In this document: positions 1 to 64,000 of the stretch, piece after piece
How the letters are laid out: the number at the start of each line of letters is the position of its first letter
How positions within the stretch are numbered: the stretch's first letter is position 1
Assembly (NCBI GenBank): GCA_020402865.1
Contig: JADBYT010000010.1
Span: 186,001-250,000 of the forward strand
Source: Bacteroidota bacterium
Lineage (GTDB): Bacteria; Bacteroidota; Bacteroidia; Palsa-965
Direction: 5' to 3'
DNA length: 64,000 nucleotides
Position numbers and translations under genes: made by a program
The notes under the pieces: model-generated
Seen by the model: only the letters and a program-made list of their open reading frames with translations
What the model was told of the DNA's origin: nothing
The model's database searches: none

Positions 1-536
1 GGTGTGGCAAGCAGCAAAGCAAGCAGCTCAAACTCCTTACGCGCCAGCATAATTTCCTGCTGATCGCGGAATACCAGATAACGTTCGCGGTCCAGCACTA
101 ATGAGCCGCTTACAATTTTCCCCTGCCGTTCGGTGCCTCGGTGACGTTTCAGCAATGCACCAATACGTGCCAGGAGTACCGACGATTTTACCGGCTTGAG
201 CAGATAATCATCAGCTCCGGCTTCGAATGCGGCAATCTGCGTATAATCTTCGTTACGTGAGGTATAAAAAGCAACAAGTACACGGTTAAGCCCCGGCTGT
301 TGACGAAGTTCATGACACACTTCAATACCATCTGTGCCATTTAACGATACTTCCAGCAAAATCAAATGGGGCATAAACTTCGTAACCTGCTCAAGCACCT
401 CCTGACCCGATGAAACCGTCTTCACTTCATAACCAGCCATTTCAGTAGCTGACTTCAACACCTGAAGCATATCCCGATCACTGTCGGCAATTAATAAACG
501 AAAAAAATCACGACCTGCAGAAGGAGACAATTGCAT
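1..536 (-). CDS. OmpR/PhoB-type response regulator, 3' end cut by window edge
   Basis: About 178 codons are visible from ATG at 536. Residues 12-125 form a receiver domain: acidic pair D18/D20, switch T92, and K114 in a KP motif. A winged-helix output domain begins near residue 130 and runs off the window. The phospho-acceptor position, expected Asp after the hydrophobic beta-3 strand (LILL-D), reads Glu62 (GAA). Receiver-wHTH proteins normally bind promoters after phosphorylation by a histidine kinase; with Glu here the protein may be locked or kinase-independent (inference). A -7-like box, TAATTTCG, ends 6 nt before the ATG on this strand. The gene is divergent from the exporter operon on its right; the kinase partner is not visible. 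Confidence 0.88.
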   Translation of the reverse strand, partial: MQLSPSAGRDFFRLLIADSDRDMLQVLKSATEMAGYEVKTVSSGQEVLEQVTKFMPHLILLEVSLNGTDGIEVCHELRQQPGLNRVLVAFYTSRNEDYTQIAAFEAGADDYLLKPVKSSVLLARIGALLKRHRGTERQGKIVSGSLVLDRERYLVFRDQQEIMLARKEFELLALLLAT

Positions 537-774
537 GCCGGCGAAATTAGATGTGCAGCCTGTGGTGATTGTTAATGGTGTATTAAGTTATTGTTTACAC
601 CCGGCGGCATTATTATTACCTGTGTAAACTTTTCACCGGCCCAACAGCGCATGTTCATCTAACAGTCAGGATTTACCACTTATTAATCTGGCTTTAACTC
701 AACTCAAAAATCACAATAAACTCATTTTCAGCACCTTAAAACTACTTTAATTTGCTTTAATAACCATTTAATCA

Positions 775-793
775 ATAATAGTAAAACTATTAT
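775..793. promoter_or_regulatory. Perfect 8-bp inverted repeat, candidate operator of the tetR-exporter operon
   Basis: ATAATAGT (775-782), 3-nt spacer, ACTATTAT (786-793). It overlaps a -7-like box TATACTTG (791-798), one mismatch from TAnnTTTG. Size and position, just before a TetR-family gene, fit an autoregulatory operator; this is inference. Confidence 0.45.
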
Positions 794-832
794 ACTTGTT
801 GGTTGTTCTTTTGTAGTGAAATAATAATCAAG

Positions 833-1594
833 GTGGCAAAAAAACAAACATCAGTCGGGGTAAACCCTAATGGTAAAATGCACGACAACTTTTGTCCGCA
901 ATTGCCCTTTGTGCGAATTGTGGTTGACAACAGGTTGTATTTACGTGATCCGCAGGAAACAGAACTGGGCCGCAGGCTGTTATCAGATGCGGTAGAAATG
1001 CTGAATGAACTGGGGCTGGAAGCGTTTACATTTTCAAAACTGGCCCGCACCAGCAATTCTACCGAAGCCTCGGTGTATCGTTATTTCCACAACAAGCACG
1101 AATTACTTGGTTATCTGGTAGCCTGGTACTGGGCGTGGCTCGACTATAAAGTGAGCTTTAAAACCAACAACATTACGCAAAGCACAAAGCAGCTTGAGCT
1201 GACCTTGCAGGTGCTGGCGGGCAGTACGGATACAGGGGCTATGACCCCCTGGATAAATGAAAAACTACTTCAGCGGCTTGTGGTGGAAGAATGGGGAAAA
1301 CTGCAACTTGCCGGCGAACATACATCGGCCCGTGCCTACGCGCATCAGGAAGTATTTACCAAACGCATTGCCGATTATATTCATGCTGTAAATCCATTGT
1401 ACCCCTACCCGCGTGCGCTGGCCGGTCTGCTCATACAGCAGGCTCATCAGCAACGGTGGTATGCCGAACATTTTCCGCAGTTTACAGAAGTGAGGCTGAA
1501 CGATTCTGAAAACAAATCATTAACCGGCCTGCTCGAACACATTCTTTATAGCTGTATCACACACAAAGCCTCTAAAGCACAACACGCAAAATGA
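833..1594 (+). CDS. TetR/AcrR-family transcriptional regulator
   Basis: The N-terminal third holds a TetR-type helix-turn-helix (about residues 45-95; the motif EASVYRYFHNKHELL is typical of the recognition helix region), followed by a variable ligand-binding region. TetR proteins repress neighbouring transport genes until a small ligand binds. Its stop overlaps the ATG of the ABC exporter gene (ATGA), so it is translationally coupled to the export operon and probably controls it. The start is uncertain: GTG 833 is given, with TTG 803 and ATG 878 in the same frame. A palindrome at 775-793 is a plausible operator. Confidence 0.82.
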   Translation: MAKKQTSVGVNPNGKMHDNFCPQLPFVRIVVDNRLYLRDPQETELGRRLLSDAVEMLNELGLEAFTFSKLARTSNSTEASVYRYFHNKHELLGYLVAWYWAWLDYKVSFKTNNITQSTKQLELTLQVLAGSTDTGAMTPWINEKLLQRLVVEEWGKLQLAGEHTSARAYAHQEVFTKRIADYIHAVNPLYPYPRALAGLLIQQAHQQRWYAEHFPQFTEVRLNDSENKSLTGLLEHILYSCITHKASKAQHAK

Positions 1595-3804
1595 CCACAC
1601 CAGAACTAATCCGTTCAACCCTGTCTGTTATACTTCGTGCCTACGACCTTCAACCCGAAGATTATCTGCTGCGCGATACGGAGGTTGTGTTTACCGGCGA
1701 ACGGCTTTCGAAACCCGAATCATTTCTGGATGCTTTTGTACAGATAGCCAAAAGAAACGAACTTGTTATTCTGCGCGACGAAGTTGCTGAAGATGAATTT
1801 ATGACACAGTTCAACTCGGCATACTACCCTGCCCTGTTTATCTGCGAAGTAAATGAAGCCATTACACCTGTGGTAGTTGCCCACGACAAAAAGGGCAATC
1901 CGGTAATGCACATCGTTCACCAGGATACGGTTGAGCAGAAGCCTTTTCATTCATTTGCCGATTTCCCTGGAAAGCTGCATCGGGTTATGCGCGATGGCAG
2001 TTCGTGCGCTGTAGTAAGCACCTGCTACCCGAACAAACCGCTGTTCAGTGAGTATGATGAAAACGGACAAACGCTTGAAACGCCGGTGCGCTGGGAACTT
2101 ATGCGTCGCTTTGGCCGTTTGGTACGCTATGAACGCCGCGAAATCTGGTACATCATTATCTATGCGGTAATTGTAGGCCTTATCGGTCTTACACTTCCCC
2201 TGGGTGTACAAACCATTATCGGTTTTGTATCGAGCGGGCGTATCGCCACATCGGTAATTGTACTCATTGTGGTTATTGTGCTGGCATTGCTTATCGGCGG
2301 CGGGCTTCAGATTATGCAGCTGTATCTTGCCGAACATATTCAGCGGCGCATATTCACAAAAACCGCTTTTGAGTTTGCCTTCCGCATTCCGCGTGTGCGC
2401 ATTGAATCGGTACTTAAAGATTACCCGCCCGAACTGGTAAACCGCTTTTTTGATATTGTTACTCTGCAAAAAGGCTTAGCCACTCTTTTACTTGAGTTTT
2501 CGGGGGCGGTGCTGCAAATCATTTTTGGTCTGCTGCTGCTTTCGCTTTACAACTCGGTGTTCATTACACTTGGCGTAGTGCTTATCTTCTGCCTGTTCCT
2601 CATTTTGCGCTTCACAGGCCCGCGCGGTTTGGAAACCAGCATCAAGGAATCGAAATACAAATACCGTATCGCCAACTGGCTCGAAGAACTTGCACGCGGA
2701 CTCAGCACCTTTAAACTTGCAGGTGAAACCAACCTGTCGATGGAACGCACCGATGGTTTGGTAACACATTATCTCGCCGCCCGGAAAAAACACTTCAAGG
2801 TACTGGTTACTCAATATGTAAGTTTTGTGCTTTTCAAAACGCTTATTACAGGTGGTTTGCTGGTAGCGGGTTGCATTCTTATTGTAACAAAGCAGATAAA
2901 CATTGGTCAGTTTGTAGCATCCGAAATTGTGATCATTCTTATCATGGCTGCGGTGGAAAAAATAATTCTCAAACTGGATACGGTTTATGATGTACTAACA
3001 AGCATTGACAAAATTGCACATGTAACTGATTTGCCCATCGACAAAACAGGTCATATCCGAATGCCGGGTCAGGACACGAACAAGGGCATCAGTATTCAGG
3101 TTCAGGATTTGTATTATCGTTTCCCAGACCGAGCAAGACCTGTGTTGAATCAGCTTTCGTTTAAAATTAATGCCAGTGAGCGGATCTGTATATCAGGACA
3201 TAATGGTTCGGGAAAAACTTCGCTTGTAAATATTATGCTGGGCTTGCTGAACTCATGGAACGGCGTGATTACTTATGACGGCATACCGTTGCGGGATCTC
3301 GACCGCGAAAGTTTGCTTGCACAGGTAGGCGATTATGTGGCTCAGGAAGAATTGTTTGATGGCTCCGTGCTTGAAAACATTACGCTGGGCCGCCATCAGG
3401 TAATGCTTCCCGATGTAATTGAGGCTATAAACATTGCCGGCCTTACCGAGTGGCTGCATACATTACCCGAAGGCCTGAGCACACGCCTTGTGGGAGGAAA
3501 CCAGCGTGTACCCGGCAGTGTGATGCGCAAAATAATTCTTGCACGAAGCATTTGTTCCAATCCACGTCTTTTGCTGCTCGACGATTTTCTGCTTGGCGTG
3601 GAGCGCAGTGAAAAAGAAAGAGTACTCAATCATTTATTCAGCATGAACAGAACCTGGACTGTGATATTTATTTCCAACGATCCGTTTATCATGCAAAAAT
3701 GCGAACGTATTCTGCTGCTCAACAATGGCAGTCTGAGCGTAGAAGGAAGCTGGGAAAACCTCAGCAGCAATAGCGAACTGCAATCACTTCTTTATATAAA
3801 ATAA
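1591..3804 (+). CDS. ABC exporter, fused permease-ATPase, with degenerate nucleotide-binding motifs
   Basis: 737 aa. An N-terminal region of about 185 residues precedes a six-helix exporter membrane domain (about 190-470) and a C-terminal ATPase domain. The neighbours (HlyD-type adaptor, TolC-type outer membrane channel) make this the inner membrane motor of a type I-like or efflux system. Walker A is intact (G536-S544), but the signature reads VPGSV (640-644) in place of LSGGQ, Walker B is followed by D664-D665 where Asp-Glu is usual, and the switch histidine is replaced by N696. No C39 peptidase signature was recognised at the N-terminus. Either ATP hydrolysis is slow or the substrate range is unusual; the whole family in Bacteroidota may share this. 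Confidence 0.88.
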   Translation: MTTPELIRSTLSVILRAYDLQPEDYLLRDTEVVFTGERLSKPESFLDAFVQIAKRNELVILRDEVAEDEFMTQFNSAYYPALFICEVNEAITPVVVAHDKKGNPVMHIVHQDTVEQKPFHSFADFPGKLHRVMRDGSSCAVVSTCYPNKPLFSEYDENGQTLETPVRWELMRRFGRLVRYERREIWYIIIYAVIVGLIGLTLPLGVQTIIGFVSSGRIATSVIVLIVVIVLALLIGGGLQIMQLYLAEHIQRRIFTKTAFEFAFRIPRVRIESVLKDYPPELVNRFFDIVTLQKGLATLLLEFSGAVLQIIFGLLLLSLYNSVFITLGVVLIFCLFLILRFTGPRGLETSIKESKYKYRIANWLEELARGLSTFKLAGETNLSMERTDGLVTHYLAARKKHFKVLVTQYVSFVLFKTLITGGLLVAGCILIVTKQINIGQFVASEIVIILIMAAVEKIILKLDTVYDVLTSIDKIAHVTDLPIDKTGHIRMPGQDTNKGISIQVQDLYYRFPDRARPVLNQLSFKINASERICISGHNGSGKTSLVNIMLGLLNSWNGVITYDGIPLRDLDRESLLAQVGDYVAQEELFDGSVLENITLGRHQVMLPDVIEAINIAGLTEWLHTLPEGLSTRLVGGNQRVPGSVMRKIILARSICSNPRLLLLDDFLLGVERSEKERVLNHLFSMNRTWTVIFISNDPFIMQKCERILLLNNGSLSVEGSWENLSSNSELQSLLYIK

Positions 3805-3813
3805 GCTACGGAA

Positions 3814-5205
3814 ATGGCACAACAACACGATGATATTGGAGAAAGCCTGATTCAACGCAAACGTTTTCAGGCGGTGGCCATGGTGCGTAACCCACGTTTG
3901 AGTAAACGTGTGGCACAGTGGTGCGTGGGTATTTTAATTGTACTCATACTTTGCATGTTTCTGCCATGGACGCAGAACATAGGTTCTTACGGAAAAATTA
4001 CTTCGTATGCGCCACAGGATCGTCCGCAGGAATTACAAAGCGTTATTGCCGGTCAGATTGCCCAGTGGTATGTGCGGGAAGGGCAGTTTGTGAAGAAAGG
4101 TGATACGATTGTGCGACTGACTGAGGTAAAAGAAAAATTTCTTGACACGAATCTTGTAAAGCGTCTGGCCGAACAAATTACTGCCAAGCAGGGCTCGCGC
4201 GAGTCGTATGCGCAAAAAGTAGGTGCCTTGGCTACACAAATCCGTGCACTGCAATCGGCCCAGCAGTTGAGTACACAAAAAGCGCAAAACAAAATGCGGC
4301 AGGCCCGTTTAAAAGTAATTAGCGACAGCACCGATGTAATTGCTGCATTTGCAGACTATGAAATTGCTGTGGTGCAGCAACGCCGGGCCGATTCGCTTTT
4401 CAAGAGAGACCTCATTTCACTAACCGATCTTGAGCGGCGCCGGCTGAAAGTGCAGGAAACACAGGCCAAACGCATCTCGGCCGAAAACAAACTGCTCATC
4501 AGCCGCAACGAACAACTGAACGCACAAATTGAACTTGGCTCCATTGAGGCGGAGTATCTCGATAAAATTTCGAAAGCCGAATCGGAACTCAACACTGCAC
4601 TCTCATCGGAGTACGAAGCCCAGGGCGAAATCTCGAAACTTAATGTGGAATACCGGAGTATGCAGCTGCGACAAGGCTTCTATGCAGTGATGGCACCGCA
4701 AGACGGCTATCTGGTGCAGGTGAAAAAGCAAGGTATGGGCGAAACGGTAAAGGAAGGCGATGTAATTGCCACCATTATGCCTGCCAACGCACAACTGGCT
4801 ATTGAGCTTTACGTGCAACCAATGGATATTCCGCTGCTTGCTAAAGGCCGGAAAGTACGTTTGCAGTTCGACGGATGGCCGGCACTGGTGTTTAACGGAT
4901 GGCCCAATTACAGTTTCGGTACCTTTGGCGGTGTGGTGGCGGTGATTGATAATATCGACACCAAAGGTCAGTATCGTATCCTTGTTATTCCTGACCCGGA
5001 AGACGATCCCTGGCCCAAACAACTGCGCGTGGGTTCGGGTGTATATGGCTGGGCCATGCTGAAAGACGTACCGGTATGGTATGAACTCTGGCGGCAGATG
5101 AATGGCTTCCCACCCGACTACATGGGCGACCTGAAAGAGGAAGCAGATAAAGATTACAAAAAAGCCAAAGATGCAGCCACTAAAAATGATGATGCCAAAG
5201 AGTAA
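3814..5205 (+). CDS. HlyD-family membrane fusion (periplasmic adaptor) protein
   Basis: 463 aa. One N-terminal membrane segment (about residues 33-51), a first lipoyl half-motif near residues 72-105, a long coiled-coil hairpin (about 110-270), a second lipoyl half (about 290-322), then a beta-barrel domain. This is the standard adaptor architecture that bridges an inner membrane ABC exporter and a TolC channel. The gene begins 9 nt after the ABC gene, and its 3' end overlaps the TolC-type gene by 35 nt. The C-terminal tail is rich in Lys, Asp and Ala and looks disordered. Substrate unknown. Confidence 0.9.
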   Translation: MAQQHDDIGESLIQRKRFQAVAMVRNPRLSKRVAQWCVGILIVLILCMFLPWTQNIGSYGKITSYAPQDRPQELQSVIAGQIAQWYVREGQFVKKGDTIVRLTEVKEKFLDTNLVKRLAEQITAKQGSRESYAQKVGALATQIRALQSAQQLSTQKAQNKMRQARLKVISDSTDVIAAFADYEIAVVQQRRADSLFKRDLISLTDLERRRLKVQETQAKRISAENKLLISRNEQLNAQIELGSIEAEYLDKISKAESELNTALSSEYEAQGEISKLNVEYRSMQLRQGFYAVMAPQDGYLVQVKKQGMGETVKEGDVIATIMPANAQLAIELYVQPMDIPLLAKGRKVRLQFDGWPALVFNGWPNYSFGTFGGVVAVIDNIDTKGQYRILVIPDPEDDPWPKQLRVGSGVYGWAMLKDVPVWYELWRQMNGFPPDYMGDLKEEADKDYKKAKDAATKNDDAKE

Positions 5206-6697
5206 TTCATATCTCGTAGCAAAAAAATCGCCCAAACGCTGGTTTTTTCGTGTGGCCGGTGTGCTCGCTGCGGCAATAATTGTGTACAGTACACACACAC
5301 CTGCTGCTTATGCACAACAAAGCAATGCCCCCGCAGCCGACAGCATGAAAGCCGGTATAATGATGCTGCGCGATTTTTATGCATTGCTCGCAAACCGCCA
5401 CCCGGTAGTAAAGCAAGCCGCCACATTCAGCGAAGCTGCCAAAGCCGAACTCCGCATGTCGAGAGGGATGCTTGATCCGAAGCTATCCTCTACGCTGGGC
5501 GAAAAAGAACTTACCTCTTCGCGCTACTACACCATGTGGGACAATACACTGAAAGCACCCACATGGGTTGGCGTGGATCTGAAAGCCGGGTTCGAATCAA
5601 ACACCGGGCAATATGTGTCTTCCGATATCCGCACCCCTTCGTCGGGCCTTTGGTATGCGGGCATTAGTGTGCCGCTCGGCCAGGGATTGATTATTGATGA
5701 ACGCCGGAATGTAATTAAGCAGGCACAGTTGCTCCCCATGCTCGCCGAAGCCGATCAGCTTAAAATGGTGAACAAACTGCTGTTGCAGGCTACCAAAGAT
5801 TACTGGGACTGGTACTTTGCATGGAACCGCCTGCAATTGCTCGAACAAGGCTATACGCTGGCATTCAATCGCTTTAAAGCAGTACAATCACGTGCGCTGT
5901 TTGGTGATTTGCCTGTGATTGATACCGTGGAAGCATTAATTGCCGTGCAGGACCGCGACAACCAGCGCATACAGGCACTGGCTGATTACAACAACGCCAT
6001 GCTCAAAGTATCCAATCACCTCTGGAGTGAAGATGGCACACCGCTTGAACTTACACCACAAGTATTGCCCGCCGCCGAAGGCACACAAATAAGCGGACTT
6101 CCTGTTGACAGCCTGAATAACCTTGTGATGAGTGCACAAATGCGTCACCCCGAAATTGTGAAGCTCGATGTAAAAACCAGTCAGCTTGCCATTGAGCGCC
6201 GTTATCAGGCCGATAAGCTGAAGCCGAAACTCAACTTCGAATACAACATGCTGGCAAAGGAAGCCACCGGGTTTGGCATGGCGGTAACTGATCAGTATTA
6301 TGCCAACAACTACAAATATGGCATTACGTTCAGCTATTCGCTTTTTTTGCGACAGGAGCGCGGCAAACTGGCTCTTACCGAAATCAAACAGCAGCAGGTA
6401 GCCTATGAAAAACAGCAAATGCAACGCGACATTACTACCGAGATCAATCAGGTGTACAACAACTGGCTCGCATTGGAACAACAGTTGCGTTTACAGGAAC
6501 AACAGGTGCGCAATGCAGAGTTGCTGCGCGATGGTGAACAACGGCGGTTTGATGCGGGAGAAAGCTCGTTCTTCCTCGTAAATACACGCGAAACTGCTCT
6601 TATCAACGCACAAATAAAGTACTACGAAACGCAGGCCAAATACGCCAAAACAAAAGCCGAAATGTATTGGGCTGCCGGGCGACTGCTTGCAGCATAA
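5171..6697 (+). CDS. TolC-family outer membrane efflux protein
   Basis: 508 aa with a signal peptide (KRWFF core, cleavage near AYA-QQ at about residue 49) and the long amphipathic helices of the OEP fold. Repeated glutamine-rich heptad-like stretches lie in the last 150 residues. It forms the outer membrane exit duct of the exporter encoded upstream. The start at 5171 overlaps the HlyD-type gene by 35 nt; ATGs at 5186, 5189 and 5192 are alternatives with less overlap. Last gene of the operon; no hairpin with a T-tract follows it. Confidence 0.9.
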   Translation: MQPLKMMMPKSNSYLVAKKSPKRWFFRVAGVLAAAIIVYSTHTPAAYAQQSNAPAADSMKAGIMMLRDFYALLANRHPVVKQAATFSEAAKAELRMSRGMLDPKLSSTLGEKELTSSRYYTMWDNTLKAPTWVGVDLKAGFESNTGQYVSSDIRTPSSGLWYAGISVPLGQGLIIDERRNVIKQAQLLPMLAEADQLKMVNKLLLQATKDYWDWYFAWNRLQLLEQGYTLAFNRFKAVQSRALFGDLPVIDTVEALIAVQDRDNQRIQALADYNNAMLKVSNHLWSEDGTPLELTPQVLPAAEGTQISGLPVDSLNNLVMSAQMRHPEIVKLDVKTSQLAIERRYQADKLKPKLNFEYNMLAKEATGFGMAVTDQYYANNYKYGITFSYSLFLRQERGKLALTEIKQQQVAYEKQQMQRDITTEINQVYNNWLALEQQLRLQEQQVRNAELLRDGEQRRFDAGESSFFLVNTRETALINAQIKYYETQAKYAKTKAEMYWAAGRLLAA

Positions 6698-6798
6698 GTA
6701 ACATAAAACAGTTGCGTTTTTTCACAAATGGGAGGGAGTCGTTTGCGGCTGTTCGAGAAATGAACAAACCGGGGCTAATAAGTTTTTAAGCGTTAAAA

Positions 6799-6905
6799 TG
6801 CCCGTCGTTTCTGTATTTCGGTATCAAGCTAAATGAAATACAGAAAATGGATAGTACAAGGCTGCCCGTTGTTTCGTATTTTAAGAGTGGAAACGACGAA
6901 ACAAC
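6799..6905 (+). repeat. Nested, partly mutually exclusive inverted repeats in the leader of the ATL-tag operon
   Basis: Hairpin 1: TTTCTGTATTTC (6808-6819) with GAAATACAGAAA (6835-6846). Hairpin 2: GTTGTTTCGT (6868-6877) with ACGAAACAAC (6896-6905). Alternative pairing: CGTCGTTTC (6803-6811) with GAAACGACG (6890-6898), which uses bases from both hairpins. The two left arms are themselves imperfect direct repeats beginning TGCCCGT (6799 and 6863). No T-tract follows. The rest of the 6698-6929 gap shows nothing else recognisable. Confidence 0.6.
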
Positions 6906-6929
6906 CTCACCTGTTTATCCGGCTGCCGC

Positions 6930-7274
6930 ATGAAAACCAAAAACCACGACGACTTTTTTTATATGGTTTATGAAGTGGTCCGCCTCGTTCCGTTTGGCCG
7001 CGTAACCACTTACGGAGCCATTGCCAACTATCTCGGTGTAAAAGGTTCTTCGCGCATGGTGGGCTGGGCCATGAACAGTTCGCACAGCCACCACTCGCCC
7101 GTACCGGCGCACCGTGTGGTAAACCGGCAGGGCTTGCTTACCGGCAAACATCATTTCAGCCATCCCAACCTGATGCAGGAACTCCTAGAAAATGAAGGTG
7201 TGGTGGTGCAAAACGATCAGGTGATTCATTTCAAAAAACTGTTCTGGGATCCTTCCGAAGAATTGAAACTCTGA
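6930..7274 (+). CDS. Alkyltransferase-like protein (ATL), MGMT family without the reactive cysteine
   Basis: 114 aa, equal to the DNA-binding C-terminal domain of O6-alkylguanine-DNA alkyltransferases. The motif RVTTYG (24-29), the arginine finger region SRMVGWAM (41-48) and NRQG (65-68) are present, but the acceptor motif PCHRV reads PAHRV with Ala60. ATL proteins bind O6-alkylguanine, bend DNA and recruit nucleotide excision repair rather than transferring the alkyl group. The stop is 1 nt before the ATG of tag, so the two repair genes form an operon. The leader carries nested inverted repeats. Confidence 0.88.
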   Translation: MKTKNHDDFFYMVYEVVRLVPFGRVTTYGAIANYLGVKGSSRMVGWAMNSSHSHHSPVPAHRVVNRQGLLTGKHHFSHPNLMQELLENEGVVVQNDQVIHFKKLFWDPSEELKL

Positions 7275-7275
7275 C

Positions 7276-7833
7276 ATGGCTGCTACCTACTGTGATTTTG
7301 TAAAAACGCTGGATCCCAGTTCCGGTAACCCGCACATTCATTATCATAATCACGAATATGGTTTTCCGCTGCCCGATGATGATGCTCTTTTCGGGCGTCT
7401 GATTCTTGAAATCAATCAGGCCGGTTTGTCGTGGACAACGATATTAAACAAGAAAGAAAATTTTGAAAAAGCCTACCACAACTTCAGCATAGCACGTATT
7501 GCAAAATATGGCGAGAAAGACCGGCAGCGTTTACTTAACGATGCCGGAATTATCCGCAACCGGCTGAAGATTGATGCCGCCATACACAACGCCAATGTGG
7601 TGTTGCAGCTTCAGAAAGAACATGGTTCGTTTAAGAATTGGATTGACCTTCATCACCCGAAAACAAAAGAGGAATGGGTGAAAATTTTTAAGAAAACCTT
7701 CCGGTTTACGGGTGGTGAAATTGTAAATGAATTTCTGATGAGTACCGGATATCTTTCCGGCGCGCATACTGAAAACTGTGCGGTGTTTAAACACGTGGCT
7801 GCAAAAAAACCTGCGTGGATGCGCAAAAAGTAA
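7276..7833 (+). CDS. tag: DNA-3-methyladenine glycosylase I
   Basis: 185 aa, the usual length for Tag. It removes 3-methyladenine from alkylated DNA, starting base excision repair. Seen: Cys6, YHNHEYG near residue 30, the QAGLSW motif, DAGIIRNRLKI in the helix-hairpin-helix region, and H164-x3-C168, which together match the family's zinc ligands (Cys, His, His, Cys). Cotranscribed with the ATL gene just upstream. Convergent with the hydrolase gene 6 nt downstream, with no terminator visible between them. Confidence 0.9.
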   Translation: MAATYCDFVKTLDPSSGNPHIHYHNHEYGFPLPDDDALFGRLILEINQAGLSWTTILNKKENFEKAYHNFSIARIAKYGEKDRQRLLNDAGIIRNRLKIDAAIHNANVVLQLQKEHGSFKNWIDLHHPKTKEEWVKIFKKTFRFTGGEIVNEFLMSTGYLSGAHTENCAVFKHVAAKKPAWMRKK

Positions 7834-7839
7834 TTGAAC

Positions 7840-8676
7840 TCAGAGACTGAGTTCGGCAATAGCGCGATTAATTACCTCTTCATTCCACAACATGCGGTAA
7901 TGCCCTACATCCTGTAGTGGTATCAGTTTCAGCTCCGGCCAGGAAGCTGCAACCTTTTCTGCACTCCTGAACGGAATCTGTGAGTCGTTGCGATCATGCA
8001 GCAATACAGCCTGCGGCACGTTGATTAAAGAAATATCGTGGCTTACCTGAAGCTCGTTTACTTTGTGATGGAAATTGGCTTCAAAAAAACGATACACGCG
8101 CTCGCGCTGGCTGGCTTTGAGTTTAAGCAGGTCGTAGAACTCTTCAAACGTATCCGGCAAACTATCGGGTGTGCTGAGTAATGCAAGCTTTTTTACCTGA
8201 TGCGGTACACGCGCAAGTGTATAAACTGCAGTGGCACTTCCGAACGAATGCGAAATTACCACCGAAATTTCAGGAAAACGCGCAAGCATTTCGCCGGCTG
8301 CTTTGGAATAGGCAAAAAGTGTGGAGCGTTTCCCTTCGCTGGCTCCGTGTGCAGGCGCATCAAACGCCATGCAGGTGTATCCCTTTGCCACCAGTGCCTG
8401 CGCCACACCACCCATATTGCCCGACTGCCCTTCCCAGCCATGCATAAGCAGCACAGCGGGCGCGCCGTTGCCCCAGGTGTAGGTGCGTATGCGTTTACCA
8501 TCAACCTCCATATCAGCAGCCCTGGCTTGTGAAAGCGCCTCCGTTTCACGTTCACGCGATTTGCGTACACGCGGCGTGGCAAAAAGCATCAGCACACGAA
8601 ATGCCGCCTTGTCTGGTACAATGAAGAAGAGAAACTGAATCCAGGCCCTGTAAAAAGCCAGCATGGTTTGCGACAT
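7840..8676 (-). CDS. Alpha/beta hydrolase
   Basis: 278 aa. Oxyanion motif H79-G80-W, nucleophile elbow S142-H-S144-F-G146 (first Gly replaced by Ser), acid D228 or D231, and H259 in DVGHYR make a complete alpha/beta-hydrolase triad. Residues 8-30 contain a hydrophobic stretch, so the protein may be membrane-anchored. Substrate unknown (esterase or lipase-like). A perfect -7 element TAACTTTG ends 5 nt before this ATG on the minus strand, suggesting a leaderless transcript. Confidence 0.8.
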   Translation of the reverse strand: MSQTMLAFYRAWIQFLFFIVPDKAAFRVLMLFATPRVRKSRERETEALSQARAADMEVDGKRIRTYTWGNGAPAVLLMHGWEGQSGNMGGVAQALVAKGYTCMAFDAPAHGASEGKRSTLFAYSKAAGEMLARFPEISVVISHSFGSATAVYTLARVPHQVKKLALLSTPDSLPDTFEEFYDLLKLKASQRERVYRFFEANFHHKVNELQVSHDISLINVPQAVLLHDRNDSQIPFRSAEKVAASWPELKLIPLQDVGHYRMLWNEEVINRAIAELSL

Positions 8677-8680
8677 GCCG

Positions 8681-8688
8681 CAAAGTTA
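8681..8688 (-). promoter_or_regulatory. Perfect -7 element TAACTTTG, 5 nt before the hydrolase ATG
   Basis: Reads TAACTTTG on the minus strand and matches TAnnTTTG exactly. With a start point 5-7 nt downstream, the transcript would begin at or next to the start codon at 8676. It overlaps the last bases of the upstream gene. Confidence 0.5.
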
Positions 8689-9162
8689 CGACCAATATAC
8701 ATCCATCCGAAACCACGCAGCAAACTGTACGGGCACACCATACTCGCAATGATATTCCTCGCGCGGCTTTAGTTTAGCCGATTTCTGTGCAAAGCCCGGC
8801 GGAGGTGCCAGCAGGCTGTAACGATCAGTGTAACCAAAATGGCGGATGAGTTGCCAGCGGCCGTTCACTTTTTTGAAAAATGCGTAACCGATTTGCGTAA
8901 CGCTTTGTTTGCCGCGCATCACTTTGCGCACATCAGCCACAAAGGCTAATGGTGTATTGCGGAGTTTAGCTACTTCAAGCGTATCGGTGCGGGCAGCCGT
9001 GCGCAGGGTTAAAATTTTAGGTGCGCGGAAAACCACCGAATCGCCGTCGAGATAAATTTTATCAAAACTCAGGTGAATGGTGTATTGCTTCTGTGCCACA
9101 GCCTGCGCGGAAAGCAGCAGAAGCAAAATGCCTGTGGCGAAAAAACGGAAACGGTTATGCAT
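8686..9162 (-). CDS. Exported protein of unknown function
   Basis: 158 aa from ATG 9162, with a clear signal peptide (RFRFFATGILLLLLS, cleavage near AVA-Q). The mature part is beta-rich with basic residues; no family recognised. The frame stays open upstream to 9438, but that part overlaps the mrp promoter and start on the other strand and lacks a signal peptide, so 9162 is preferred. It ends 10 nt before the hydrolase ATG on the same strand; divergent from mrp. Confidence 0.65.
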   Translation of the reverse strand: MHNRFRFFATGILLLLLSAQAVAQKQYTIHLSFDKIYLDGDSVVFRAPKILTLRTAARTDTLEVAKLRNTPLAFVADVRKVMRGKQSVTQIGYAFFKKVNGRWQLIRHFGYTDRYSLLAPPPGFAQKSAKLKPREEYHCEYGVPVQFAAWFRMDVYWS

Positions 9163-9247
9163 GGTTTGCTGACAACGATCAGGATTAAAGATAGCAGCAA
9201 ACCGCAATATTCGTTCCACACACAACCACCATTCGGCAAGGGCTGCG

Positions 9248-9255
9248 TATTTTTG
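9248..9255 (+). promoter_or_regulatory. -7 element TATTTTTG upstream of mrp
   Basis: Exact TAnnTTTG match, 17 nt before the mrp ATG. No TTG box at the -33 distance was seen. Confidence 0.45.
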
Positions 9256-9271
9256 CATAAAATTCAGCTTT

Positions 9272-10357
9272 ATGGCCATTACCAAAGAACAGGTTATTGA
9301 TGCGCTCCGCAATGTGGACGATCCGGACCTGAAGAAAGATATAGTAACACTGGGCATGTTGCAGGATGTGGTAGTAAACGGTAATGATGTATCATTTACC
9401 GTAGTGCTCACCACGCCGGCCTGCCCCATGAAAGACATGATACAACGCGCCTGCGAAAATGCGGTGAAGTATTATGTAAGCAAGGATGCCAATGTAAACG
9501 TACACATGACCGCCAACACCAGCAGCCGCCGCAACGGCCCTGTGCTGCCGGGCGTGCGCAACATCATTGCCGTTTCGTCGGGCAAGGGCGGTGTGGGCAA
9601 ATCAACAATTGCCTCCAACCTTGCGGCCGGACTGGCCATGCAGGGCGCAAAAGTGGGGCTGATTGATGCTGATATTTACGGCCCCTCGGCACACATTATG
9701 TTTGATGTGATGCACGAACAGCCCAAGCTTACCAATGTAAACGGACACCAGCTCATGGTGCCGGTTGAAAGCTACGGTGTGAAAATCCTGTCAATCGGCT
9801 TTTTCTCCGATGTAAATCAGGCTGTGGCCTGGCGCGGGCCGATGGCTACAAAAGCCCTTAACCAGCTCATCAATGATGCCGACTGGGGCGAGCTCGACTA
9901 CCTGATTGTGGACCTTCCGCCCGGCACCGGCGATATACACCTCTCGCTGGTGAGTTCGCTGCCGCTTACCGGCGCCATTGTGGTGAGCACCCCGCAAAAT
10001 GTGGCGCTGGCCGATGCGCAGAAAGGCATTGCCATGTTCCGCATGCCCACGGTAAATGTACCTGTGCTGGGCATTGTGGAAAATATGGCCTGGTTTACGC
10101 CTGCCGAGCTTCCTGAAAACAAATACTACATTTTCGGACAGGGCGGTGCGGTGGCACTGGCCGAAAAAATGGACATTCCGCTGCTCGGTCAGATTCCGCT
10201 TGTACAAAGCATTTGCGAGGCCGGCGATGTAGGCCGCCCTGCTGTGTTGCAGCAAACCACGCCACAGGCACAGGCTTTGCTCGAAATGGCAGGAAACGTG
10301 GTACGGCAGGTGGCCATGATTAATGCAAACACCGCCAGAACCGAAGCCGTAAGCTGA
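9272..10357 (+). CDS. mrp: Mrp/NBP35-type iron-sulfur cluster carrier ATPase
   Basis: 361 aa. An N-terminal MIP18/DUF59 domain (about residues 1-80) precedes a deviant Walker A P-loop, SGKGGVGKST (about 103-113), and the ParA-like fold with DADIYGPS and DLPPGTGD. Members carry Fe-S clusters to target apoproteins in the cytosol. After ENMAWF, where many homologues carry a C-x-x-C cluster-binding pair, this protein reads TPAELPENKYY with no cysteine, so cluster binding would need other ligands or a partner. The NifU-like gene directly downstream, with an intact C-x-x-C, is a natural candidate. Confidence 0.92.
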   Translation: MAITKEQVIDALRNVDDPDLKKDIVTLGMLQDVVVNGNDVSFTVVLTTPACPMKDMIQRACENAVKYYVSKDANVNVHMTANTSSRRNGPVLPGVRNIIAVSSGKGGVGKSTIASNLAAGLAMQGAKVGLIDADIYGPSAHIMFDVMHEQPKLTNVNGHQLMVPVESYGVKILSIGFFSDVNQAVAWRGPMATKALNQLINDADWGELDYLIVDLPPGTGDIHLSLVSSLPLTGAIVVSTPQNVALADAQKGIAMFRMPTVNVPVLGIVENMAWFTPAELPENKYYIFGQGGAVALAEKMDIPLLGQIPLVQSICEAGDVGRPAVLQQTTPQAQALLEMAGNVVRQVAMINANTARTEAVS

Positions 10358-10364
10358 TTTTTCG

Positions 10365-10372
10365 TACTTTTG
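10365..10372 (+). promoter_or_regulatory. -7 element TACTTTTG between mrp and the NifU-like gene
   Basis: Exact match to TAnnTTTG, 22 nt before the ATG at 10395; suggests the NifU-like gene can be transcribed separately. Confidence 0.4.
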
Positions 10373-10394
10373 CACCACATTTCACAGAATAGCC

Positions 10395-10667
10395 ATGTCG
10401 CTCACTCAGCCTGCCGAACTTGTAGCCCGTATTGAAGATGCGCTTCAGCAACTGCGCCCTTTCCTTCAAACCGATGGCGGAGATGTTCGCCTTGTGGAAG
10501 TTACCGAAGACAATATCGTGCGGCTTGAACTCGAAGGAGCCTGCCGCTCATGTTCCATGAACATGATGACCTTTAAAGCCGGTATCGAAGAGGCCGTGCG
10601 CCGCGCAGCGCCCGAAGTGAAAGCCGTGGAAGCTGTTAACCTGAATACCGCTGCCGCACAAAACTAA
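10395..10667 (+). CDS. NifU-like C-terminal domain protein (Fe-S scaffold)
   Basis: 90 aa, a stand-alone NifU C-terminal domain. TDGGD (26-30) and C50-x-x-C53 in GACRSCSMN are the conserved cluster-binding features. Such proteins assemble or carry a 4Fe-4S cluster as a dimer. It follows mrp by 37 nt and precedes a ferredoxin-dependent oxidoreductase, so it likely belongs to Fe-S supply. A strong hairpin terminator follows at 10735-10772. Confidence 0.9.
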   Translation: MSLTQPAELVARIEDALQQLRPFLQTDGGDVRLVEVTEDNIVRLELEGACRSCSMNMMTFKAGIEEAVRRAAPEVKAVEAVNLNTAAAQN

Positions 10668-10734
10668 GCCTTGGGCGGCCTCGTAAATATGCTGCCGGAA
10701 TATCCGGCCTACTCAAAATGAAAACAAAAACTGC

Positions 10735-10772
10735 AAAAAAGGTTTCATCCTCCAAAGGAGAAACCTTTTTTT
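10735..10772 (+). terminator. Rho-independent terminator after the NifU-like gene
   Basis: AAAAAAGGTTTC (10735-10746) pairs with GAAACCTTTTTT; an inner CTCC/GGAG stem with an AAA loop closes it. A T-run follows at 10766-10772. The A-run on the left makes it potentially bidirectional. Confidence 0.75.
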
Positions 10773-10793
10773 GTTTGTTATAGCTGTTGTAAA

Positions 10794-12641
10794 ATGGCCA
10801 CTCAGGAACAAAAACAAAGCGTTGTTATACTTTTTGCCGGCGATTCCGGCGACGGCATACAACTCACCGGCACGCAGTTTACCACCGCTGCGGCCCTTCA
10901 CGGAAACGACATCAGCACGTTCCCCAACTTCCCCGCCGAAATTCGCGCCCCGCAAGGTACGCTGGCAGGCGTATCGGGCTTTCAGGTGCATTTTGGCAGC
11001 GTTGCCATCCACTCGCCCGGCGATGCCTGCGATGTGCTTGTGGTGATGAATGCCGCCGCCCTCAAAGCCAACCTGCGCCAGCTGCGCGAAGGCGGAACCA
11101 TTATTGCCAACACCGATGGCTTTGATCCCAAAAACCTCAAACTGGCAAAATTCCCCGACGGCGTAAATCCGCTGCGCGATGGTTCGCTTGACCGTTACCG
11201 TGTCATTGAAATTGATGTAACCAAACTCACCCGCACCGCACTGGCCGGATCGGGCATGGGCACAAAGGAAACCGACCGCTCGAAGAACATGTTCGTGCTC
11301 GGTTTTGTGTGCTGGATGTACAACCGCTCGCTCGATTCGATTAACGATTTCCTGCGCGAGCAGTTCCGCAAACGCCCCGAACTGGTGGAAGCCAACACCA
11401 AAGTGCTTACCGCCGGTTATCACTACGGCGATACCATTGAGCAGCCCATGACCCGCTACGAGGTAAAAGCAGCTACGCTCGAAACAGGCACATACCGCAG
11501 CATTACCGGCAATGCAGGCATTGCGCTCGGACTTATTGCCGCAGCTAAAAAGAGCGGACTAACGCTGTTCTACGGCACCTATCCTATTACACCGGCATCC
11601 GACATTCTGCACGAACTTTCGAAGCATAAAAACTTTGGTGTAAAAACCTATCAGGCCGAAGACGAAATTGCCGGCATCACCTCGGCCATTGGCGCCTCGT
11701 TTGGCGGCAATCTGGGCGTAACAGCTTCGTCAGGCCCCGGCATTGCGCTTAAAACCGAAGCCATTGGCCTCGCCGCCATGCTCGAACTGCCGCTGGTAAT
11801 CATAAACGTACAACGCGGCGGCCCCAGCACCGGCCTGCCTACAAAAACCGAACAGGCCGATTTGCTGCAGGCGCTCTACGGCCGCAACGGCGAATGCCCC
11901 GTGCCGGTGATTGCTTCGTCAACACCGTCAGACTGTTTCGAAGTGGCTTACGAAGCCACGCGCATTGCCATTGAGCATATGACGCCGGTGTTTATGCTCA
12001 GCGACGGCTACATTGCCAACGGTGCCGAACCGTGGAAGTTTCCGAAAGCCGACGACCTGAAGCCTATTGAAGTGCGCTTTGCCAAAAACGAACTCGCTCC
12101 CGGCGAAAAATTCATGCCCTACAAGCGCAACGAAAAATTAGTGCGCCCCTGGGCAATTCCCGGCACACCCGGACTTGAGCACCGTGTAGGCGGCATTGAA
12201 AAGGAAAAAGACACGGGCAATATTTCCTACGACCCCGAAAATCACCAGTACATGGTGAAAATGCGCGCCGAACGCATTGCCCGCATTGCCGACTACATTC
12301 CTGCCCAACAACTCGACAGCGGCCCGGAGAAAGGCAAAGTGCTGGTGCTGGGCTGGGGCTCCACCTACGGCTCTGTAAAAACCGCACTCAATGATTTGCG
12401 CAGCGAAGGCGTTGACGCCGCACACGCACATGTACGCTATCTTTTCCCGTTCCCCAAAAACCTCGGCGAAATGATTGCGCGCTACGACCATGTGCTGGTG
12501 CCCGAAATAAACAACGGCCAGCTCATCAAACTCATCCGCGATGAATTTCAGGTAAACGCCACGCCGCTCAACAAAATTAAAGGTGTGCCCTTTACTTCTT
12601 CCGAAATTTGCGAGGCTGTTAAAAACCTTTACAATAAATAA
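10794..12641 (+). CDS. korA: 2-oxoacid:ferredoxin oxidoreductase, fused gamma-alpha subunit (KorA type)
   Basis: 615 aa. The first 190 residues match the gamma subunit ([11 protein letters not shown] at the start), followed by the alpha subunit pyrimidine-binding domain from about residue 235 ([12 protein letters not shown]) and a C-terminal transketolase-like domain. With the beta subunit next door it converts a 2-oxoacid, probably 2-oxoglutarate, plus CoA to the acyl-CoA while reducing ferredoxin. The gamma-alpha fusion is the common arrangement in Bacteroidota. The beta subunit starts 40 nt downstream. Substrate choice (2-oxoglutarate against pyruvate or others) is not settled by sequence alone. 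Confidence 0.9.
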
Positions 12642-12681
12642 CACATTTCCACTCGCCGATAAGAACGGCGCATTCATACAA

Positions 12682-13719
12682 ATGGAAACCACCTTACAAT
12701 CACCCGAAACGCCAAAGCTCACCGCAAAAGACTTCGTGACTGATCAGGAAGTACGCTGGTGCCCGGGCTGCGGCGACTATTCCATACTCAAACAAGTACA
12801 AAGCGTGATGCCCGAAATAGGGTTGAAACGCGAAGACATTGTATTCATTTCCGGCATCGGCTGCTCGTCGCGTTTTCCGTATTACATGGAAACTTATGGC
12901 ATGCACAGCATTCATGGCCGTGCCACAGCCATTGCAAGCGGTTTAAAGGCCACACGCCCCGAACTGAGCGTGTGGATTATTACCGGCGACGGCGATTCGC
13001 TTTCCATAGGTGGCAATCACCTTATCCATCTTTTGCGCCGCAATCTGGATGTAAATGTGTTGTTATTCAACAACGAAATTTACGGACTCACCAAAGGGCA
13101 GTATTCGCCAACCTCGCCGGTTGGGCAGGTTACGAAGTCAACGCCCATGGGCTCGCTCGATCATCCGTTTAATCCGCTGGCGCTTTGCCTCGGGGCTTCG
13201 GGCACCTTCATTGCACGTTCAATGGACCGCGATCCATCGCACCTGCGCAACATGCTTTCGCGTGCCAATGCGCACAAAGGCACATCGCTGCTGGAAATTT
13301 ACCAGAACTGCAATGTGTTTAACGACGGCGCCTTTGAAATTTTCACCGAAAAAGCCTCGAAGAAAGCCGAGACTGTATTCCTCGAACAAGGCAAACCGCT
13401 CGTGTTTGGCGAGAATGCCGACAAAGGCATCCGCCTCGACGGATTTACCCCGCGTGTGGTAAACCTTGCCGATTACAGCGTAAACGACCTGTGGATACAC
13501 GACGAGTTTGACCTGGGCAAAGCCACACTGCTGGTCCGCTTCTTCGACGATCCGAAAAACGAGGGCCATTTGCCGCGCCCCTTCGGCGTATTCTACGAAG
13601 AAAAACGCAGCTGCTACGAAGACGATCTGGCCGCTCAAATTGCACAGGCCATTGCCGAAAAAGGCGAAGGCGATCTGGATGCGTTGATTCGCGGACGGAA
13701 TGTGTGGACGATTGCGTAG
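12682..13719 (+). CDS. korB: 2-oxoacid:ferredoxin oxidoreductase beta subunit (KorB type)
   Basis: 345 aa from ATG 12682. Residues C27-x-x-C30 in RWCPGCGDY and the thiamine diphosphate motif [12 protein letters not shown], closing with [11 protein letters not shown], identify the TPP-binding beta subunit. The frame is open back to 12583, but that part overlaps korA and has no family similarity, so the internal ATG is chosen. It partners the fused gamma-alpha subunit upstream in an operon that ends at a hairpin terminator at 13745. Confidence 0.92.
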
Positions 13720-13744
13720 GATTTCCTATTTTTAAAATGAATTA

Positions 13745-13770
13745 AGCGGGATTGTTTGTCCCGCTTTTTT
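13745..13770 (+). terminator. Rho-independent terminator after korB
   Basis: AGCGGGA (13745-13751), 7-nt loop, TCCCGCT (13759-13765), then a run of T to 13770. Confidence 0.8.
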
Positions 13771-13787
13771 ATTAACCCTTCAGCTAC

Positions 13788-14339
13788 ATGCTTACACCAA
13801 TCAAAACTAATCTGCTTGAAGATTTCATCGGAAAACCGATTGATCAGACTGATTACTGGCCACTGACAGTCCTTATTGAAAAAGCCACAGGAGAATTGAG
13901 TAATTATGTCATTCCGGGGAAAACAGAAATTGTATTAATTAAATGTGAACGGGGATTACAAATTGGCCTTGCCAATGTAGAAGTTAAAGATTTGAATTTT
14001 GCGTTGGAGGACAGTTCCATCAAAAGAATAATCGTTCAAAAATTAATGTACCGGCAAGCCAATTTTAGGCCAAGTGTATTACTAATATTAGGGATGATTA
14101 TATTTTGTTTCATTGCTGATGCGCGTTTCAACCACAGCAGAATGGGGTATTTTCCTATCATAACTGGTTCGTTAATGGGCATGTTAGCCAGTCTTTTTCT
14201 CAGCACGGGAAACAAATTCAGCATTACTCTCGAACTTGAAACTTCCATGGGCATTGAAACACTTATTGTTTCTTTTGCCAGGAAAAAACATATTCTGGAA
14301 TTTTTCGGGAGATATTACTCATATATTCTTTCAAAATAA
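13788..14339 (+). CDS. Two-helix membrane protein of unknown function
   Basis: 183 aa. The first 90 residues are soluble. Two hydrophobic segments at about residues 97-112 and 122-140 form a hairpin separated by a short basic loop, and a 40-residue C-terminal tail follows. Base composition is visibly more AT-rich than korA/korB upstream. No family recognised. It starts just after the korB terminator, so it needs its own promoter. An isolated gene, possibly acquired. Confidence 0.6.
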   Translation: MLTPIKTNLLEDFIGKPIDQTDYWPLTVLIEKATGELSNYVIPGKTEIVLIKCERGLQIGLANVEVKDLNFALEDSSIKRIIVQKLMYRQANFRPSVLLILGMIIFCFIADARFNHSRMGYFPIITGSLMGMLASLFLSTGNKFSITLELETSMGIETLIVSFARKKHILEFFGRYYSYILSK

Positions 14340-14388
14340 TTTTTTTCACTGAAAAACAACATCTTAGCTTCTTTCTAAAAAATAGTTC

Positions 14389-14421
14389 TTGACTCTTACC
14401 CAACGTGACAGCCTTTATTTG
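14389..14421 (+). promoter_or_regulatory. Candidate MerR-controlled promoter
   Basis: TTGACT (14389-14394) and TTTATTTG (14414-14421) are separated by 19 nt, the elongated spacer typical of MerR-activated promoters. It lies 25 nt before the MerR-family gene, suggesting autoregulation (inference). Confidence 0.45.
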
Positions 14422-14445
14422 TGCCGGTAATCAAAAACAACGGAA

Positions 14446-15207
14446 ATGAAACTGTACACGGTTAAACAACTTTCGGTTGTATCGGGTGTGAGTGTGCGTA
14501 CACTGCATCATTACGACGAAATTGGTTTGCTGAAACCGGCACAGCGCACCGAATCGCGCTACCGGATTTATGGGCGCGAAGAGCTGCTGCGTCTTCAGCA
14601 GATATTGTTTTACCGTGAACTTGGCTACACGCTTCAGCAAATCATCGGGTTGCTTGATGATCCGGATTTCGACCTTCTCAATTCGTTGCTTGAACAGCGC
14701 AGACAGCTTCATCTTCGTGATTTGCAAAACACGCAGTTGCTGATTACCATTCATAAAACCATTCATTCGTTAACAAACAATCAGACTATGCTAACCGACG
14801 AAGAATTGTATGAAGGTTTCACAAATGCCGGGGCCTATCGACAGGAAGCTATTGAAAAATGGGGGCACGACAACGTTACCGGCTCAGAAGAAAAACTACG
14901 CAAATTGAGCAAGGAGTCGTTGCAGGCGCTTTACAAACAGGGAGAAACTATTGCACAAGCTATTGCGGCTTCAATGCATCTTCCGGAAGCAAGCGACGAA
15001 GTGCAGCAACTCATTGCACAACATCATCGTCATATCCGTTCATTTTGGGATGCACGCGAAGAAGGCTATCGCGGCCTTGCTGAAATGTATATCACCGACG
15101 AGCGCTTTGCTGCCTATTTCAACCGCTTTACGCCCGGCCTTGCAGATTACATGCACAGCGCCATGCTGCACTACTGCAACAGCGGGAAAGCCGCGCAATA
15201 CAGTTAA
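14446..15207 (+). CDS. MerR-family regulator with TipAS ligand-binding domain
   Basis: 253 aa. Residues 1-70 are a MerR winged helix (YTVKQLSVVSGVSVRTLHHYDEIGLL), a coiled-coil dimerisation helix follows, and residues about 125-250 match the TipAS antibiotic-recognition domain (the conserved stretches around EAIEKWG and FWDAREEGYRGLAEMY). TipA-type regulators activate their own promoter on binding peptide antibiotics. No efflux or resistance gene is adjacent, so the target may be only itself or distant genes. It ends 4 bases into the convergent gene on the minus strand. Confidence 0.88.
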   Translation: MKLYTVKQLSVVSGVSVRTLHHYDEIGLLKPAQRTESRYRIYGREELLRLQQILFYRELGYTLQQIIGLLDDPDFDLLNSLLEQRRQLHLRDLQNTQLLITIHKTIHSLTNNQTMLTDEELYEGFTNAGAYRQEAIEKWGHDNVTGSEEKLRKLSKESLQALYKQGETIAQAIAASMHLPEASDEVQQLIAQHHRHIRSFWDAREEGYRGLAEMYITDERFAAYFNRFTPGLADYMHSAMLHYCNSGKAAQYS

Positions 15208-16562
15208 CGCGGCGCTGTAACAATGCGCGAAGTGTGTACACTTCCATCAACCATTTGCAAACGACACAGCCACACGCCAGCAGGCAGGTCAGCTACTGAG
15301 AAACTTACGGGCGCTGTGCTTTGCGGAGCTGTCCACACAGCCACAAGCTGCCCGGAAAGGCTGTACACTTCTGCATTCAGCAATACAGCCTGCGGCGGAA
15401 GTGTAAAGGTTACAAACTCGCTGGCCGGATTGGGTTGTGCCTGCAATTCCTGCGATTGCACGTCTTCCACACCCAGCACACAGCCTGTGGTGCAGAAGTT
15501 GCGCGCATTTACATTGCAACGTATCGCCTCATACGCCGGCTTGTTTACACCATTGCCTGCGTATGTGCGTATGCCCAATGTACGCAGGTACTCTTTAAAC
15601 GGCACGTTGCCGGCAAGTCCGTAATATACGGCCAGCGTATCCACCACGGGCTGGCTCCATTCGTGCAGCAGAAAGGGTGAAATGCCTCTGATGACTGTGG
15701 CATTGGCGTCCCAGGCCTGAAACACGTAATCGTAAAAATCGGCCTGCGCCTGATACGAACTTCCGCACGAGTCGGACGAGGAATAGCCGCATTCCACAAA
15801 CCACACAGGCCGCGCGGTGTCGTTGTAAATTGCCGTGAGGGCCGCAAAATCGGCCAGCGGACTGTTTGGCGCACGCATCTGAAAATTGCCGGTGAGCGGA
15901 TAATACGTTACGGCTATCACATCAGACAAGGCGTTAAGCTGCGCCAGCGAAGCCGAAAGCGAAGGCGATGTGAGTCCGCTCCACGTAAGCGTGGTGCCCA
16001 CTTTAAGCGGCCGGTTGTACAATTGCTGGTAACGCTGCCGCGCATACTGCGCAGCGGAATCGTAAAAAAGCTGAAAGTCGGCCATCAGCTGCGGATCATT
16101 TGCAAAAAGTACATCGCTTTCGTTGCCGATACTCAGCATCACCAGATCAACCGCCGGAATGTGTGCAAAAAGTGTATCGAGATAGGTGCGGAAACGACTG
16201 ATCATTACCGGACTGTTGAAGCGGACGGTGTCAAGATCGGCAGGCACTTCGCGGGCCACGGTGTTGAGGACAGGAATATTTAATTCAACTTTTATGCCCC
16301 AGGCTGGATAATAGACATTGATGATATCGAGAAACGACATGCCCACACCGTTGAACTGGCCGGGGGCTGTTTCGCAGATGGCCCAGTTGGATACGAAATG
16401 TGTGTAATCCATACAAAGCTGCAGGCCGCGCACGGTGGCAGAGTCGAAATTGTTGTTCTGCGCCATTTCCAGCACCATGCCCATCTGGCGGTTTCCGGCA
16501 GGAAGCTGTGCTTGCAAAGAAATGCTGAGTGTACAGAAAAGAATGAAAATGAGGCGTTTCAT
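15204..16562 (-). CDS. Secreted glycoside hydrolase-like TIM-barrel protein with T9SS type A sorting domain
   Basis: 452 aa. Signal peptide (FILFCTLSISLQA-Q), then an about 330-residue (beta/alpha)8-like domain. IGNESD and WFVECGY sit where clan GH-A enzymes hold the acid/base and nucleophile glutamates. The last 80 residues are a type A sorting domain (QPNPASEF near its start, then the SLSGQLV and LPAGVW beta motifs). The protein should be exported by Sec, then carried over the outer membrane by the type IX system encoded later in this window. Substrate unknown; the glycosidase assignment rests on motif position only. Confidence 0.7.
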   Translation of the reverse strand: MKRLIFILFCTLSISLQAQLPAGNRQMGMVLEMAQNNNFDSATVRGLQLCMDYTHFVSNWAICETAPGQFNGVGMSFLDIINVYYPAWGIKVELNIPVLNTVAREVPADLDTVRFNSPVMISRFRTYLDTLFAHIPAVDLVMLSIGNESDVLFANDPQLMADFQLFYDSAAQYARQRYQQLYNRPLKVGTTLTWSGLTSPSLSASLAQLNALSDVIAVTYYPLTGNFQMRAPNSPLADFAALTAIYNDTARPVWFVECGYSSSDSCGSSYQAQADFYDYVFQAWDANATVIRGISPFLLHEWSQPVVDTLAVYYGLAGNVPFKEYLRTLGIRTYAGNGVNKPAYEAIRCNVNARNFCTTGCVLGVEDVQSQELQAQPNPASEFVTFTLPPQAVLLNAEVYSLSGQLVAVWTAPQSTAPVSFSVADLPAGVWLCRLQMVDGSVHTSRIVTAPR

Positions 16563-16659
16563 TGACTGAAATTAGAAAAAAGCAGCCATAAAAAATATCT
16601 TTACAGGGCGTATGCAATTTGATAGTGTGCTGCGTCATAGAGTTACAAGCGTCAGAAAT

Positions 16660-17229
16660 ATGCGTCTATTTCCCCGTAAACGGACAAATGATCTCAGCGA
16701 TCAGGAGTTGATGGACCGCTACCGCAAGGGTGGCGACAAGGCGTTTGTGGGCGAGCTTTACAACCGTTATGCGCATCTGGTGTACGGTGCTTGCCTGCAT
16801 TACCTGAGCGACCGTGAACTGGCGCGCGATGCAGTGTTGCAGATTTTTGAGCGGCTGTTTGAATCGCTGCGCACCCAGCAGCCCGATAATTTTGGCGTGT
16901 GGGTAAATACGGTAGCGCGCAACCACTGCATTTCGGAGCTGCGCAAACAACAGGTACAGCGCGGACGCGATGAGGCATATGCAGCAGAGAGCAAAAGCGA
17001 TTTGCTTGACGACACCGACCCCGCGCAGCGTGAAGACCAGCTTAAACGACTGGAGCAGGCGGTGCGCAGTTTGGGTGAAGAACAGCGCCGCTGCATTGAA
17101 CTGTTTTATTTCGGCGATAAATCGTACCGCGAAATTGCCGAGCTCACGGGCTTCAGCGAGAAGGAAGTGAAAAGCCACCTGCAAAACGGCAAGCGTAATT
17201 TAAAGCTGGCCTTAACCGGAAACCAATGA
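16660..17229 (+). CDS. ECF-type RNA polymerase sigma factor
   Basis: 189 aa from ATG 16660. Sigma region 2 spans about residues 15-85 (LSDQELMDRYRKG at its start) and region 4 about residues 125-180 (YREIAELTGFSEKEVKSHLQNGKR helix-turn-helix). It directs polymerase to a small regulon. An earlier in-frame ATG at 16612 lies 9 nt after TATCTTTA and is a real alternative. The stop overlaps the next gene's ATG (ATGA), coupling it to a membrane protein that is the likely anti-sigma factor. Confidence 0.9.
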   Translation: MRLFPRKRTNDLSDQELMDRYRKGGDKAFVGELYNRYAHLVYGACLHYLSDRELARDAVLQIFERLFESLRTQQPDNFGVWVNTVARNHCISELRKQQVQRGRDEAYAAESKSDLLDDTDPAQREDQLKRLEQAVRSLGEEQRRCIELFYFGDKSYREIAELTGFSEKEVKSHLQNGKRNLKLALTGNQ

Positions 17230-18344
17230 AACCAGATACACATTCCCACATCGTTACCCCCCTCAGCGCCGCGTTGCTGCACGATTATGTGCACAACCGT
17301 CTCGGCCCGGAGGAGCGGCAGCGTGTAGAGCGCCTGCTGGGTAACGACGAGCTTGCCGCCACAGCTGCAGCCGGTTTTGCGGCATTTCCCGATGCGCTGG
17401 CCGATGTAACTGCGCTGCAGGCCGAAATTGCTGCACGCAGCGGCATGAGTGGCGGCAGCGCAGCAGCTTCCAAATCATGGCTCAACTGGCTGGCAGGCGG
17501 TGCGGGCGTGGCTGCCGTAGTAGTTGCCGCCATTGCTTTCTGGCCCGCCAACGAAAAACCAAAAAGCAATCAGCCTGTAGTGGCTGCCAAACCTTCCAGC
17601 ACACCACCCGCTGCCACACCACAGGAAATTGTACTCAACCCCGCCACCGATCATTTCGTAAATCCGAAAGCCGAACCCGTGGTGGCCAAACCGGTTGATG
17701 CCACACAAACACCCGAGCCGCTGCCCGAAGTACAAGGCATTCCGCTTCCGCCCGAAGTACAGCCACCCGCTCCACCCGCACTTCCGCCCGCTCCCCAGCC
17801 TGCACCGGCCGAAGAAAAGCTCCGTGAACCTGTGTACAATTTCCCCATCCGCTACATCCTCGATTTAAAAATTACCGACTACGACAGGCTTTACAACCGT
17901 CCGCTCAAAACGCAGAAACTCCGCGTGAGCGGTACACCCGCCAACGAAGATGAACGCAGAACCGAAGGCGGCCGCGAAGAAGATTTTGTAATCATGGCTG
18001 ATCAGGTTATGCGTGAAGGACTGGAAGCGTTTCGCACACAACGCTACGGACGCTGCATCAGCAAGTTTGAAATACTGCTGAAAAATTCGCCCGACGATGT
18101 GAATGCGCGTTTCTACATGGCCGTATCGTACATTAAACTCGAAATGCACAGCAAAGCAATTCCGCTTCTGGATGCCGTGATAACCGCTGAAAACAATGCT
18201 TTCCGCGAAGAAGCCGAATGGTACAAAGCCATCGCCCTCATTGGCAACGGCGATAATGAACAAGCCGAAACACTGCTCAAAAAAATTGCCGCCGGCAACA
18301 CATTTTACAGTAAGCAGGCCGCTGAAAAACTAAAGACACTTTAA
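17226..18344 (+). CDS. Membrane-anchored TPR protein, probable anti-sigma partner
   Basis: 372 aa. A cytosolic helical N-terminus (LHDYVHNRLGPEERQRVERLL, about residues 18-50) resembles anti-sigma binding regions without zinc ligands. One membrane helix follows at about 85-104, then a Pro/Ala-rich periplasmic linker of about 80 residues (repeated PPAPPALPPAP), a conserved block, and TPR-like helices in the last 110 residues. Coupling to the sigma gene by ATGA overlap supports an anti-sigma or signal-transfer role. The periplasmic TPR part could sense the envelope signal (inference). A terminator follows. Confidence 0.75.
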   Translation: MKPDTHSHIVTPLSAALLHDYVHNRLGPEERQRVERLLGNDELAATAAAGFAAFPDALADVTALQAEIAARSGMSGGSAAASKSWLNWLAGGAGVAAVVVAAIAFWPANEKPKSNQPVVAAKPSSTPPAATPQEIVLNPATDHFVNPKAEPVVAKPVDATQTPEPLPEVQGIPLPPEVQPPAPPALPPAPQPAPAEEKLREPVYNFPIRYILDLKITDYDRLYNRPLKTQKLRVSGTPANEDERRTEGGREEDFVIMADQVMREGLEAFRTQRYGRCISKFEILLKNSPDDVNARFYMAVSYIKLEMHSKAIPLLDAVITAENNAFREEAEWYKAIALIGNGDNEQAETLLKKIAAGNTFYSKQAAEKLKTL

Positions 18345-18360
18345 TAATTCCACTCTACAA

Positions 18361-18397
18361 AACAGCCCGTTCAGCACAACTGCCAAACGGGCTGTTT
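18361..18397 (+). terminator. Terminator after the sigma/anti-sigma operon
   Basis: AACAGCCCGTT (18361-18371) pairs with AACGGGCTGTT (18386-18396). The T-run is short. Confidence 0.65.
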
Positions 18398-18534
18398 CAC
18401 TTCAACCCTCTCCCTTCACATCTTCCGCAACAATTCCTGCATCCCTCTTTCATTCAACTTCTCAAATCAACTTCGCACCGCACGTCAACTCTTCTCCGCT
18501 TCACATTACTTTATTCAAATTGTTTACTCCTTAC

Positions 18535-18744
18535 CTACTTCGCCTTCACCGGACAGGTGCTTAGTCCGAAAATGCTGTACAGCGGGCAAAATCCAATGGC
18601 TGCAGTAACTGCAAAAACGCCCCCCAGAATTACAAGTACAAGTCCGATGGTGCCGGTAACAAATCCGCCAAAATAAAGTACGGCAAAGAGTACTGCCACA
18701 ATAAGGCGGATGATCCGGTCGATGTTTCCTACGTTGGTTTTCAT
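18535..18744 (-). CDS. DUF2892 (YgaP-type transmembrane) small membrane protein
   Basis: 69 aa. NVGNIDRIIRLIVA at the start, then two hydrophobic helices with a glycine hinge and a C-terminal CPLYSIFG...CP segment, all typical of DUF2892, the membrane part of YgaP-like proteins. Function unknown; relatives often lie beside rhodanese or redox genes. It follows a 29-aa membrane peptide gene by 25 nt, and the two probably share a promoter with a CRP/FNR-like site. Confidence 0.85.
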   Translation of the reverse strand: MKTNVGNIDRIIRLIVAVLFAVLYFGGFVTGTIGLVLVILGGVFAVTAAIGFCPLYSIFGLSTCPVKAK

Positions 18745-18769
18745 GGTTGTGTAGTGTTTGGTTAATTGT

Positions 18770-18859
18770 TTATCCGAAAATGAGCACTCCCGCTGTGACC
18801 AGCGCCGCGCAGGTGATGCACACCAGCAACAATCGGAAGAGCTTTTGTTTGTTTGTCAT
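18770..18859 (-). CDS. 29-residue single-helix membrane peptide
   Basis: ATG at 18859, stop at 18770. The peptide starts MTNKQKLFR and continues as one hydrophobic helix with two Cys (LLLVCITCAALVTAG) to a C-terminal Gly. Its basic N-terminus and single helix predict insertion in the inner membrane. It lies 25 nt upstream of the DUF2892 gene in the same direction and directly downstream of a candidate promoter, which supports it being translated. No family known to me. Confidence 0.5.
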   Translation of the reverse strand: MTNKQKLFRLLLVCITCAALVTAGVLIFG

Positions 18860-18869
18860 GTGGATACAT

Positions 18870-18914
18870 CAAAGTAACTACATGCAATTTCGGATCACTG
18901 TGACCGGAGTTACA
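18870..18914 (-). promoter_or_regulatory. CRP/FNR-like operator plus -7 box for the small-peptide/DUF2892 operon
   Basis: TGTGA-N6-TTACA at 18899-18914 is one base from the CRP-type consensus. On the minus strand TTACTTTG (18877 to 18870) is one base from TAnnTTTG. With a start point about 6 nt beyond the box, the operator centre lies near -42, the class II activator position. Confidence 0.4.
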
Positions 18915-18953
18915 CAGCAACCTGAGAGAAATCAGTAAAGAAAATGAGGCCGG

Positions 18954-20960
18954 TCAAACCAGCCCGTCGAGCAGGCTGTCGTCAACCAGATTGGGCAGGG
19001 TAACTTTCAGCTGCGGCGTGCGTTCCATTTCGCGTTTGATGGCGAAAATGGCTTCATCGTTACGCGCCCAGCTGCGGCGGGCAATGCCGTTGTTTACATC
19101 CCAGAACAGCATGCTCTGCAAACGACGTTCGGCATCGTCGCTGCCATCGAGTACGAGTCCGAAGCCGCCGTTGATCACTTCGCCCCAGCCTACGCCGCCA
19201 CCGTTGTGCAATGAAATCCATGTAGCGCCGCGAAAGCCGTCGCCCACGAAATTCTGCACGGCCATGTCGGCCGTGAAGCGCGAACCATCATAAATATTGG
19301 AAGTTTCGCGGTAAGGCGAATCGGTGCCCGATACATCGTGGTGATCGCGGCCAAGTACCACAGGTGCTTTCACACGGCCTTCGCGTATGGCTTTGTTAAT
19401 GGCCGATGCAATGCGGATACGTCCTTCACTGTCGGCATACAAAATACGCGCCTGCGAACCAACCACAAGGTTGTTCTGCATGGCATCGCGTATCCAGAGG
19501 ATATTGTCGTGCAACTGCTGTTTGATTTCGGCAGGTGCAGTTTTGTAAATATCTTCCATTACTTCCAGCGCCAGCGCATCGGTTACCGCCAGATCAGCGG
19601 CATCGGCCGAAGTGCACACCCAGCGGAACGGCCCGAAGCCGTAGTCGAAGCACATGGGGCCGAGAATATCCTGCACATAGGAAGGATAGCGGAATGTGCC
19701 GTCTTCCTTCACAATATCGGCCCCGGCGCGCATGGCTTCGAGCAAAAATGCATTACCGTAATCGAAGAAATACATGCCGCGCTCCGAAAGTGTATTTATT
19801 GCAGCCGCCTGCCTGCGCAGCGACTCCTGCACAATGCCGTGAAATTTCTGCGGCTCCTCGGCCATCATGCGGTTGGCTTCATCAAACGAAAGCCCGGCCG
19901 GATAGTAACCGCCCGCCCACGGGTTGTGCAGCGACGACTGATCGGAGCCAATATCCACATGCACATTATCGCGCACAAGGCGTTCCCACAAATCCACCAC
20001 ATTACCCTGATAAGCCAGCGACACTGCTTCTTTTGCGGCCTGCGCGTTGGCAATGCGCGCCATCAGCTCATCAATATTTTCATACACTTCGTCCACCCAT
20101 CCCTGCGAGTGACGTGTGTGTGTGGCTTTCGGATTTACTTCGGCCACCACGGCCACCAGCCCGGCAATTTTACCGGCTTTAGGCTGCGCACCGCTCATGC
20201 CGCCAAGGCCGCAGGTCACAAACAGGCGGCCTTTTCGGTCTTCTTCGTTAGCGGCAATTTTACGCGCAGCATTCATCACCGTAATGGTGGTGCCGTGTAC
20301 AATGCCCTGCGGCCCGATGTACATGAATGAGCCGGCGGTCATTTGTCCGTACTGCGTTACGCCCAGCGCATTGAAACGTTCCCAGTCGTCAGGCTTCGAG
20401 TAATTGGGAATCATCATGCCGTTGGTCACTACTACGCGCGGCGCATCCTTGTGCGAAGGAAAAAGACCGAGCGGGTGGCCTGAATACAGCACCAGCGTTT
20501 GTTCGTCGGTCATGGTGGCGAGATACTGCATGGTAAGCAGATACTGCGCCCAGTTCTGGAACACGGCTCCATTGCCGCCGTAAGTAATAAGTTCGTGCGG
20601 ATGCTGCGCCACGGCATAGTCGAGGTTGTTGCTCAGCATGTGCATGATAGCTGCAGCCTGCACCGAACGCTGCGGATACTCGGCAATGGGGCGTGCGAAA
20701 ATTTTATAGTCGGGACGGAAGCGGTACATGTAAATCCGCCCGTATGTTTTCAGTTCCTGTGCAAATTCAGGCGACAGCACAGCATGATGCTTTGCGTCGA
20801 AATAACGCAGCGCATTGCGCAGGGCCAGCTTTTCCTCAGCCGGAGTGAGTATGGCTTTCCGTTTGGGTGCGTGATTGAGCGCCGCATCAAACGGCTTGGG
20901 TTCGGGAAGCGTATCGGGAATACCGCGAAGAATAGCGGCCTGAAATTCGGCTGTGTTCAT
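18954..20960 (-). CDS. hutU: Urocanate hydratase
   Basis: 668 aa, longer than the roughly 560 aa of classical HutU; the extra length lies partly in an N-terminal 80-100 residues. It converts urocanate to imidazolone propionate in histidine breakdown, using tightly bound NAD. Diagnostic stretches: TYGGNGAVFQNWAQY, YSGHPLGLFPS, TNGMMIPNYSK, YGQMTAGSFMYIGPQGI, CGLGGMSGAQ, FFDYGNA and YGFGPFRWVC. No other hut gene is in the window. A 330-codon open frame on the opposite strand is a shadow. No terminator seen downstream. Confidence 0.92.
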   Translation of the reverse strand: MNTAEFQAAILRGIPDTLPEPKPFDAALNHAPKRKAILTPAEEKLALRNALRYFDAKHHAVLSPEFAQELKTYGRIYMYRFRPDYKIFARPIAEYPQRSVQAAAIMHMLSNNLDYAVAQHPHELITYGGNGAVFQNWAQYLLTMQYLATMTDEQTLVLYSGHPLGLFPSHKDAPRVVVTNGMMIPNYSKPDDWERFNALGVTQYGQMTAGSFMYIGPQGIVHGTTITVMNAARKIAANEEDRKGRLFVTCGLGGMSGAQPKAGKIAGLVAVVAEVNPKATHTRHSQGWVDEVYENIDELMARIANAQAAKEAVSLAYQGNVVDLWERLVRDNVHVDIGSDQSSLHNPWAGGYYPAGLSFDEANRMMAEEPQKFHGIVQESLRRQAAAINTLSERGMYFFDYGNAFLLEAMRAGADIVKEDGTFRYPSYVQDILGPMCFDYGFGPFRWVCTSADAADLAVTDALALEVMEDIYKTAPAEIKQQLHDNILWIRDAMQNNLVVGSQARILYADSEGRIRIASAINKAIREGRVKAPVVLGRDHHDVSGTDSPYRETSNIYDGSRFTADMAVQNFVGDGFRGATWISLHNGGGVGWGEVINGGFGLVLDGSDDAERRLQSMLFWDVNNGIARRSWARNDEAIFAIKREMERTPQLKVTLPNLVDDSLLDGLV

Positions 20961-21065
20961 AGATTATCTAAAATATGTGTAAAAATACGAATCCTGAGAT
21001 TTTAACATGATGCACAAGCATTGCGCAGGTGCATCTTTTTAACATTAAAATACAAACTACCAATA

Positions 21066-21844
<779 letters not shown>

Positions 21845-21856
21845 TTACAGGATTAA

Positions 21857-22291
21857 TTACTTGAGGAAATTGGAGATCATACCACCAATTCCGCCGCCGC
21901 CGCCACCGATATTTTTCATAATATCGCCGAGGTCGAAGCTGCTGTCGTTGGGGTCGTTGGTTTTGTTTACGAATTTATTCATCACCATGGGAATGAGTGA
22001 AGAAGCGATGTTGCCGGCGGCACCTGAATCGAGGCCGAATTTTTTGGCAAGATCAGCCGCTACATTTCCTTGTACGGCACTGGCCACAGGGCTTGAAGCG
22101 GCATCACCGCCTTTGAACATATTCATCAGGCTGCTGAGATCGCCGCCGGAGGCTTGTGATTTGAGTGAATTGAGAATTGACTCGCCGGTGGTTTTGATGG
22201 CGTCGTCGTTTTTCTCGTTGGGAATGGCCGGGTTGTTAACGATTGCATCGCCGGCGTGTTCTTTTACCAGATTGATCAGATTATCAAGCAT
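21857..22291 (-). CDS. DUF937-family protein
   Basis: 144 aa, cytosolic, no signal peptide. It has the low-complexity Gly/Ala/Asn make-up and short amphipathic helices of DUF937 (YidB-like) proteins, with a glycine run GGGGGGIGGMI near the C-terminus. Role unknown. Divergent from the glycosyltransferase gene, with the two starts 78 nt apart and overlapping promoter-like sequences between them. Confidence 0.7.
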   Translation of the reverse strand: MLDNLINLVKEHAGDAIVNNPAIPNEKNDDAIKTTGESILNSLKSQASGGDLSSLMNMFKGGDAASSPVASAVQGNVAADLAKKFGLDSGAAGNIASSLIPMVMNKFVNKTNDPNDSSFDLGDIMKNIGGGGGGIGGMISNFLK

Positions 22292-22356
22292 GGGCGTGTG
22301 TTATATGTGAGCTGTGAAGATACAAAGTATTCACCTGAAAGTGGTAAACTCTTGGT

Positions 22357-22364
22357 TATCTTTG
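22357..22364 (+). promoter_or_regulatory. Perfect -7 element TATCTTTG, 6 nt before the glycosyltransferase ATG
   Basis: Exact TAnnTTTG match ending at 22364, with ATG at 22370. The transcript would start at the A of the ATG or next to it. Confidence 0.5.
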
Positions 22365-22369
22365 CCGCC

Positions 22370-23503
22370 ATGCTTGTGGTTGTAAATACACGCCTGCTTA
22401 TTCCCGACAGGCTCGACGGAATTGGCCGCTTTACGGATGAAACGCTTAAACGCATTACACAAATGCGTCCCGACGATCATTTTGTGTTTTTGTTTGACCG
22501 CGAAGTGGATGAGCGTTTCATTTATTCCGACAATATAACACCTGTAAAGCTGTTTCCCCCGGCACGCCGTCCGTGGCTTTATAACCTCTGGCTCAACTGG
22601 TCGGTGCGCGGTGTGCTGCGCGATCTGAAGCCTGACCTGTTTTATTCGCCCGACGGATTTTTACCGCTCAATACGCAAACGCCCTGTTTGCCGGTAATTC
22701 ATGATCTCAATTTCGAGCATTATCCGCAGGATCTTTCGCGGAAATATTCGAAATGGTATCGTAAAAACTTTCCGCTGTTTGCGCAAAAAGGCGAACGCAT
22801 TCTTACTGTTTCCGAATTTTCGAAAGCGGATATTGCAGACCGTTATACAATTGATGCGACAAAAATTGATGTGGTTTACAATGCGGCCTCCGAAGCTTTT
22901 CAGCCATTGGAAGCAGATGCCGTGAAGGCCGTGCGCGAGCAGTACAGCGGCGGTGCACCGTACTTTTTGTTTGTAGGCGCATTGCATCCGCGCAAAAACT
23001 TAGTGCGTTTGGTAGAAGCATTCGTGCAGTACAAACAAAAACACCCTACGGCCACCAAACTGCTTATTACCGGTGCGCCTTACTGGAAATACCACGCGCT
23101 TGATTCGCTGCTGGCACAACTGCCCGATAAAAAAGAAGTGGTATTTACCGGCCGCCTCAGCGACGAAGAACTTGTGCGCATTACAGGAGCGGCGCATGCT
23201 GTGACCTATCTGCCATACTTCGAAGGCTTCGGCATTCCCATTGTGGAAGCCATGGCCTGCCGCGTGCCCGTGCTCACCGCCAATGTCACATCAATGCCCG
23301 AAGTGGGCGGCGATGCGGCACTTTATGCCGACCCGTTTGATGTAGCGGCCATTGCAGCCGCACTGGAAAAAATAGACAACGATCAAGTCCTGCGCGCTCA
23401 GCTCATTGATAAAGCCGCCCAACGCAGCAAGGCCTTTTCATGGCAAGAGTCGGCCGAAAAAATCTGGACGTGCATGGAACAATGTGTACACACGCATGCT
23501 TAA
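22370..23503 (+). CDS. Glycosyltransferase, GT4/GT1-like (GT-B fold)
   Basis: 377 aa. The C-terminal half has the donor-binding signatures: [28 protein letters not shown] and [19 protein letters not shown], the last including the E-x7-E pair of retaining GT4 enzymes. It transfers a sugar from a nucleotide donor onto an unknown acceptor at the cytosolic face. The frame is open upstream to 22256, but that part overlaps the divergent gene; ATG 22370 just after a consensus -7 box is chosen. It overlaps rnhB by 8 nt. Confidence 0.88.
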
Positions 23504-24098
23504 AAACCGGTATCAGCACGAACACACCGAAGCCGGCTGCGACGAAGCCGGGCGCGGCTGTCTGGCCGGGCCGGTATATGCTGCCGCAGTTATTCTTCCG
23601 CCCGATTTCAAGCATAAACTGCTTAACGACTCGAAGCAACTGAGCGATGCCCAGCGCCGCGAAGTACGTCCGTACATCGAAGAAAAAGCCATTGCCTGGG
23701 CCGTGGCCAGCATGAGTGTGGATGAAATTGACGAACTGAATATTCTCCGCGCTTCGTTTGCCGCCATGCACAAAGCCATTGCGCAACTAAAAACCACGCC
23801 CGGCTTCCTGCTCATTGATGGCAACCGCTTCAAGCCGGCTTATCCAGGCATTCCGCATGCCTGCATCATTGGCGGCGACGGAAAATACAAAAGTATTGCT
23901 GCCGCCAGCATCCTCGCCAAAACTTACCGCGACGATTACATGGATGCGCTGCACGAAGAATTTCCGCAGTACGACTGGCTGAAGAACAAAGGCTATGGCA
24001 CGGCCAAACATCGTGCGGCCATTGTGCAATACGGCCTCACGGCGCATCACCGCAAGAGTTTCAGGCAGTTGCCCGATCAGCTGGAACTGAAGTTTTGA
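23496..24098 (+). CDS. rnhB: Ribonuclease HII
   Basis: 200 aa. It cleaves the RNA strand of RNA-DNA hybrids and removes single ribonucleotides from DNA. D16-E17 in [21 protein letters not shown] and [17 protein letters not shown] give the D-E-D-D metal site. The start overlaps the glycosyltransferase end by 8 nt, so the genes are cotranscribed. Convergent with the DUF1501 gene 9 nt downstream, without a visible terminator. Confidence 0.95.
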
Positions 24099-24107
24099 GC
24101 TTTCACC

Positions 24108-25346
24108 CTACACAAAATCCCAAAGCTTAAACGGTCCGCCCAGCACTTTCTCGGCATCCGTTTTCAACCATTTTTCCAGCAGTGTGGCATACACTTCGCG
24201 GAAATCGACTTTATAAATCAAATCGCCGTTATCGAGATTTTTGAGGTCGGGTGCCTCGTTGAGGATGCCTTTCTGCTGCAGGCTTCCGCCCGCCAGAAAA
24301 AGCACGTTTGCGGTGCCGTGATCGGTTCCTTTGCCGGCGTTTTGTTTTACGCGGCGGCCAAACTCGGAGAAAGTCATTACCACGGTATCGTCCCAGCGGC
24401 CGCCTTCCTTGAGGTCTTCGGCAAACTGTTTCAGGGCATCGCTATACACATTGAGCAAACGGTTTTGCTGACCGTTTTGCGATACGTGCGTATCAAAGCC
24501 GGGGAGTGATACGTAATAAATTACGGTTTCACTTTCGGCGCGGATGAGTTCGGCAATCATTTTCATTTGCCGGCCAAACTCGTGCTGCGGATAGATGCGT
24601 TTTGAGCGGAAGCCGTCGGCATGTGTGTGCAGATAATCGGCGCTTTGAATAGTGGAGGCAAGCGTTTTGTGCAGATACTCCACATTATGTTCATCGTGCT
24701 CATGCCCGTGATCGTGTGGCACATACGCGGCCGACACGTTGCGCACGAGTTTGTCGTTGCTGAGGTTGTACAGGCGTTTCGGGTTGCCGGCTGCAATGCC
24801 GCTGTTTATGTTGCCTTTGAGCGCCATGCTGAGCACTTCGTCCACTTCGAGCGCGAGGTGCGGCTTTTGCGGCTGCCCCATGCAGCAGCTGTCGAGGTAA
24901 CGGCCAATCCAGCCGGTGCTCCAGTTCTGATCGGCCCCGCTGGCACTTTGCCAGATGTCGGTAGAGCGGAAATGCGAGCGGTTCGGATTGGGATAGCCTA
25001 CGCTGTTGAACATGGCCAGATGCCCGGCATTGTGCAAATCAGCCAAGCCTTTCATCACTCCGTTAAAGGCAAAATGCTTGTCGATGGTGATAATATCATT
25101 TGCCTTCAGGCCAATGCCGGGGCGGTTGCTGTGATAGAGATCATCGCCAAAGGGCACAAGTGTATTCAGGCCGTCGTTTCCACCCGAAAGCTGGATCACC
25201 ACAAGGATGCGGCCGTTGGTATTTCCGGCAAGCAGTTTACGCTGCACATCGGCTTCGGCTGCCGCTTTGAGGAAATTGGGCAACAGCAGCGAGGCAGATG
25301 CCAGTCCGCTCAATCGCAAAAAGTCTTTTCTTGAGTACGTTCCCAT
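24108..25346 (-). CDS. DUF1501-family exported protein
   Basis: 412 aa. The N-terminus TYSRKDFLRLSGLASASLLLP resembles a twin-arginine signal with RK in place of RR. The body has DUF1501 features of the sulfatase/alkaline phosphatase-like fold: VIQLSGGNDGLNTLVP near the start and MTFSEFGRRVKQNAGKGTDHGTAN near the end. DUF1501 and DUF1800 genes are almost always paired, as here (4 nt apart). Function unknown, probably extracytoplasmic. Confidence 0.88.
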   Translation of the reverse strand: MGTYSRKDFLRLSGLASASLLLPNFLKAAAEADVQRKLLAGNTNGRILVVIQLSGGNDGLNTLVPFGDDLYHSNRPGIGLKANDIITIDKHFAFNGVMKGLADLHNAGHLAMFNSVGYPNPNRSHFRSTDIWQSASGADQNWSTGWIGRYLDSCCMGQPQKPHLALEVDEVLSMALKGNINSGIAAGNPKRLYNLSNDKLVRNVSAAYVPHDHGHEHDEHNVEYLHKTLASTIQSADYLHTHADGFRSKRIYPQHEFGRQMKMIAELIRAESETVIYYVSLPGFDTHVSQNGQQNRLLNVYSDALKQFAEDLKEGGRWDDTVVMTFSEFGRRVKQNAGKGTDHGTANVLFLAGGSLQQKGILNEAPDLKNLDNGDLIYKVDFREVYATLLEKWLKTDAEKVLGGPFKLWDFV

Positions 25347-25350
25347 GGCC

Positions 25351-26745
25351 TTAAATGAGTTGATATTCGGGCAGCTTCATTACGGCTGCTATGGTGGTGA
25401 TAATGCGTCGTTCGGGCGTTGAGTTGTCCACTTCGGCTTCAATGGCCTTGCGGTCAATACGCATCTGCGGCGATTGAATGAAGTAAGCAATTACATCGTT
25501 GGTAAGGTCTTTCGAAGGCTTGAAAAACTGTACCAGTTCACTCCAGTCTGATTTAATATTGATACGTTTTTCCTCGCGGCTTTTTCCGTCGTTCTTTTCT
25601 TCAAACGCCGGTTTGCGTTTTATTTTCACGGTACCCTGTTGCACAATTGCAGTGGGCAGATGCACGCGGTAAAGCAGCGAGAGACTGTCGATCCAGTTCC
25701 GGCCGCCTTTCCATCCGGCCACGTTAGGCGGGAAGAACAGCGTTTGTCCAAGAATATCCTGCAAGGCCAGTACCTGTTTATCTTCAGTATCGAGTTTAAG
25801 CAAACGTTTGTAGCGTACTATTAATTCAGTGGGCGATGAAACGATACAGCCAATATTGCGCTGCGCATAAAACCAGTCGGCAAGCAGCATATACTTCACC
25901 GTGGCCGAAATATCATAGCCGGAATTGTAAAATACCTTAGCCAGTTCGGCCACGTGATCTTCATTTATGGTTGCGTTTACGAAAAGGCGATACATTTTCC
26001 GGCACACATAGGTGGCGGTTTGCTTTCGTTCGAGCAGCATTTCCAGCACATCTTCGCCGCTGAAACGACCTGTTTTGCCGAAAATCGTTTTTTCGCCCTC
26101 GTCGTGATCTTCGGGCTTGAACTCATATTCGCCTTTCATGTTTACGGTCCATCCCGTAAACGCGCGTGCAGCCTCTTTAATATCAAACTCGGTATAACCC
26201 TGTCCTTCGCCAAGTGTGAAAAGCTCCATTACTTCTCGGGCGAAGTTTTCATTTGGTGCTTTTTTCTTGTTCTGCTGATTATTGAGATAAATAATCATGG
26301 AAGGATCTTTCGCCACCGCGTGAAGCATGGTGCGGAAATTACCCAGCGCATGATCACGAAGCATATTGTGCTGCACCTGCATAAGCCAGGCAAATGCAGT
26401 GCCGGTGGCAAAATGATTGTGCCAGAAAAGAAGCATTTTTTCGCGCAGTACTGCCCGTGCCACAGCCATCCTGTCGAGCCAGGCCAGATTCAGTTTTTCA
26501 GTATCTTCCTTCGATTTAAGCACCATAAGCAGGGCTTTGAGGGTGGACACTTCGCCATTGTCTTTAGTGTCGGGGCGCGGAATGTAAAGAATGGGCTGGT
26601 TGATGGTGGCATCCTGAAAAAGCATATCCACCGCTTCTTCACGAGTTTTCCCTTCAAACCTTACAAGATCAGAAGGTCGGACGCCAAAACCGGCACGCAG
26701 CATCAGATGCTGTAGTTCCTGTCTGCTCAGTGCTTTTCCTTTCAT
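25351..26745 (-). CDS. DUF1800-family protein
   Basis: 464 aa. Characteristic stretches LFWHNHFATG, NENFAREVMELFTLGEGQGYTE, KEAARAFTGW and FYNSGYDISATVKYML. No convincing signal peptide at the chosen ATG. It forms a two-gene operon with the DUF1501 gene downstream. Role unknown; the pair is common in Bacteroidota and Planctomycetota. A perfect FNR-type palindrome lies about 130 nt upstream. Confidence 0.88.
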   Translation of the reverse strand: MKGKALSRQELQHLMLRAGFGVRPSDLVRFEGKTREEAVDMLFQDATINQPILYIPRPDTKDNGEVSTLKALLMVLKSKEDTEKLNLAWLDRMAVARAVLREKMLLFWHNHFATGTAFAWLMQVQHNMLRDHALGNFRTMLHAVAKDPSMIIYLNNQQNKKKAPNENFAREVMELFTLGEGQGYTEFDIKEAARAFTGWTVNMKGEYEFKPEDHDEGEKTIFGKTGRFSGEDVLEMLLERKQTATYVCRKMYRLFVNATINEDHVAELAKVFYNSGYDISATVKYMLLADWFYAQRNIGCIVSSPTELIVRYKRLLKLDTEDKQVLALQDILGQTLFFPPNVAGWKGGRNWIDSLSLLYRVHLPTAIVQQGTVKIKRKPAFEEKNDGKSREEKRINIKSDWSELVQFFKPSKDLTNDVIAYFIQSPQMRIDRKAIEAEVDNSTPERRIITTIAAVMKLPEYQLI

Positions 26746-26869
26746 TGTGGTGTGTATTTTGGTTGAAGATAATCCGGATTTCCTATACCATGCAATGGCA
26801 ATTCCTGTGCCGGATAAATTTTTATACGCTTGTAACTTTTACCCCTGACCAAGCGTCGAAGCATAATTT

Positions 26870-26887
26870 GTTTGATGTAAATCAAAC
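26870..26887. promoter_or_regulatory. FNR-type palindrome GTTTGAT-N4-ATCAAAC
   Basis: GTTTGAT (26870-26876), GTAA, ATCAAAC (26881-26887). The core TTGAT-N4-ATCAA equals the FNR consensus. It lies upstream of the DUF1800/DUF1501 operon. No good -7 box was found at the class II distance, so the target is unsure. The rest of 26746-26990 holds only the terminator at 26932. Confidence 0.45.
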
Positions 26888-26931
26888 GCCTGTATTATAT
26901 ATCCAGTATGTGGGCGGCTGCACACCTGCAT

Positions 26932-26965
26932 AAAAAAAGCGAACCGGTGTTGTTCCGGTCCGCTT
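26932..26965 (-). terminator. Terminator of the 27494 lipoprotein gene
   Basis: AAGCGaACCGG (26937-26947) pairs with CCGGTcCGCTT (26955-26965); on the minus strand a T-run (complement of 26932-26938) follows. Confidence 0.75.
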
Positions 26966-26990
26966 CTAAGTAACTGTTAGTATTTTTTAT

Positions 26991-27494
26991 TTAGCGCAGC
27001 ATAAAGTCCCATTTCTGGCTGAACTTCCTTTGCTCGGCTTTTACAGCATCCATCGTTTTCTGCGACTGGCTGTCGTAGTTCTGAATATCGGTTTCAAGTG
27101 AAGCCAGCTCCTCCTCTGTGGGTTCGGCGCCGCTGGCAAATTTAGCCGTAGTGGCTACAATCCGTTTCACTTCCGCGTCGCATAATTTGCTCATGTTTTC
27201 AAAATGTGCAATCGCAGCGTTGTAGTAGCCGGGATCTTTTTCATCAATCGGCTTCATCTGTTTGGTTTCGGCGAGGGCATTTTTAATTGCAGCCGAAAAT
27301 TTACCATAAACAGCATTGAGCGTATCAAGGTTATGCCCGTCGAGCTGATCAGCCATCTGATCGGAAAGGTCATTTACCTTATCGCTCAGATCAACTAGTT
27401 TGTCATTAAAAGCGATAGCATCTTTTTGGGTGGGGCCGCAGGAGGTAATGAGCAGTGCAAACACTGCTGTAATGGCAAGGAAATAGTGTTTCAT
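26991..27494 (-). CDS. Lipoprotein of unknown function, helical
   Basis: 167 aa with a lipobox (LLITSC, Cys19). The mature part is predicted all-helical, rich in Asp, Glu, Lys and Ala with a heptad-like stretch LVDLSDKVNDLSDQMADQL. Probably anchored in the inner or outer membrane facing the periplasm. Function unknown. It has its own promoter (TTTG, 17-nt spacer, TATAATTG) and terminator, so it is a single-gene unit. Divergent from the DUF983 gene. Confidence 0.75.
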   Translation of the reverse strand: MKHYFLAITAVFALLITSCGPTQKDAIAFNDKLVDLSDKVNDLSDQMADQLDGHNLDTLNAVYGKFSAAIKNALAETKQMKPIDEKDPGYYNAAIAHFENMSKLCDAEVKRIVATTAKFASGAEPTEEELASLETDIQNYDSQSQKTMDAVKAEQRKFSQKWDFMLR

Positions 27495-27510
27495 GTAGTC
27501 TGGTTTTGTT

Positions 27511-27539
27511 CAATTATACACATTTTTCAGACTTTCAAA
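27511..27539 (-). promoter_or_regulatory. Promoter of the lipoprotein gene
   Basis: Minus strand: TTTG (27539-27536), 17-nt spacer, TATAATTG (27518-27511), one base from TAnnTTTG; 17 nt before the ATG at 27494. Confidence 0.5.
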
Positions 27540-27581
27540 GCTGGTTTATTGAACAAAAACCGGCTAAAACCGGCGTATTAG

Positions 27582-27625
27582 GTGATTTTGGTCACTTTTA
27601 AACTCATGCAGCTAAGTTAATTTTG
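27582..27625 (+). promoter_or_regulatory. CRP-type site GTGA-N6-TCAC and -7 box TAATTTTG before the DUF983 gene
   Basis: GTGA-N6-TCAC (27582-27595) is the exact CRP core. TAATTTTG (27618-27625) is an exact -7 match. No -33 TTG stands at the right distance, but the operator centre lies about 43 nt before the predicted start point, which fits activator-dependent (class II) transcription. Confidence 0.5.
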
Positions 27626-27645
27626 CATCCGAAAGCCCGCTATCT

Positions 27646-28041
27646 ATGAAACAAGGCCCACTTTACAGCATTTTTGCGTCGAAATGCCCGAAATGCAATC
27701 TTGGTGATTTGTATGTGGATAATAATCCCTTCCACCTCCGCCAGTTAGGTGAAATGCGTAAAAGCTGCTCCTGCTGCAATCAGCCCTATGAGCCGGAAAC
27801 CGGTTTTTATTATGGCGCCATGTATGTGAGTTATGGTGTTTCTATTATTCTGATGTTTATTCCGGCCGCAGTGCTTTACTTCGGATTTAACGCCGCTTTT
27901 CCGCTGCTTTTAGGTACTGTGTTAGGTATTTATATCCTCTCTTTCCCGCTGGTTTTCCGCTGGTCGCGCAATATCTGGCTGAATATTTTTGTGCGTTTCG
28001 ACCCTGAGCTTCGGCAAAAACTCCGTAATCAGCCTGTCTGA
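27646..28041 (+). CDS. DUF983-family membrane protein
   Basis: 131 aa. A Cys-rich N-terminus, CPKCNLGDL (15-23) and CSCCNQPYEPETGFYYGAMY, then two membrane helices. These are standard DUF983 features; the CxxC pairs suggest a zinc ribbon. Function unknown. Upstream is a CRP-type operator and a consensus -7 box, so expression is probably regulated by a CRP/FNR-family activator. Confidence 0.9.
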   Translation: MKQGPLYSIFASKCPKCNLGDLYVDNNPFHLRQLGEMRKSCSCCNQPYEPETGFYYGAMYVSYGVSIILMFIPAAVLYFGFNAAFPLLLGTVLGIYILSFPLVFRWSRNIWLNIFVRFDPELRQKLRNQPV

Positions 28042-28120
28042 TTCATTTTCAGGTGTTACTTTTCCTCATGCCGGTATTTATGCTCAAAAGCATAGCTACA
28101 GTTGGCACTGCTTTTGATCG

Positions 28121-28144
28121 GGTGAATGAAATTCACCATATTTG
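28121..28144 (+). promoter_or_regulatory. Perfect palindrome overlapping the promoter of the 28151 lipoprotein gene
   Basis: GGTGAAT (28121-28127), GAA, ATTCACC (28131-28137), running into CATATTTG (28137-28144), one mismatch from the -7 consensus. Lying between the -33 and -7 zones, it would suit a repressor. Confidence 0.4.
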
Positions 28145-28150
28145 TTCATC

Positions 28151-28570
28151 ATGTTTGGAAAACGTACCACACTTGCCGCAGGCATTCTAATGCTTAGTCT
28201 TGCCTTCCTGCCATCCTGTGCGCCGGAAGAAACACCCGACCCTGCCGATGAGCGGGATAAATTTGTGGACGGCTGGAATGTGGCCGAAAACAGCTCACAG
28301 GCTGGCACCAGCAACTACGTGGTGCTCATCAGCAAATCAACCACGAACTCCTCGGAAGTGCTGCTGGAGAATTTTTACGATCTCGGCAACCAGCACAAAG
28401 CTCGCATGAGCGTGAGCGGAAATACCCTCACCATACCGCAGCAAACCCTTAACGGAAACCAGCTCAGCGGTTCGGGCACACTTTCCGGTAACAATACATT
28501 TACACTCACCTACACAGTAAACAACGGAACTACCATTGACAATTGTACGGCCACCTGTACACGTCAATAA
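28151..28570 (+). CDS. Small lipoprotein of unknown function
   Basis: 139 aa from ATG 28151; an in-frame TTG at 28142 is less likely. Lipobox LAFLPSC with Cys near residue 23, followed by an acidic linker (APEETPDPADERDKF). The mature part is a small beta-rich domain with alternating Thr/Ser/Asn and two Cys near the C-terminus, resembling lipocalin-like or META-type folds; not assigned. Stop is 36 nt before the TPR gene. Confidence 0.7.
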   Translation: MFGKRTTLAAGILMLSLAFLPSCAPEETPDPADERDKFVDGWNVAENSSQAGTSNYVVLISKSTTNSSEVLLENFYDLGNQHKARMSVSGNTLTIPQQTLNGNQLSGSGTLSGNNTFTLTYTVNNGTTIDNCTATCTRQ

Positions 28571-28605
28571 CTCCAATCCCTCCATACTTAACCAAACGCT
28601 ACCTG

Positions 28606-29796
28606 ATGTTTAAAAAAATTTCAGCACTATTCATTGGCATCCTGCTGTTTACAGGCCTGTCGGCTCAATATGCGGCAGCTGATGCAAAAAAAATCGAGAA
28701 GTCGAAAGAATATTTCAAAAAAGGGAAATACGATAAAGCAGTCACTACGCTGGCTAAAGTGCAGGCTAATCCCAGCTATCTCTATGATAATTCCATCTGG
28801 GATCTGCGTGTACTTTATGAGTACATCCGCTATAAAGTGCAATACAATACCGACATGCAGGAGCTGATCCGCAAAGCGAACAGCCCGAAAACCTATACGG
28901 TAAACGTGGATAAACTCAAGTTTGTACAGTACAATATTGAGATGATTGCACAATGCAAACTGGCTACCCTGCTTTGCGAAAAACAAGGTCTTGCATCCAC
29001 TATCCTGTTCGACGAACTGGTGGCCACAAAAGTGGATACGGCTGTTTCCGATGATGCCCGCTCGGCCTACCGGCAAGGGGATGAAGAATACAGTCAGGAA
29101 AACTGGAGTGCAGCCATTAAGCAATATCAAAAAGCCCTGCGCGAAGACAGCACTTACTACAATGCCACAGTAAGTATTGCCATGGCCTACGAGAAAATGG
29201 AGGAGTGGGAAAAAGCGGCCAATTGGTACGAAAAATCAAAACGGATGCAGCCCACCCGCACAAAACCTTACTCCGGTCTTATCGAAGCCTACTCGAAACT
29301 GAAGCGGTGGGATGATGCCTATAATGCCTGCGTGGAAGGTATCATCAATTATCCCGACAACGATTATTTCGAGTCGCTGGGTGAAATCTGCGAGAAGCAA
29401 GGCAAGAGTTTCAACCGCCACTGGATGTCGCGCACCTACCTGCCCAACCGCATGAACACCAATCAGGAAGCTGCCAGCAAAGAGCCCTGGTCGTTTTACC
29501 GCACCGCAAAAGATAAAATTGTGGACAATTGCAACGACGACGGTGTAATCAATAAATCAACAGAGCTTACCAACCAGAAATACATGGAAGTGTATAGCTG
29601 GGAATATATGCTCAAGAAAGATGATTCTGACGAAAAAGAGTTTGGCTTTGCCCGTAAAATGGAGAAAGAAGGTTACCTCGACTGCTATGTATTTGTGAGC
29701 ATGTATCACGTAAACTTCCGCGAGCAGTATCAGGATTTTTCGAAGAATAATGCTGATCGTATCCGTACGTATATAAATACGCAGTTAGTAAAGTAA
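28606..29796 (+). CDS. Exported TPR-repeat protein
   Basis: 396 aa from ATG 28606. Signal peptide (ISALFIGILLFTGLSA-Q), then a lysine-rich start and several TPR motifs: one near residues 28-60 (SKEYFKKGKYDKAVTTLA) and a run at about 165-260 (YRQGDEEYSQENWSAAIKQY and following). The C-terminal 120 residues are not repeat-like. Probably a periplasmic scaffold; it resembles TPR components common in Bacteroidota envelope systems but cannot be named. It ends at a strong bidirectional terminator shared with pheT. Confidence 0.78.
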   Translation: MFKKISALFIGILLFTGLSAQYAAADAKKIEKSKEYFKKGKYDKAVTTLAKVQANPSYLYDNSIWDLRVLYEYIRYKVQYNTDMQELIRKANSPKTYTVNVDKLKFVQYNIEMIAQCKLATLLCEKQGLASTILFDELVATKVDTAVSDDARSAYRQGDEEYSQENWSAAIKQYQKALREDSTYYNATVSIAMAYEKMEEWEKAANWYEKSKRMQPTRTKPYSGLIEAYSKLKRWDDAYNACVEGIINYPDNDYFESLGEICEKQGKSFNRHWMSRTYLPNRMNTNQEAASKEPWSFYRTAKDKIVDNCNDDGVINKSTELTNQKYMEVYSWEYMLKKDDSDEKEFGFARKMEKEGYLDCYVFVSMYHVNFREQYQDFSKNNADRIRTYINTQLVK

Positions 29797-29810
29797 TTAA
29801 ATATTCTTAT

Positions 29811-29850
29811 ATAACAACGGCTGTCATTTTGCAATGACAGCCGTTGTTAT
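29811..29850. terminator. Bidirectional terminator between the TPR gene and pheT
   Basis: Perfect 18-bp stem: ATAACAACGGCTGTCATT (29811-29828), loop TTGC, and its complement to 29850. Confidence 0.85.
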
Positions 29851-29868
29851 TTTATCGCGAAGCAGATT

Positions 29869-32352
29869 TTATGAACGAATTACTGCGCCCAGTTTTTCCG
29901 TAAAGGCTTTGGTCAGTTTTTCCATTACCTTTTCAATTTGCTTATCGGTAAGCGTAGCGTTTTCATCTTGCAGGATGAAGCTGAGCGCATATGATTTTTT
30001 GTCGCTGCCTAATTTTTCACCTTCATACACATCAAACAGGTTTACGCTGCGCAGTAATTGTTTTTCGGTTTGCAGGGCAAGCTGTTCGAGATCGCGGTAG
30101 TTTACCTGTTTGCTGATTACGAGTGCAAGATCACGGCGCACGGCGGGGAACTTGGGCACTTCGGTGAAGCGTATGGCGGGAGTTTTAGCTATAGTTTGCA
30201 GCAGTGCATTCCAGTTGAATGCGGCGTAAAACACTTCGCCTGATGTTTCGGTGCTTTTCAGATGCGCGGTGCGCACACGTCCGTAGCGCACCACTTCAGT
30301 TTTGCGGTTGAGCAGTACAACGCCTTCGGCCAGCAGGGTGTCGTTTTGCAGTGCTTCGGCTTTTAGCTCCTGTACGCCTGTGCGTGCGAGAATTTGATCA
30401 ACAGCAGTTTTAAGGTCGCTGAAAGTTACATTGCCTTTGGTGTGGTTCCAGCTTTCGGTGTGGCGGCCTCCGGTGAGCCAAAGCCCAAGCTGAAATTCCT
30501 CGTGATAAGGCAAACGACCGGGGCCTGCCGTTTCGGTCAAACGACTGTACACTGAACCAAATTCGAACAGGCGTAAATCAGCTGCTTTGCGGTTCTGGTT
30601 GTAGGTAATGGTTTCGAGTCCGCCAAAGAGCAGTGTACGGCGCAGAATACCGAGATCACTGCTGAGGGGATTGAGCAGCGCCACATTACCAGCCGCCATA
30701 CCTTCTATACCATCGGTGTAGGCGGCGCGGGTGAGTGAGTTATTGAGCATTTCGATAAATCCGGCAGCCACCAGCATTTCGCTGATTCGTTCGCGCAGTT
30801 GTTCGCCGTCGGGCTTTTTGCTCCACGAGAGTGAGCTTTTCACCTGTTCGGGAAAGTCGATGTTGTTATAGCCGTAAATGCGCAGAACTTCTTCTACCAC
30901 ATCGGCTTCGCGTGTAACATCTACTTTAAACGGCGGCACGGCCAGCAGCAGCGTATCGTTGCCGGTGCTTTCAATTTCCATACCCAGCGCCTCAATGATA
31001 CGCTTGATGGTGTTCCGGTCGATGGATTTGCCAATAAGTGTATCGCAACGGTTGTAGGTAAATGCAATTTCTACCGGCTGCACGGGTTGCGGATAGATAT
31101 CAACCGGAGCAGTAATTACTTCGGCGCCTGCAAGCTCCTGAAGCAGCCACACGGCACGTTCAAGCGCACGAATCACCATATCGGGGTCAGTCCCGCGTTC
31201 GAAGCGGAACGACGAATCGGTTTTCAGGCCGAGGCGCTTGGCGGTTTTGCGCACATGCACCGCATCGAAGTAAGCACTTTCGAGAAAAATTTCGGTGGTA
31301 GCTTCGGTCACACCCGAGTGCAAACCGCCGAATACACCGGCAATGCACATGGGCGCAGCGGCATCGCAAATCATCAGATCCTGCTCATGCAGTTTACGTT
31401 CGTTACCATCAAGTGTAACAAATGTTTCGCCGGCAGCAGCTTTGCGTACCACAATGCCTTTGCCAGCAATTTGTGCAGCATCAAACGCATGCAGGGGCTG
31501 ACCAAGTTCGTGCAGCACGTAGTTGGTAATGTCCACCACGTTGTTGATGGGTCGCAGACCAATGGCGCGTAAACGCTGCTGCATCCATTCGGGCGAAGGC
31601 TTTACGGTAATGTTTGTGAGATGAATGCCGGCATAGCGTGCGCAGGCTTCAGGGTTGGCTACTTGAACAGTAACCGGCGATGCGGGCAGTTCATCGGTAA
31701 ACGAAAACACTTCGGGAAAACGCAGCGCAGCCGGTTCGGCAAGCGGATTATTGCGCAACTCCTGCGCCAGAAAAACGGCGTTGAGATCACGGGCCACACC
31801 GTAGTGCGAAGCCGCATCAGCGCGGTTGGGCGTAAGACCGATTTCGAAAACTTCTTCGGTTTCCAAGCCAAAATACTCAGCCGCTGGCGTTCCGGGCACC
31901 GCCGAAGCATCCAGCACCATAATACCGGCATGCGACTGGCCGAGACCAATTTCATCTTCGGCGCAGATCATGCCTTCGGAAAGCTCGCCGCGTATTTTAG
32001 ATTTTTTTATTTCAAAAGGTTCGCCGCTTACGGGATGCACTGTAGTACCAACCACAGCCACAATTACCTTTTGGCCGGCGGCCACGTTAGGCGCACCACA
32101 CACAATGGAAAGAAGCTGCTCAGCCCCCACATTTACGGAAGTGAGCGAAAGTTTATCGGCATTGGGATGTTTCGCACAGCTGATTACTTCACCCACTACT
32201 AAACCGCGCAGGCCGCCGGGGATACGCTCAAAGGGCTCCACGCTTTCTACTTCAAGACCGCAACCGGTGAGTAAAACAGAAAGTTCCTGAGCAGTACGGT
32301 TCGTTTCGGTTTCGGGCAGATAGTCCCGAAGCCAGGTATAGGCTATTTTCAT
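29869..32352 (-). CDS. pheT: Phenylalanyl-tRNA synthetase beta subunit
   Basis: 827 aa, normal bacterial length. Domains in order: N-terminal tRNA-binding OB domain (about 40-150, with GLVVGEVISCAKHPNADKL), B3/B4 editing domain (about 215-390; GVFGGLHSGVTEATTEIFLESAYF), B5 domain (about 405-480), catalytic-like core, and the C-terminal ferredoxin-fold anticodon-binding domain (last 95 residues; FPAVRRDLALVI). With PheS (not in the window) it charges tRNA-Phe. Stands alone, with a consensus -7 box 18 nt before the ATG. Confidence 0.97.
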   Translation of the reverse strand: MKIAYTWLRDYLPETETNRTAQELSVLLTGCGLEVESVEPFERIPGGLRGLVVGEVISCAKHPNADKLSLTSVNVGAEQLLSIVCGAPNVAAGQKVIVAVVGTTVHPVSGEPFEIKKSKIRGELSEGMICAEDEIGLGQSHAGIMVLDASAVPGTPAAEYFGLETEEVFEIGLTPNRADAASHYGVARDLNAVFLAQELRNNPLAEPAALRFPEVFSFTDELPASPVTVQVANPEACARYAGIHLTNITVKPSPEWMQQRLRAIGLRPINNVVDITNYVLHELGQPLHAFDAAQIAGKGIVVRKAAAGETFVTLDGNERKLHEQDLMICDAAAPMCIAGVFGGLHSGVTEATTEIFLESAYFDAVHVRKTAKRLGLKTDSSFRFERGTDPDMVIRALERAVWLLQELAGAEVITAPVDIYPQPVQPVEIAFTYNRCDTLIGKSIDRNTIKRIIEALGMEIESTGNDTLLLAVPPFKVDVTREADVVEEVLRIYGYNNIDFPEQVKSSLSWSKKPDGEQLRERISEMLVAAGFIEMLNNSLTRAAYTDGIEGMAAGNVALLNPLSSDLGILRRTLLFGGLETITYNQNRKAADLRLFEFGSVYSRLTETAGPGRLPYHEEFQLGLWLTGGRHTESWNHTKGNVTFSDLKTAVDQILARTGVQELKAEALQNDTLLAEGVVLLNRKTEVVRYGRVRTAHLKSTETSGEVFYAAFNWNALLQTIAKTPAIRFTEVPKFPAVRRDLALVISKQVNYRDLEQLALQTEKQLLRSVNLFDVYEGEKLGSDKKSYALSFILQDENATLTDKQIEKVMEKLTKAFTEKLGAVIRS

Positions 32353-32369
32353 GATCTAATTTAGAGCCT

Positions 32370-32377
32370 CAAAAGTA
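32370..32377 (-). promoter_or_regulatory. -7 element TACTTTTG of pheT
   Basis: Exact TAnnTTTG match on the minus strand, 18 nt before the pheT ATG; no clear -33 box. Confidence 0.45.
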
Positions 32378-32434
32378 GGAATTTGTAGGGTTTCACGGGA
32401 AACTGTACCTTGTAATCTTCAAAATATTATTCAA

Positions 32435-33094
32435 ATGATACGCCTGTTTACTTTTCGTCTCCCCTTCTTTTACCTTCTTCTCCTTGTTACGTTTGTTCAA
32501 TCCTGCAGCATTCAGAAACGTCGTTACCGTGATGGATTTTATATTGAGCGCCATTCACTTATTCGCGAACATAATCGCACCGTTTCAGCTAAAAATGCCG
32601 ATTCGCTGGACGACGCTTCGCCTGTTAAGCCAACCAGTCACACAGAAAACACATCCGAAACAGCATCACCCGAAACACCTGCAAATTCTACCACATACAA
32701 TCAGGTATCAATACGTGAATCAGCGCACGTGCCCGATACATTTATTGTAGAGGAAGAGCAGGGAAATGAATTAAGTCCCAAACAACGCATCAAACACCTG
32801 CTTAAATACAATAAAGATCCCGAAGGCTTACCCATTGTGCCTCCGCTTGAAACAGCAAATACATTTATGATAATCGGCTTGGCTACTTTGGTACTGAGCG
32901 GCATAGGCCCTTTTTTCGCATTTATTTCACTTATTCTGCTGTGGGTTGCCTATGCCCGGCTCCGCAATGCACCCGAAGGCACCTACAGCCCTGACAATTA
33001 CCTGTTAGTCCGGCGTACATTCTGGATTTCCTTTGCCTGTATGATGCTGCCTGTTTTGCTATTTGGAATTATCCTCCTCTTAATATTTCTGTAA
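32435..33094 (+). CDS. Lipoprotein with two C-terminal membrane helices
   Basis: 219 aa. N-terminal lipobox LVTFVQSC (Cys25), a Ser/Thr/Glu-rich disordered stretch to about residue 130, then two hydrophobic segments (about 147-170 and 197-218) separated by a basic loop. The architecture resembles lipoproteins of Bacteroidota with a DUF4190-like helical hairpin; that name is uncertain. Isolated between divergent pheT and the DUF2723 gene. Confidence 0.65.
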   Translation: MIRLFTFRLPFFYLLLLVTFVQSCSIQKRRYRDGFYIERHSLIREHNRTVSAKNADSLDDASPVKPTSHTENTSETASPETPANSTTYNQVSIRESAHVPDTFIVEEEQGNELSPKQRIKHLLKYNKDPEGLPIVPPLETANTFMIIGLATLVLSGIGPFFAFISLILLWVAYARLRNAPEGTYSPDNYLLVRRTFWISFACMMLPVLLFGIILLLIFL

Positions 33095-33134
33095 ACACAA
33101 CCCACACACTTATCAGCGCACCTGCCATACTGAG

Positions 33135-33142
33135 TATATTTG
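33135..33142 (+). promoter_or_regulatory. -7 element TATATTTG of the DUF2723 gene
   Basis: Exact TAnnTTTG match ending 4 nt before ATG 33146 and 10 nt before ATG 33152; short-leader or leaderless start. Confidence 0.45.
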
Positions 33143-33145
33143 TGC

Positions 33146-36100
33146 ATGTCAATGACAGTTTACCCTCACCAGCGACTGCACCGGTTTACGGCCTGGATTG
33201 TATTTCTGATTGCTTTTATTGTTTACGCACGCACGGTAGAAGACACAGCCAGTTTCTGGGATTGCGGTGAATACATTGCCTGTGCATGGGGCATTGAAGT
33301 GGGGCATCCGCCCGGAGCGCCGCTGTTTCTGCTACTTGGACGCCTTGCGGGTTTGCTTTCATTCGGCAATACCGGGCATGTGGCATTACTCATCAATCTG
33401 CTTTCGGCGCTGGCCAGTGCATTTACTATATTCTTTTTGTATCTGAGCATTGCAGCACTTGCCCGCAAAGCGGCCGGTAAACGCGCAGACCGTTATCAAA
33501 CTCCGCTGCTACAATACCTGCCGCTGCTGGCGGGCGCAATTGGGGCACTCTCGTTTGCATTTACCGATACGTTCTGGTTCTCGGCAGTGGAGGGTGAAGT
33601 GTATGCGCTTTCGTCGCTGTTTACGGCTATTGTGGTGTGGGGCATGCTGCGCTGGGAAGCAGTGGCCGGCGAACCCGGCGCTGATCGCTGGTTGGTGTTT
33701 ATTGCTTACATGATCGGCCTTTCGGTTGGCGTGCATCTGCTTAACCTGCTTTGTATTCCGGCGCTGGTATTTATCTGGTATTTCAGAACCTACACCCATG
33801 TTACACGACTTGGTCTGCTGCTGGCGGGAAGTGCCTCACTGCTGCTGCTGGGGGGGATTCAGAATGTGCTGATTCCGGGTGTGGTGAACTTGTGCGGAAA
33901 AACAGAATTGTTTTTTGTGAATGAGCTGAACTTACCGTTCAACAGTGGCACCATTTTTTATTTTGCACTGCTTACTGTTTTGCTTGCAGGTGGCATCCTT
34001 TTTACACAGCTGCGCAGATACAGGGTGCTTAACACTTCGTTGCTTGCACTTACTACGCTGCTCATCGGCTATTCGAGTTTCTTTATTCTCATTATCCGCG
34101 CGCAGGCTTCACCGCCAATTAACGAAGGCAACACCTCCAATGCCGTAAGCCTGCTTTCGTACCTCAACCGCGAGCAATACGGCGACTGGCCGCTGCTTTA
34201 CGGACGCACCTACGCCACTCCGCTTGATGCGGAAAAGCCGTGGGTTGACGCAAATCCTGTTTATGCGCGCGATGAACGCACAGGGAAATATATCATCAGT
34301 TTCAGCGGAAAAGCAGCGGTAGCCAACTACGACGACCGCGCCAGCATGTTTTTCCCGCGTATGTGGAGCTCCGGACACGCCCAGGCGTACAAAAGTTTTA
34401 CGGGTGAACCTGCAGACAGTGCAGATGTAAGTTTAACCGGCAATGGCGGCGAGTATGTGAAAATTCCGTCTCAGGGACAAAACATGAAATACTTCTGGGG
34501 ACAGCAGATTGGCTGGATGTACACGCGCTATTTCATGTGGAATTTTGTGGGCCGACAAAACGACCACGCCAGCAGTGGTAATGATGCCGAAGGCAATGTG
34601 CGCTGGAGTATGCGCAAAGATGACGTGCGCAAAGGCCAACACTTTATGCCGCAGGCGCAGCGAAATAACAAAGCGTCAAATTTCTATTTCTACATTCCGC
34701 TGCTGCTGGGCTTGCTGGGTATTGTTTGGCATTTCAAAGTTTCCTCCCGCGATGGATTTATCACACTGCTGCTGTTTTTGTTTACCGGACTTGCCATTGC
34801 AGTTTATCTGAACATGACGCCGTGGCAGCCGCGCGAACGTGACTATGCGTTTGTGGGTTCTTTTTATGCCTGGGCATTCTGGATCGGGCTTGGTGTGTTT
34901 CCGTTGTTCGAATGGATACACACAATGCTGAAAAAAATTCCGGCTGCATTAAGCGTTACATTAGTTGTATCGATGCTTTCGCCGGTAATTTTGCTGCAAC
35001 AGAATTACGACGATCATAACCGATCGGGACGCACCGCAGCGCGCGATTTTGCCATCAACCTGCTCGAATCGTGCGCTGAGAATGCGATATTAATTACGTA
35101 TGCCGACAACGACACATTTACGCTCTGGTTTGCGCAGGAAGTGCTTGGCATACGACGCGATGTGCGGGTAGTGTGCCTCTCGCTGCTGCAAAACGACTGG
35201 TACATCGACCAGATGAAACGCCGGCAATATACTTCGGCGCCGCTGCCTATCAGCATGCAGCACCACCACTACAAACAAGGCAAGCGCGATTACGTAAATA
35301 TTGATCCGCGCACCATACTTCCCATGCGGGCCGACAGCATTATTGCCTACGCCACCAGCACACGTAAAGGCGAATTTCGCATTGACAGTTACGGCGACAC
35401 AAGCAGCATCATTCCGGCTCAGGCGGCCTACCTGCCTGTAAACAAAACTGCGTATGCAAAGCAGGCCGGCCTCAGCACATCAGAAATGCAGGCGGCACAC
35501 GATACTATTGTGTGGTCATTCTCAAACAGCTACATGATGAAAGACCAGCTTGTGGTGCTTGACATTCTTGCGCATCACAACTGGGAGCGGCCGGTGTACT
35601 TTGCACCCGGCATGCCCGGTTCGGCCTACAGCGGATTGAACGACTATCTGCAAGCCGAAGGGCTGGCGTGGCGCCTCACTCCTTTCTTTCATCCCGACGC
35701 CGACCGCAACCTGACGACTGATCCGGCCTGTGCCACTTCAAAAACATTTACACTGTTTCAACAGAAGTTTGGCTGGGGCGGTTTGAAAAACGAACGCGTG
35801 TATGCCGACGAAACCGTGGAACGCATGTTTTGCTCTCCCATGCGCAGCATGTGTGCCGTGGCTGCCGAGGTGCTGATGCGTGAAAACAAACCGGAACAGG
35901 CCGCTCAACTTATTGCACAATGCATAGAAGAAATTCCGCACACACAAACCCCGCCCGATGAATACTGGACTGCCCTTACTGCTGTGGCGTTTGCAAGCGG
36001 CAACGATGCGCTGGCTGAAAAAATGACACGTATTTCGCTCACGCACGCCGTAGAAAGTTTGCGCTGGTATTCGTTTATGCACATCCCGCCTTATGATCGT

Positions 36101-36280
36101 TATGAGCAGCAGGCTACGTTGCAGAAATTATACGAGCTTGCGCTGCTTGCGGGCAACGAAAAACTGGCCGATGAAATTTACACTACGGCTGCGCCGTATG
36201 TGGAGCTTGGGTTACCGCAGGAGATGACGCCGGGAGTAGATAGTTTGCGGGATAAGGATAGTTTGGATTCGTTGAGGTAG
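33146..36280 (+). CDS. DUF2723-family membrane protein (protein O-mannosyltransferase-like)
   Basis: 1044 aa from ATG 33146 (ATG 33152 also possible). The N-terminal part has multiple membrane helices with the DUF2723 signature DTASFWDCGEYI followed by HPPGAPLFLLLGR, where acidic residues in the first loop are typical of GT-C glycosyltransferases. Further helices extend to about residue 620, then a large soluble domain with TPR-like helices at the end. Members are thought to move sugars from polyprenyl donors onto exported proteins, fitting Bacteroidota O-glycosylation (family knowledge, not shown here). Convergent with recG across the tandem-repeat region. Confidence 0.85.
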   Translation: MSMTVYPHQRLHRFTAWIVFLIAFIVYARTVEDTASFWDCGEYIACAWGIEVGHPPGAPLFLLLGRLAGLLSFGNTGHVALLINLLSALASAFTIFFLYLSIAALARKAAGKRADRYQTPLLQYLPLLAGAIGALSFAFTDTFWFSAVEGEVYALSSLFTAIVVWGMLRWEAVAGEPGADRWLVFIAYMIGLSVGVHLLNLLCIPALVFIWYFRTYTHVTRLGLLLAGSASLLLLGGIQNVLIPGVVNLCGKTELFFVNELNLPFNSGTIFYFALLTVLLAGGILFTQLRRYRVLNTSLLALTTLLIGYSSFFILIIRAQASPPINEGNTSNAVSLLSYLNREQYGDWPLLYGRTYATPLDAEKPWVDANPVYARDERTGKYIISFSGKAAVANYDDRASMFFPRMWSSGHAQAYKSFTGEPADSADVSLTGNGGEYVKIPSQGQNMKYFWGQQIGWMYTRYFMWNFVGRQNDHASSGNDAEGNVRWSMRKDDVRKGQHFMPQAQRNNKASNFYFYIPLLLGLLGIVWHFKVSSRDGFITLLLFLFTGLAIAVYLNMTPWQPRERDYAFVGSFYAWAFWIGLGVFPLFEWIHTMLKKIPAALSVTLVVSMLSPVILLQQNYDDHNRSGRTAARDFAINLLESCAENAILITYADNDTFTLWFAQEVLGIRRDVRVVCLSLLQNDWYIDQMKRRQYTSAPLPISMQHHHYKQGKRDYVNIDPRTILPMRADSIIAYATSTRKGEFRIDSYGDTSSIIPAQAAYLPVNKTAYAKQAGLSTSEMQAAHDTIVWSFSNSYMMKDQLVVLDILAHHNWERPVYFAPGMPGSAYSGLNDYLQAEGLAWRLTPFFHPDADRNLTTDPACATSKTFTLFQQKFGWGGLKNERVYADETVERMFCSPMRSMCAVAAEVLMRENKPEQAAQLIAQCIEEIPHTQTPPDEYWTALTAVAFASGNDALAEKMTRISLTHAVESLRWYSFMHIPPYDRYEQQATLQKLYELALLAGNEKLADEIYTTAAPYVELGLPQEMTPGVDSLRDKDSLDSLR

Positions 36281-36361
36281 TTTTTTTTGTGTGTGTTTGG
36301 GGTAGGATGTTTTTTTTGGGGGGGGCGACGGATTATGTTGGCGGCTGTATTGTGGAGTTTT

Positions 36362-36530
36362 TACTATAGCGCTGTACTTTGGTGCTGTACTTTGGCGGTG
36401 TACTATGGCACTGTACTATGGCGCTGTACTATGGCGCTGTACTATGGCGCGGTACTATGGCGCTGTACTATGGCGCTGTACTATGGCACTGTACTATGGC
36501 GCTGTACTATGGCACTGTACTATGGCGCGA
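36362..36530 (+). repeat. Tandem repeat: 13 copies of a 13-bp unit (TACTATGGCGCTG)
   Basis: Units begin at 36362, 36375, 36388 and every 13 bp to 36518. The first three and the last are most diverged; the central copies differ at one or two positions (GCGCTG, GCACTG, GCGCGG). Because 13 is not a multiple of 3 and no unit creates a stop, all three forward frames stay open and each reads the same 13-residue cycle (ALYYGAVLWRCTM). No promoter or start context supports translation. It fills most of the convergent gap 36281-36601; before it lie only homopolymer runs of T and G. Confidence 0.85.
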
Positions 36531-36576
36531 GCATCGCGCCATTACGGGGATCTGCTGTGGTGCGAGCATCGCGCCA
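36524..36576. repeat. Two copies of a GC-rich hairpin beside the tandem repeat
   Basis: GGCGCGA-GCA-TCGCGCC (36524-36540) is a perfect 7-bp hairpin. A second copy, GGTGCGA-GCA-TCGCGCC (36559-36575), differs by one base in the left arm and keeps a G-T pair. They adjoin the last 13-bp unit, on the 3' side of both flanking genes. Confidence 0.65.
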
Positions 36577-36601
36577 GGAGTGGGGCTTGCGGGATATTTC
36601 C

Positions 36602-38707
36602 TCAGGAGATTTTGCTCCAGTTTACGGAGTCGTTGTGCTCGCGGTTGAGTTCATCGCGAAGGGGATGATTGGCGGGTGAAGCAAGCTGCGGGTCGGCTTC
36701 GAGAATTTCGGAGGCTGCTATGCGGGCATGCTGGAGGATGGGGCCGTCTTTGGTTAAGTCGGCGAGACGCAGGCCGAGTGTGCCGCTCTGGCGGGTGCCT
36801 TCAAGATCACCGGGGCCGCGAAGCTGAAGGTCCACTTCGGCAATTTCGAAACCATCGTTGGTGCGCACCATCGTGTCCATGCGTAGTTTCGATTCTTTGC
36901 CCAGCTTGGGGCCGCTCATGAGTATGCACCACGATTGCTCTGCACCACGGCCCACACGGCCACGCAACTGATGCAGCTGCGAAAGGCCAAAACGCTCGGC
37001 ACTTTCAATCACCATCACCGACGCGTTGGGCACATTTACGCCTACTTCAATTACCGTAGTGGCCACCATGATCTGCGTTTCGCCACGCACAAAACGCTGC
37101 ATCTCGAAATCCTTGTCGGCCGGTTTCATTTTTCCATGCACAATGCTTACGCGGAATTCGGGCAGCGGAAATGCGCGCGAAATGCTTTCGTAGCCATCCA
37201 TCAGGTCTTTATAGTCCATCTTTTCCGACTCCTGAATGAGCGGATAAACTACATAAATCTGACGGCCTTTGGCTATTTCCTCGCGCATAAATCCAAACAA
37301 CCGTTCGCGTGCCGAGTCGTAAAAATGCAGTGTGCGAATGGGTTTTCGGCCTGCAGGCAATTCGTCGATTACTGATGTATCAAGATCGCCGTAGAGTGTC
37401 ATGGCCAGCGTACGCGGAATAGGCGTGGCTGTCATAACCAGAATATGCGGAGGGTGCACATTTTTACGCCAGAGTTTGGAACGCTGCTCCACCCCAAAGC
37501 GATGCTGCTCGTCGATGACCACAAGGCCGAGGTTGGCAAACTGCACTTCGTCTTCAATGAGCGCATGCGTGCCTACGAGTATGTGCATTTCGCCGGCGCG
37601 CAGAGCGGCGTGTAACTGCCTTCGTGCGGCCGTTTTGGTGCTGCCGGTGAGCAAGCCTATCTGCACCGGCATATCGCCTGTAAGTTGTGTGAGTGTGAGA
37701 AAATGCTGCTGCGCGAGAATTTCAGTGGGAGCCATGAGGCAGGCCTGAAAGCCATTGTCGTTTGCGAGCAGCATACACATGAGCGCCACCACAGTTTTAC
37801 CGCTGCCCACATCGCCCTGCAGCAAACGGTTCATCTGCTTACCGCTGCCCATATCGCCGCGTATTTCTCGTATTACACGTTTCTGCGCATTGGTAAGCGG
37901 AAACGGCAGGTGCTGTTCAAAAAACGTATTGAACATGTCGCCCACGCGGTTAAACACATGCCCCTGCACATTATCCTGCCGCAAATGCCGCACCCGCAGC
38001 AGCTTGATTTGGATGAAGAGAAATTCTTCAAACTTGATCCGCTTCTGCGCACGTTCGAGCTTTTTTAAATCAGTCGGAAAATGTATTTCACGCAGCGCCT
38101 CCTCGCGGCCGGGCAGCTTGTACTTTTCAAGCAGCGAAGCGGGCAGAATTTCAGGAATTTTACCCGCAATCTGAGGCACCAGTACTTTGAGCAGTTTCAA
38201 AATTCCTTTTGAATCCAGCCCTTTCATTTTAGTTTTCTCAGTTGACGAATACATGGGCTGCAGGGCACTTGCACGCTTCAGCAACTCTTCACTCACCTCT
38301 TCCACTTCGGGGTGCGCAATATTGATGCGGCCATTGTACACCGAAGGCTTTCCAAACACAATGTATTCTTTCCCCGGCTTGTACTTCCCGTCGAGCCACT
38401 TCAATCCCTGAAACCACACCAGTTCCACTGATCCATGTGCATCCGTAAGATGTGCCACCAACCGACGGCCCTGCTTCTGCCCCACAATTTCGGCATGCAG
38501 AATTTGACCGCGCAACTGCACGTAAGGCAAATCAGCATTAATCTCGTTGGTGCGGTAAAACCGTGTGCGGTCCACATAACGGTAAGGATACCAGCGCAGC
38601 AAATCGCCATAGCTGGCAATGCTGAGTTCTGATTTAAGCAGCTTGGCCCTTTCGGGTCCCACGCCTTTTAAATACTCAACCGGATTGTCGAGAAAACTGT
38701 TATCCAC
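36602..38707 (-). CDS. recG: ATP-dependent DNA helicase RecG
   Basis: 701 aa from GTG 38707. N-terminal wedge/OB domain (about 60-170), then helicase motifs: GDVGSGKTVVAL (Walker A), VIDEQHRFGVEQR (DEQH box), TATPIPRTLAM, and ERFGLSQLHQLRGRVGRG (motif VI). RecG drives fork regression and branch migration. A -7-like box TATTTTCG ends 6 nt before the GTG on the minus strand. Divergent from the SRPBCC gene. Confidence 0.95.
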   Translation of the reverse strand: MDNSFLDNPVEYLKGVGPERAKLLKSELSIASYGDLLRWYPYRYVDRTRFYRTNEINADLPYVQLRGQILHAEIVGQKQGRRLVAHLTDAHGSVELVWFQGLKWLDGKYKPGKEYIVFGKPSVYNGRINIAHPEVEEVSEELLKRASALQPMYSSTEKTKMKGLDSKGILKLLKVLVPQIAGKIPEILPASLLEKYKLPGREEALREIHFPTDLKKLERAQKRIKFEEFLFIQIKLLRVRHLRQDNVQGHVFNRVGDMFNTFFEQHLPFPLTNAQKRVIREIRGDMGSGKQMNRLLQGDVGSGKTVVALMCMLLANDNGFQACLMAPTEILAQQHFLTLTQLTGDMPVQIGLLTGSTKTAARRQLHAALRAGEMHILVGTHALIEDEVQFANLGLVVIDEQHRFGVEQRSKLWRKNVHPPHILVMTATPIPRTLAMTLYGDLDTSVIDELPAGRKPIRTLHFYDSARERLFGFMREEIAKGRQIYVVYPLIQESEKMDYKDLMDGYESISRAFPLPEFRVSIVHGKMKPADKDFEMQRFVRGETQIMVATTVIEVGVNVPNASVMVIESAERFGLSQLHQLRGRVGRGAEQSWCILMSGPKLGKESKLRMDTMVRTNDGFEIAEVDLQLRGPGDLEGTRQSGTLGLRLADLTKDGPILQHARIAASEILEADPQLASPANHPLRDELNREHNDSVNWSKIS

Positions 38708-38712
38708 TGTTG

Positions 38713-38750
38713 CGAAAATACAAAGAGTTTCTGCAGTTGAGTTATCTTCA
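38713..38750. promoter_or_regulatory. Divergent -7-like boxes for recG and the SRPBCC gene
   Basis: Minus strand TATTTTCG (38720 to 38713) ends 6 nt before the recG GTG. Plus strand TATCTTCA (38743-38750) ends 5 nt before GTG 38755. Both lie at the spacing expected for leaderless starts. Confidence 0.35.
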
Positions 38751-38754
38751 TGGC

Positions 38755-39225
38755 GTGATACACATTGAATTAATCACGCACATACATGCACCTGCCGAAA
38801 CCTGTTTCAACCTCTCGCGCAGTGTGGATGCACATCTTTCCTCGCTTTCCCACACGTCGGAAAAAGCCATTGCCGGCCGCACTTCAGGCCTGCTTAAACT
38901 AAACGATACTGTGACCTGGGAAGCTCGCCATTTCGGTTTTACACAGCACATGACCATTGCAATTACAGCTATGCAAGTGCCAAATTACTTTTGCGATGAA
39001 CAGGTAAAAGGGCCTTTCAAATCACTGAAACATCATCACTACTTTGAAGCCGGCGGAACAGGCACAATCATGCGCGATGTATTTGAATGCGCAGCGCCGC
39101 TTGGTTTTGCGGGGAAAATTGCAGAATATCTCTTCCTGAAAAAATACATGACCCGACTCTTGCTCACCCGAAATGAAGAATTAAAAAAAATGGCAGAAGC
39201 AGTTGCAGAAAAGCCGGGAGAATAA
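38755..39225 (+). CDS. SRPBCC-family protein
   Basis: 156 aa from GTG 38755; a TTG at 38710 is in frame but overlaps the recG start. The opening pattern IHIELITHIHAPAETCFNLSRSVDAH and the later WEARHFG, FKSLKHHHYFE and MRDVFECAAPLG match the SRPBCC ligand-binding fold of the type found in Bacteroidota (about 150 aa). Ligand and function unknown. A strong terminator follows, shared with pdhC. Confidence 0.78.
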   Translation: MIHIELITHIHAPAETCFNLSRSVDAHLSSLSHTSEKAIAGRTSGLLKLNDTVTWEARHFGFTQHMTIAITAMQVPNYFCDEQVKGPFKSLKHHHYFEAGGTGTIMRDVFECAAPLGFAGKIAEYLFLKKYMTRLLLTRNEELKKMAEAVAEKPGE

Positions 39226-39232
39226 CAAAAAA

Positions 39233-39267
39233 CAAAACAGGCTTCGGAAAATCCGAAGCCTGTTTTG
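39233..39267. terminator. Bidirectional terminator between the SRPBCC gene and pdhC
   Basis: Perfect 16-bp stem CAAAACAGGCTTCGGA (39233-39248), loop AAA, complement 39252-39267, flanked by A-rich and T-rich ends. Confidence 0.85.
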
Positions 39268-39285
39268 TGTGATTATTGTAATGAT

Positions 39286-40560
39286 TTATACGAGAATGGT
39301 CACCGGATTTTCGAGCATAGCTTTAAGCGACTGCAGGAAAGCCGAACCGCTTGCACCATCCACCACGCGGTGATCGCAGGAGAGAGTTACTTTCATTACT
39401 TTACCCGGAACAACCTGTCCGTTTTTCACCACAGGTGTATCTTTGATGCCACCTACTGCGAGGATGCACGCATCGGGCGGATTGATGATGGCGGTAAATT
39501 CTTCGATACCAAACATGCCGAGGTTGGAAATGGTAAAAGTATTTCCTTCCCAATCGGCAGGCTGAAGCTTTTTGTCTTTTGCTTTCTGCGCAGCGGTTTT
39601 CACTTCAGAAGCAATTTGCGAGAGTGATTTCTGATCGGCAAAACGCACCACAGGAACCAGCAGGCCATCTTCCACAGCCACAGCTACACCGATGTGTACG
39701 TGCTGGTTGTAGCGGATTTTATCGCCCAGCCAGGAGCTGTTTACTTTGGGATGCTTTCGCAACGAAGCCGCTACGGCGCGGATTACGATATCGTTGAACG
39801 ACACTTTTACCGGCGACACGGCATTGATTGCCTCGCGGGCTTTGGTGGCCTCTTCCATGTCTATTTCCATGGTGAGGTAGAAGTGCGGCGCACTGAATTT
39901 GCTTTCGGCCAGACGGCGGGCAATGGTTTTGCGCATTTGCGACACAGGCTCTTCCGTGTAGCTTTCCTGTCCGGCCACAACCGGTGCAGCGAGGAATTGT
40001 GCGGCGGGCGGCACCATGGAAGGATGCCACTGTTCCACATCGCGTTTTACCACGCGGCCGTAATCGCCCGAGCCTTTTACCTGCTGGAGGTCGATGCCTT
40101 TTTCGGCAGCCATTTTCTTGGCCAGCGGCGAAGCTTTCACGCGGGCATCACCATTTTCAGAAGCGGCAGCAACTGCCACCTGAACCACGGGAGCCGCAGT
40201 AACGGGAGCCGCTTTCACTTCGGCCACAGGCTGCGGTGCTTCGGCCTTGGGAGCTTCGGCTTTAGGTGCCTCTGCTTTGGGCGCTGCGGGAGCAGCGGTA
40301 AGCAAGGCCGAAATATCTTCGCCCGGAGCACCGATAATAGCCAAAATGGCATCAACCGGAGCACCCTGCCCTTTTTCCACACCAATGTGCAAGAGCGTGC
40401 CATTGTAAAACGACTCGAACTCCATAGTGGCCTTGTCGGTTTCAATTTCGGCCAGCAAATCGCCGCGTTTCACGGTATCTCCTACTTTCTTGTTCCACGA
40501 CGCTACCACACCATCGGTCATGGTATCGCTGAGTTTGGGCATTCGAACTACTTCTGCCAT
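39286..40560 (-). CDS. pdhC: Pyruvate dehydrogenase E2, dihydrolipoyllysine acetyltransferase
   Basis: 424 aa. One lipoyl domain (about 1-78, lipoylated K43 in ETDKATMEF), an Ala/Pro/Lys/Glu-rich linker with KAEAP repeats, the peripheral subunit-binding domain (about 132-170), and the catalytic domain ending with H397-x3-D401 in DHRVVDG. It transfers acetyl from lipoate to CoA in the pyruvate dehydrogenase complex. It follows E1 alpha by 64 nt in the same operon; E1 beta is not in the window. Confidence 0.92.
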   Translation of the reverse strand: MAEVVRMPKLSDTMTDGVVASWNKKVGDTVKRGDLLAEIETDKATMEFESFYNGTLLHIGVEKGQGAPVDAILAIIGAPGEDISALLTAAPAAPKAEAPKAEAPKAEAPQPVAEVKAAPVTAAPVVQVAVAAASENGDARVKASPLAKKMAAEKGIDLQQVKGSGDYGRVVKRDVEQWHPSMVPPAAQFLAAPVVAGQESYTEEPVSQMRKTIARRLAESKFSAPHFYLTMEIDMEEATKAREAINAVSPVKVSFNDIVIRAVAASLRKHPKVNSSWLGDKIRYNQHVHIGVAVAVEDGLLVPVVRFADQKSLSQIASEVKTAAQKAKDKKLQPADWEGNTFTISNLGMFGIEEFTAIINPPDACILAVGGIKDTPVVKNGQVVPGKVMKVTLSCDHRVVDGASGSAFLQSLKAMLENPVTILV

Positions 40561-40624
40561 TTGGTATTATGCTTGAGTGCGTTGTATTCGGGTAATTTGT
40601 AGATGATTGTGTGAACGCGGAAGA

Positions 40625-41647
40625 TTAATCCATGATATAGGGATAATCGGCCTGCATGTACACGTCTTTGTAAAGTTCTTCCACGGCCGGGAAATCCGAC
40701 TCTTCGGCAAACTTCACTGATTCGTTTACAATGGCTTCCACTTTGGCTTCCATGTCTTCAATGCCTTTATCGTCGATCCAGCCATTTTCGCGGAGTGTGG
40801 TAATTACACGCTCAATCGGATCCTGGCGCTTGTACTCTTCCAGTTCTTCCTTTGTGCGGTACTTGGCGGGATCAGACATGGAATGACCACGGTAACGGTA
40901 TGTTTTCATTTCGAGCAGCACGGGGCCTTTTCCGGCGCGGCAATGCTCGGCTGCTTTGGCAATGGCTTCGTGTACGGCTTCGCAGCTCATGCCGTCAACC
41001 GCCCACGAAGGCATGTCGTATGATTCGCCGAGGGTGTAAAGGTCGGTAACGTTGCTGGTACGCTCAACCGACGTACCCATGGCGTAGTTGTTGTTTTCGA
41101 TAATGAAGATTACGGGAATCTTCCACAACATGGCCATGTTAAACGCTTCATGCAGCGCGCCCTGACGCACGGCTCCGTCGCCCATGTAGGTGAGCGTAAC
41201 GCGGCCGTTATTGTTGTACATATCGGCAAAGGCAATGCCCGCGCCGAGGGGAATTTGTCCGCCTACAATGCCATGTCCGCCGTAGAAATTGAATTCTTTG
41301 GAGAACAGGTGCATGGAGCCGCCTTTGCCTTTTGAGCAGCCGGTAATTTTACCGTAAAGCTCTGCGAGGATGTATTTGGGATGCAGGCCGCGGCCGATGG
41401 GGTGCGCATGATCGCGGTAAGCCGTAATCATGCGGTCGTCTTTGGTAATGGCCGATTCGGCACCGGCTACCAGTGCTTCCTGCCCAATGTAAAGGTGGCA
41501 GAAGCCGCGGATTTTCTGCTGGATATAAAGTTCACCGCATTTTTCTTCAAACCGGCGCATAAGCAGCATCGATTCGTACCAGGTGAGGTAAGTTGCTTTG
41601 TCAAATTGGGCAGCTCCGGCCGCTTGTTTCTTTGTTTTGGTCGCCAT
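40625..41647 (-). CDS. pdhA: Pyruvate dehydrogenase E1 component, alpha subunit
   Basis: 340 aa, the standard length for an alpha2beta2-type E1 alpha. Thiamine diphosphate motif GDGAVRQGALHEAFNMA...ENNNYAMGTS, phosphorylation-loop equivalent YRYRGHSMSDPAKYR, and MRRFEEKCGELY near the start. It decarboxylates pyruvate together with the beta subunit, which must be encoded elsewhere. First gene of the pdhA-pdhC pair, with a consensus -7 box upstream. Confidence 0.94.
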   Translation of the reverse strand: MATKTKKQAAGAAQFDKATYLTWYESMLLMRRFEEKCGELYIQQKIRGFCHLYIGQEALVAGAESAITKDDRMITAYRDHAHPIGRGLHPKYILAELYGKITGCSKGKGGSMHLFSKEFNFYGGHGIVGGQIPLGAGIAFADMYNNNGRVTLTYMGDGAVRQGALHEAFNMAMLWKIPVIFIIENNNYAMGTSVERTSNVTDLYTLGESYDMPSWAVDGMSCEAVHEAIAKAAEHCRAGKGPVLLEMKTYRYRGHSMSDPAKYRTKEELEEYKRQDPIERVITTLRENGWIDDKGIEDMEAKVEAIVNESVKFAEESDFPAVEELYKDVYMQADYPYIMD

Positions 41648-41675
41648 CAGTAGCGCTGTTTTAGTACAAGGTTGA

Positions 41676-41683
41676 CAAAGATA
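41676..41683 (-). promoter_or_regulatory. -7 element TATCTTTG of the pdhA-pdhC operon
   Basis: Exact TAnnTTTG match on the minus strand, 29 nt before the pdhA ATG. Confidence 0.45.
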
Positions 41684-41747
41684 ACGGAAAATGGCATTTG
41701 GCAGAATGGTGGCTGCCGGGCGGCATTAAAAAGCAGTGAAGCGAGGG

Positions 41748-42242
41748 TTAGCGGTCTTTGCGCAGTTCGCCGGCCTCAAACATGAGCGGGAGCAGGTCGC
41801 GGATGCTGTTAACCACGTGTACAGCGCCTTGCTGCCCGGCCAGAATAACGCGGATGGGCTGATTCCAGCGGGTTTCGTACTCGGCCATGGCCTGCCTGCA
41901 GGCGCCGCAGGGCGACATGGGCTTGTTTACCTCAAACTGGCTTGAGCGGCAGCTCACGGCAATGGTGGTCACAGGCTCGTCGGGGTGAAGCGCCCCCGCC
42001 GAGAAAATGGCCACGCGCTCGGCACAGAGGCCGGATGGATAAGCCACATTTTCCTGATTGTTCCCGGTAACAATTTCGCCATTGGCCAGACGCAACGCCG
42101 CGCCTACGTAAAACTGCGAGTATGGCGCCCAGGCATCTTTTGAAATGGCCCGTGCAGCATTGAGCAGTTCAAGGTCGGCGGCCGGAAGCTCGGCATCAGA
42201 AGCGTATTCGGTAACGGTAGTGGTTACCTGAAAGGTGCGCAT
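41748..42242 (-). CDS. cdd: Cytidine deaminase
   Basis: 164 aa. Zinc-site motifs SGLCAERVAIFSAG and SPCGACRQAMAEY supply the three cysteines and the catalytic glutamate. It deaminates cytidine and deoxycytidine to uridine forms. The first 21 codons and 26 nt upstream, including the -7-like box TATCTTTA (42268 to 42261), are duplicated 791 bp away at 42971-43059, on the far side of the toxin-antitoxin-like genes. This copy is intact, so the insertion kept the gene whole but replaced everything upstream of the -7 box. Confidence 0.93.
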   Translation of the reverse strand: MRTFQVTTTVTEYASDAELPAADLELLNAARAISKDAWAPYSQFYVGAALRLANGEIVTGNNQENVAYPSGLCAERVAIFSAGALHPDEPVTTIAVSCRSSQFEVNKPMSPCGACRQAMAEYETRWNQPIRVILAGQQGAVHVVNSIRDLLPLMFEAGELRKDR

Positions 42243-42268
42243 AGGCGTTGTATTTACTGGTAAAGATA
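42180..42268. repeat. 89-bp direct repeat, copy 1 (5' end and -7 region of cdd)
   Basis: 86 of 89 positions match copy 2 at 42971-43059. It covers the first 21 cdd codons and the leader and ends exactly at the first base of the -7-like box. Confidence 0.9.
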
Positions 42269-42279
42269 GAGAAAGAAAG

Positions 42280-42589
42280 CTACTTCATTTTCAGAAGCCG
42301 AAGCGGATTCTGACGATTATGCATAACTGCATGTACGACTATTGAAGCATGAATCACTTTGTAAACAATTATACATGGAAATACAGGAAGATGTGCAACC
42401 CTGAATCTTTTGAACTTGTATTGATAAAGAAGACGGAAACTGCTTTACATACTCCAGCTGGTTTGTGAATTCGATAATAAATCGTTCTCCAAGCCCAGGT
42501 TGTTGTGTTTCATAATATTCGGCAAATAACTGAAAATCAATTTCGGCCGACTCCAGTAGAATAACTTTAGTGACTTTTTTTGAACGCAT
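42280..42589 (-). pseudogene. ParE/RelE-type toxin gene, frameshifted
   Basis: From ATG 42589 (TTG 42625 also in frame) the frame reads a ParE/RelE N-terminus: KVILLESAEIDFQLF, YYETQQPGLGERF, LEYVKQFPS. Near 42423-42440 the family match moves to the +1 frame, which continues RLLYQYKFKRFRVAHLPVFP and ends with HNRQNP, the usual conserved end, and a stop at 42280. Joined, the product would be about 100 aa, normal for this toxin. Unshifted translation ends at 42317 with an unrelated Cys/Ser-rich tail. No clear slippery heptamer was seen, so inactivation or an assembly error is more likely than programmed frameshifting. Confidence 0.75.
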
Positions 42590-42639
42590 GGATGGGTTTT
42601 CAAAATACAGGTCACGATTATTCAAAAAAAGAAAAACGG

Positions 42640-42891
42640 CTAACGACTCCTTCTGATGTATTTCAATACCCGTTCATTTACAACTTCAAGCGTATCAGAT
42701 GGCATGTTACCTTTCAGATACTCCCCCTCACGTCTCTCAAGTTCGTTTTCTTCCTCTTTCGTAAAAAAACCGGCACCCGCTTTTTTTACTTTAAGCCTGT
42801 CTTCAAGAATAACTTTAAGTACAGTCAGGTACTCCTCATCAACCTGATGAACATACTGTGCAATTTGCGCTCTCAGTTGTGCAGAAGTCAT
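42640..42891 (-). CDS. Antitoxin-like protein of a toxin-antitoxin pair
   Basis: 83 aa, highly charged. N-terminal helix SAQLRAQIAQYVHQVDEEYLTVLKVILEDRL, a middle Glu/Arg-rich helix (KEEENELERREGEYLKGN) and a C-terminal basic end. This layout is common for small antitoxins encoded directly before ParE-type toxins in Bacteroidota. It lies 50 nt upstream of the frameshifted toxin ATG, and its own promoter is visible (TTG, 18 nt, TAACTTTA). More AT-rich than cdd. Confidence 0.65.
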   Translation of the reverse strand: MTSAQLRAQIAQYVHQVDEEYLTVLKVILEDRLKVKKAGAGFFTKEEENELERREGEYLKGNMPSDTLEVVNERVLKYIRRSR

Positions 42892-42908
42892 AATGTGTGT
42901 ATTTCCTA

Positions 42909-42937
42909 TAAAGTTAACAAAAACCTTGATAATTCAA
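42909..42937 (-). promoter_or_regulatory. Promoter of the antitoxin-toxin pair
   Basis: Minus strand: TTG (42937-42935), 18-nt spacer, TAACTTTA (42916-42909), one base from consensus; 17 nt before the antitoxin ATG. Confidence 0.5.
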
Positions 42938-42955
42938 TTACCAGACATGCACAGG

Positions 42956-43033
42956 CTACATTATATTTCCGGCCGGAAGCCCTGCATCAGAAGCGTATCC
43001 GGTAACGGTAGTGGTTACCTGAAAGGTGCGCAT
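42956..43033 (-). pseudogene. Truncated duplicate of the cdd 5' end
   Basis: ATG 43033 opens a 25-codon frame whose first 21 codons repeat the cdd N-terminus (MRTFQVTTTVT) with two changes (E to G twice), then runs into unrelated codons and a stop. It is the remnant left beyond the inserted segment. Confidence 0.75.
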
Positions 43034-43059
43034 AGGCGTTGTATTTACTGGTAAAGATA
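42971..43059. repeat. 89-bp direct repeat, copy 2
   Basis: Same orientation as copy 1 (42180-42268), offset 791 bp, three mismatches. Together they bracket 702 bp (42269-42970) carrying only the antitoxin-toxin genes. Confidence 0.9.
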
Positions 43060-43085
43060 TATAAACAGCACCGAAACCGCTACCG

Positions 43086-45065
43086 TTATTCCTTCAGCAA
43101 CTTACAGGTGTGAACATGCGGTTCGTTACGAAAACGAACAGATACAAAATACATTCCCTGTGCCAGACCTTCTATGTTCAGCTCATGCGCACCTGTGCGT
43201 ACACTCAACACCACATTACCGAGCAGATCAAACACTTCAATCTGTTCTATTTCCTTTTCAGTCTGGATACGTACCTGTGACGCGGCCGGATTCGGCACCA
43301 GATTCAGCGGACCGAAGCCAGCTTCTGTTGATGAAACCGATAGCGGATCGTTGTTCTTTACCAGCCTCACAAAACGCACCTGAATATCGCTGTTGCCCCC
43401 GTTGTAAATCCTGAAATCCATGCCTCCGTTTTGTCTTCCGAAAAATCCGGCATCCGGAAAACTGAGTGTAACCGTTTTCCACGAATTATCATTCTGGTTT
43501 ACAATTGGCTGCGACGGCTTGTATGGTTGTACTCCTGAATCATCATACTCCACCCACCAAGTGCCGCTGAAATTATCGAGATAGGTAATTTTCAGCTGCA
43601 CATCATTTACTCCTCCTGAAATAAAACCTGAATCCACATCAAAATAAATATAATCCGACCCGTTTACCCTGTCGGTTCTAAGCGCTTCAAAGGCGTAGAA
43701 ATTATAATAATCAAAAACTGTACTTGACGAAAGCTGATACACAGGAACTACCATACCATCGGGAGCCACCTCGCGCTGATACAACCATTTCTCCCAGTTT
43801 CTGAAAGGCAATGTAACCCTGTGCACCCAGAGCGGCGAATTGTAAACAGGATTTGGAGGTATGGCACTGAAAAAAGGATCATGCACCTGCCTCAATGCGA
43901 CCCATACATCAGGCGAATTATGCACGTTTTTGTTCATTGTTTTGCGTGCATAGGCAAACAGGCTGGTATCGTAGGCCACAAGATTATCGCGCGAATTGAG
44001 CCAGTTTACACGAAGTTGCAACGCTTTGAGTGTACTCATTTTGATATGATAATATGAACATACTCCCCCCTGCAACATCAGCGGATCGCAAAAGCCTTCA
44101 TTCTCAGTACCGATCCTGCGCAATGAATCTGAATGCAGCGGATGGCTTTCATTGATATACTGATAGCTGATGTTGTTGATTGCCTCAGACGGAGCGCCCC
44201 ACGCAAACATATCTGAACTTGTATTGAAATATTCCTGCGCTCCTTCACGCACACTCATTCCTATAGACACTGCATAACTTGTAAGTATGTTGTTTCCTTG
44301 TGCGGTATCGTTTGCAGCAAAAAACCAGTTTGCATTTGTGCCATAAAGCGCCGGATTCTCAATTTTGCCAAACCCGGTGAACATCATTTTATGCGGATAC
44401 CCGTTTGATGCATCCGCATAATCATCAAGGTGCTGCTGAAACCACACTATAAAATTTGCCGGGCTGATGGGTGCGTTGGCATTAATTTCGTCAACCATTT
44501 CGCCGAGATTCCATTCGTTGTACCGCCAGCCTCCGGGCACATACATGAACTTTACATTGGGGTTGGCAAGATAGTTTCTCGCTTTGAATGCCAGCAGAAA
44601 ACGCTTAAACTCTGCCGTGAAGTTGGTATCCCACATAGCATAAAAATTCGACGGACTTATTCCAAACAAGTCATAATACGTTGCAGTATTTGTGCCGCCA
44701 TCGTTATGCATGATAGGAATATTGGGATGCTTGGCACGAAGCCACAGAGGGCAGTGCATGGTATCTGATGCCCAGATGCGTATAAAAACCGGCACATTCA
44801 ACGTCATTACAGTATCAAGCAGCGTCCAGTCATACACACTGTCGGCCGGATTGAGCATACGCCACGTAAGCAACACAGAATACGCATCAGGCACACTGGG
44901 TACATCGTACAATCCGGCATTGTCAGACTTTATCACCCAGGCCGGAAGTGACCAGTCGTCTTCTGTTCTGACCTGATTGAGCGGATTATTTGAAACCTGC
45001 GCATGAACAACAGTGCTCATGAAAAACAGTCCGATGTTTAAATACAAAAACTGAATTGCCTTCAT
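43086..45065 (-). CDS. Secreted TIM-barrel glycosidase-like protein with C-terminal T9SS sorting domain
   Basis: 659 aa. Signal peptide (IGLFFMSTVVHA-Q). Residues about 40-420 resemble clan GH-A-type barrels (YSVLLTWRMLNPADSVYDW at the start, then GGWRYNEWNLGEM where an acid catalyst might lie, and IGTENEGF). A beta-sandwich of about 120 residues follows, then a type A sorting domain (LVPNPAASQVRI; IEQIEVFDLLGNVV; GLAQGMYFV). Exported across the outer membrane by T9SS. The exact glycoside hydrolase family is not recognised, and catalytic residues are a guess. Confidence 0.65.
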   Translation of the reverse strand: MKAIQFLYLNIGLFFMSTVVHAQVSNNPLNQVRTEDDWSLPAWVIKSDNAGLYDVPSVPDAYSVLLTWRMLNPADSVYDWTLLDTVMTLNVPVFIRIWASDTMHCPLWLRAKHPNIPIMHNDGGTNTATYYDLFGISPSNFYAMWDTNFTAEFKRFLLAFKARNYLANPNVKFMYVPGGWRYNEWNLGEMVDEINANAPISPANFIVWFQQHLDDYADASNGYPHKMMFTGFGKIENPALYGTNANWFFAANDTAQGNNILTSYAVSIGMSVREGAQEYFNTSSDMFAWGAPSEAINNISYQYINESHPLHSDSLRRIGTENEGFCDPLMLQGGVCSYYHIKMSTLKALQLRVNWLNSRDNLVAYDTSLFAYARKTMNKNVHNSPDVWVALRQVHDPFFSAIPPNPVYNSPLWVHRVTLPFRNWEKWLYQREVAPDGMVVPVYQLSSSTVFDYYNFYAFEALRTDRVNGSDYIYFDVDSGFISGGVNDVQLKITYLDNFSGTWWVEYDDSGVQPYKPSQPIVNQNDNSWKTVTLSFPDAGFFGRQNGGMDFRIYNGGNSDIQVRFVRLVKNNDPLSVSSTEAGFGPLNLVPNPAASQVRIQTEKEIEQIEVFDLLGNVVLSVRTGAHELNIEGLAQGMYFVSVRFRNEPHVHTCKLLKE

Positions 45066-45334
45066 AGATTAATTTGTATTACCAGCTGAACATATCGGTA
45101 TTGATCAGTTTGAAATTACTATAAATCTGCGGTATGCGTTACATTAAGAATCAGATTACTGCATATTACCCTCCCAAAATCAGTACTGCTGTTTTAGCAG
45201 CATCTTTTTTTGTGAAATCTGATTCAGGAAGCCCGCATTATCTGTAGTTGTATAAATCTCCGCACCCTGTTTCTGTAACTTATTCCAAATTATACTGCAG
45301 CTTCACCTTCTACCCTTGCAGCTATTCAGCAAGT

Positions 45335-45588
45335 ATTCCGGAAATTCAACCCGGAGCAACCACACTGATCATTCAACCGGACAAAAATCTATATGCACTT
45401 CAATTTCCGGAATAGCCGAAAATGATTGGCTCAAACCCGCATCTCAACCTGTCTGACACTTTATTGATTTTTGCGGCAGCGCTGGCTCTGCGCATGAAAA
45501 AACAACCGCCAGCATTTACTTTATCCTCTGCAAATCAGCCAAAGAACAACCGGCAGCCAACTGATTGTGCACTGATTCCGGAAATTCA
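45335..45588. repeat. Three copies of ATTCCGGAAATT in a 600-bp gene-free region
   Basis: Copies at 45335-45346, 45402-45413 (inverted) and 45575-45586, each holding the palindrome TTCCGGAA; the first and last extend identically to 14 bp. The gap 45066-45665 otherwise shows no gene, hairpin or RNA I can recognise. Confidence 0.55.
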
Positions 45589-45653
45589 GTTTGCCAGATA
45601 ATCCCTAAAAATTACCAGCTGCAAAAACGGCACATTTTACACCTTGCTAATGT

Positions 45654-45661
45654 TATCTTTA
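45654..45661 (+). promoter_or_regulatory. -7-like TATCTTTA, 5 nt before the ATG of the 45666 gene
   Basis: One base from TAnnTTTG. It would drive the CotH / polyphosphate polymerase cluster with a leaderless first gene. Confidence 0.4.
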
Positions 45662-45665
45662 CATT

Positions 45666-46079
45666 ATGCAGCGAATGATTACAATATTACTCTTGATTAG
45701 CGGGATTAGCTTCTGTGCCCGTTTGCATGCCGCGCAAACAGAAGATTCGTGCCGGACAATAACTGTAAAGCGCCCGGAAACAGCGGCCCGCTTCAAGGGC
45801 GATATTGGCAACTACCTGAATACAAATACTGACAGTACACTGCTTCCCGGTAAAAACTGCATGGCCATTGTACAGCTTCAGCTCAATTGCTCAGGTACGG
45901 TGGTAAAAGTAATTTTTGATCGGAGCACACTGCCTCCGGCCCTTCAGCAACATATTTACGACCTTATTCTTCACAGTACCGCATGGAAGCCCGCTCAGCA
46001 TGAAGGCTTGTATGTATGGACTGTTATCTCCCTCTCCATCCAGGCCAGCTCAACACAAATTACCGCCCGAACCATCTGA
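45666..46079 (+). CDS. Exported protein with TonB C-terminal-like domain
   Basis: 137 aa with a signal peptide (ITILLLISGISFCARLHA). The C-terminal 80 residues follow the TonB_C pattern common in Bacteroidota: GDIGNYL, then VQLQLNCSGTVVKVIF, then TAWKPAQHEGLYVWTVISLSI, which parallels the WKPG...V.V..T.P end of that fold. No membrane anchor beyond the signal peptide, so it is not a classical energy transducer. It ends 3 nt before the CotH gene, so they are cotranscribed. Confidence 0.65.
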   Translation: MQRMITILLLISGISFCARLHAAQTEDSCRTITVKRPETAARFKGDIGNYLNTNTDSTLLPGKNCMAIVQLQLNCSGTVVKVIFDRSTLPPALQQHIYDLILHSTAWKPAQHEGLYVWTVISLSIQASSTQITARTI

Positions 46080-46082
46080 TTT

Positions 46083-47630
46083 ATGAAACAAATCTTACTT
46101 GGCTTGCTTTTCATGGCCAGCCTTCGCAGCACTGCTCAGACATCTGTGGCAGGAAACAATCTTTTTGATGAAACTTATGTACACGAAATCCGGCTTACCA
46201 TGAATCAGCCGAATTTCTGGGATTCGTTAACCATGTATTACGACAGCTCGCTTGCCGGTGTATGGCCCAAAACCTACATGCTTGCTTCGGCTGTGATTGA
46301 TGGCACAAATTACGACTCGGTAGGACTTCGACAGAAAGGGTTTTTCTCCAACTGGGGCGCCGGCACCAGCGTGAAAAAGCCACTCAAACTTTCAATGAAT
46401 GAATATGTAAGAGGACAAAAGCATGACGGTGAGAAGAAAATAAATCTCCAGAACTGCTTCGAAGATCCGTCGATGATGCGCGATGCAATAAGCTACAAAA
46501 TTATGCGCGATGCAGGTATTGTGGCGCCGCGTGCTTCTTATACCCGACTATATATTAATAACGTGTATTGGGGGTTGTATGTAATGGTGGAAGAAATGGA
46601 TAAAACCTTTTTCGACCGCAACTACTCGTCGGACAATGGCAACCATTACGAATGCATTAACAATACCAACCTCGACTGGCAAGGCCCAAACTGGCAGGCT
46701 TATTCAGATGAATTTGAGCTCAAAACCAACACAGCCACACCCGATTATTCCGACTTTATCCGGTTTGTGAATGTGGTGAATAATTTCCCCAACCGCGACT
46801 CGCTGAATGCGGTGCTCGAAGCTGAAAACTATATGCGCGTGCTTGCGGCCGATGTATTGCTGCTTAACTGGGATTCATACTACAACCATGGCCGGAACTT
46901 CAATCTGTATAACGATCCCGACAACAATAAATTCAACTGGATTCCGTGGGATTACAACCTTGCCCTTTCAGACAGATCGCAAAGCCTTATCATCAGCTAC
47001 AACAGCCCCTTCGACGAACCCAAACCGCTGGTGCTGGCCGTTATGAATGATGATACACTTCGTAAACATTACCTGCTGCATGCCTGCGACCTGCTGGAGA
47101 CGGTGTTCAACACCACGTATCTCGGCCCCTGGATCGACTCGACCTATAACCGTATTCGTCCGGCAGTGCTTAACGATACCAACGCATTTTTTACCGTAGC
47201 AGAATTTGACCAGAATGTATATAATACCACCACGGTAACAATTAACGACCCGATCTGGGGGCCATATACACAAACATACCCTGGCGTACGTTCATTTATT
47301 GCCATGCGCACCACCCAGGTCCGGGTACAGTTGCAGCAGCAGGGGGTTTACTGTGATCCGCTTTCAGTACAAACACCCGAAGTGGCAGCCTTGCGCCTTT
47401 ATCCAAACCCGGCTGGCGAACAGATTACGCTTGACTACTCGGCAGGCTTTGGGAATGATACGCGTATTGAGCTTTACAACAGCAACGGACAGTTCTGCGG
47501 CAACTGGCAGCCGGCAGCCGGCACCACACAAATGCAGATTTCCCTTCACGAACTTCCCGCCGGGCTTTATCTGCTAAAACTAAATGATGCCGAAGGAAAC
47601 CAGTTTGTTTACCGACTAATTCACCAATAG
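46083..47630 (+). CDS. CotH-family kinase-like secreted protein with T9SS sorting domain
   Basis: 515 aa. Signal peptide (ILLGLLFMASLRSTA-Q). The CotH domain covers about residues 25-420: VGLRQKGFFSNWG, KKPLKLSMNEY, QNCFEDPSMMRDAISYKIMRDAGI, VYWGLYVMVEEMD, LLNWDSYYNHGRNFNLY and WIPWDYNLALSD. CotH proteins are atypical extracellular protein kinases in spore formers. The last 75 residues are a type A sorting domain (LYPNPAGEQI; IELYNSNGQF; LPAGLYLL). CotH genes recur beside VTC and DUF4956 genes in other bacteria, as they do here. Confidence 0.88.
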   Translation: MKQILLGLLFMASLRSTAQTSVAGNNLFDETYVHEIRLTMNQPNFWDSLTMYYDSSLAGVWPKTYMLASAVIDGTNYDSVGLRQKGFFSNWGAGTSVKKPLKLSMNEYVRGQKHDGEKKINLQNCFEDPSMMRDAISYKIMRDAGIVAPRASYTRLYINNVYWGLYVMVEEMDKTFFDRNYSSDNGNHYECINNTNLDWQGPNWQAYSDEFELKTNTATPDYSDFIRFVNVVNNFPNRDSLNAVLEAENYMRVLAADVLLLNWDSYYNHGRNFNLYNDPDNNKFNWIPWDYNLALSDRSQSLIISYNSPFDEPKPLVLAVMNDDTLRKHYLLHACDLLETVFNTTYLGPWIDSTYNRIRPAVLNDTNAFFTVAEFDQNVYNTTTVTINDPIWGPYTQTYPGVRSFIAMRTTQVRVQLQQQGVYCDPLSVQTPEVAALRLYPNPAGEQITLDYSAGFGNDTRIELYNSNGQFCGNWQPAAGTTQMQISLHELPAGLYLLKLNDAEGNQFVYRLIHQ

Positions 47631-47714
47631 TGCCGGTAATCAATATGTTAAATTTTCGGCCCCATAACGTTCCCAAATTATTATCTTGGCATAGAATTAG
47701 TAACCAACACACCT

Positions 47715-48113
47715 ATGAAATTTACCCGTTTTGCCCTGCCTTTAGCCGGCGTGGCGCTGTTACTGCTTAACGCCTGCTCAAACGGCCCGGGCGCCGGAGG
47801 CAGAGCTACCATTATTGGTAAACTCAAAGCGCAGGATTATACAAATAATTGCACCACACTTAATGGCGAGTACTTTGCCGCTGACGAAGATGTGTATATT
47901 ATTTATGGCGACGAAGCCAGTTACGGCGATCGTGTGCGTACCGGACCCGATGGTACATTCATGTTTCGCTACCTGCGAAAAGGCACATACAAAGTATATG
48001 CATACTCCGACGATTGCTCGGCACTTTCCGGCACACGGGCAGTAATTGCTACTGTTGAAGTGACAGACCGCAAACAGGAAGCCGACGCCGGAATCATTAC
48101 CGTTATCCGATAA
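47715..48113 (+). CDS. Lipoprotein, small beta-sandwich (carboxypeptidase-regulatory-like)
   Basis: 132 aa with a lipobox (LLLLNAC, Cys21). The mature domain is beta-rich with the motif GPDGTFMFRYLRKGTYKVYAYS, typical of SpaA or carboxypeptidase-regulatory-like folds that serve as stalks or binding modules. An 84-nt gap separates it from the CotH gene, and it ends 3 nt before the next gene. Function within the cluster unknown. Confidence 0.7.
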   Translation: MKFTRFALPLAGVALLLLNACSNGPGAGGRATIIGKLKAQDYTNNCTTLNGEYFAADEDVYIIYGDEASYGDRVRTGPDGTFMFRYLRKGTYKVYAYSDDCSALSGTRAVIATVEVTDRKQEADAGIITVIR

Positions 48114-48116
48114 ACC

Positions 48117-48710
48117 ATGCGCCTGATCACATCCCTCTTACTTGCCTGTTTATTCACGCTGACCGCCACCGCTCAGTCGAAAAAGGACATTCGTCTTTAC
48201 AAAATAAAAGGCGTAACTGAAACCACCATTATTTATGAAGGTGGAAAAGAAACAGCCAATTACCGCTCGGAAGTAAAAAAATTCGATAAAGATGGGAATA
48301 CCATTGAGAATATTACCTACAACCGCGATGGATCGGTGCGCCGCAAAGAAGCTGCAAAATATGTGGGTAAGGATAAGGTAGAAGAATTGTCGCAGGATGT
48401 AAACATCCAAAAAAAGAACGACGACGATAACGAGGATGCCAAATACAAACACACCACCTCCAAGTACAATACAAACGGTGATAAAACCGAAGAGATCTGG
48501 TACAATGAAAAAGGTGCTGTACTAAAAAAAGAGCTTTACACCTATAATGCACGTGGCGACCGGCTTACCGAAACCACGTATGATGCGGCCGGGAAAGTAA
48601 CCCGAAAGATTGTGTACACCTACGATGCAAAAGGATTGAAAACCGACAAGAAAGTATATGGCCCCGGCGATGTACTTCAGAAGCATGTAAAATACACTTA
48701 TACGTATTAA
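48117..48710 (+). CDS. Exported protein with YD/MORN-like beta repeats
   Basis: 197 aa with a signal peptide (LITSLLLACLFTLTATA-Q). The rest is made of about seven copies of an 18-20 residue Y..DG/NG..T repeat (e.g. KYNTNGDKTEEIWYNEKG, YNARGDRLTETTYDAAG), resembling YD-repeat or toxin_RIO-type wedges in Bacteroidota. Likely a beta-solenoid in the periplasm or on the surface. No catalytic residues visible. Its stop is 4 nt before the polyphosphate polymerase gene. Confidence 0.7.
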   Translation: MRLITSLLLACLFTLTATAQSKKDIRLYKIKGVTETTIIYEGGKETANYRSEVKKFDKDGNTIENITYNRDGSVRRKEAAKYVGKDKVEELSQDVNIQKKNDDDNEDAKYKHTTSKYNTNGDKTEEIWYNEKGAVLKKELYTYNARGDRLTETTYDAAGKVTRKIVYTYDAKGLKTDKKVYGPGDVLQKHVKYTYTY

Positions 48711-48714
48711 GCGT

Positions 48715-49482
48715 ATGCTCGATAAAGTACGTGATCTGCTCAATAGTTTTGAGACTATTACACTGGCCGAAATGGACAGCGTGAAGCTGATGGATCGTAC
48801 CGATCAGAAATTCATTTTTCACATCAGCAGGCTGCCTGAGCTGCTTGAGAAAGTAAAAAACGATTACCGAAGCCTTGAAGTTTCGGGCACACGAATGAGC
48901 CGCTACGAAACACTCTACTTCGATACTCCGGAGTATAAACTGTTTACGCAGCATCACAACGGCAAAACCAACCGCTACAAAATACGTATGCGCCGATACG
49001 TGGAATCTGACCTTCAGTTTTTTGAAATCAAGCACAAGAACAACAAAGGCCGTACACTCAAAAACCGCGTAAAAACCGCCGCCGAACCGGGCCGCATTGA
49101 CCCTAAAGCCAGTGGCCTGCTGCACGAAACAGCGGGCATGCAGCCCGGTGAACTTGAACCTAAACTCTGGGTTAACTACACCCGCATTACCCTCGTAAAC
49201 CGATTTGCCGAAGAACGACTTACCATTGATCTTGATATGGAAGTGAAGGATGAAAACGGCAGCCGGAAATTTGACACGCTCGTAATTGTTGAAGCAAAAC
49301 AATCAAAAGCTACTGATACCGCTTTTGTAAAGCTCCTTAAAGAACAGCGTATCAGACAGGGCGGCATGAGTAAATACTGCATTGCGGTTGCCGAACTGAA
49401 CGAGAATATCCGTAAAAACAACTTCAAAGAAGGACTCATCACACTCAACAAAATAACCACCAATGACCCGAACGCTGCTTAA
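48715..49482 (+). CDS. VTC-domain polyphosphate polymerase
   Basis: 255 aa, a stand-alone VTC catalytic tunnel domain. Seen: MDRTDQKFIF (entry), RYETLYFDTPE, NRYKIRMRRYVE (nucleotide-binding basic residues), FFEIKHKNNKGRTLKNR (Glu-Lys pair) and VIVEAKQSK (metal-binding Glu). In yeast Vtc4 the same tunnel makes inorganic polyphosphate from ATP. No membrane helix, so it probably works with the membrane protein DUF4956 encoded next (20-nt overlap). Product not proven; related VTC/CYTH enzymes use other substrates. Confidence 0.9.
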   Translation: MLDKVRDLLNSFETITLAEMDSVKLMDRTDQKFIFHISRLPELLEKVKNDYRSLEVSGTRMSRYETLYFDTPEYKLFTQHHNGKTNRYKIRMRRYVESDLQFFEIKHKNNKGRTLKNRVKTAAEPGRIDPKASGLLHETAGMQPGELEPKLWVNYTRITLVNRFAEERLTIDLDMEVKDENGSRKFDTLVIVEAKQSKATDTAFVKLLKEQRIRQGGMSKYCIAVAELNENIRKNNFKEGLITLNKITTNDPNAA

Positions 49483-50266
49483 CTGGCTCTTTCCTGTTCT
49501 GCTTCTCTTTGCTGCTTTCCCCGCACAATCATACGCCCAAACCACACCACCTGTTGGCGAAAATGGTTTGTTTCTGAGTGCCGACAGCACTACAGATAAT
49601 GAGCAGGAAACAAAAGACTCTAAAGAGAAAAAGAAGAAAAAAGACAAAGAAGAAGAAGCCGCTTTTTTCAGCTTCGGACTGGATCGTTTCGACATTACCT
49701 TCTTCACCCGCATGCTGGTGAATATCCTTTCGATGTTTATTCTCATCCGGCTGATCTACTACCCGGTGTATAAAAAGCGCGACTACTTCTTCACGTTTTT
49801 TATGTTCAACATCACCATTTTCGTGATCACCTTCCTGCTCAACACCAAAACCAGTTTCTCTACCGGGGCTGCGTTTGGTTTGTTTGCCGTATTCTCGCTG
49901 CTGCGTTACCGCACCGAAGATATTTCGGCGCGAGACATGACTTACCTTTTTACCGTAATTGCGCTGGGCCTTATCAGTTCGGTAAACAAAGGCAATGTGC
50001 TGGAAATTATAATTGTAAACTCCTCTATTCTTCTTGCCGCTTTCCTGCTTGATGGCAACATATTGATGAAAACCGAATTTGTAAAAACGGTTCAGTATGA
50101 AAACATCGAACTCATCAAGCCCGACAATCACGTTGCACTAATTGAAGATCTGAAAAAGCGTACGGGTCTCAATATTCATAAAGTGAGCATTGGCCGCGTT
50201 GATTTTCTGCGTGATACCGCTGTGGTGAAAATCTATTACTACGAAAACAGGAATCAGGAAGTATGA
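49463..50266 (+). CDS. DUF4956-family membrane protein with extra charged N-terminus
   Basis: 267 aa. An N-terminal signal-like helix (WLFPVLLLFAAFPAQSYA-Q), a charged linker with a lysine run (SKEKKKKKDKEEE, about residues 53-65), then the DUF4956 core with about four membrane helices (about 80-200) holding FGLFAVFSLLRYRTEDISARDMTYLF, and a cytosolic C-terminal domain. DUF4956 proteins partner VTC-domain polymerases and may form the exit or anchor for polyphosphate (inference). It overlaps VTC by 20 nt and DUF2490 by 4 nt. Confidence 0.85.
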   Translation: MTRTLLNWLFPVLLLFAAFPAQSYAQTTPPVGENGLFLSADSTTDNEQETKDSKEKKKKKDKEEEAAFFSFGLDRFDITFFTRMLVNILSMFILIRLIYYPVYKKRDYFFTFFMFNITIFVITFLLNTKTSFSTGAAFGLFAVFSLLRYRTEDISARDMTYLFTVIALGLISSVNKGNVLEIIIVNSSILLAAFLLDGNILMKTEFVKTVQYENIELIKPDNHVALIEDLKKRTGLNIHKVSIGRVDFLRDTAVVKIYYYENRNQEV

Positions 50267-50964
50267 GAAAGCCGATACTCCAAAAACACTTCTTCCTGCT
50301 GCTGGCCATTTGCGGCTTGGCTGTTATTCCTGCCGTTGCACAACATAACGACCTGCGCAGCTGGAACACCTTCAGTATTAACTACGACCTGACCAAAAAA
50401 CTCACGCTCAATTTTGATCAGGAATTGCGCCTGCAGGACAACCTCACACGCATTAATCAGCTCTACACCAATATTGGCGCCACCTACAAACTCAACAAAT
50501 ATGTACGCGTAGCAGGTGTGTATCGTTTTATTGCCCGTTACAAGGAGGACAACACATTCGGTTTACGTAACCGCTTTTATGGCGATCTTATTGTAAAGCT
50601 CCGCCCCGGACGTTTCACCTACGTCTATCGCGCCCGCCTGCAATACGAATGGCGCGGAGCCGGCTACGGCAAAGAGTATGGCCGCGTACCTGAAATATAC
50701 TGGCGCAACCTGTTCAAAGCCTCCTACAAAGTAAACGACATCGTTTCACCCTATCTCGCTACCGAAATCCGTTTCCAGCTTCAGAATCCGCGTATTCCTT
50801 ATCACAACGGATTCGACCGATCCCGGTTTACAGGCGGCGTTGATTTACAGGTTACGAAAAACAGTACGTTTGGCGTGTATTACCTGCTTCAGAAAGAATG
50901 GAATGTAATTGATCCCGAAACACTGCATGTAATCGGGCTGGAATATTCGATTTCACTCGATTAG
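50263..50964 (+). CDS. DUF2490-family outer membrane beta-barrel protein
   Basis: 233 aa with a signal peptide (FFLLLAICGLAVIPAVA-Q). Alternating amphipathic strands with DLRSWNTFSINYDLTKKLTLNFDQELRLQDN near the start and aromatic residues at strand ends, as in DUF2490 barrels of Bacteroidota. The start overlaps DUF4956 (ATGA), so it closes the cluster. Its stop overlaps the ispF stop on the other strand. Role unknown; it could be the outer membrane element of the cluster (inference). Confidence 0.85.
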   Translation: MRKPILQKHFFLLLAICGLAVIPAVAQHNDLRSWNTFSINYDLTKKLTLNFDQELRLQDNLTRINQLYTNIGATYKLNKYVRVAGVYRFIARYKEDNTFGLRNRFYGDLIVKLRPGRFTYVYRARLQYEWRGAGYGKEYGRVPEIYWRNLFKASYKVNDIVSPYLATEIRFQLQNPRIPYHNGFDRSRFTGGVDLQVTKNSTFGVYYLLQKEWNVIDPETLHVIGLEYSISLD

Positions 50965-51446
50965 GCTTTCACAATCAACGCAACCGCATACGCATTCACT
51001 CCGTCTTCCCGCCCCACATAACCAAGCGTTTCGTTAGTAGTGGCTTTAATTGATACGCAGTCCTGCTCCACCCCAAGAATAGGTGCCAGCGTTTCCACCA
51101 TGCGCGGAATGTGCGGATTGATTTTGGGGCGCTCCATGCTTAGCGTGGCGTCCACATTTCCCACTTTCCAGCCGCGTTCGTGCAGCAGCTTCACTACATC
51201 ACGCAGCAGTAGTTTACTATCCGCGTTTTTGTAGTTGGGATCGGTGTTGGGGAAATGAAAACCGATGTCGCGAAGGGCGGCGGCGCCAAGCAGGGCATCG
51301 CAAATGGCGTGCAGCAGCACATCGGCATCCGAATGCCCGTCGGCACCTTTTTCATGGTCAATTTTTACACCACCCAGCCAAAGCTCGCGGCCTGCTTTTA
51401 GCTGATGTACATCAAAGCCAAATCCTACGCGTATATTGAGACTCAT
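50961..51446 (-). CDS. ispF: 2-C-methyl-D-erythritol 2,4-cyclodiphosphate synthase
   Basis: 161 aa, normal for IspF. GFGFDVHQL (Asp-x-His metal ligands), GADGHSDADVLLHAICDALLGA (third ligand His), FPNTDPNYKNADS and the C-terminal TTNETLGYVGREDG confirm it. It closes the cyclodiphosphate ring in the MEP isoprenoid pathway. TATCTTTA ends 5 nt before its ATG on the minus strand. Confidence 0.95.
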   Translation of the reverse strand: MSLNIRVGFGFDVHQLKAGRELWLGGVKIDHEKGADGHSDADVLLHAICDALLGAAALRDIGFHFPNTDPNYKNADSKLLLRDVVKLLHERGWKVGNVDATLSMERPKINPHIPRMVETLAPILGVEQDCVSIKATTNETLGYVGREDGVNAYAVALIVKA

Positions 51447-51450
51447 TCAG

Positions 51451-51458
51451 TAAAGATA
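51451..51458 (-). promoter_or_regulatory. -7-like TATCTTTA, 5 nt before the ispF ATG
   Basis: One base from TAnnTTTG on the minus strand; spacing suggests a leaderless mRNA. Confidence 0.4.
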
Positions 51459-51505
51459 CTCCGAAACAGCCAAACTGGCTTTTCGTGCGCTTACCATTGC
51501 TCAAG

Positions 51506-52717
51506 TTAATTTCCTGAACTCACTTTCTTTTTCCCGGTCTTCAGTTCAATATTATCCAATAACAGATTGAGCGAAAATTGATAGGTGTTGCTGGGCCGTG
51601 TTTGATTTGAAACCGGCAGAATATATGCTGCATTTGCCTCAACAAACCGATACCTGAATCCTGCACCAAAAGAAATATATTGCCATTTAGCCCCTGCCGG
51701 ACGGTAATGGAAATACCCCACACGTGCCGCCAAACGTTTGTTGTACCAATACTCAGCCCCTGCACCAATTGCAATCTCTCTCAACTCGCCCTTAAACCCA
51801 TCAGGCGAATCGTTAAATGACCCGAAAATACTTTGAACCCACGAGCGATATGGGTCTTTCCCATCGGAAATTACAAAACTCCCCCCGGGCAAAGGGAGTG
51901 GCGACCCTGTTGAATCTATTGCATAAACCGGAGGCGACGGAACCAGTAACTTTTGTATATCCATAGCCAGCATAATAGTATGTTTATCACTTTTATGATC
52001 TGTTTTATAGCTTATGCCCGCCCGCAAATTGGCCGGACTTACTGCCGGATAAAAATTCGTATTCTCAAAAGCAACCGGCCCAAGATTACAAACCGAAAGA
52101 CCTGCAGAAAAACGTGTTTTCCCAAAACTATGAATATGCTCCGGGCCTCTATACAATACACCGGCATCTATTCCAAATGAGTTATCCTTTTCATTGCCCG
52201 ACAAAGGCAGCAAATAATTCCAACGGATAAGCCGCGCTGTTGCCCCAATAGCAACACGCTCACTGATTTTTCCTCCGGCTGACAACTCTGTAGCCGCTTC
52301 AATTGGGTTAAATGTACCGATGGGTAGCCCGGATATATTCATATACGTAAATTCTCCACCCGAAAAACGCCTGTGCGCAACACCAATCGTCAATACTGGT
52401 GCTAAACGCACAAAAGCCGAACCTGCCATAATATGCTGATCAGGGAAAATGCTTCTGTTTACCGGCAGAAATGTAAACTGGGCTCCTGCTTGTCCCTCAA
52501 TAAAGGCAAGTTTAGCTGCATTCCAATAAGACGAAGCCGCATCTGCCGGTGTGGCTGTTCCTACCTGAGCCATTCCACCACCACGTGCATCAGGCGGTAA
52601 ATTCAAAAACGGATTGGCTACCGGCCAATAAGAAAAAGTATTGAGGTCTTGACCATTTAACCGCCAGGCAATACTAGTAAATAACAGTATCAAAAAAGCG
52701 TAGTGCGCTGCTCTCAT
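51506..52717 (-). CDS. PorV/PorQ-like outer membrane protein (second PorV-type paralogue)
   Basis: 403 aa with a signal peptide (FLILLFTSIAWRLNG-Q). It parallels the next gene through its length: RGGGMAQVGTATPADAASSYWNAAKLAF against the PorV copy's RAGGMGEVGVATTPDVN, LVPSPPVYAIDSTGSPLPLPGG, and the barrel end AGFRYRFVEANAAYILP. PorV is a FadL-like barrel that shuttles substrates in T9SS. This copy is more diverged and may serve a subset of substrates (inference). Separated from porV by 208 bp containing a terminator. Confidence 0.8.
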   Translation of the reverse strand: MRAAHYAFLILLFTSIAWRLNGQDLNTFSYWPVANPFLNLPPDARGGGMAQVGTATPADAASSYWNAAKLAFIEGQAGAQFTFLPVNRSIFPDQHIMAGSAFVRLAPVLTIGVAHRRFSGGEFTYMNISGLPIGTFNPIEAATELSAGGKISERVAIGATARLIRWNYLLPLSGNEKDNSFGIDAGVLYRGPEHIHSFGKTRFSAGLSVCNLGPVAFENTNFYPAVSPANLRAGISYKTDHKSDKHTIMLAMDIQKLLVPSPPVYAIDSTGSPLPLPGGSFVISDGKDPYRSWVQSIFGSFNDSPDGFKGELREIAIGAGAEYWYNKRLAARVGYFHYRPAGAKWQYISFGAGFRYRFVEANAAYILPVSNQTRPSNTYQFSLNLLLDNIELKTGKKKVSSGN

Positions 52718-52871
52718 GTTTTTCCCGATTAGCTATTAAAATCAAACACTGAGACGTAAATTCCCTGTAAATATTATCTTCTTTTTTACTTTTCTAGACA
52801 AACAAATAATATGTTTCAAACAAATCAATAAAGTTGACCTGTCAGCGATCTGCACAGTCGCATTTAAACGT

Positions 52872-52904
52872 ACAAAAGCCCGGATAACTTACCCGGGCTT
52901 TTGT
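52872..52904 (-). terminator. Terminator of the porU-porV unit
   Basis: ACAAAAGCCCGG (52872-52883) pairs with CCGGGCTTTTGT (52893-52904); T-run on the minus strand. It sits between porV and the second PorV-like gene, separating their transcription. Confidence 0.75.
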
Positions 52905-52925
52905 GTGTGAATGCATGAAAAACCA

Positions 52926-54185
52926 CTATTTATCGCTTCCGCCTTCCTGCGACTTGAATCCTTCAAAATCGAATGTGAGGGTGAAACGCAGTGTGTTCTG
53001 AAGCGGGCTGCGCTGGTTGTTGGTCGGAATCAGATAGGCAAAATCAAGTCCGAATACATTATAGTGAATGCCGGCACCAAGAGAAATATACTGACGGTTG
53101 CCTTTGGTAGGATGCTCGAAGAAATAACCGGTACGTACAGCAAACTGTTTATCATACCAGTATTCAAAACCGGCTGAGATATTGAACTCGCGCATTTCTT
53201 CTTTAAACCCGCCCGGCGCATCGTTGAACGAACCAAACATCCCTTCCGGTACGGAGCGGTTTGGGTCTTTACCTGCCAGAATCTGATAACCGCCGCCACC
53301 GGGAAGCGGAATAGGACTTCCTTGCGAATCGAGCGCATAAATGGGCGGTGTGGGTACAAGCAGTTTGTTCACCTCCAATGCAAATGAAATCTGGTTGTAA
53401 TCATCGGCATTGATAAGCATACCTGCACCCAGACGCATATTGATGGGAATGAAATCACGGTTTACCGAAGTAGAATACGAAATTTTATTACCTACGTTGG
53501 TAATGGCCATACCCGCCATAACCGTGCTTTTCTTTCCGCTTATTTTAATATCGTCATTGTAGTAATAGCCACTCAGGTCAACCGCAAATGCAGTACCCGG
53601 ACGGGTATCCTGGCCATTTACATTGATTCCGTTGGTGAGGTTTGAACGAATAAGACGGGCAGCCATTGAGGCCGAAAAACGCTGACTCAGTTTACGCGAA
53701 TACGCAAAGTCGAACGCAAATTCGTTGGGCTTAAACTGTCCGATCACATTACCCACGTTGTCGGTGAATGTGATATTACCCATCGAGAAGTAACGCATTG
53801 ATGCACCGAAAGCCTGGTTTTTATCGGGCTTGGTGTAAAATGAAACGTAGGCCAGGTTAATATCAGGAACCAGCGCACGCAGCCACGGTGTGTATGAAAT
53901 ACCCAAACCCATTTTGCGGTCAGCAAAAGCCAGCTTGGCGCCATTCCAGTGAATTGAATTCACATCAGGTGTGGTGGCTACACCTACTTCACCCATACCA
54001 CCTGCGCGGGAATCGGGTGTAATCATCAAAAAAGGAACAGCCGTGGTTATGGTGTTGATTTCACTGAGAAATTGATTCAACTGATCTTCGGTAATACCCG
54101 AATTCTGCGCCGATGCCGCAAGGGGACTCATTGCAACGGCTGCCATTCCTGCCCAAAAAGCGCTTTTTACTGCTGAAAACTTCAT
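52926..54185 (-). CDS. porV: Type IX secretion outer membrane protein PorV
   Basis: 419 aa with a signal peptide (SAFWAGMAAVAMSPLAASA-Q). Conserved LMITPDSRAGGMGEVGVATTPDVNSIHWNGAKLAF near residue 58, then a 14-stranded FadL-like barrel. PorV binds T9SS cargo leaving the SprA translocon and delivers it to the PorU sortase, encoded immediately upstream with a 56-nt gap. The C-terminus is charged. Confidence 0.9.
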   Translation of the reverse strand: MKFSAVKSAFWAGMAAVAMSPLAASAQNSGITEDQLNQFLSEINTITTAVPFLMITPDSRAGGMGEVGVATTPDVNSIHWNGAKLAFADRKMGLGISYTPWLRALVPDINLAYVSFYTKPDKNQAFGASMRYFSMGNITFTDNVGNVIGQFKPNEFAFDFAYSRKLSQRFSASMAARLIRSNLTNGINVNGQDTRPGTAFAVDLSGYYYNDDIKISGKKSTVMAGMAITNVGNKISYSTSVNRDFIPINMRLGAGMLINADDYNQISFALEVNKLLVPTPPIYALDSQGSPIPLPGGGGYQILAGKDPNRSVPEGMFGSFNDAPGGFKEEMREFNISAGFEYWYDKQFAVRTGYFFEHPTKGNRQYISLGAGIHYNVFGLDFAYLIPTNNQRSPLQNTLRFTLTFDFEGFKSQEGGSDK

Positions 54186-54241
54186 TGTTGGTTGTATAAA
54201 CGGGACGTAAAATTAGAAAAATATGGGTTGTCCGTGCGTTT

Positions 54242-57200
54242 TTAAAGAATGACCAGCTTTTCGTATTGTTCCGCCCGCTGGCCGTCCGCACCACGCACTA
54301 CCATCCGGTAAACGTAAACACCCCTGCCGATATTGTCTCCGAAATCATCTTTTCCGTCCCAAATTATCGGCGCCGACCTATATCCCTCATTCTGAACCGT
54401 TTCGTTTATGGTTTTCACCAGCTTCCCCGACACGGTAAACACCTGAACCATCACATCAAACTGGGTACAACACTGGTTCGATTCGAAATAAAATTCGGTA
54501 CGTGTGGTAAACGGATTCGGATAATTGAGCACGTGAGCAAGCTCCAGACCATTATTTTTCACCACCGTAAACTCGGTTGTTACAGTGGTGGAGTTATTGT
54601 AAACGTCCCACACTTTAAGCGTGAGTGTATGGCGGCCTTCGCTTAGGTTTGACAAGGGGTAAAGAATCCGGCCGCGCTGATAGCTGTTCATGTCGGCCTG
54701 GTAATAATCGTTCAGCACAATGGCATTGCTGGTTTGCTCATCAATTACCGCCACAATATCATGCCCGATTCCATTGCCTACGGTATTAATCCCGTTACTG
54801 TCGCTCACAATTGCAAGGAGTGTGGGCGAAGCATTTGTAATGCCACCAAACGCAAAATTGGTATCGTTCATAAACAACCGTACCTGCGGTCCGGCATTGT
54901 CGGCGGGGGCATTCGGGTTGGTGCCGCCAATCACAATATCTTCGCAGTAACCGCTTGCATCTGTTTGCCCGTTGTAAGCATAATAACTGATGCGGCCTTT
55001 GCCAAACTGGTATGCAATATCTCGCGGCACCACGAATGAGAACGTGTAATCACCGTTTACCACGCTTACTTTACCACGGTAAATGATATTCTTCTCGAAC
55101 TTAAATGTAATTGGTGAGTTCGGCGGATCATTGCCAAGTGTGGTAATGGTTGATGTTTTATCAAACACGGTAGGATAAAGCACACCGTTGTAGCCGGTAA
55201 GCTTATTGCCCGCCTGATCAGCCACAAAGCCACTTACGGTTACACGGCTCAGTGCACGCAGCGTATCGGGCTGGGCCGGATTGAGCGGCTGGTTGTTTAC
55301 TTCGGTAGTTACCACCTTGTTTTTGGGATAACGTAAACGCAGTGCCGGATCACCAAGCAAGGTAAAATTGCGGTTGTTGGTGTTGTTGCCGCTCGACACT
55401 TTGGTAATGCGGTACACATCGCCGATGCGGGGCATTTCACCGTTAATGGTATCAAATACGGCTTCGTAGAAATTATTGTTCAGAATAAAATTGGGCGAAG
55501 AATACACCAGTCGAACCGTGGTAAGCAAACCAATGCCGCCGCCGTCAGGATTGAGCAGCACATACTCGCCCGCCGAAGTCCGTGAAGGATCATCGAAACG
55601 GCTGAACTCGCAGGTAGCCGTTACAAACAAAGGCAGGTTGCAAAGATTTTTCCAGCCATTAATCTGCGGTACATTCACCGCCTGCTCGTGCGCAAGCCCT
55701 ACTTCCCCGCCGTGACCGGTATAGTTGAGAATTAACGCTCCGCGTTCTACGCGCCGGTTAATTGCTTCCACCACGCCCGGATAACGTTCACCGCCGGGTG
55801 TTTGCTCCTGCTGGAAAGCATCGAAATAAATTTTATCAATATTAAAGTTGTCAAAAGCCGTATCCACCATCGTCGCAAGCTGATCGGCCTGCGTCATGTG
55901 CACGCCCGAATCTTCATCATCGCCAATAAAGCAGATCCAGTTTTTCCACTCACCGGTGCTGCTGCAATCTTGTCCGTTGCCACAAGCTGTAATGGTTGAA
56001 ACAGGATCGTTGGCCATGTAGCGGCGAATCTTATTCATTACTGCTTCCGCCTGTTCAAGTGTATGTACCGGAAAGCGGCCTATTCCCACATCCACATAAC
56101 CCACATCACTCAAACCATCCCACTCGCCCGAATCATCAAGAAGTCCATAGAACTCATCGGAGGTATATGAAATGGTAGGTGTTACACTGTTTGCATTCTG
56201 AAATGTGGGAATCATATTGGTATTTTGCGGCAGCTTGTACTTGTTATCATACGAACCGTCGCCAAACAGCAGCACATATTTCGGCATTTCTTCGGGTGTG
56301 GTGGCACGGTCGTACAACATGCGGATAAAATCGCGAATAGCTGTAATATCCTGCGCACCGGAAGAAAACTCGTTGTAAATCTGCTGCGGGGTAACTACAG
56401 TGTAGGTAAGCCCGTCAATGGCATTGTGCATCTGCCCGAGTTCGTTGGCCTGTGCAAGAAACATCGGATGCGCCACGATCACATAATCTACCGCAGTTTG
56501 CGCATGCAGGTTCTGATTGGCTACTTTACCCACGTAAGTGGCCGTAAGAAACTGTGACCCGTCGAATGCAATAAACTCACGTATTGAATCGGCAGGGAGC
56601 GTAAACTCATGTACGTTGCCGTTTACCGTAACCTGTTGCAAACGAGCATCGCCAAGCGCAGTTACATCCCATACTGCAACCTGCGGAATGGCATTGCCCA
56701 ACGTGTAGCGCGCCACGTTTCCTGCTCCCGCACTGAGCGGATCGCGAAAAGCCATTTGCCCGCCGGCCATAAGCAACTGACGGCGAACATTCAGTTCAAT
56801 CTGATTGAGCCAGCCCAACGCACCGGCCGCATTACTGCCACGGGCTACAGTTACGTTGATGGATGGTGACGTGGGAACAAACGACACCTGTGTCTGACCG
56901 AAAAGCGCATACGTATCATAATAGCTCGACACGTTTGCAGCGGGCACATTAAGCAAACCCGTGCCCGACTGGGCTGTTACATTATACGTGTGCGGTGTAG
57001 CCAGGCGCGAAACCAGATCGCAATACACCCAGGCCTGTACGCTGTTGTCGATATTGGGAAACGTAAAAGAGAAGGAATACTGCGACTGCAGGTCAAACTT
57101 CTCGCCATACCACTCGCGACCCGATTTAATCAGGTTTTCAAGATCCTGCTCGTGATAGGCATAATCGGTAAAAGAAGTTACGTTATGCGTAGGTGTGAGC

Positions 57201-58141
57201 GACGAAGAAGGTTGCGAAAGAATACGTTTGGCAGAACCGGGAGCAGTGGTAATAAAATAAAATGCCGAATCAGAATAATTATGCAGATTATGGCGGAAGC
57301 GCCCCGTGGGCTGATCATACGTCCAGCGATGCGGTGAAGTTCCGTAAAACAGCACATAATCGGTATTGTCAAAAACCCCGTCACTTTCACCCACCACCTG
57401 AATGGCATATTCATTCAGATCGTCGTAGTGTGCAGCGGCATTGCTGAACGAGAGTTGTCCGCGGCCATTCCCGTAAAGACGAATGGTGCGCGGATCGAGT
57501 GTGGCCATGTCATAACCCATACTCTCAAAAAACTGATAACTAAGCTTGTACACACCTGTTTGGGTAACCCCGATGCGGTGCCAGTCGCCGGAGGCGAGTA
57601 CCGAGTTGGATGCATAGGTACGGGCGGAGGGCGAGCGAAGATTTCCGGCGGTGCTTCCCTGCACTACAAGACGAAAGCTGATGAGTTTATCGGCCGCATT
57701 GGTATTGGCATTGCGGCGCAGAGGCAGCACGGTAATATGAGCAATGGGCTGCCTGCGGCTGATGCCTACTTTTACATTTACCTCCGCCTCAGTGCCAAGT
57801 GTGGCTGCCGATGTGCCAAGTACGGCGGCTTCGGCAAAACTCAGCGGCGCATACACCGCATCCACAAGCTGTACAGTAGCCGAACGTGAGCCGGCGGCTA
57901 GCGTACGTTGCTCCTCGTAAAGAGGAAGGTAATTCCGCTCAGCATCGTAAGAAGCTTCCTTAAACCACAAAAAAGTACGGCTTTCGGTTTCAGAAAGCTC
58001 CGAAGTAACCGGCGCGCCCCAGTTGAGCTGTGTTACCGCAGCCCTTACCTGACGCGTATTTCCTGACTGAGCAGTAAGCCCGAACGGCAATAAAGCCAGT
58101 CCGATGACTGCTGCCACCCCACATTTCATTACTGTTTTCAT
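54242..58141 (-). CDS. porU: Type IX secretion sortase PorU (gingipain-type C25 peptidase)
   Basis: 1299 aa from ATG 58141, with a signal peptide (CGVAAVIGLALLPFGLTA-Q). The central C25 peptidase domain has H810 in NYTGHGGEVGLAHEQ and C844 in VTATCEFSRFD as the catalytic pair. The C-terminal about 90 residues look like a sorting-type module (NYPNPFTTRTEF; GRGVYVYRMVVRG). PorU cleaves the C-terminal signal of T9SS cargo and can attach it to lipopolysaccharide. The frame is open to 58267, but that part has no signal peptide. First gene of porU-porV. Confidence 0.92.
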   Translation of the reverse strand: MKTVMKCGVAAVIGLALLPFGLTAQSGNTRQVRAAVTQLNWGAPVTSELSETESRTFLWFKEASYDAERNYLPLYEEQRTLAAGSRSATVQLVDAVYAPLSFAEAAVLGTSAATLGTEAEVNVKVGISRRQPIAHITVLPLRRNANTNAADKLISFRLVVQGSTAGNLRSPSARTYASNSVLASGDWHRIGVTQTGVYKLSYQFFESMGYDMATLDPRTIRLYGNGRGQLSFSNAAAHYDDLNEYAIQVVGESDGVFDNTDYVLFYGTSPHRWTYDQPTGRFRHNLHNYSDSAFYFITTAPGSAKRILSQPSSSLTPTHNVTSFTDYAYHEQDLENLIKSGREWYGEKFDLQSQYSFSFTFPNIDNSVQAWVYCDLVSRLATPHTYNVTAQSGTGLLNVPAANVSSYYDTYALFGQTQVSFVPTSPSINVTVARGSNAAGALGWLNQIELNVRRQLLMAGGQMAFRDPLSAGAGNVARYTLGNAIPQVAVWDVTALGDARLQQVTVNGNVHEFTLPADSIREFIAFDGSQFLTATYVGKVANQNLHAQTAVDYVIVAHPMFLAQANELGQMHNAIDGLTYTVVTPQQIYNEFSSGAQDITAIRDFIRMLYDRATTPEEMPKYVLLFGDGSYDNKYKLPQNTNMIPTFQNANSVTPTISYTSDEFYGLLDDSGEWDGLSDVGYVDVGIGRFPVHTLEQAEAVMNKIRRYMANDPVSTITACGNGQDCSSTGEWKNWICFIGDDEDSGVHMTQADQLATMVDTAFDNFNIDKIYFDAFQQEQTPGGERYPGVVEAINRRVERGALILNYTGHGGEVGLAHEQAVNVPQINGWKNLCNLPLFVTATCEFSRFDDPSRTSAGEYVLLNPDGGGIGLLTTVRLVYSSPNFILNNNFYEAVFDTINGEMPRIGDVYRITKVSSGNNTNNRNFTLLGDPALRLRYPKNKVVTTEVNNQPLNPAQPDTLRALSRVTVSGFVADQAGNKLTGYNGVLYPTVFDKTSTITTLGNDPPNSPITFKFEKNIIYRGKVSVVNGDYTFSFVVPRDIAYQFGKGRISYYAYNGQTDASGYCEDIVIGGTNPNAPADNAGPQVRLFMNDTNFAFGGITNASPTLLAIVSDSNGINTVGNGIGHDIVAVIDEQTSNAIVLNDYYQADMNSYQRGRILYPLSNLSEGRHTLTLKVWDVYNNSTTVTTEFTVVKNNGLELAHVLNYPNPFTTRTEFYFESNQCCTQFDVMVQVFTVSGKLVKTINETVQNEGYRSAPIIWDGKDDFGDNIGRGVYVYRMVVRGADGQRAEQYEKLVIL

Positions 58142-58304
58142 ATGCCTGACCCGGTACAATACCGGTTTTTCAAAATTAACGAAATAGCCCATACTTTGGT
58201 TTGCCTTAAAGAGCATTAGCCACGATTTAATACTCGTGGATTTGTGTTTTTCAGCCGAACTTGCCAAAACGGAAATGAAATTTTCTGCAATTCGGTGGCG
58301 TTTT

Positions 58305-58336
58305 TTTGAAAACTCCGCACAAATCTGATATATTTG
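58305..58336 (+). promoter_or_regulatory. Promoter of the porP-gldJ unit
   Basis: TTTG (58305-58308), 20-nt spacer, TATATTTG (58329-58336): both boxes match the Bacteroidota consensus. The gap 58142-58487 otherwise holds a leader of about 145 nt with an inverted repeat GTTTCAAA (58412-58419) / TTTGAAAC (58430-58437) and no gene. Confidence 0.65.
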
Positions 58337-58487
58337 TTTTCAGACGTTGTATCGGAGTTGACCAGAAATCGCCGAAAAAACGCAGGCAAACACCCGGATA
58401 TTGTATTACAGGTTTCAAAAATGGGAATATTTGAAACTTGTTTTTCTTATATCCGTAACATATTAATTCAACGAAAACCCGTCTTCT

Positions 58488-59444
58488 ATGCTGAAGCGAC
58501 TGGTTATTGCATCGGGAATGCTTCTTTCGGCCGGACTGCTGAATGAAGTTCGTGCGCAGGATCCGCAGTTTACGCAGTTCTACGCCAATCCGCTCTATCT
58601 TAACCCGGCCTTTGCGGGAACTGCCCGCTGCCCCCGTATCTGTATCAACTACCGTAACCAGTGGCCTGCTATTTCAGGCACATTTGTTACCTACAGCGCC
58701 TCCTACGATCAGCACATCGATGGTATTGCAGGCGGTTTGGGCCTGCTCGTTACCAACGACCGCGCCGGTCAGGGCACGCTCAACACCACCAACGTGAGCG
58801 GTATCTATTCATACCAGCTCAACGTTACCCGTGAGTTCTCCATGAAACTGGGCATTCAGGCCACCTACGCCCAGAAATCAGTTGACTGGAGCAAACTCAC
58901 CTTTGGCGACATGATTGATCCGCGAACTGGCTTTGTGTACAACACAAACGAGGTTCCCAACGTAACCAGCCGTTCCAATGTGGATATTTCGGCTGGTTTA
59001 TTGGGCTTCAGCCGCCGGTATTTCTTTGGCTTTGCCGTACACCACGTTACCGAGCCCGACGAAGGATTTCTGGGAACCAGTAAGTTACCTATGAAATATA
59101 CCGGACATGCCGGTGCTGTTATTCCCATCGGGGGCCGTTACAGCGAAACCAGCATTTCGCCCAATATCCTTTACCAGAAACAGCAGGATTTCCAGCAGCT
59201 TAACCTCGGTGTTTATTTCACAAAAGGTGCGCTGGTGGGTGGTCTCTGGTACCGAAATCAAGATTCTTTTATTATTCTGCTCGGTTTTCAACAAGATCTG
59301 TTTAAATTTGGCTACAGTTACGACGTAACTGTGTCACGTCTGACTAACGCAACCGCCGGTTCGCATGAGCTCTCTTTCCAGATGCAGTTCGAATGCAAAC
59401 CCAAGAAGAAGAAGTTCAGAACAGTAAGCTGTCCCTCATTCTGA
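58488..59444 (+). CDS. PorP/SprF-family type IX secretion membrane protein
   Basis: 318 aa with a signal peptide (LVIASGMLLSAGLLNEVRA-Q). Start of the mature part, DPQFTQFYANPLYLNPAFAGT, is the family's signature; an outer membrane barrel follows, ending FECKPKKKKF. Family members assist surface delivery of specific adhesins or anchor T9SS products. It precedes gldJ by 78 nt, with a consensus promoter 150 nt upstream. Confidence 0.9.
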   Translation: MLKRLVIASGMLLSAGLLNEVRAQDPQFTQFYANPLYLNPAFAGTARCPRICINYRNQWPAISGTFVTYSASYDQHIDGIAGGLGLLVTNDRAGQGTLNTTNVSGIYSYQLNVTREFSMKLGIQATYAQKSVDWSKLTFGDMIDPRTGFVYNTNEVPNVTSRSNVDISAGLLGFSRRYFFGFAVHHVTEPDEGFLGTSKLPMKYTGHAGAVIPIGGRYSETSISPNILYQKQQDFQQLNLGVYFTKGALVGGLWYRNQDSFIILLGFQQDLFKFGYSYDVTVSRLTNATAGSHELSFQMQFECKPKKKKFRTVSCPSF

Positions 59445-59522
59445 TGGAAAAGAATAAGGGGCTATACTATTAATAAGGGAAACAACGTTATATAATCGGA
59501 AACTACTAACAAACCGTTGAAA

Positions 59523-61061
59523 ATGAAAAAAGCAGCGATGCCGTTCATTCTCCTCGCAGGAGTTGGAATGCTTGCCTCTTGTGAGAAAGAGCGATCCAAC
59601 GTAACCGGATGGGAATACAACAATCCCGATAACGGCGGCTTTGAAGTCGTGCCTTACGAAGAGCAGGAAACAGGCCCCGGTCTGGTGTTCATCGAAGGTG
59701 GTACATTCACTATGGGACGCGCCGAACAGGACGTTACCTACGACTGGAACAACGTACCGCGCCGCGTAACCGTTTCATCATTTTATATGGATGAAACCGA
59801 GGTTCGTAACCTCGACTACCTTGAATATCTTTACTGGACTGCACGTATTTATGGTCCGGATTACCCGGAAGTTTACAAACTGGCGCTTCCCGACACCCTC
59901 GTATGGCGCGAGAAACTGGCTTACAATGAGCCTTATGTAAACTATTACCTGCGCCATCCTTCTTACCGTGATTATCCGGTAGTAGGTGTAAACTGGCAGC
60001 AGGCCACCAACTTTGCCAGCTGGCGCTCAGACCGTGTAAACGAATACATTCTTATTCGTGAAGGTATTCTCGACTGGGCACCCGATCAGTTTGGTGATCA
60101 GGCTTTCAATACCGACCACTACCTGGCCGGCGACAAAGCCAGCACACCTTATGTAGGCAACGTGCTTGATGAGCCTATTTCACTCAACCCCACCGGACCG
60201 GAGTTCCGCCGTGTGCGTATGGAAGACGGTATCCTTCTGCCGAAGTACCGCCTGCCCACCGAAGCCGAATGGGAATTTGCAGCCTACGGCCTTATTGGCA
60301 ATACCATCGTGGAACGTATCACCGACCGTCGCCTCTATCCCTGGAACGGCCACGCTGTGCGTAACCCGGATGAAGAATACATTGGTCAGATGCTTGCTAA
60401 CTACAAGCGCAGCAACGGTGACCAGATGGGTGCTGCAGGCGCTCTTAACGACGCTGCCGACATTACCGCTCCGGTTTACTCTTACTGGCCCAACGACTAT
60501 GGCCTGTACAACATGGCCGGCAACGTGTCAGAATGGGTAATGGACGTGTATCGTCCGCTTTCACTCACCGACAACGACGACTTCCGCCCGTTCCGTGGTA
60601 ACGTATTTGAAACTCAGCTCAAAGACACCACCGACCCGATTGACCAGCCTTTGCTGGTAGAAGATTCAGTACGTTTTGATTCTGACGGAAACGTGGTGAG
60701 CATGCCCGGTATGATGCGCAGCCGTCAGGTTAGTCTTACCTACAAGGAAGACAAACTCGATCGCCGTCGCAACTACAAATACAGCGATTATATCAACTAC
60801 GGCGATGGTGACGGAACATCTTCTCTTTACTTCACCGATCCTACCGCAGTACCCGCAAACAAACTCATGTACGAGTACGGCCAGTTCTCACTCATCAACG
60901 ATAAAGCCCGCGTATATAAGGGTGGTTCGTGGCGAGACAGAGCATACTGGATGGTGCCCGGCACCCGCCGCTTCCTCGATCAGACACAGTCAACAGCCTT
61001 TATTGGTTTCCGCTGTGCAATGGATCGTGTAGGCAGCCCGCGCGGCCTGGGTGGTCGATAA
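59523..61061 (+). CDS. gldJ: Gliding motility lipoprotein GldJ
   Basis: 512 aa from ATG 59523. Lipobox GVGMLASC (Cys20), then a formylglycine-generating-enzyme-like (SUMF) domain: GLVFIEGGTFTMGR, VSSFYMDETEVRN, VGVNWQQATNFASWR, RLPTEAEWEFAAYG, NVSEWVMDVY and a final RVYKGGSWRD...FIGFRCAMD. GldJ and GldK share this fold; the position directly before murF matches gldJ in flavobacteria. GldJ stabilises GldK and supports gliding and T9SS. Confidence 0.9.
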   Translation: MKKAAMPFILLAGVGMLASCEKERSNVTGWEYNNPDNGGFEVVPYEEQETGPGLVFIEGGTFTMGRAEQDVTYDWNNVPRRVTVSSFYMDETEVRNLDYLEYLYWTARIYGPDYPEVYKLALPDTLVWREKLAYNEPYVNYYLRHPSYRDYPVVGVNWQQATNFASWRSDRVNEYILIREGILDWAPDQFGDQAFNTDHYLAGDKASTPYVGNVLDEPISLNPTGPEFRRVRMEDGILLPKYRLPTEAEWEFAAYGLIGNTIVERITDRRLYPWNGHAVRNPDEEYIGQMLANYKRSNGDQMGAAGALNDAADITAPVYSYWPNDYGLYNMAGNVSEWVMDVYRPLSLTDNDDFRPFRGNVFETQLKDTTDPIDQPLLVEDSVRFDSDGNVVSMPGMMRSRQVSLTYKEDKLDRRRNYKYSDYINYGDGDGTSSLYFTDPTAVPANKLMYEYGQFSLINDKARVYKGGSWRDRAYWMVPGTRRFLDQTQSTAFIGFRCAMDRVGSPRGLGGR

Positions 61062-61082
61062 CTTTCCGAAAAATTCAGGCGC

Positions 61083-61122
61083 ATCGCCCCAGGTTCATAG
61101 TAACTTGGGGCGATCGTTTTTT
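61083..61122 (+). terminator. Hairpin with T-run ending 5 nt before the murF ATG
   Basis: ATCGCCCCAGGTT (61083-61095) pairs with AACTTGGGGCGAT (61102-61114), one mismatch, 6-nt loop; T-run 61117-61122. It would end gldJ transcription right before murF, or act as an attenuator. Confidence 0.75.
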
Positions 61123-61126
61123 GTTT

Positions 61127-62449
61127 ATGTACACTGACATTCACACACTTTACCGGCACTTTCTCAGTGCTCCTCACATCAGTACCGATACACGCACCAT
61201 TGTTCCGGGCAGTATTTTCTTTGCGCTTAAAGGGGCCAACTTCAACGGCAACAGCTTTGCGCTTCAGGCATTACAGCAGGGTGCTGCATTTGCTGTAGTG
61301 GATGAAGAAATTACCGGTGCTGATGGGCGTGTGCTCCGTGTGGCCGATGTACTTGCCTCCTTGCAGGCATTGGCCCGCCACCACCGGCAGCAGCTTGGGA
61401 ATAAAGGCCTGCGTGTGCTGGCTCTCACTGGCAGCAACGGCAAAACCACCACCAAAGAATTAATGGCACGCGTGCTGGCTCAAAAATTCCGCACCCATTA
61501 CACGCATGGCAACCTCAACAACCATATTGGTGTGCCGCTTACGCTGCTCCAGCTAACCGATGCACATGAGTTTGCCGTAATTGAAATGGGCGCTAACCAT
61601 CAGGGAGAAATAAAACAGCTTTGCGAAATTGCCGAACCCGACTTCGGGCTCATCACCAACATCGGGCTGGCGCACCTCGAAGGTTTTGGCGGACCGGAAG
61701 GTGTACTCAAAGGCAAAACCGAAATGTTCCGGTTTATTGAAAGCCGGCAGGGTAAAATTTTTCTTCTGGCCGACGAGCCACGCCTCAGCGATTACGCACA
61801 ACGCCTGCAGACTGTAACCTATGGCACGGCAGAAAATGCAGATGTTTCGGGCACACTCATAGCCGCCGATCCGACACTTGCATTTGTCTGGAAAGCCAAG
61901 CCGCACAAAAAGCCGCACGAAGTATATACGCGGCTTGCCGGTGGCTACAACTTACCCAACCTGCTGGCTGCCGTAGCCGTGGGCCTGAATTTCGGCATCA
62001 GTGAAACGGAAATAAACAACGCGCTGGCAGACTATCAGCCCGACAACAACCGCTCGCAATGGGTAAAGCGAGGTAATGTGCAATTGCTGCTGGATGCCTA
62101 CAATGCAAATCCGTCGAGCATGAAAGCAGCTATCGAAAACTTTGCGACGCTTCAGGCTCCGGCAAAAACAATTGTAATTGGCGACATGTTTGAGCTGGGC
62201 GAATCTTCGGCGGAGGAGCATCAGCGTATCGTAAATATACTTGTCAGGCTTTTGCCTGATGCCACTGTACTTCTTGTGGGCGAACATTTTTCGCACACAA
62301 CCGATCGTTGCGGATTTCATCGCATGCCTCAAAGTGCGGATGCTGCCACATGGATACGCGCGCACATGCCACAACAGGGCATGGTACTGATTAAAGGTTC
62401 GCGCGGGATGAAAATGGAACGGGTGTCGGAAATATTTGCAGGCAATTAG
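61127..62449 (+). CDS. murF: UDP-N-acetylmuramoyl-tripeptide--D-alanyl-D-alanine ligase
   Basis: 440 aa from ATG 61127. STDTRTIVPGSIFFALKG (Mur N-terminal domain), ATP loop LTGSNGKTTTKEL, VIEMGANHQGEI, and the C-terminal DAYNANPSSMKAA and IGDMFELGESSAEEH. It adds D-Ala-D-Ala to the peptidoglycan precursor. The frame is open back into gldJ, but the first 66 codons are a shadow of gldJ. Its ATG sits only 5 nt after a T-run of a strong hairpin, and no other promoter is visible, so expression probably depends on read-through. Confidence 0.95.
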   Translation: MYTDIHTLYRHFLSAPHISTDTRTIVPGSIFFALKGANFNGNSFALQALQQGAAFAVVDEEITGADGRVLRVADVLASLQALARHHRQQLGNKGLRVLALTGSNGKTTTKELMARVLAQKFRTHYTHGNLNNHIGVPLTLLQLTDAHEFAVIEMGANHQGEIKQLCEIAEPDFGLITNIGLAHLEGFGGPEGVLKGKTEMFRFIESRQGKIFLLADEPRLSDYAQRLQTVTYGTAENADVSGTLIAADPTLAFVWKAKPHKKPHEVYTRLAGGYNLPNLLAAVAVGLNFGISETEINNALADYQPDNNRSQWVKRGNVQLLLDAYNANPSSMKAAIENFATLQAPAKTIVIGDMFELGESSAEEHQRIVNILVRLLPDATVLLVGEHFSHTTDRCGFHRMPQSADAATWIRAHMPQQGMVLIKGSRGMKMERVSEIFAGN

Positions 62450-62500
62450 CCCCGTCTGCCCGCCCTAAAACAATCCACCTTTACACAACCTACTCAAATA

Positions 62501-62532
62501 CAAAAGCTCAACCGGAACCGGTTGAGCTTTTG
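62501..62532. terminator. Bidirectional terminator between murF and the acyl-CoA dehydrogenase gene
   Basis: Perfect 15-bp stem CAAAAGCTCAACCGG (62501-62515), loop AA, complement 62518-62532. Confidence 0.85.
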
Positions 62533-62555
62533 CGTTGTTGGTGAGCTGTATCAGA

Positions 62556-63695
62556 TTAATCGAGAATGGCGCGGGAGATTACAATTTTCTGCACTTCGCT
62601 GGTGCCTTCGTAAATCTGTGTAATTTTTGCATCGCGCATGAGACGCTCTACATGATACTCTTTCACAAAACCGTAACCACCGTGAATCTGAACGGCTTCA
62701 ACGGTTGTATCCATAGCCACTTTCGAAGAATAAAGTTTGGCCATTGAACTGCTCAGGCCATAATCCATATCGTTGTCTTTGTGCCAGGCTGATTTGAGGC
62801 AGAGCAAACGTGCGGCTTCAATTTGTGTAGCCATGTCAGCCAGTTTAAACTGAATAGCCTGATGCTGTGAAATGGGCTTGCCGAATGCTTTGCGCTCTTT
62901 AGAATAAGCCAGCGCAAGTTCGTAAGCGCCAGAAGCAATGCCCAACGCCTGAGCAGCAATACCAATACGGCCGCCGGTGAGTGTTTTCATGGCAAATTTG
63001 AAACCAAAGCCATCTTCGCCGATGCGGTTTTCTTTGGGCACTTTCACATCAGTAAACATGAGTGAATGTGTATCAGAACCGCGGATACCGAGTTTGTTTT
63101 CTTTGGGTCCTACCACAAAACCGGGCATGCCTTTTTCAACGATGAATGCGTTGATGCCTTTATGACCTTTTTCGGGATAGGTTTGTGCAATTACAAGATA
63201 AACCGAAGCACTGCTGCCGTTGGTAATCCAGTTTTTGGTGCCGTTGAGCAGGTAGTGATCGTCTTTTTCAATGGCAGTGGTTCGCTGTGAGGTAGCATCA
63301 GAACCGGCTTCGGGCTCGGAGAGGCAGAATGCGCCGATGATTTCGCCTTTAGCCAGCGGCACAAGATATTTCTGTTTCTGTTCTTCGGTGCCAAAATTTT
63401 CGAGACCCCAGCATACCAATGAGTTGTTCACCGACATGATTACTGAACAGGAAGCATCTACTTTCGAAATTTCTTCCATTGCCAGTACGTAGGAAATGGT
63501 GTCCATTCCGCCGCCGCCGTATTTGGGATCAACCATCATACCGAGGAAACCGAGTTCGGCCATTTTCTTTACCTGTTCTGCAGGAAAGGATTGATTTTCG
63601 TCGCGCTCAATTACACCCGGCTTCAGTTCATTCTGCGCAAAATCGCGTGCGGCTTGCTGAATCATGAGGTGTTCTTCGGTGAGTTCGAAATTCAT
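62556..63695 (-). CDS. Acyl-CoA dehydrogenase (short-chain/butyryl type)
   Basis: 379 aa, typical SCAD/BCAD length. ACAD signatures AFCLSEPEAGSDA, GTKNWITNG, MKTLTGGRIGIAAQALGIA, and Glu363 in IYEGTSEVQ as the catalytic base in the short/medium-chain position. FAD enzyme that introduces the alpha-beta double bond in acyl-CoAs. A -7-like box TATCTTTC ends 5 nt before the ATG. Chain length cannot be settled from sequence. Confidence 0.93.
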   Translation of the reverse strand: MNFELTEEHLMIQQAARDFAQNELKPGVIERDENQSFPAEQVKKMAELGFLGMMVDPKYGGGGMDTISYVLAMEEISKVDASCSVIMSVNNSLVCWGLENFGTEEQKQKYLVPLAKGEIIGAFCLSEPEAGSDATSQRTTAIEKDDHYLLNGTKNWITNGSSASVYLVIAQTYPEKGHKGINAFIVEKGMPGFVVGPKENKLGIRGSDTHSLMFTDVKVPKENRIGEDGFGFKFAMKTLTGGRIGIAAQALGIASGAYELALAYSKERKAFGKPISQHQAIQFKLADMATQIEAARLLCLKSAWHKDNDMDYGLSSSMAKLYSSKVAMDTTVEAVQIHGGYGFVKEYHVERLMRDAKITQIYEGTSEVQKIVISRAILD

Positions 63696-63699
63696 GGCT

Positions 63700-63707
63700 G
63701 AAAGATA
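63700..63707 (-). promoter_or_regulatory. -7-like TATCTTTC, 5 nt before the acyl-CoA dehydrogenase ATG
   Basis: One base from TAnnTTTG on the minus strand, at leaderless spacing. Confidence 0.35.
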
Positions 63708-63828
63708 GTTTTAGGTGTGTTAAAATTGGTGGGCAAATATACCGTATCAGTTCGAGTTGCACCAGTTTGCGCCGAAAAAAGACGGGGAATTCTGGAGGTT
63801 GACTTATTTTGCGTGATCTTTTGACAAA

Positions 63829-64000
63829 ATGCACGAAAAAAAGCTAAACAGAAATTCGCTTCTGGTGCTTGGCGCCATGTCGGGCACCTCGGCCGACGGG
63901 ATTGATTTTGCGTTAACCGAGCTGAGTGGCGAAGGCGACAAAATAACGCACCGTGTGCTGGCCGCCGAAACCGTTGGCTACAGTAAGGAGTGGCTCGCAC
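63829..64000 (+). CDS. anmK: Anhydro-N-acetylmuramic acid kinase, N-terminal part
   Basis: 57 codons are visible before the window ends. LGAMSGTSADGIDFAL (about residues 14-29) is the AnmK phosphate-binding signature. The enzyme phosphorylates 1,6-anhydroMurNAc during peptidoglycan recycling. Divergent from the acyl-CoA dehydrogenase gene. The start at ATG 63829 is the only candidate before the signature. Confidence 0.88.
   Translation, partial: MHEKKLNRNSLLVLGAMSGTSADGIDFALTELSGEGDKITHRVLAAETVGYSKEWLA

Follow-up and report, generated by a model that had tools for sequence, protein, structure and literature searches.

A 13-bp minisatellite ending in a REP-like hairpin between convergent genes of a Bacteroidota bacterium

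A contiguous array of thirteen 13-bp units, the last of which runs into a REP-like hairpin, was identified between two convergent genes in the window, a 64,000-nucleotide stretch of a 4.89-Mb Bacteroidota genome (C10:186001–250000 on the 307-kb contig C10; Cn are contig labels). This array is non-coding DNA and no gene. Probably it is a minisatellite produced by tandem duplication at the hairpin's edge, and most likely it has no function of its own.

The array occupies positions 36362–36530 on the plus strand and is composed of 13 units with the consensus TACTATGGCGCTG, from which five units do not deviate, five deviate by one mismatch, and three by two; the first three units are the most diverged. 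TRF called it at 36362–36528 with a period of 13, 12.8 copies, 90% matches, no indels, and a score of 271, as against a best score of 59 in 20 local shuffles, and at most four unit matches were found anywhere in 100 dinucleotide-shuffled versions of the window. The array is hence far beyond chance, and the thirteen copies reported in a first-pass annotation of this DNA were confirmed. The same annotation had used the label minisatellite, which is right for a head-to-tail array of short units, and had placed the array between the 3' ends of two convergent genes. These are a TMEM260-like gene (PF11028) upstream (33140–36280, plus strand) and the RecG helicase gene downstream (36602–38707, minus strand). 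Further arrays of the same unit, a possibility raised in that annotation, were not found, since a two-unit pattern allowing up to three mismatches gave 11 matches over the whole genome, all of them at this locus. The pattern matched nothing in viral_contigs and no plasmid match was obtained at an E-value of 1e-5, so that a virus or plasmid origin was rejected. A known RNA family was likewise rejected because the window had no Rfam match at the gathering threshold, as was an intrinsic terminator or sigma-70-like promoter, since neither a terminator-like site nor such a promoter was found in 36200–36700.

The first-pass description held for the array itself but missed the hairpin that ends it. 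The array has no clean end at 36530. Its last unit forms the first arm of a hairpin, TGGCGCGAGCATCGCGCCA, located at 36523–36541 on the minus strand, whose outer arm is the end of that unit. Folded as single-stranded DNA, this hairpin has 9 pairs and a 3-nt loop, plus one flanking pair, with a free energy of −11.5 kcal/mol (z = −4.74). A second, degenerate copy, TGGTGCGAGCATCGCGCCA, lies at 36558–36576 on the minus strand and folds weakly (−4.6 kcal/mol, z = −1.42). According to an excerpt of PMC6006769, the basal stem of a REP is fully paired over at least 7 bp and closes on a loop of 2–5 nt, and the hairpin at 36523–36541 lies within these bounds. Members of the GTAG super-family carry GTAG or GTGG within 0–2 nt 5' of the stem. 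At this position on the minus strand, where REP elements have GTAG, the window hairpin has the tag GTAA (36542–36545); it was therefore named REP-like and not a canonical GTAG REP. The sister locus C15:123004 carries GTAG itself. Dispersed and mostly extragenic copies, another property of REPs, were observed as 13 hairpin loci in the genome, with a spurious ORF overlapping the loci on C1 and C13. The two hairpins of the window share one orientation and accordingly do not form a REPIN, in which two inverted REPs constitute one mobile unit.

The 13 loci were obtained by pattern searches of the genome in which clusters were counted once, and other hairpin variants may have escaped the patterns used. 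They are C1:56272, C2:326614, C8:47899, C8:170509–170729, C9:44052–44116, C10:222524 (the window), C12:136322, C13:1072, C15:123004, C15:124231, C19:167483, C19:224101–224154, and C28:295. Excluded before counting were C21:5218 and C24:99518, at which no tagged hairpin of the family was seen, and all two-mismatch matches other than C13:1072. The C1 hairpin is tagless and was oriented by its array, and the tag at C13 is poor. Eight of the 13 loci adjoin an array with four or more copies; the period is 13 at five of them (C1, both C8 loci, C10, and C15:123004), 20 at C13, 19 at C19:224139, and 28/53 at C28. No array reaching four copies accompanies the hairpins at C12, C15:124231, and C19:167483. 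Near the C9 hairpins an 18-bp unit, read by eye, is repeated about three times, and 2.9 copies of a 26-bp unit lie approximately 80 bp from the hairpin at C2:326k; neither was counted as abutting.

The units of the five 13-bp arrays are specific to their loci (TACTATGGCGCTG, ATCTTAGCTTGCG, TGTGTCGTGGGGC, TGTGCGGTGGGGC, and ATTTGGGTGGTGA), with TGTGTCGTGGGGC and TGTGCGGTGGGGC close to each other. In six of seven arrays examined, every unit repeats the final 3–7 bases of the hairpin arm. The contiguous match between the arm and the unit one period away is 4 bases long at C10, C1, and C8:170k, 3 at C15:123004, 6 at C13, and 7 at C19, and the overlap at C8:47k is a single base. These matches indicate that a unit typically consists of the outer edge of the hairpin and its flank. 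Variants run in blocks within the arrays and the edges are the more diverged part; such block-wise variants and diverged ends are what slippage or unequal exchange usually leaves. Two 26-bp arrays, at C8:1–176 (the contig begins inside it) and C2:326464–326538, have similar units, agreeing by eye in about 19 of 26 letters with one of them reversed. A long degenerate 32-bp array of approximately 10 copies, rich in TTCGCTCT, was also seen at C2:87291–87869.

The association between period 13 and the hairpin was evaluated by TRF on 1,656,105 bases of the genome, comprising the window and 80 stretches. This gave 26 rows with a unit of at least 8 bp and at least four copies, among which 13 was the commonest period (five rows), and all five of the 13-bp arrays adjoin a hairpin. 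The stretches with C1, both C8 loci, C13, and C28 had been sampled for their hairpins and the window for its array, while contigs C15, C8, C10, C1, C13, and C28, and not C2, had been picked for a known hairpin. Since several stretches were chosen in this way, the fair part of the comparison lies in the remaining ones, in which TRF called no 13-bp array lacking a hairpin beside it. The array at C15:122836, which lies outside the hairpin-chosen stretches, had been called by TRF before the palindrome beside it, which carries a true GTAG tag, was recognised. As a control, tagged hairpins were scanned in other genomes of many phyla, giving at least 111 loci with 114 hairpins, several of the loci coming from one genome. 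Among the matches listed, 5 of the 114 hairpins adjoin any TRF row, 1 of the 114 adjoins an array with four or more copies, and none has a period-13 array beside it. The hairpin alone is therefore not sufficient, and arrays as a general companion of such hairpins in bacteria were rejected. Two hairpins in other bacteria adjoin arrays whose units contain a hairpin arm (20 bp × 4.7 copies and 30 bp × 2.9 copies).

The array is confined to this species among the genomes compared. RecG is present in all 59 genomes searched, and a convergent TMEM260-like gene follows recG in six congeneric or confamilial genomes (G001, G003, G004, G005, G006, and G007). TRF found no array in the recG gap of these six genomes, G002 being left out. 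None of the 11 other family genomes searched contains the exact hairpin core, which occurs in 2 of 59 genomes, namely this one and a distant one. Two congeners, read over 360,000 bases, and two further relatives, read over 40,000 bases, yielded no 13-bp array, these amounts of sequence being too small to expect many. In the congener G004, the first 280 bases of the gap after the recG stop appear by eye to hold a MITE-like short element with inverted terminal repeats of approximately 39 bp.

These observations are best explained by a sequence of events starting from a hairpin like the repetitive extragenic palindromes (REPs) served by RAYT/TnpA_REP, one that sits between recG and the TMEM260-like gene in this species. 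The future unit would comprise a few bases of the outer stem and the adjacent flank; DNA synthesis would halt in or at the hairpin, and slippage would duplicate this edge stretch once. Later slippage or unequal exchange could then multiply and homogenise the units. We infer that replication slippage was the likeliest motor and that the hairpin was the cause of the array rather than its neighbour. Slippage gives no explanation for the recurrence of period 13 with unlike sequences.

Other readings of the array are much less probable. The first-pass annotation had hinted at coding, on the grounds that the unit is open in three forward frames and would encode a 13-residue cycle. This openness holds for the consensus unit, which has no stop on the plus strand in any phase, but not for copy 1 (TACTATAGCGCTG), in which TAG occurs at 36367–36369 in the third phase. 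Apart from copy 1, ORFs of 130, 89, and 87 codons do cross the array in the three plus frames, and its minus strand is closed in every frame. However, such openness is unremarkable because it is shared by 49% of 100,000 random 13-mers of the same base composition. Among the four other 13-bp arrays, two (C15:122836 and C8:47758) contain stops in every same-strand frame, where the sister arrays of a protein-coding repeat should stay open. The coding repeat was thus rejected, and the probability that the cycle is translated in three frames is negligible. The same annotation had considered a structural spacer that blocks colliding polymerases. A spacer or transcription barrier between convergent genes would suit the position of four of the five 13-bp arrays and the general preference of REPs for 3' ends (PMC3733652), but the fifth array (C15:122836) lies between divergent gene starts. 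The 13-bp units share no sequence, no terminator-like site was found in 36200–36700, and the convergent gap of the six relatives does without an array; the barrier is hence unsupported and improbable. A minisatellite that arose by chance and merely happens to lie beside a hairpin would not be out of place in a genome in which 21 of the 26 TRF rows have periods other than 13, but it would leave unexplained why every 13-bp array found adjoins a hairpin and why the hairpin edge is contained in the units of nearly all arrays examined, and we regard it as quite improbable. It is highly improbable that the copy number is an artefact of assembly. A 19-bp unit stands in six copies at the end of contig C19 and again at the end of contig C7, and contigs C8 and C28 begin in arrays, as would be expected where assembly fails at repeats; the window array, however, lies inside a 307-kb contig and is anchored by variant units. 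Its exact copy number alone is unsafe.

A transposase could also have built the array, which we consider the main rival explanation but an unlikely one. According to this explanation, a RAYT would bind the tagged single-stranded REP, cut next to the hairpin and again at a distance of about one unit, and rejoin the ends, so that the stem edge and flank would be duplicated and repetition would build the array on the non-tag side. TnpA_REP can cut and join single-stranded REP DNA 5' or 3' of the hairpin, as stated in an excerpt of PMC8266576. Three Y1_Tnp genes were found in the genome. The protein encoded at C8:50596, 2.7 kb from a hairpin-plus-array locus, passes the NCBIfam model of REP-associated tyrosine transposases with 97.6 bits (cut-off 80), while those at C19:223758 and on C2 scored 63.3 and 62.6 bits on this same model (REP_Tyr_transpos), below the cut-off. 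The RAYT-like gene on C19 has a Y1_Tnp domain over the Pfam cut-off and two hairpins directly 3' of it, followed by at least six copies of the 19-bp unit to the contig end (C19:223.5–224.3k). Six copies of this unit also occupy the end of C7, which indicates that the assembly breaks inside the 19-bp array. In six of seven cases, the array and the tag or tag-like bases stand on opposite sides of the hairpin, as this explanation predicts; C28, with its array on the tag side, is the exception, the tagless C1 was left out, and as evidence of polarity six of seven is weak. Against a transposase, the hairpin of the window carries GTAA, and the enzymes studied in PMC8266576 cut less well or not at all when GTAG is altered. 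Furthermore, relatives without these hairpins also have Y1_Tnp, which is present in 11 of 12 genomes and was therefore rejected as a discriminator from relatives, and tandem duplication by such enzymes was not seen in the literature examined. The bolder version, in which the RAYT of this lineage repeatedly duplicates the REP edge with a fixed flank and makes its REPs minisatellite factories with a step of 13, is doubtful; if it were true, repeated exposure of single strands would leave a one-sided G+T bias beside the hairpins.

A zone rich in G+T was located on the array side, at 36142–36505 on the plus strand, with a peak of 0.75 over 200 bp, extending into the array from the upstream gene's end. 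The skewed strand is the one that reads array, hairpin, and TACGGG in this order. At 11 loci, the G+T content of the 100–200 bases before the hairpin ranged from 0.53 to 0.82 and reached at least 0.70 at six, the side at C1 being set by its array, as compared with 0.30% of 16,481 background windows at or above 0.70. For 101 hairpins of other bacteria, the average over 200 bases was 0.517 and the largest value 0.655. One-sided G+T bias was also noted at C8:170422–171239, C15:123971–124497, C1:56172–56585, and C28:1–601, the bias at C8 extending into the coding end of a gene, and equal skew occurs at gene ends without a hairpin at C10:72.3k, C28:51.8k, and C28:95.3k. A general G+T skew downstream of genes was rejected, as it is not present on average. 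Separately, third-position G is raised and C lowered over the last 10–20 codons of genes that face a convergent neighbour. For 364 genes of a genome-wide sample with an opposed downstream neighbour, G3 was 0.315 and C3 was 0.212 in the final 10 codons, as against approximately 0.23 and 0.30 further inside these genes. The 697 codirectional genes exhibited no G3 rise of that size, and G004 has a similar rise before opposed neighbours.

The birth of bacterial minisatellites is mostly deduced in retrospect. The present genome holds several independent arrays on one hairpin type, by which the seed and the step length become visible and testable. Short arrays are thereby linked to REP/RAYT biology, and they are candidate typing loci for the species. 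If RAYT should make the arrays, domesticated REP transposases would gain a new local product. Searches of an open-access literature collection turned up no account of short minisatellites attached to REPs.

The hairpins resemble GTAG REPs and REPtrons of the short-hairpin type, such as the REP of Stenotrophomonas maltophilia and its TnpA_REP (PMC8266576, PMC3733652), in that an intergenic hairpin with a stem of approximately 8–9 bp, a 3-nt loop, and a one-sided tag occurs in dispersed copies, and a RAYT-like gene is accompanied by hairpins; for S. maltophilia, the REP has been described as a perfect palindrome of 8 bp with a 3-nt loop (PMC8266576). They differ from GTAG REPs in numbering only 13 loci, in a tag that is mostly GTAA and GTAG at one locus, and in that their edges bear short 13-bp minisatellites. 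As in the REP/REPIN clusters of Pseudomonas fluorescens SBW25, REP loci are amplified in tandem; for those clusters PMC3116915 gives a unit consisting of a whole REP or REPIN with its flanks, tens to more than 100 bp long, whereas the unit here is composed of the last few hairpin bases and approximately 9–13 bp of flank. As in bacterial minisatellites or VNTRs, short units are arranged head to tail with a homogeneous core and diverged edges; unlike in these, the arrays are repeatedly tied to one hairpin type, and share a period while their unit sequences are unlike.
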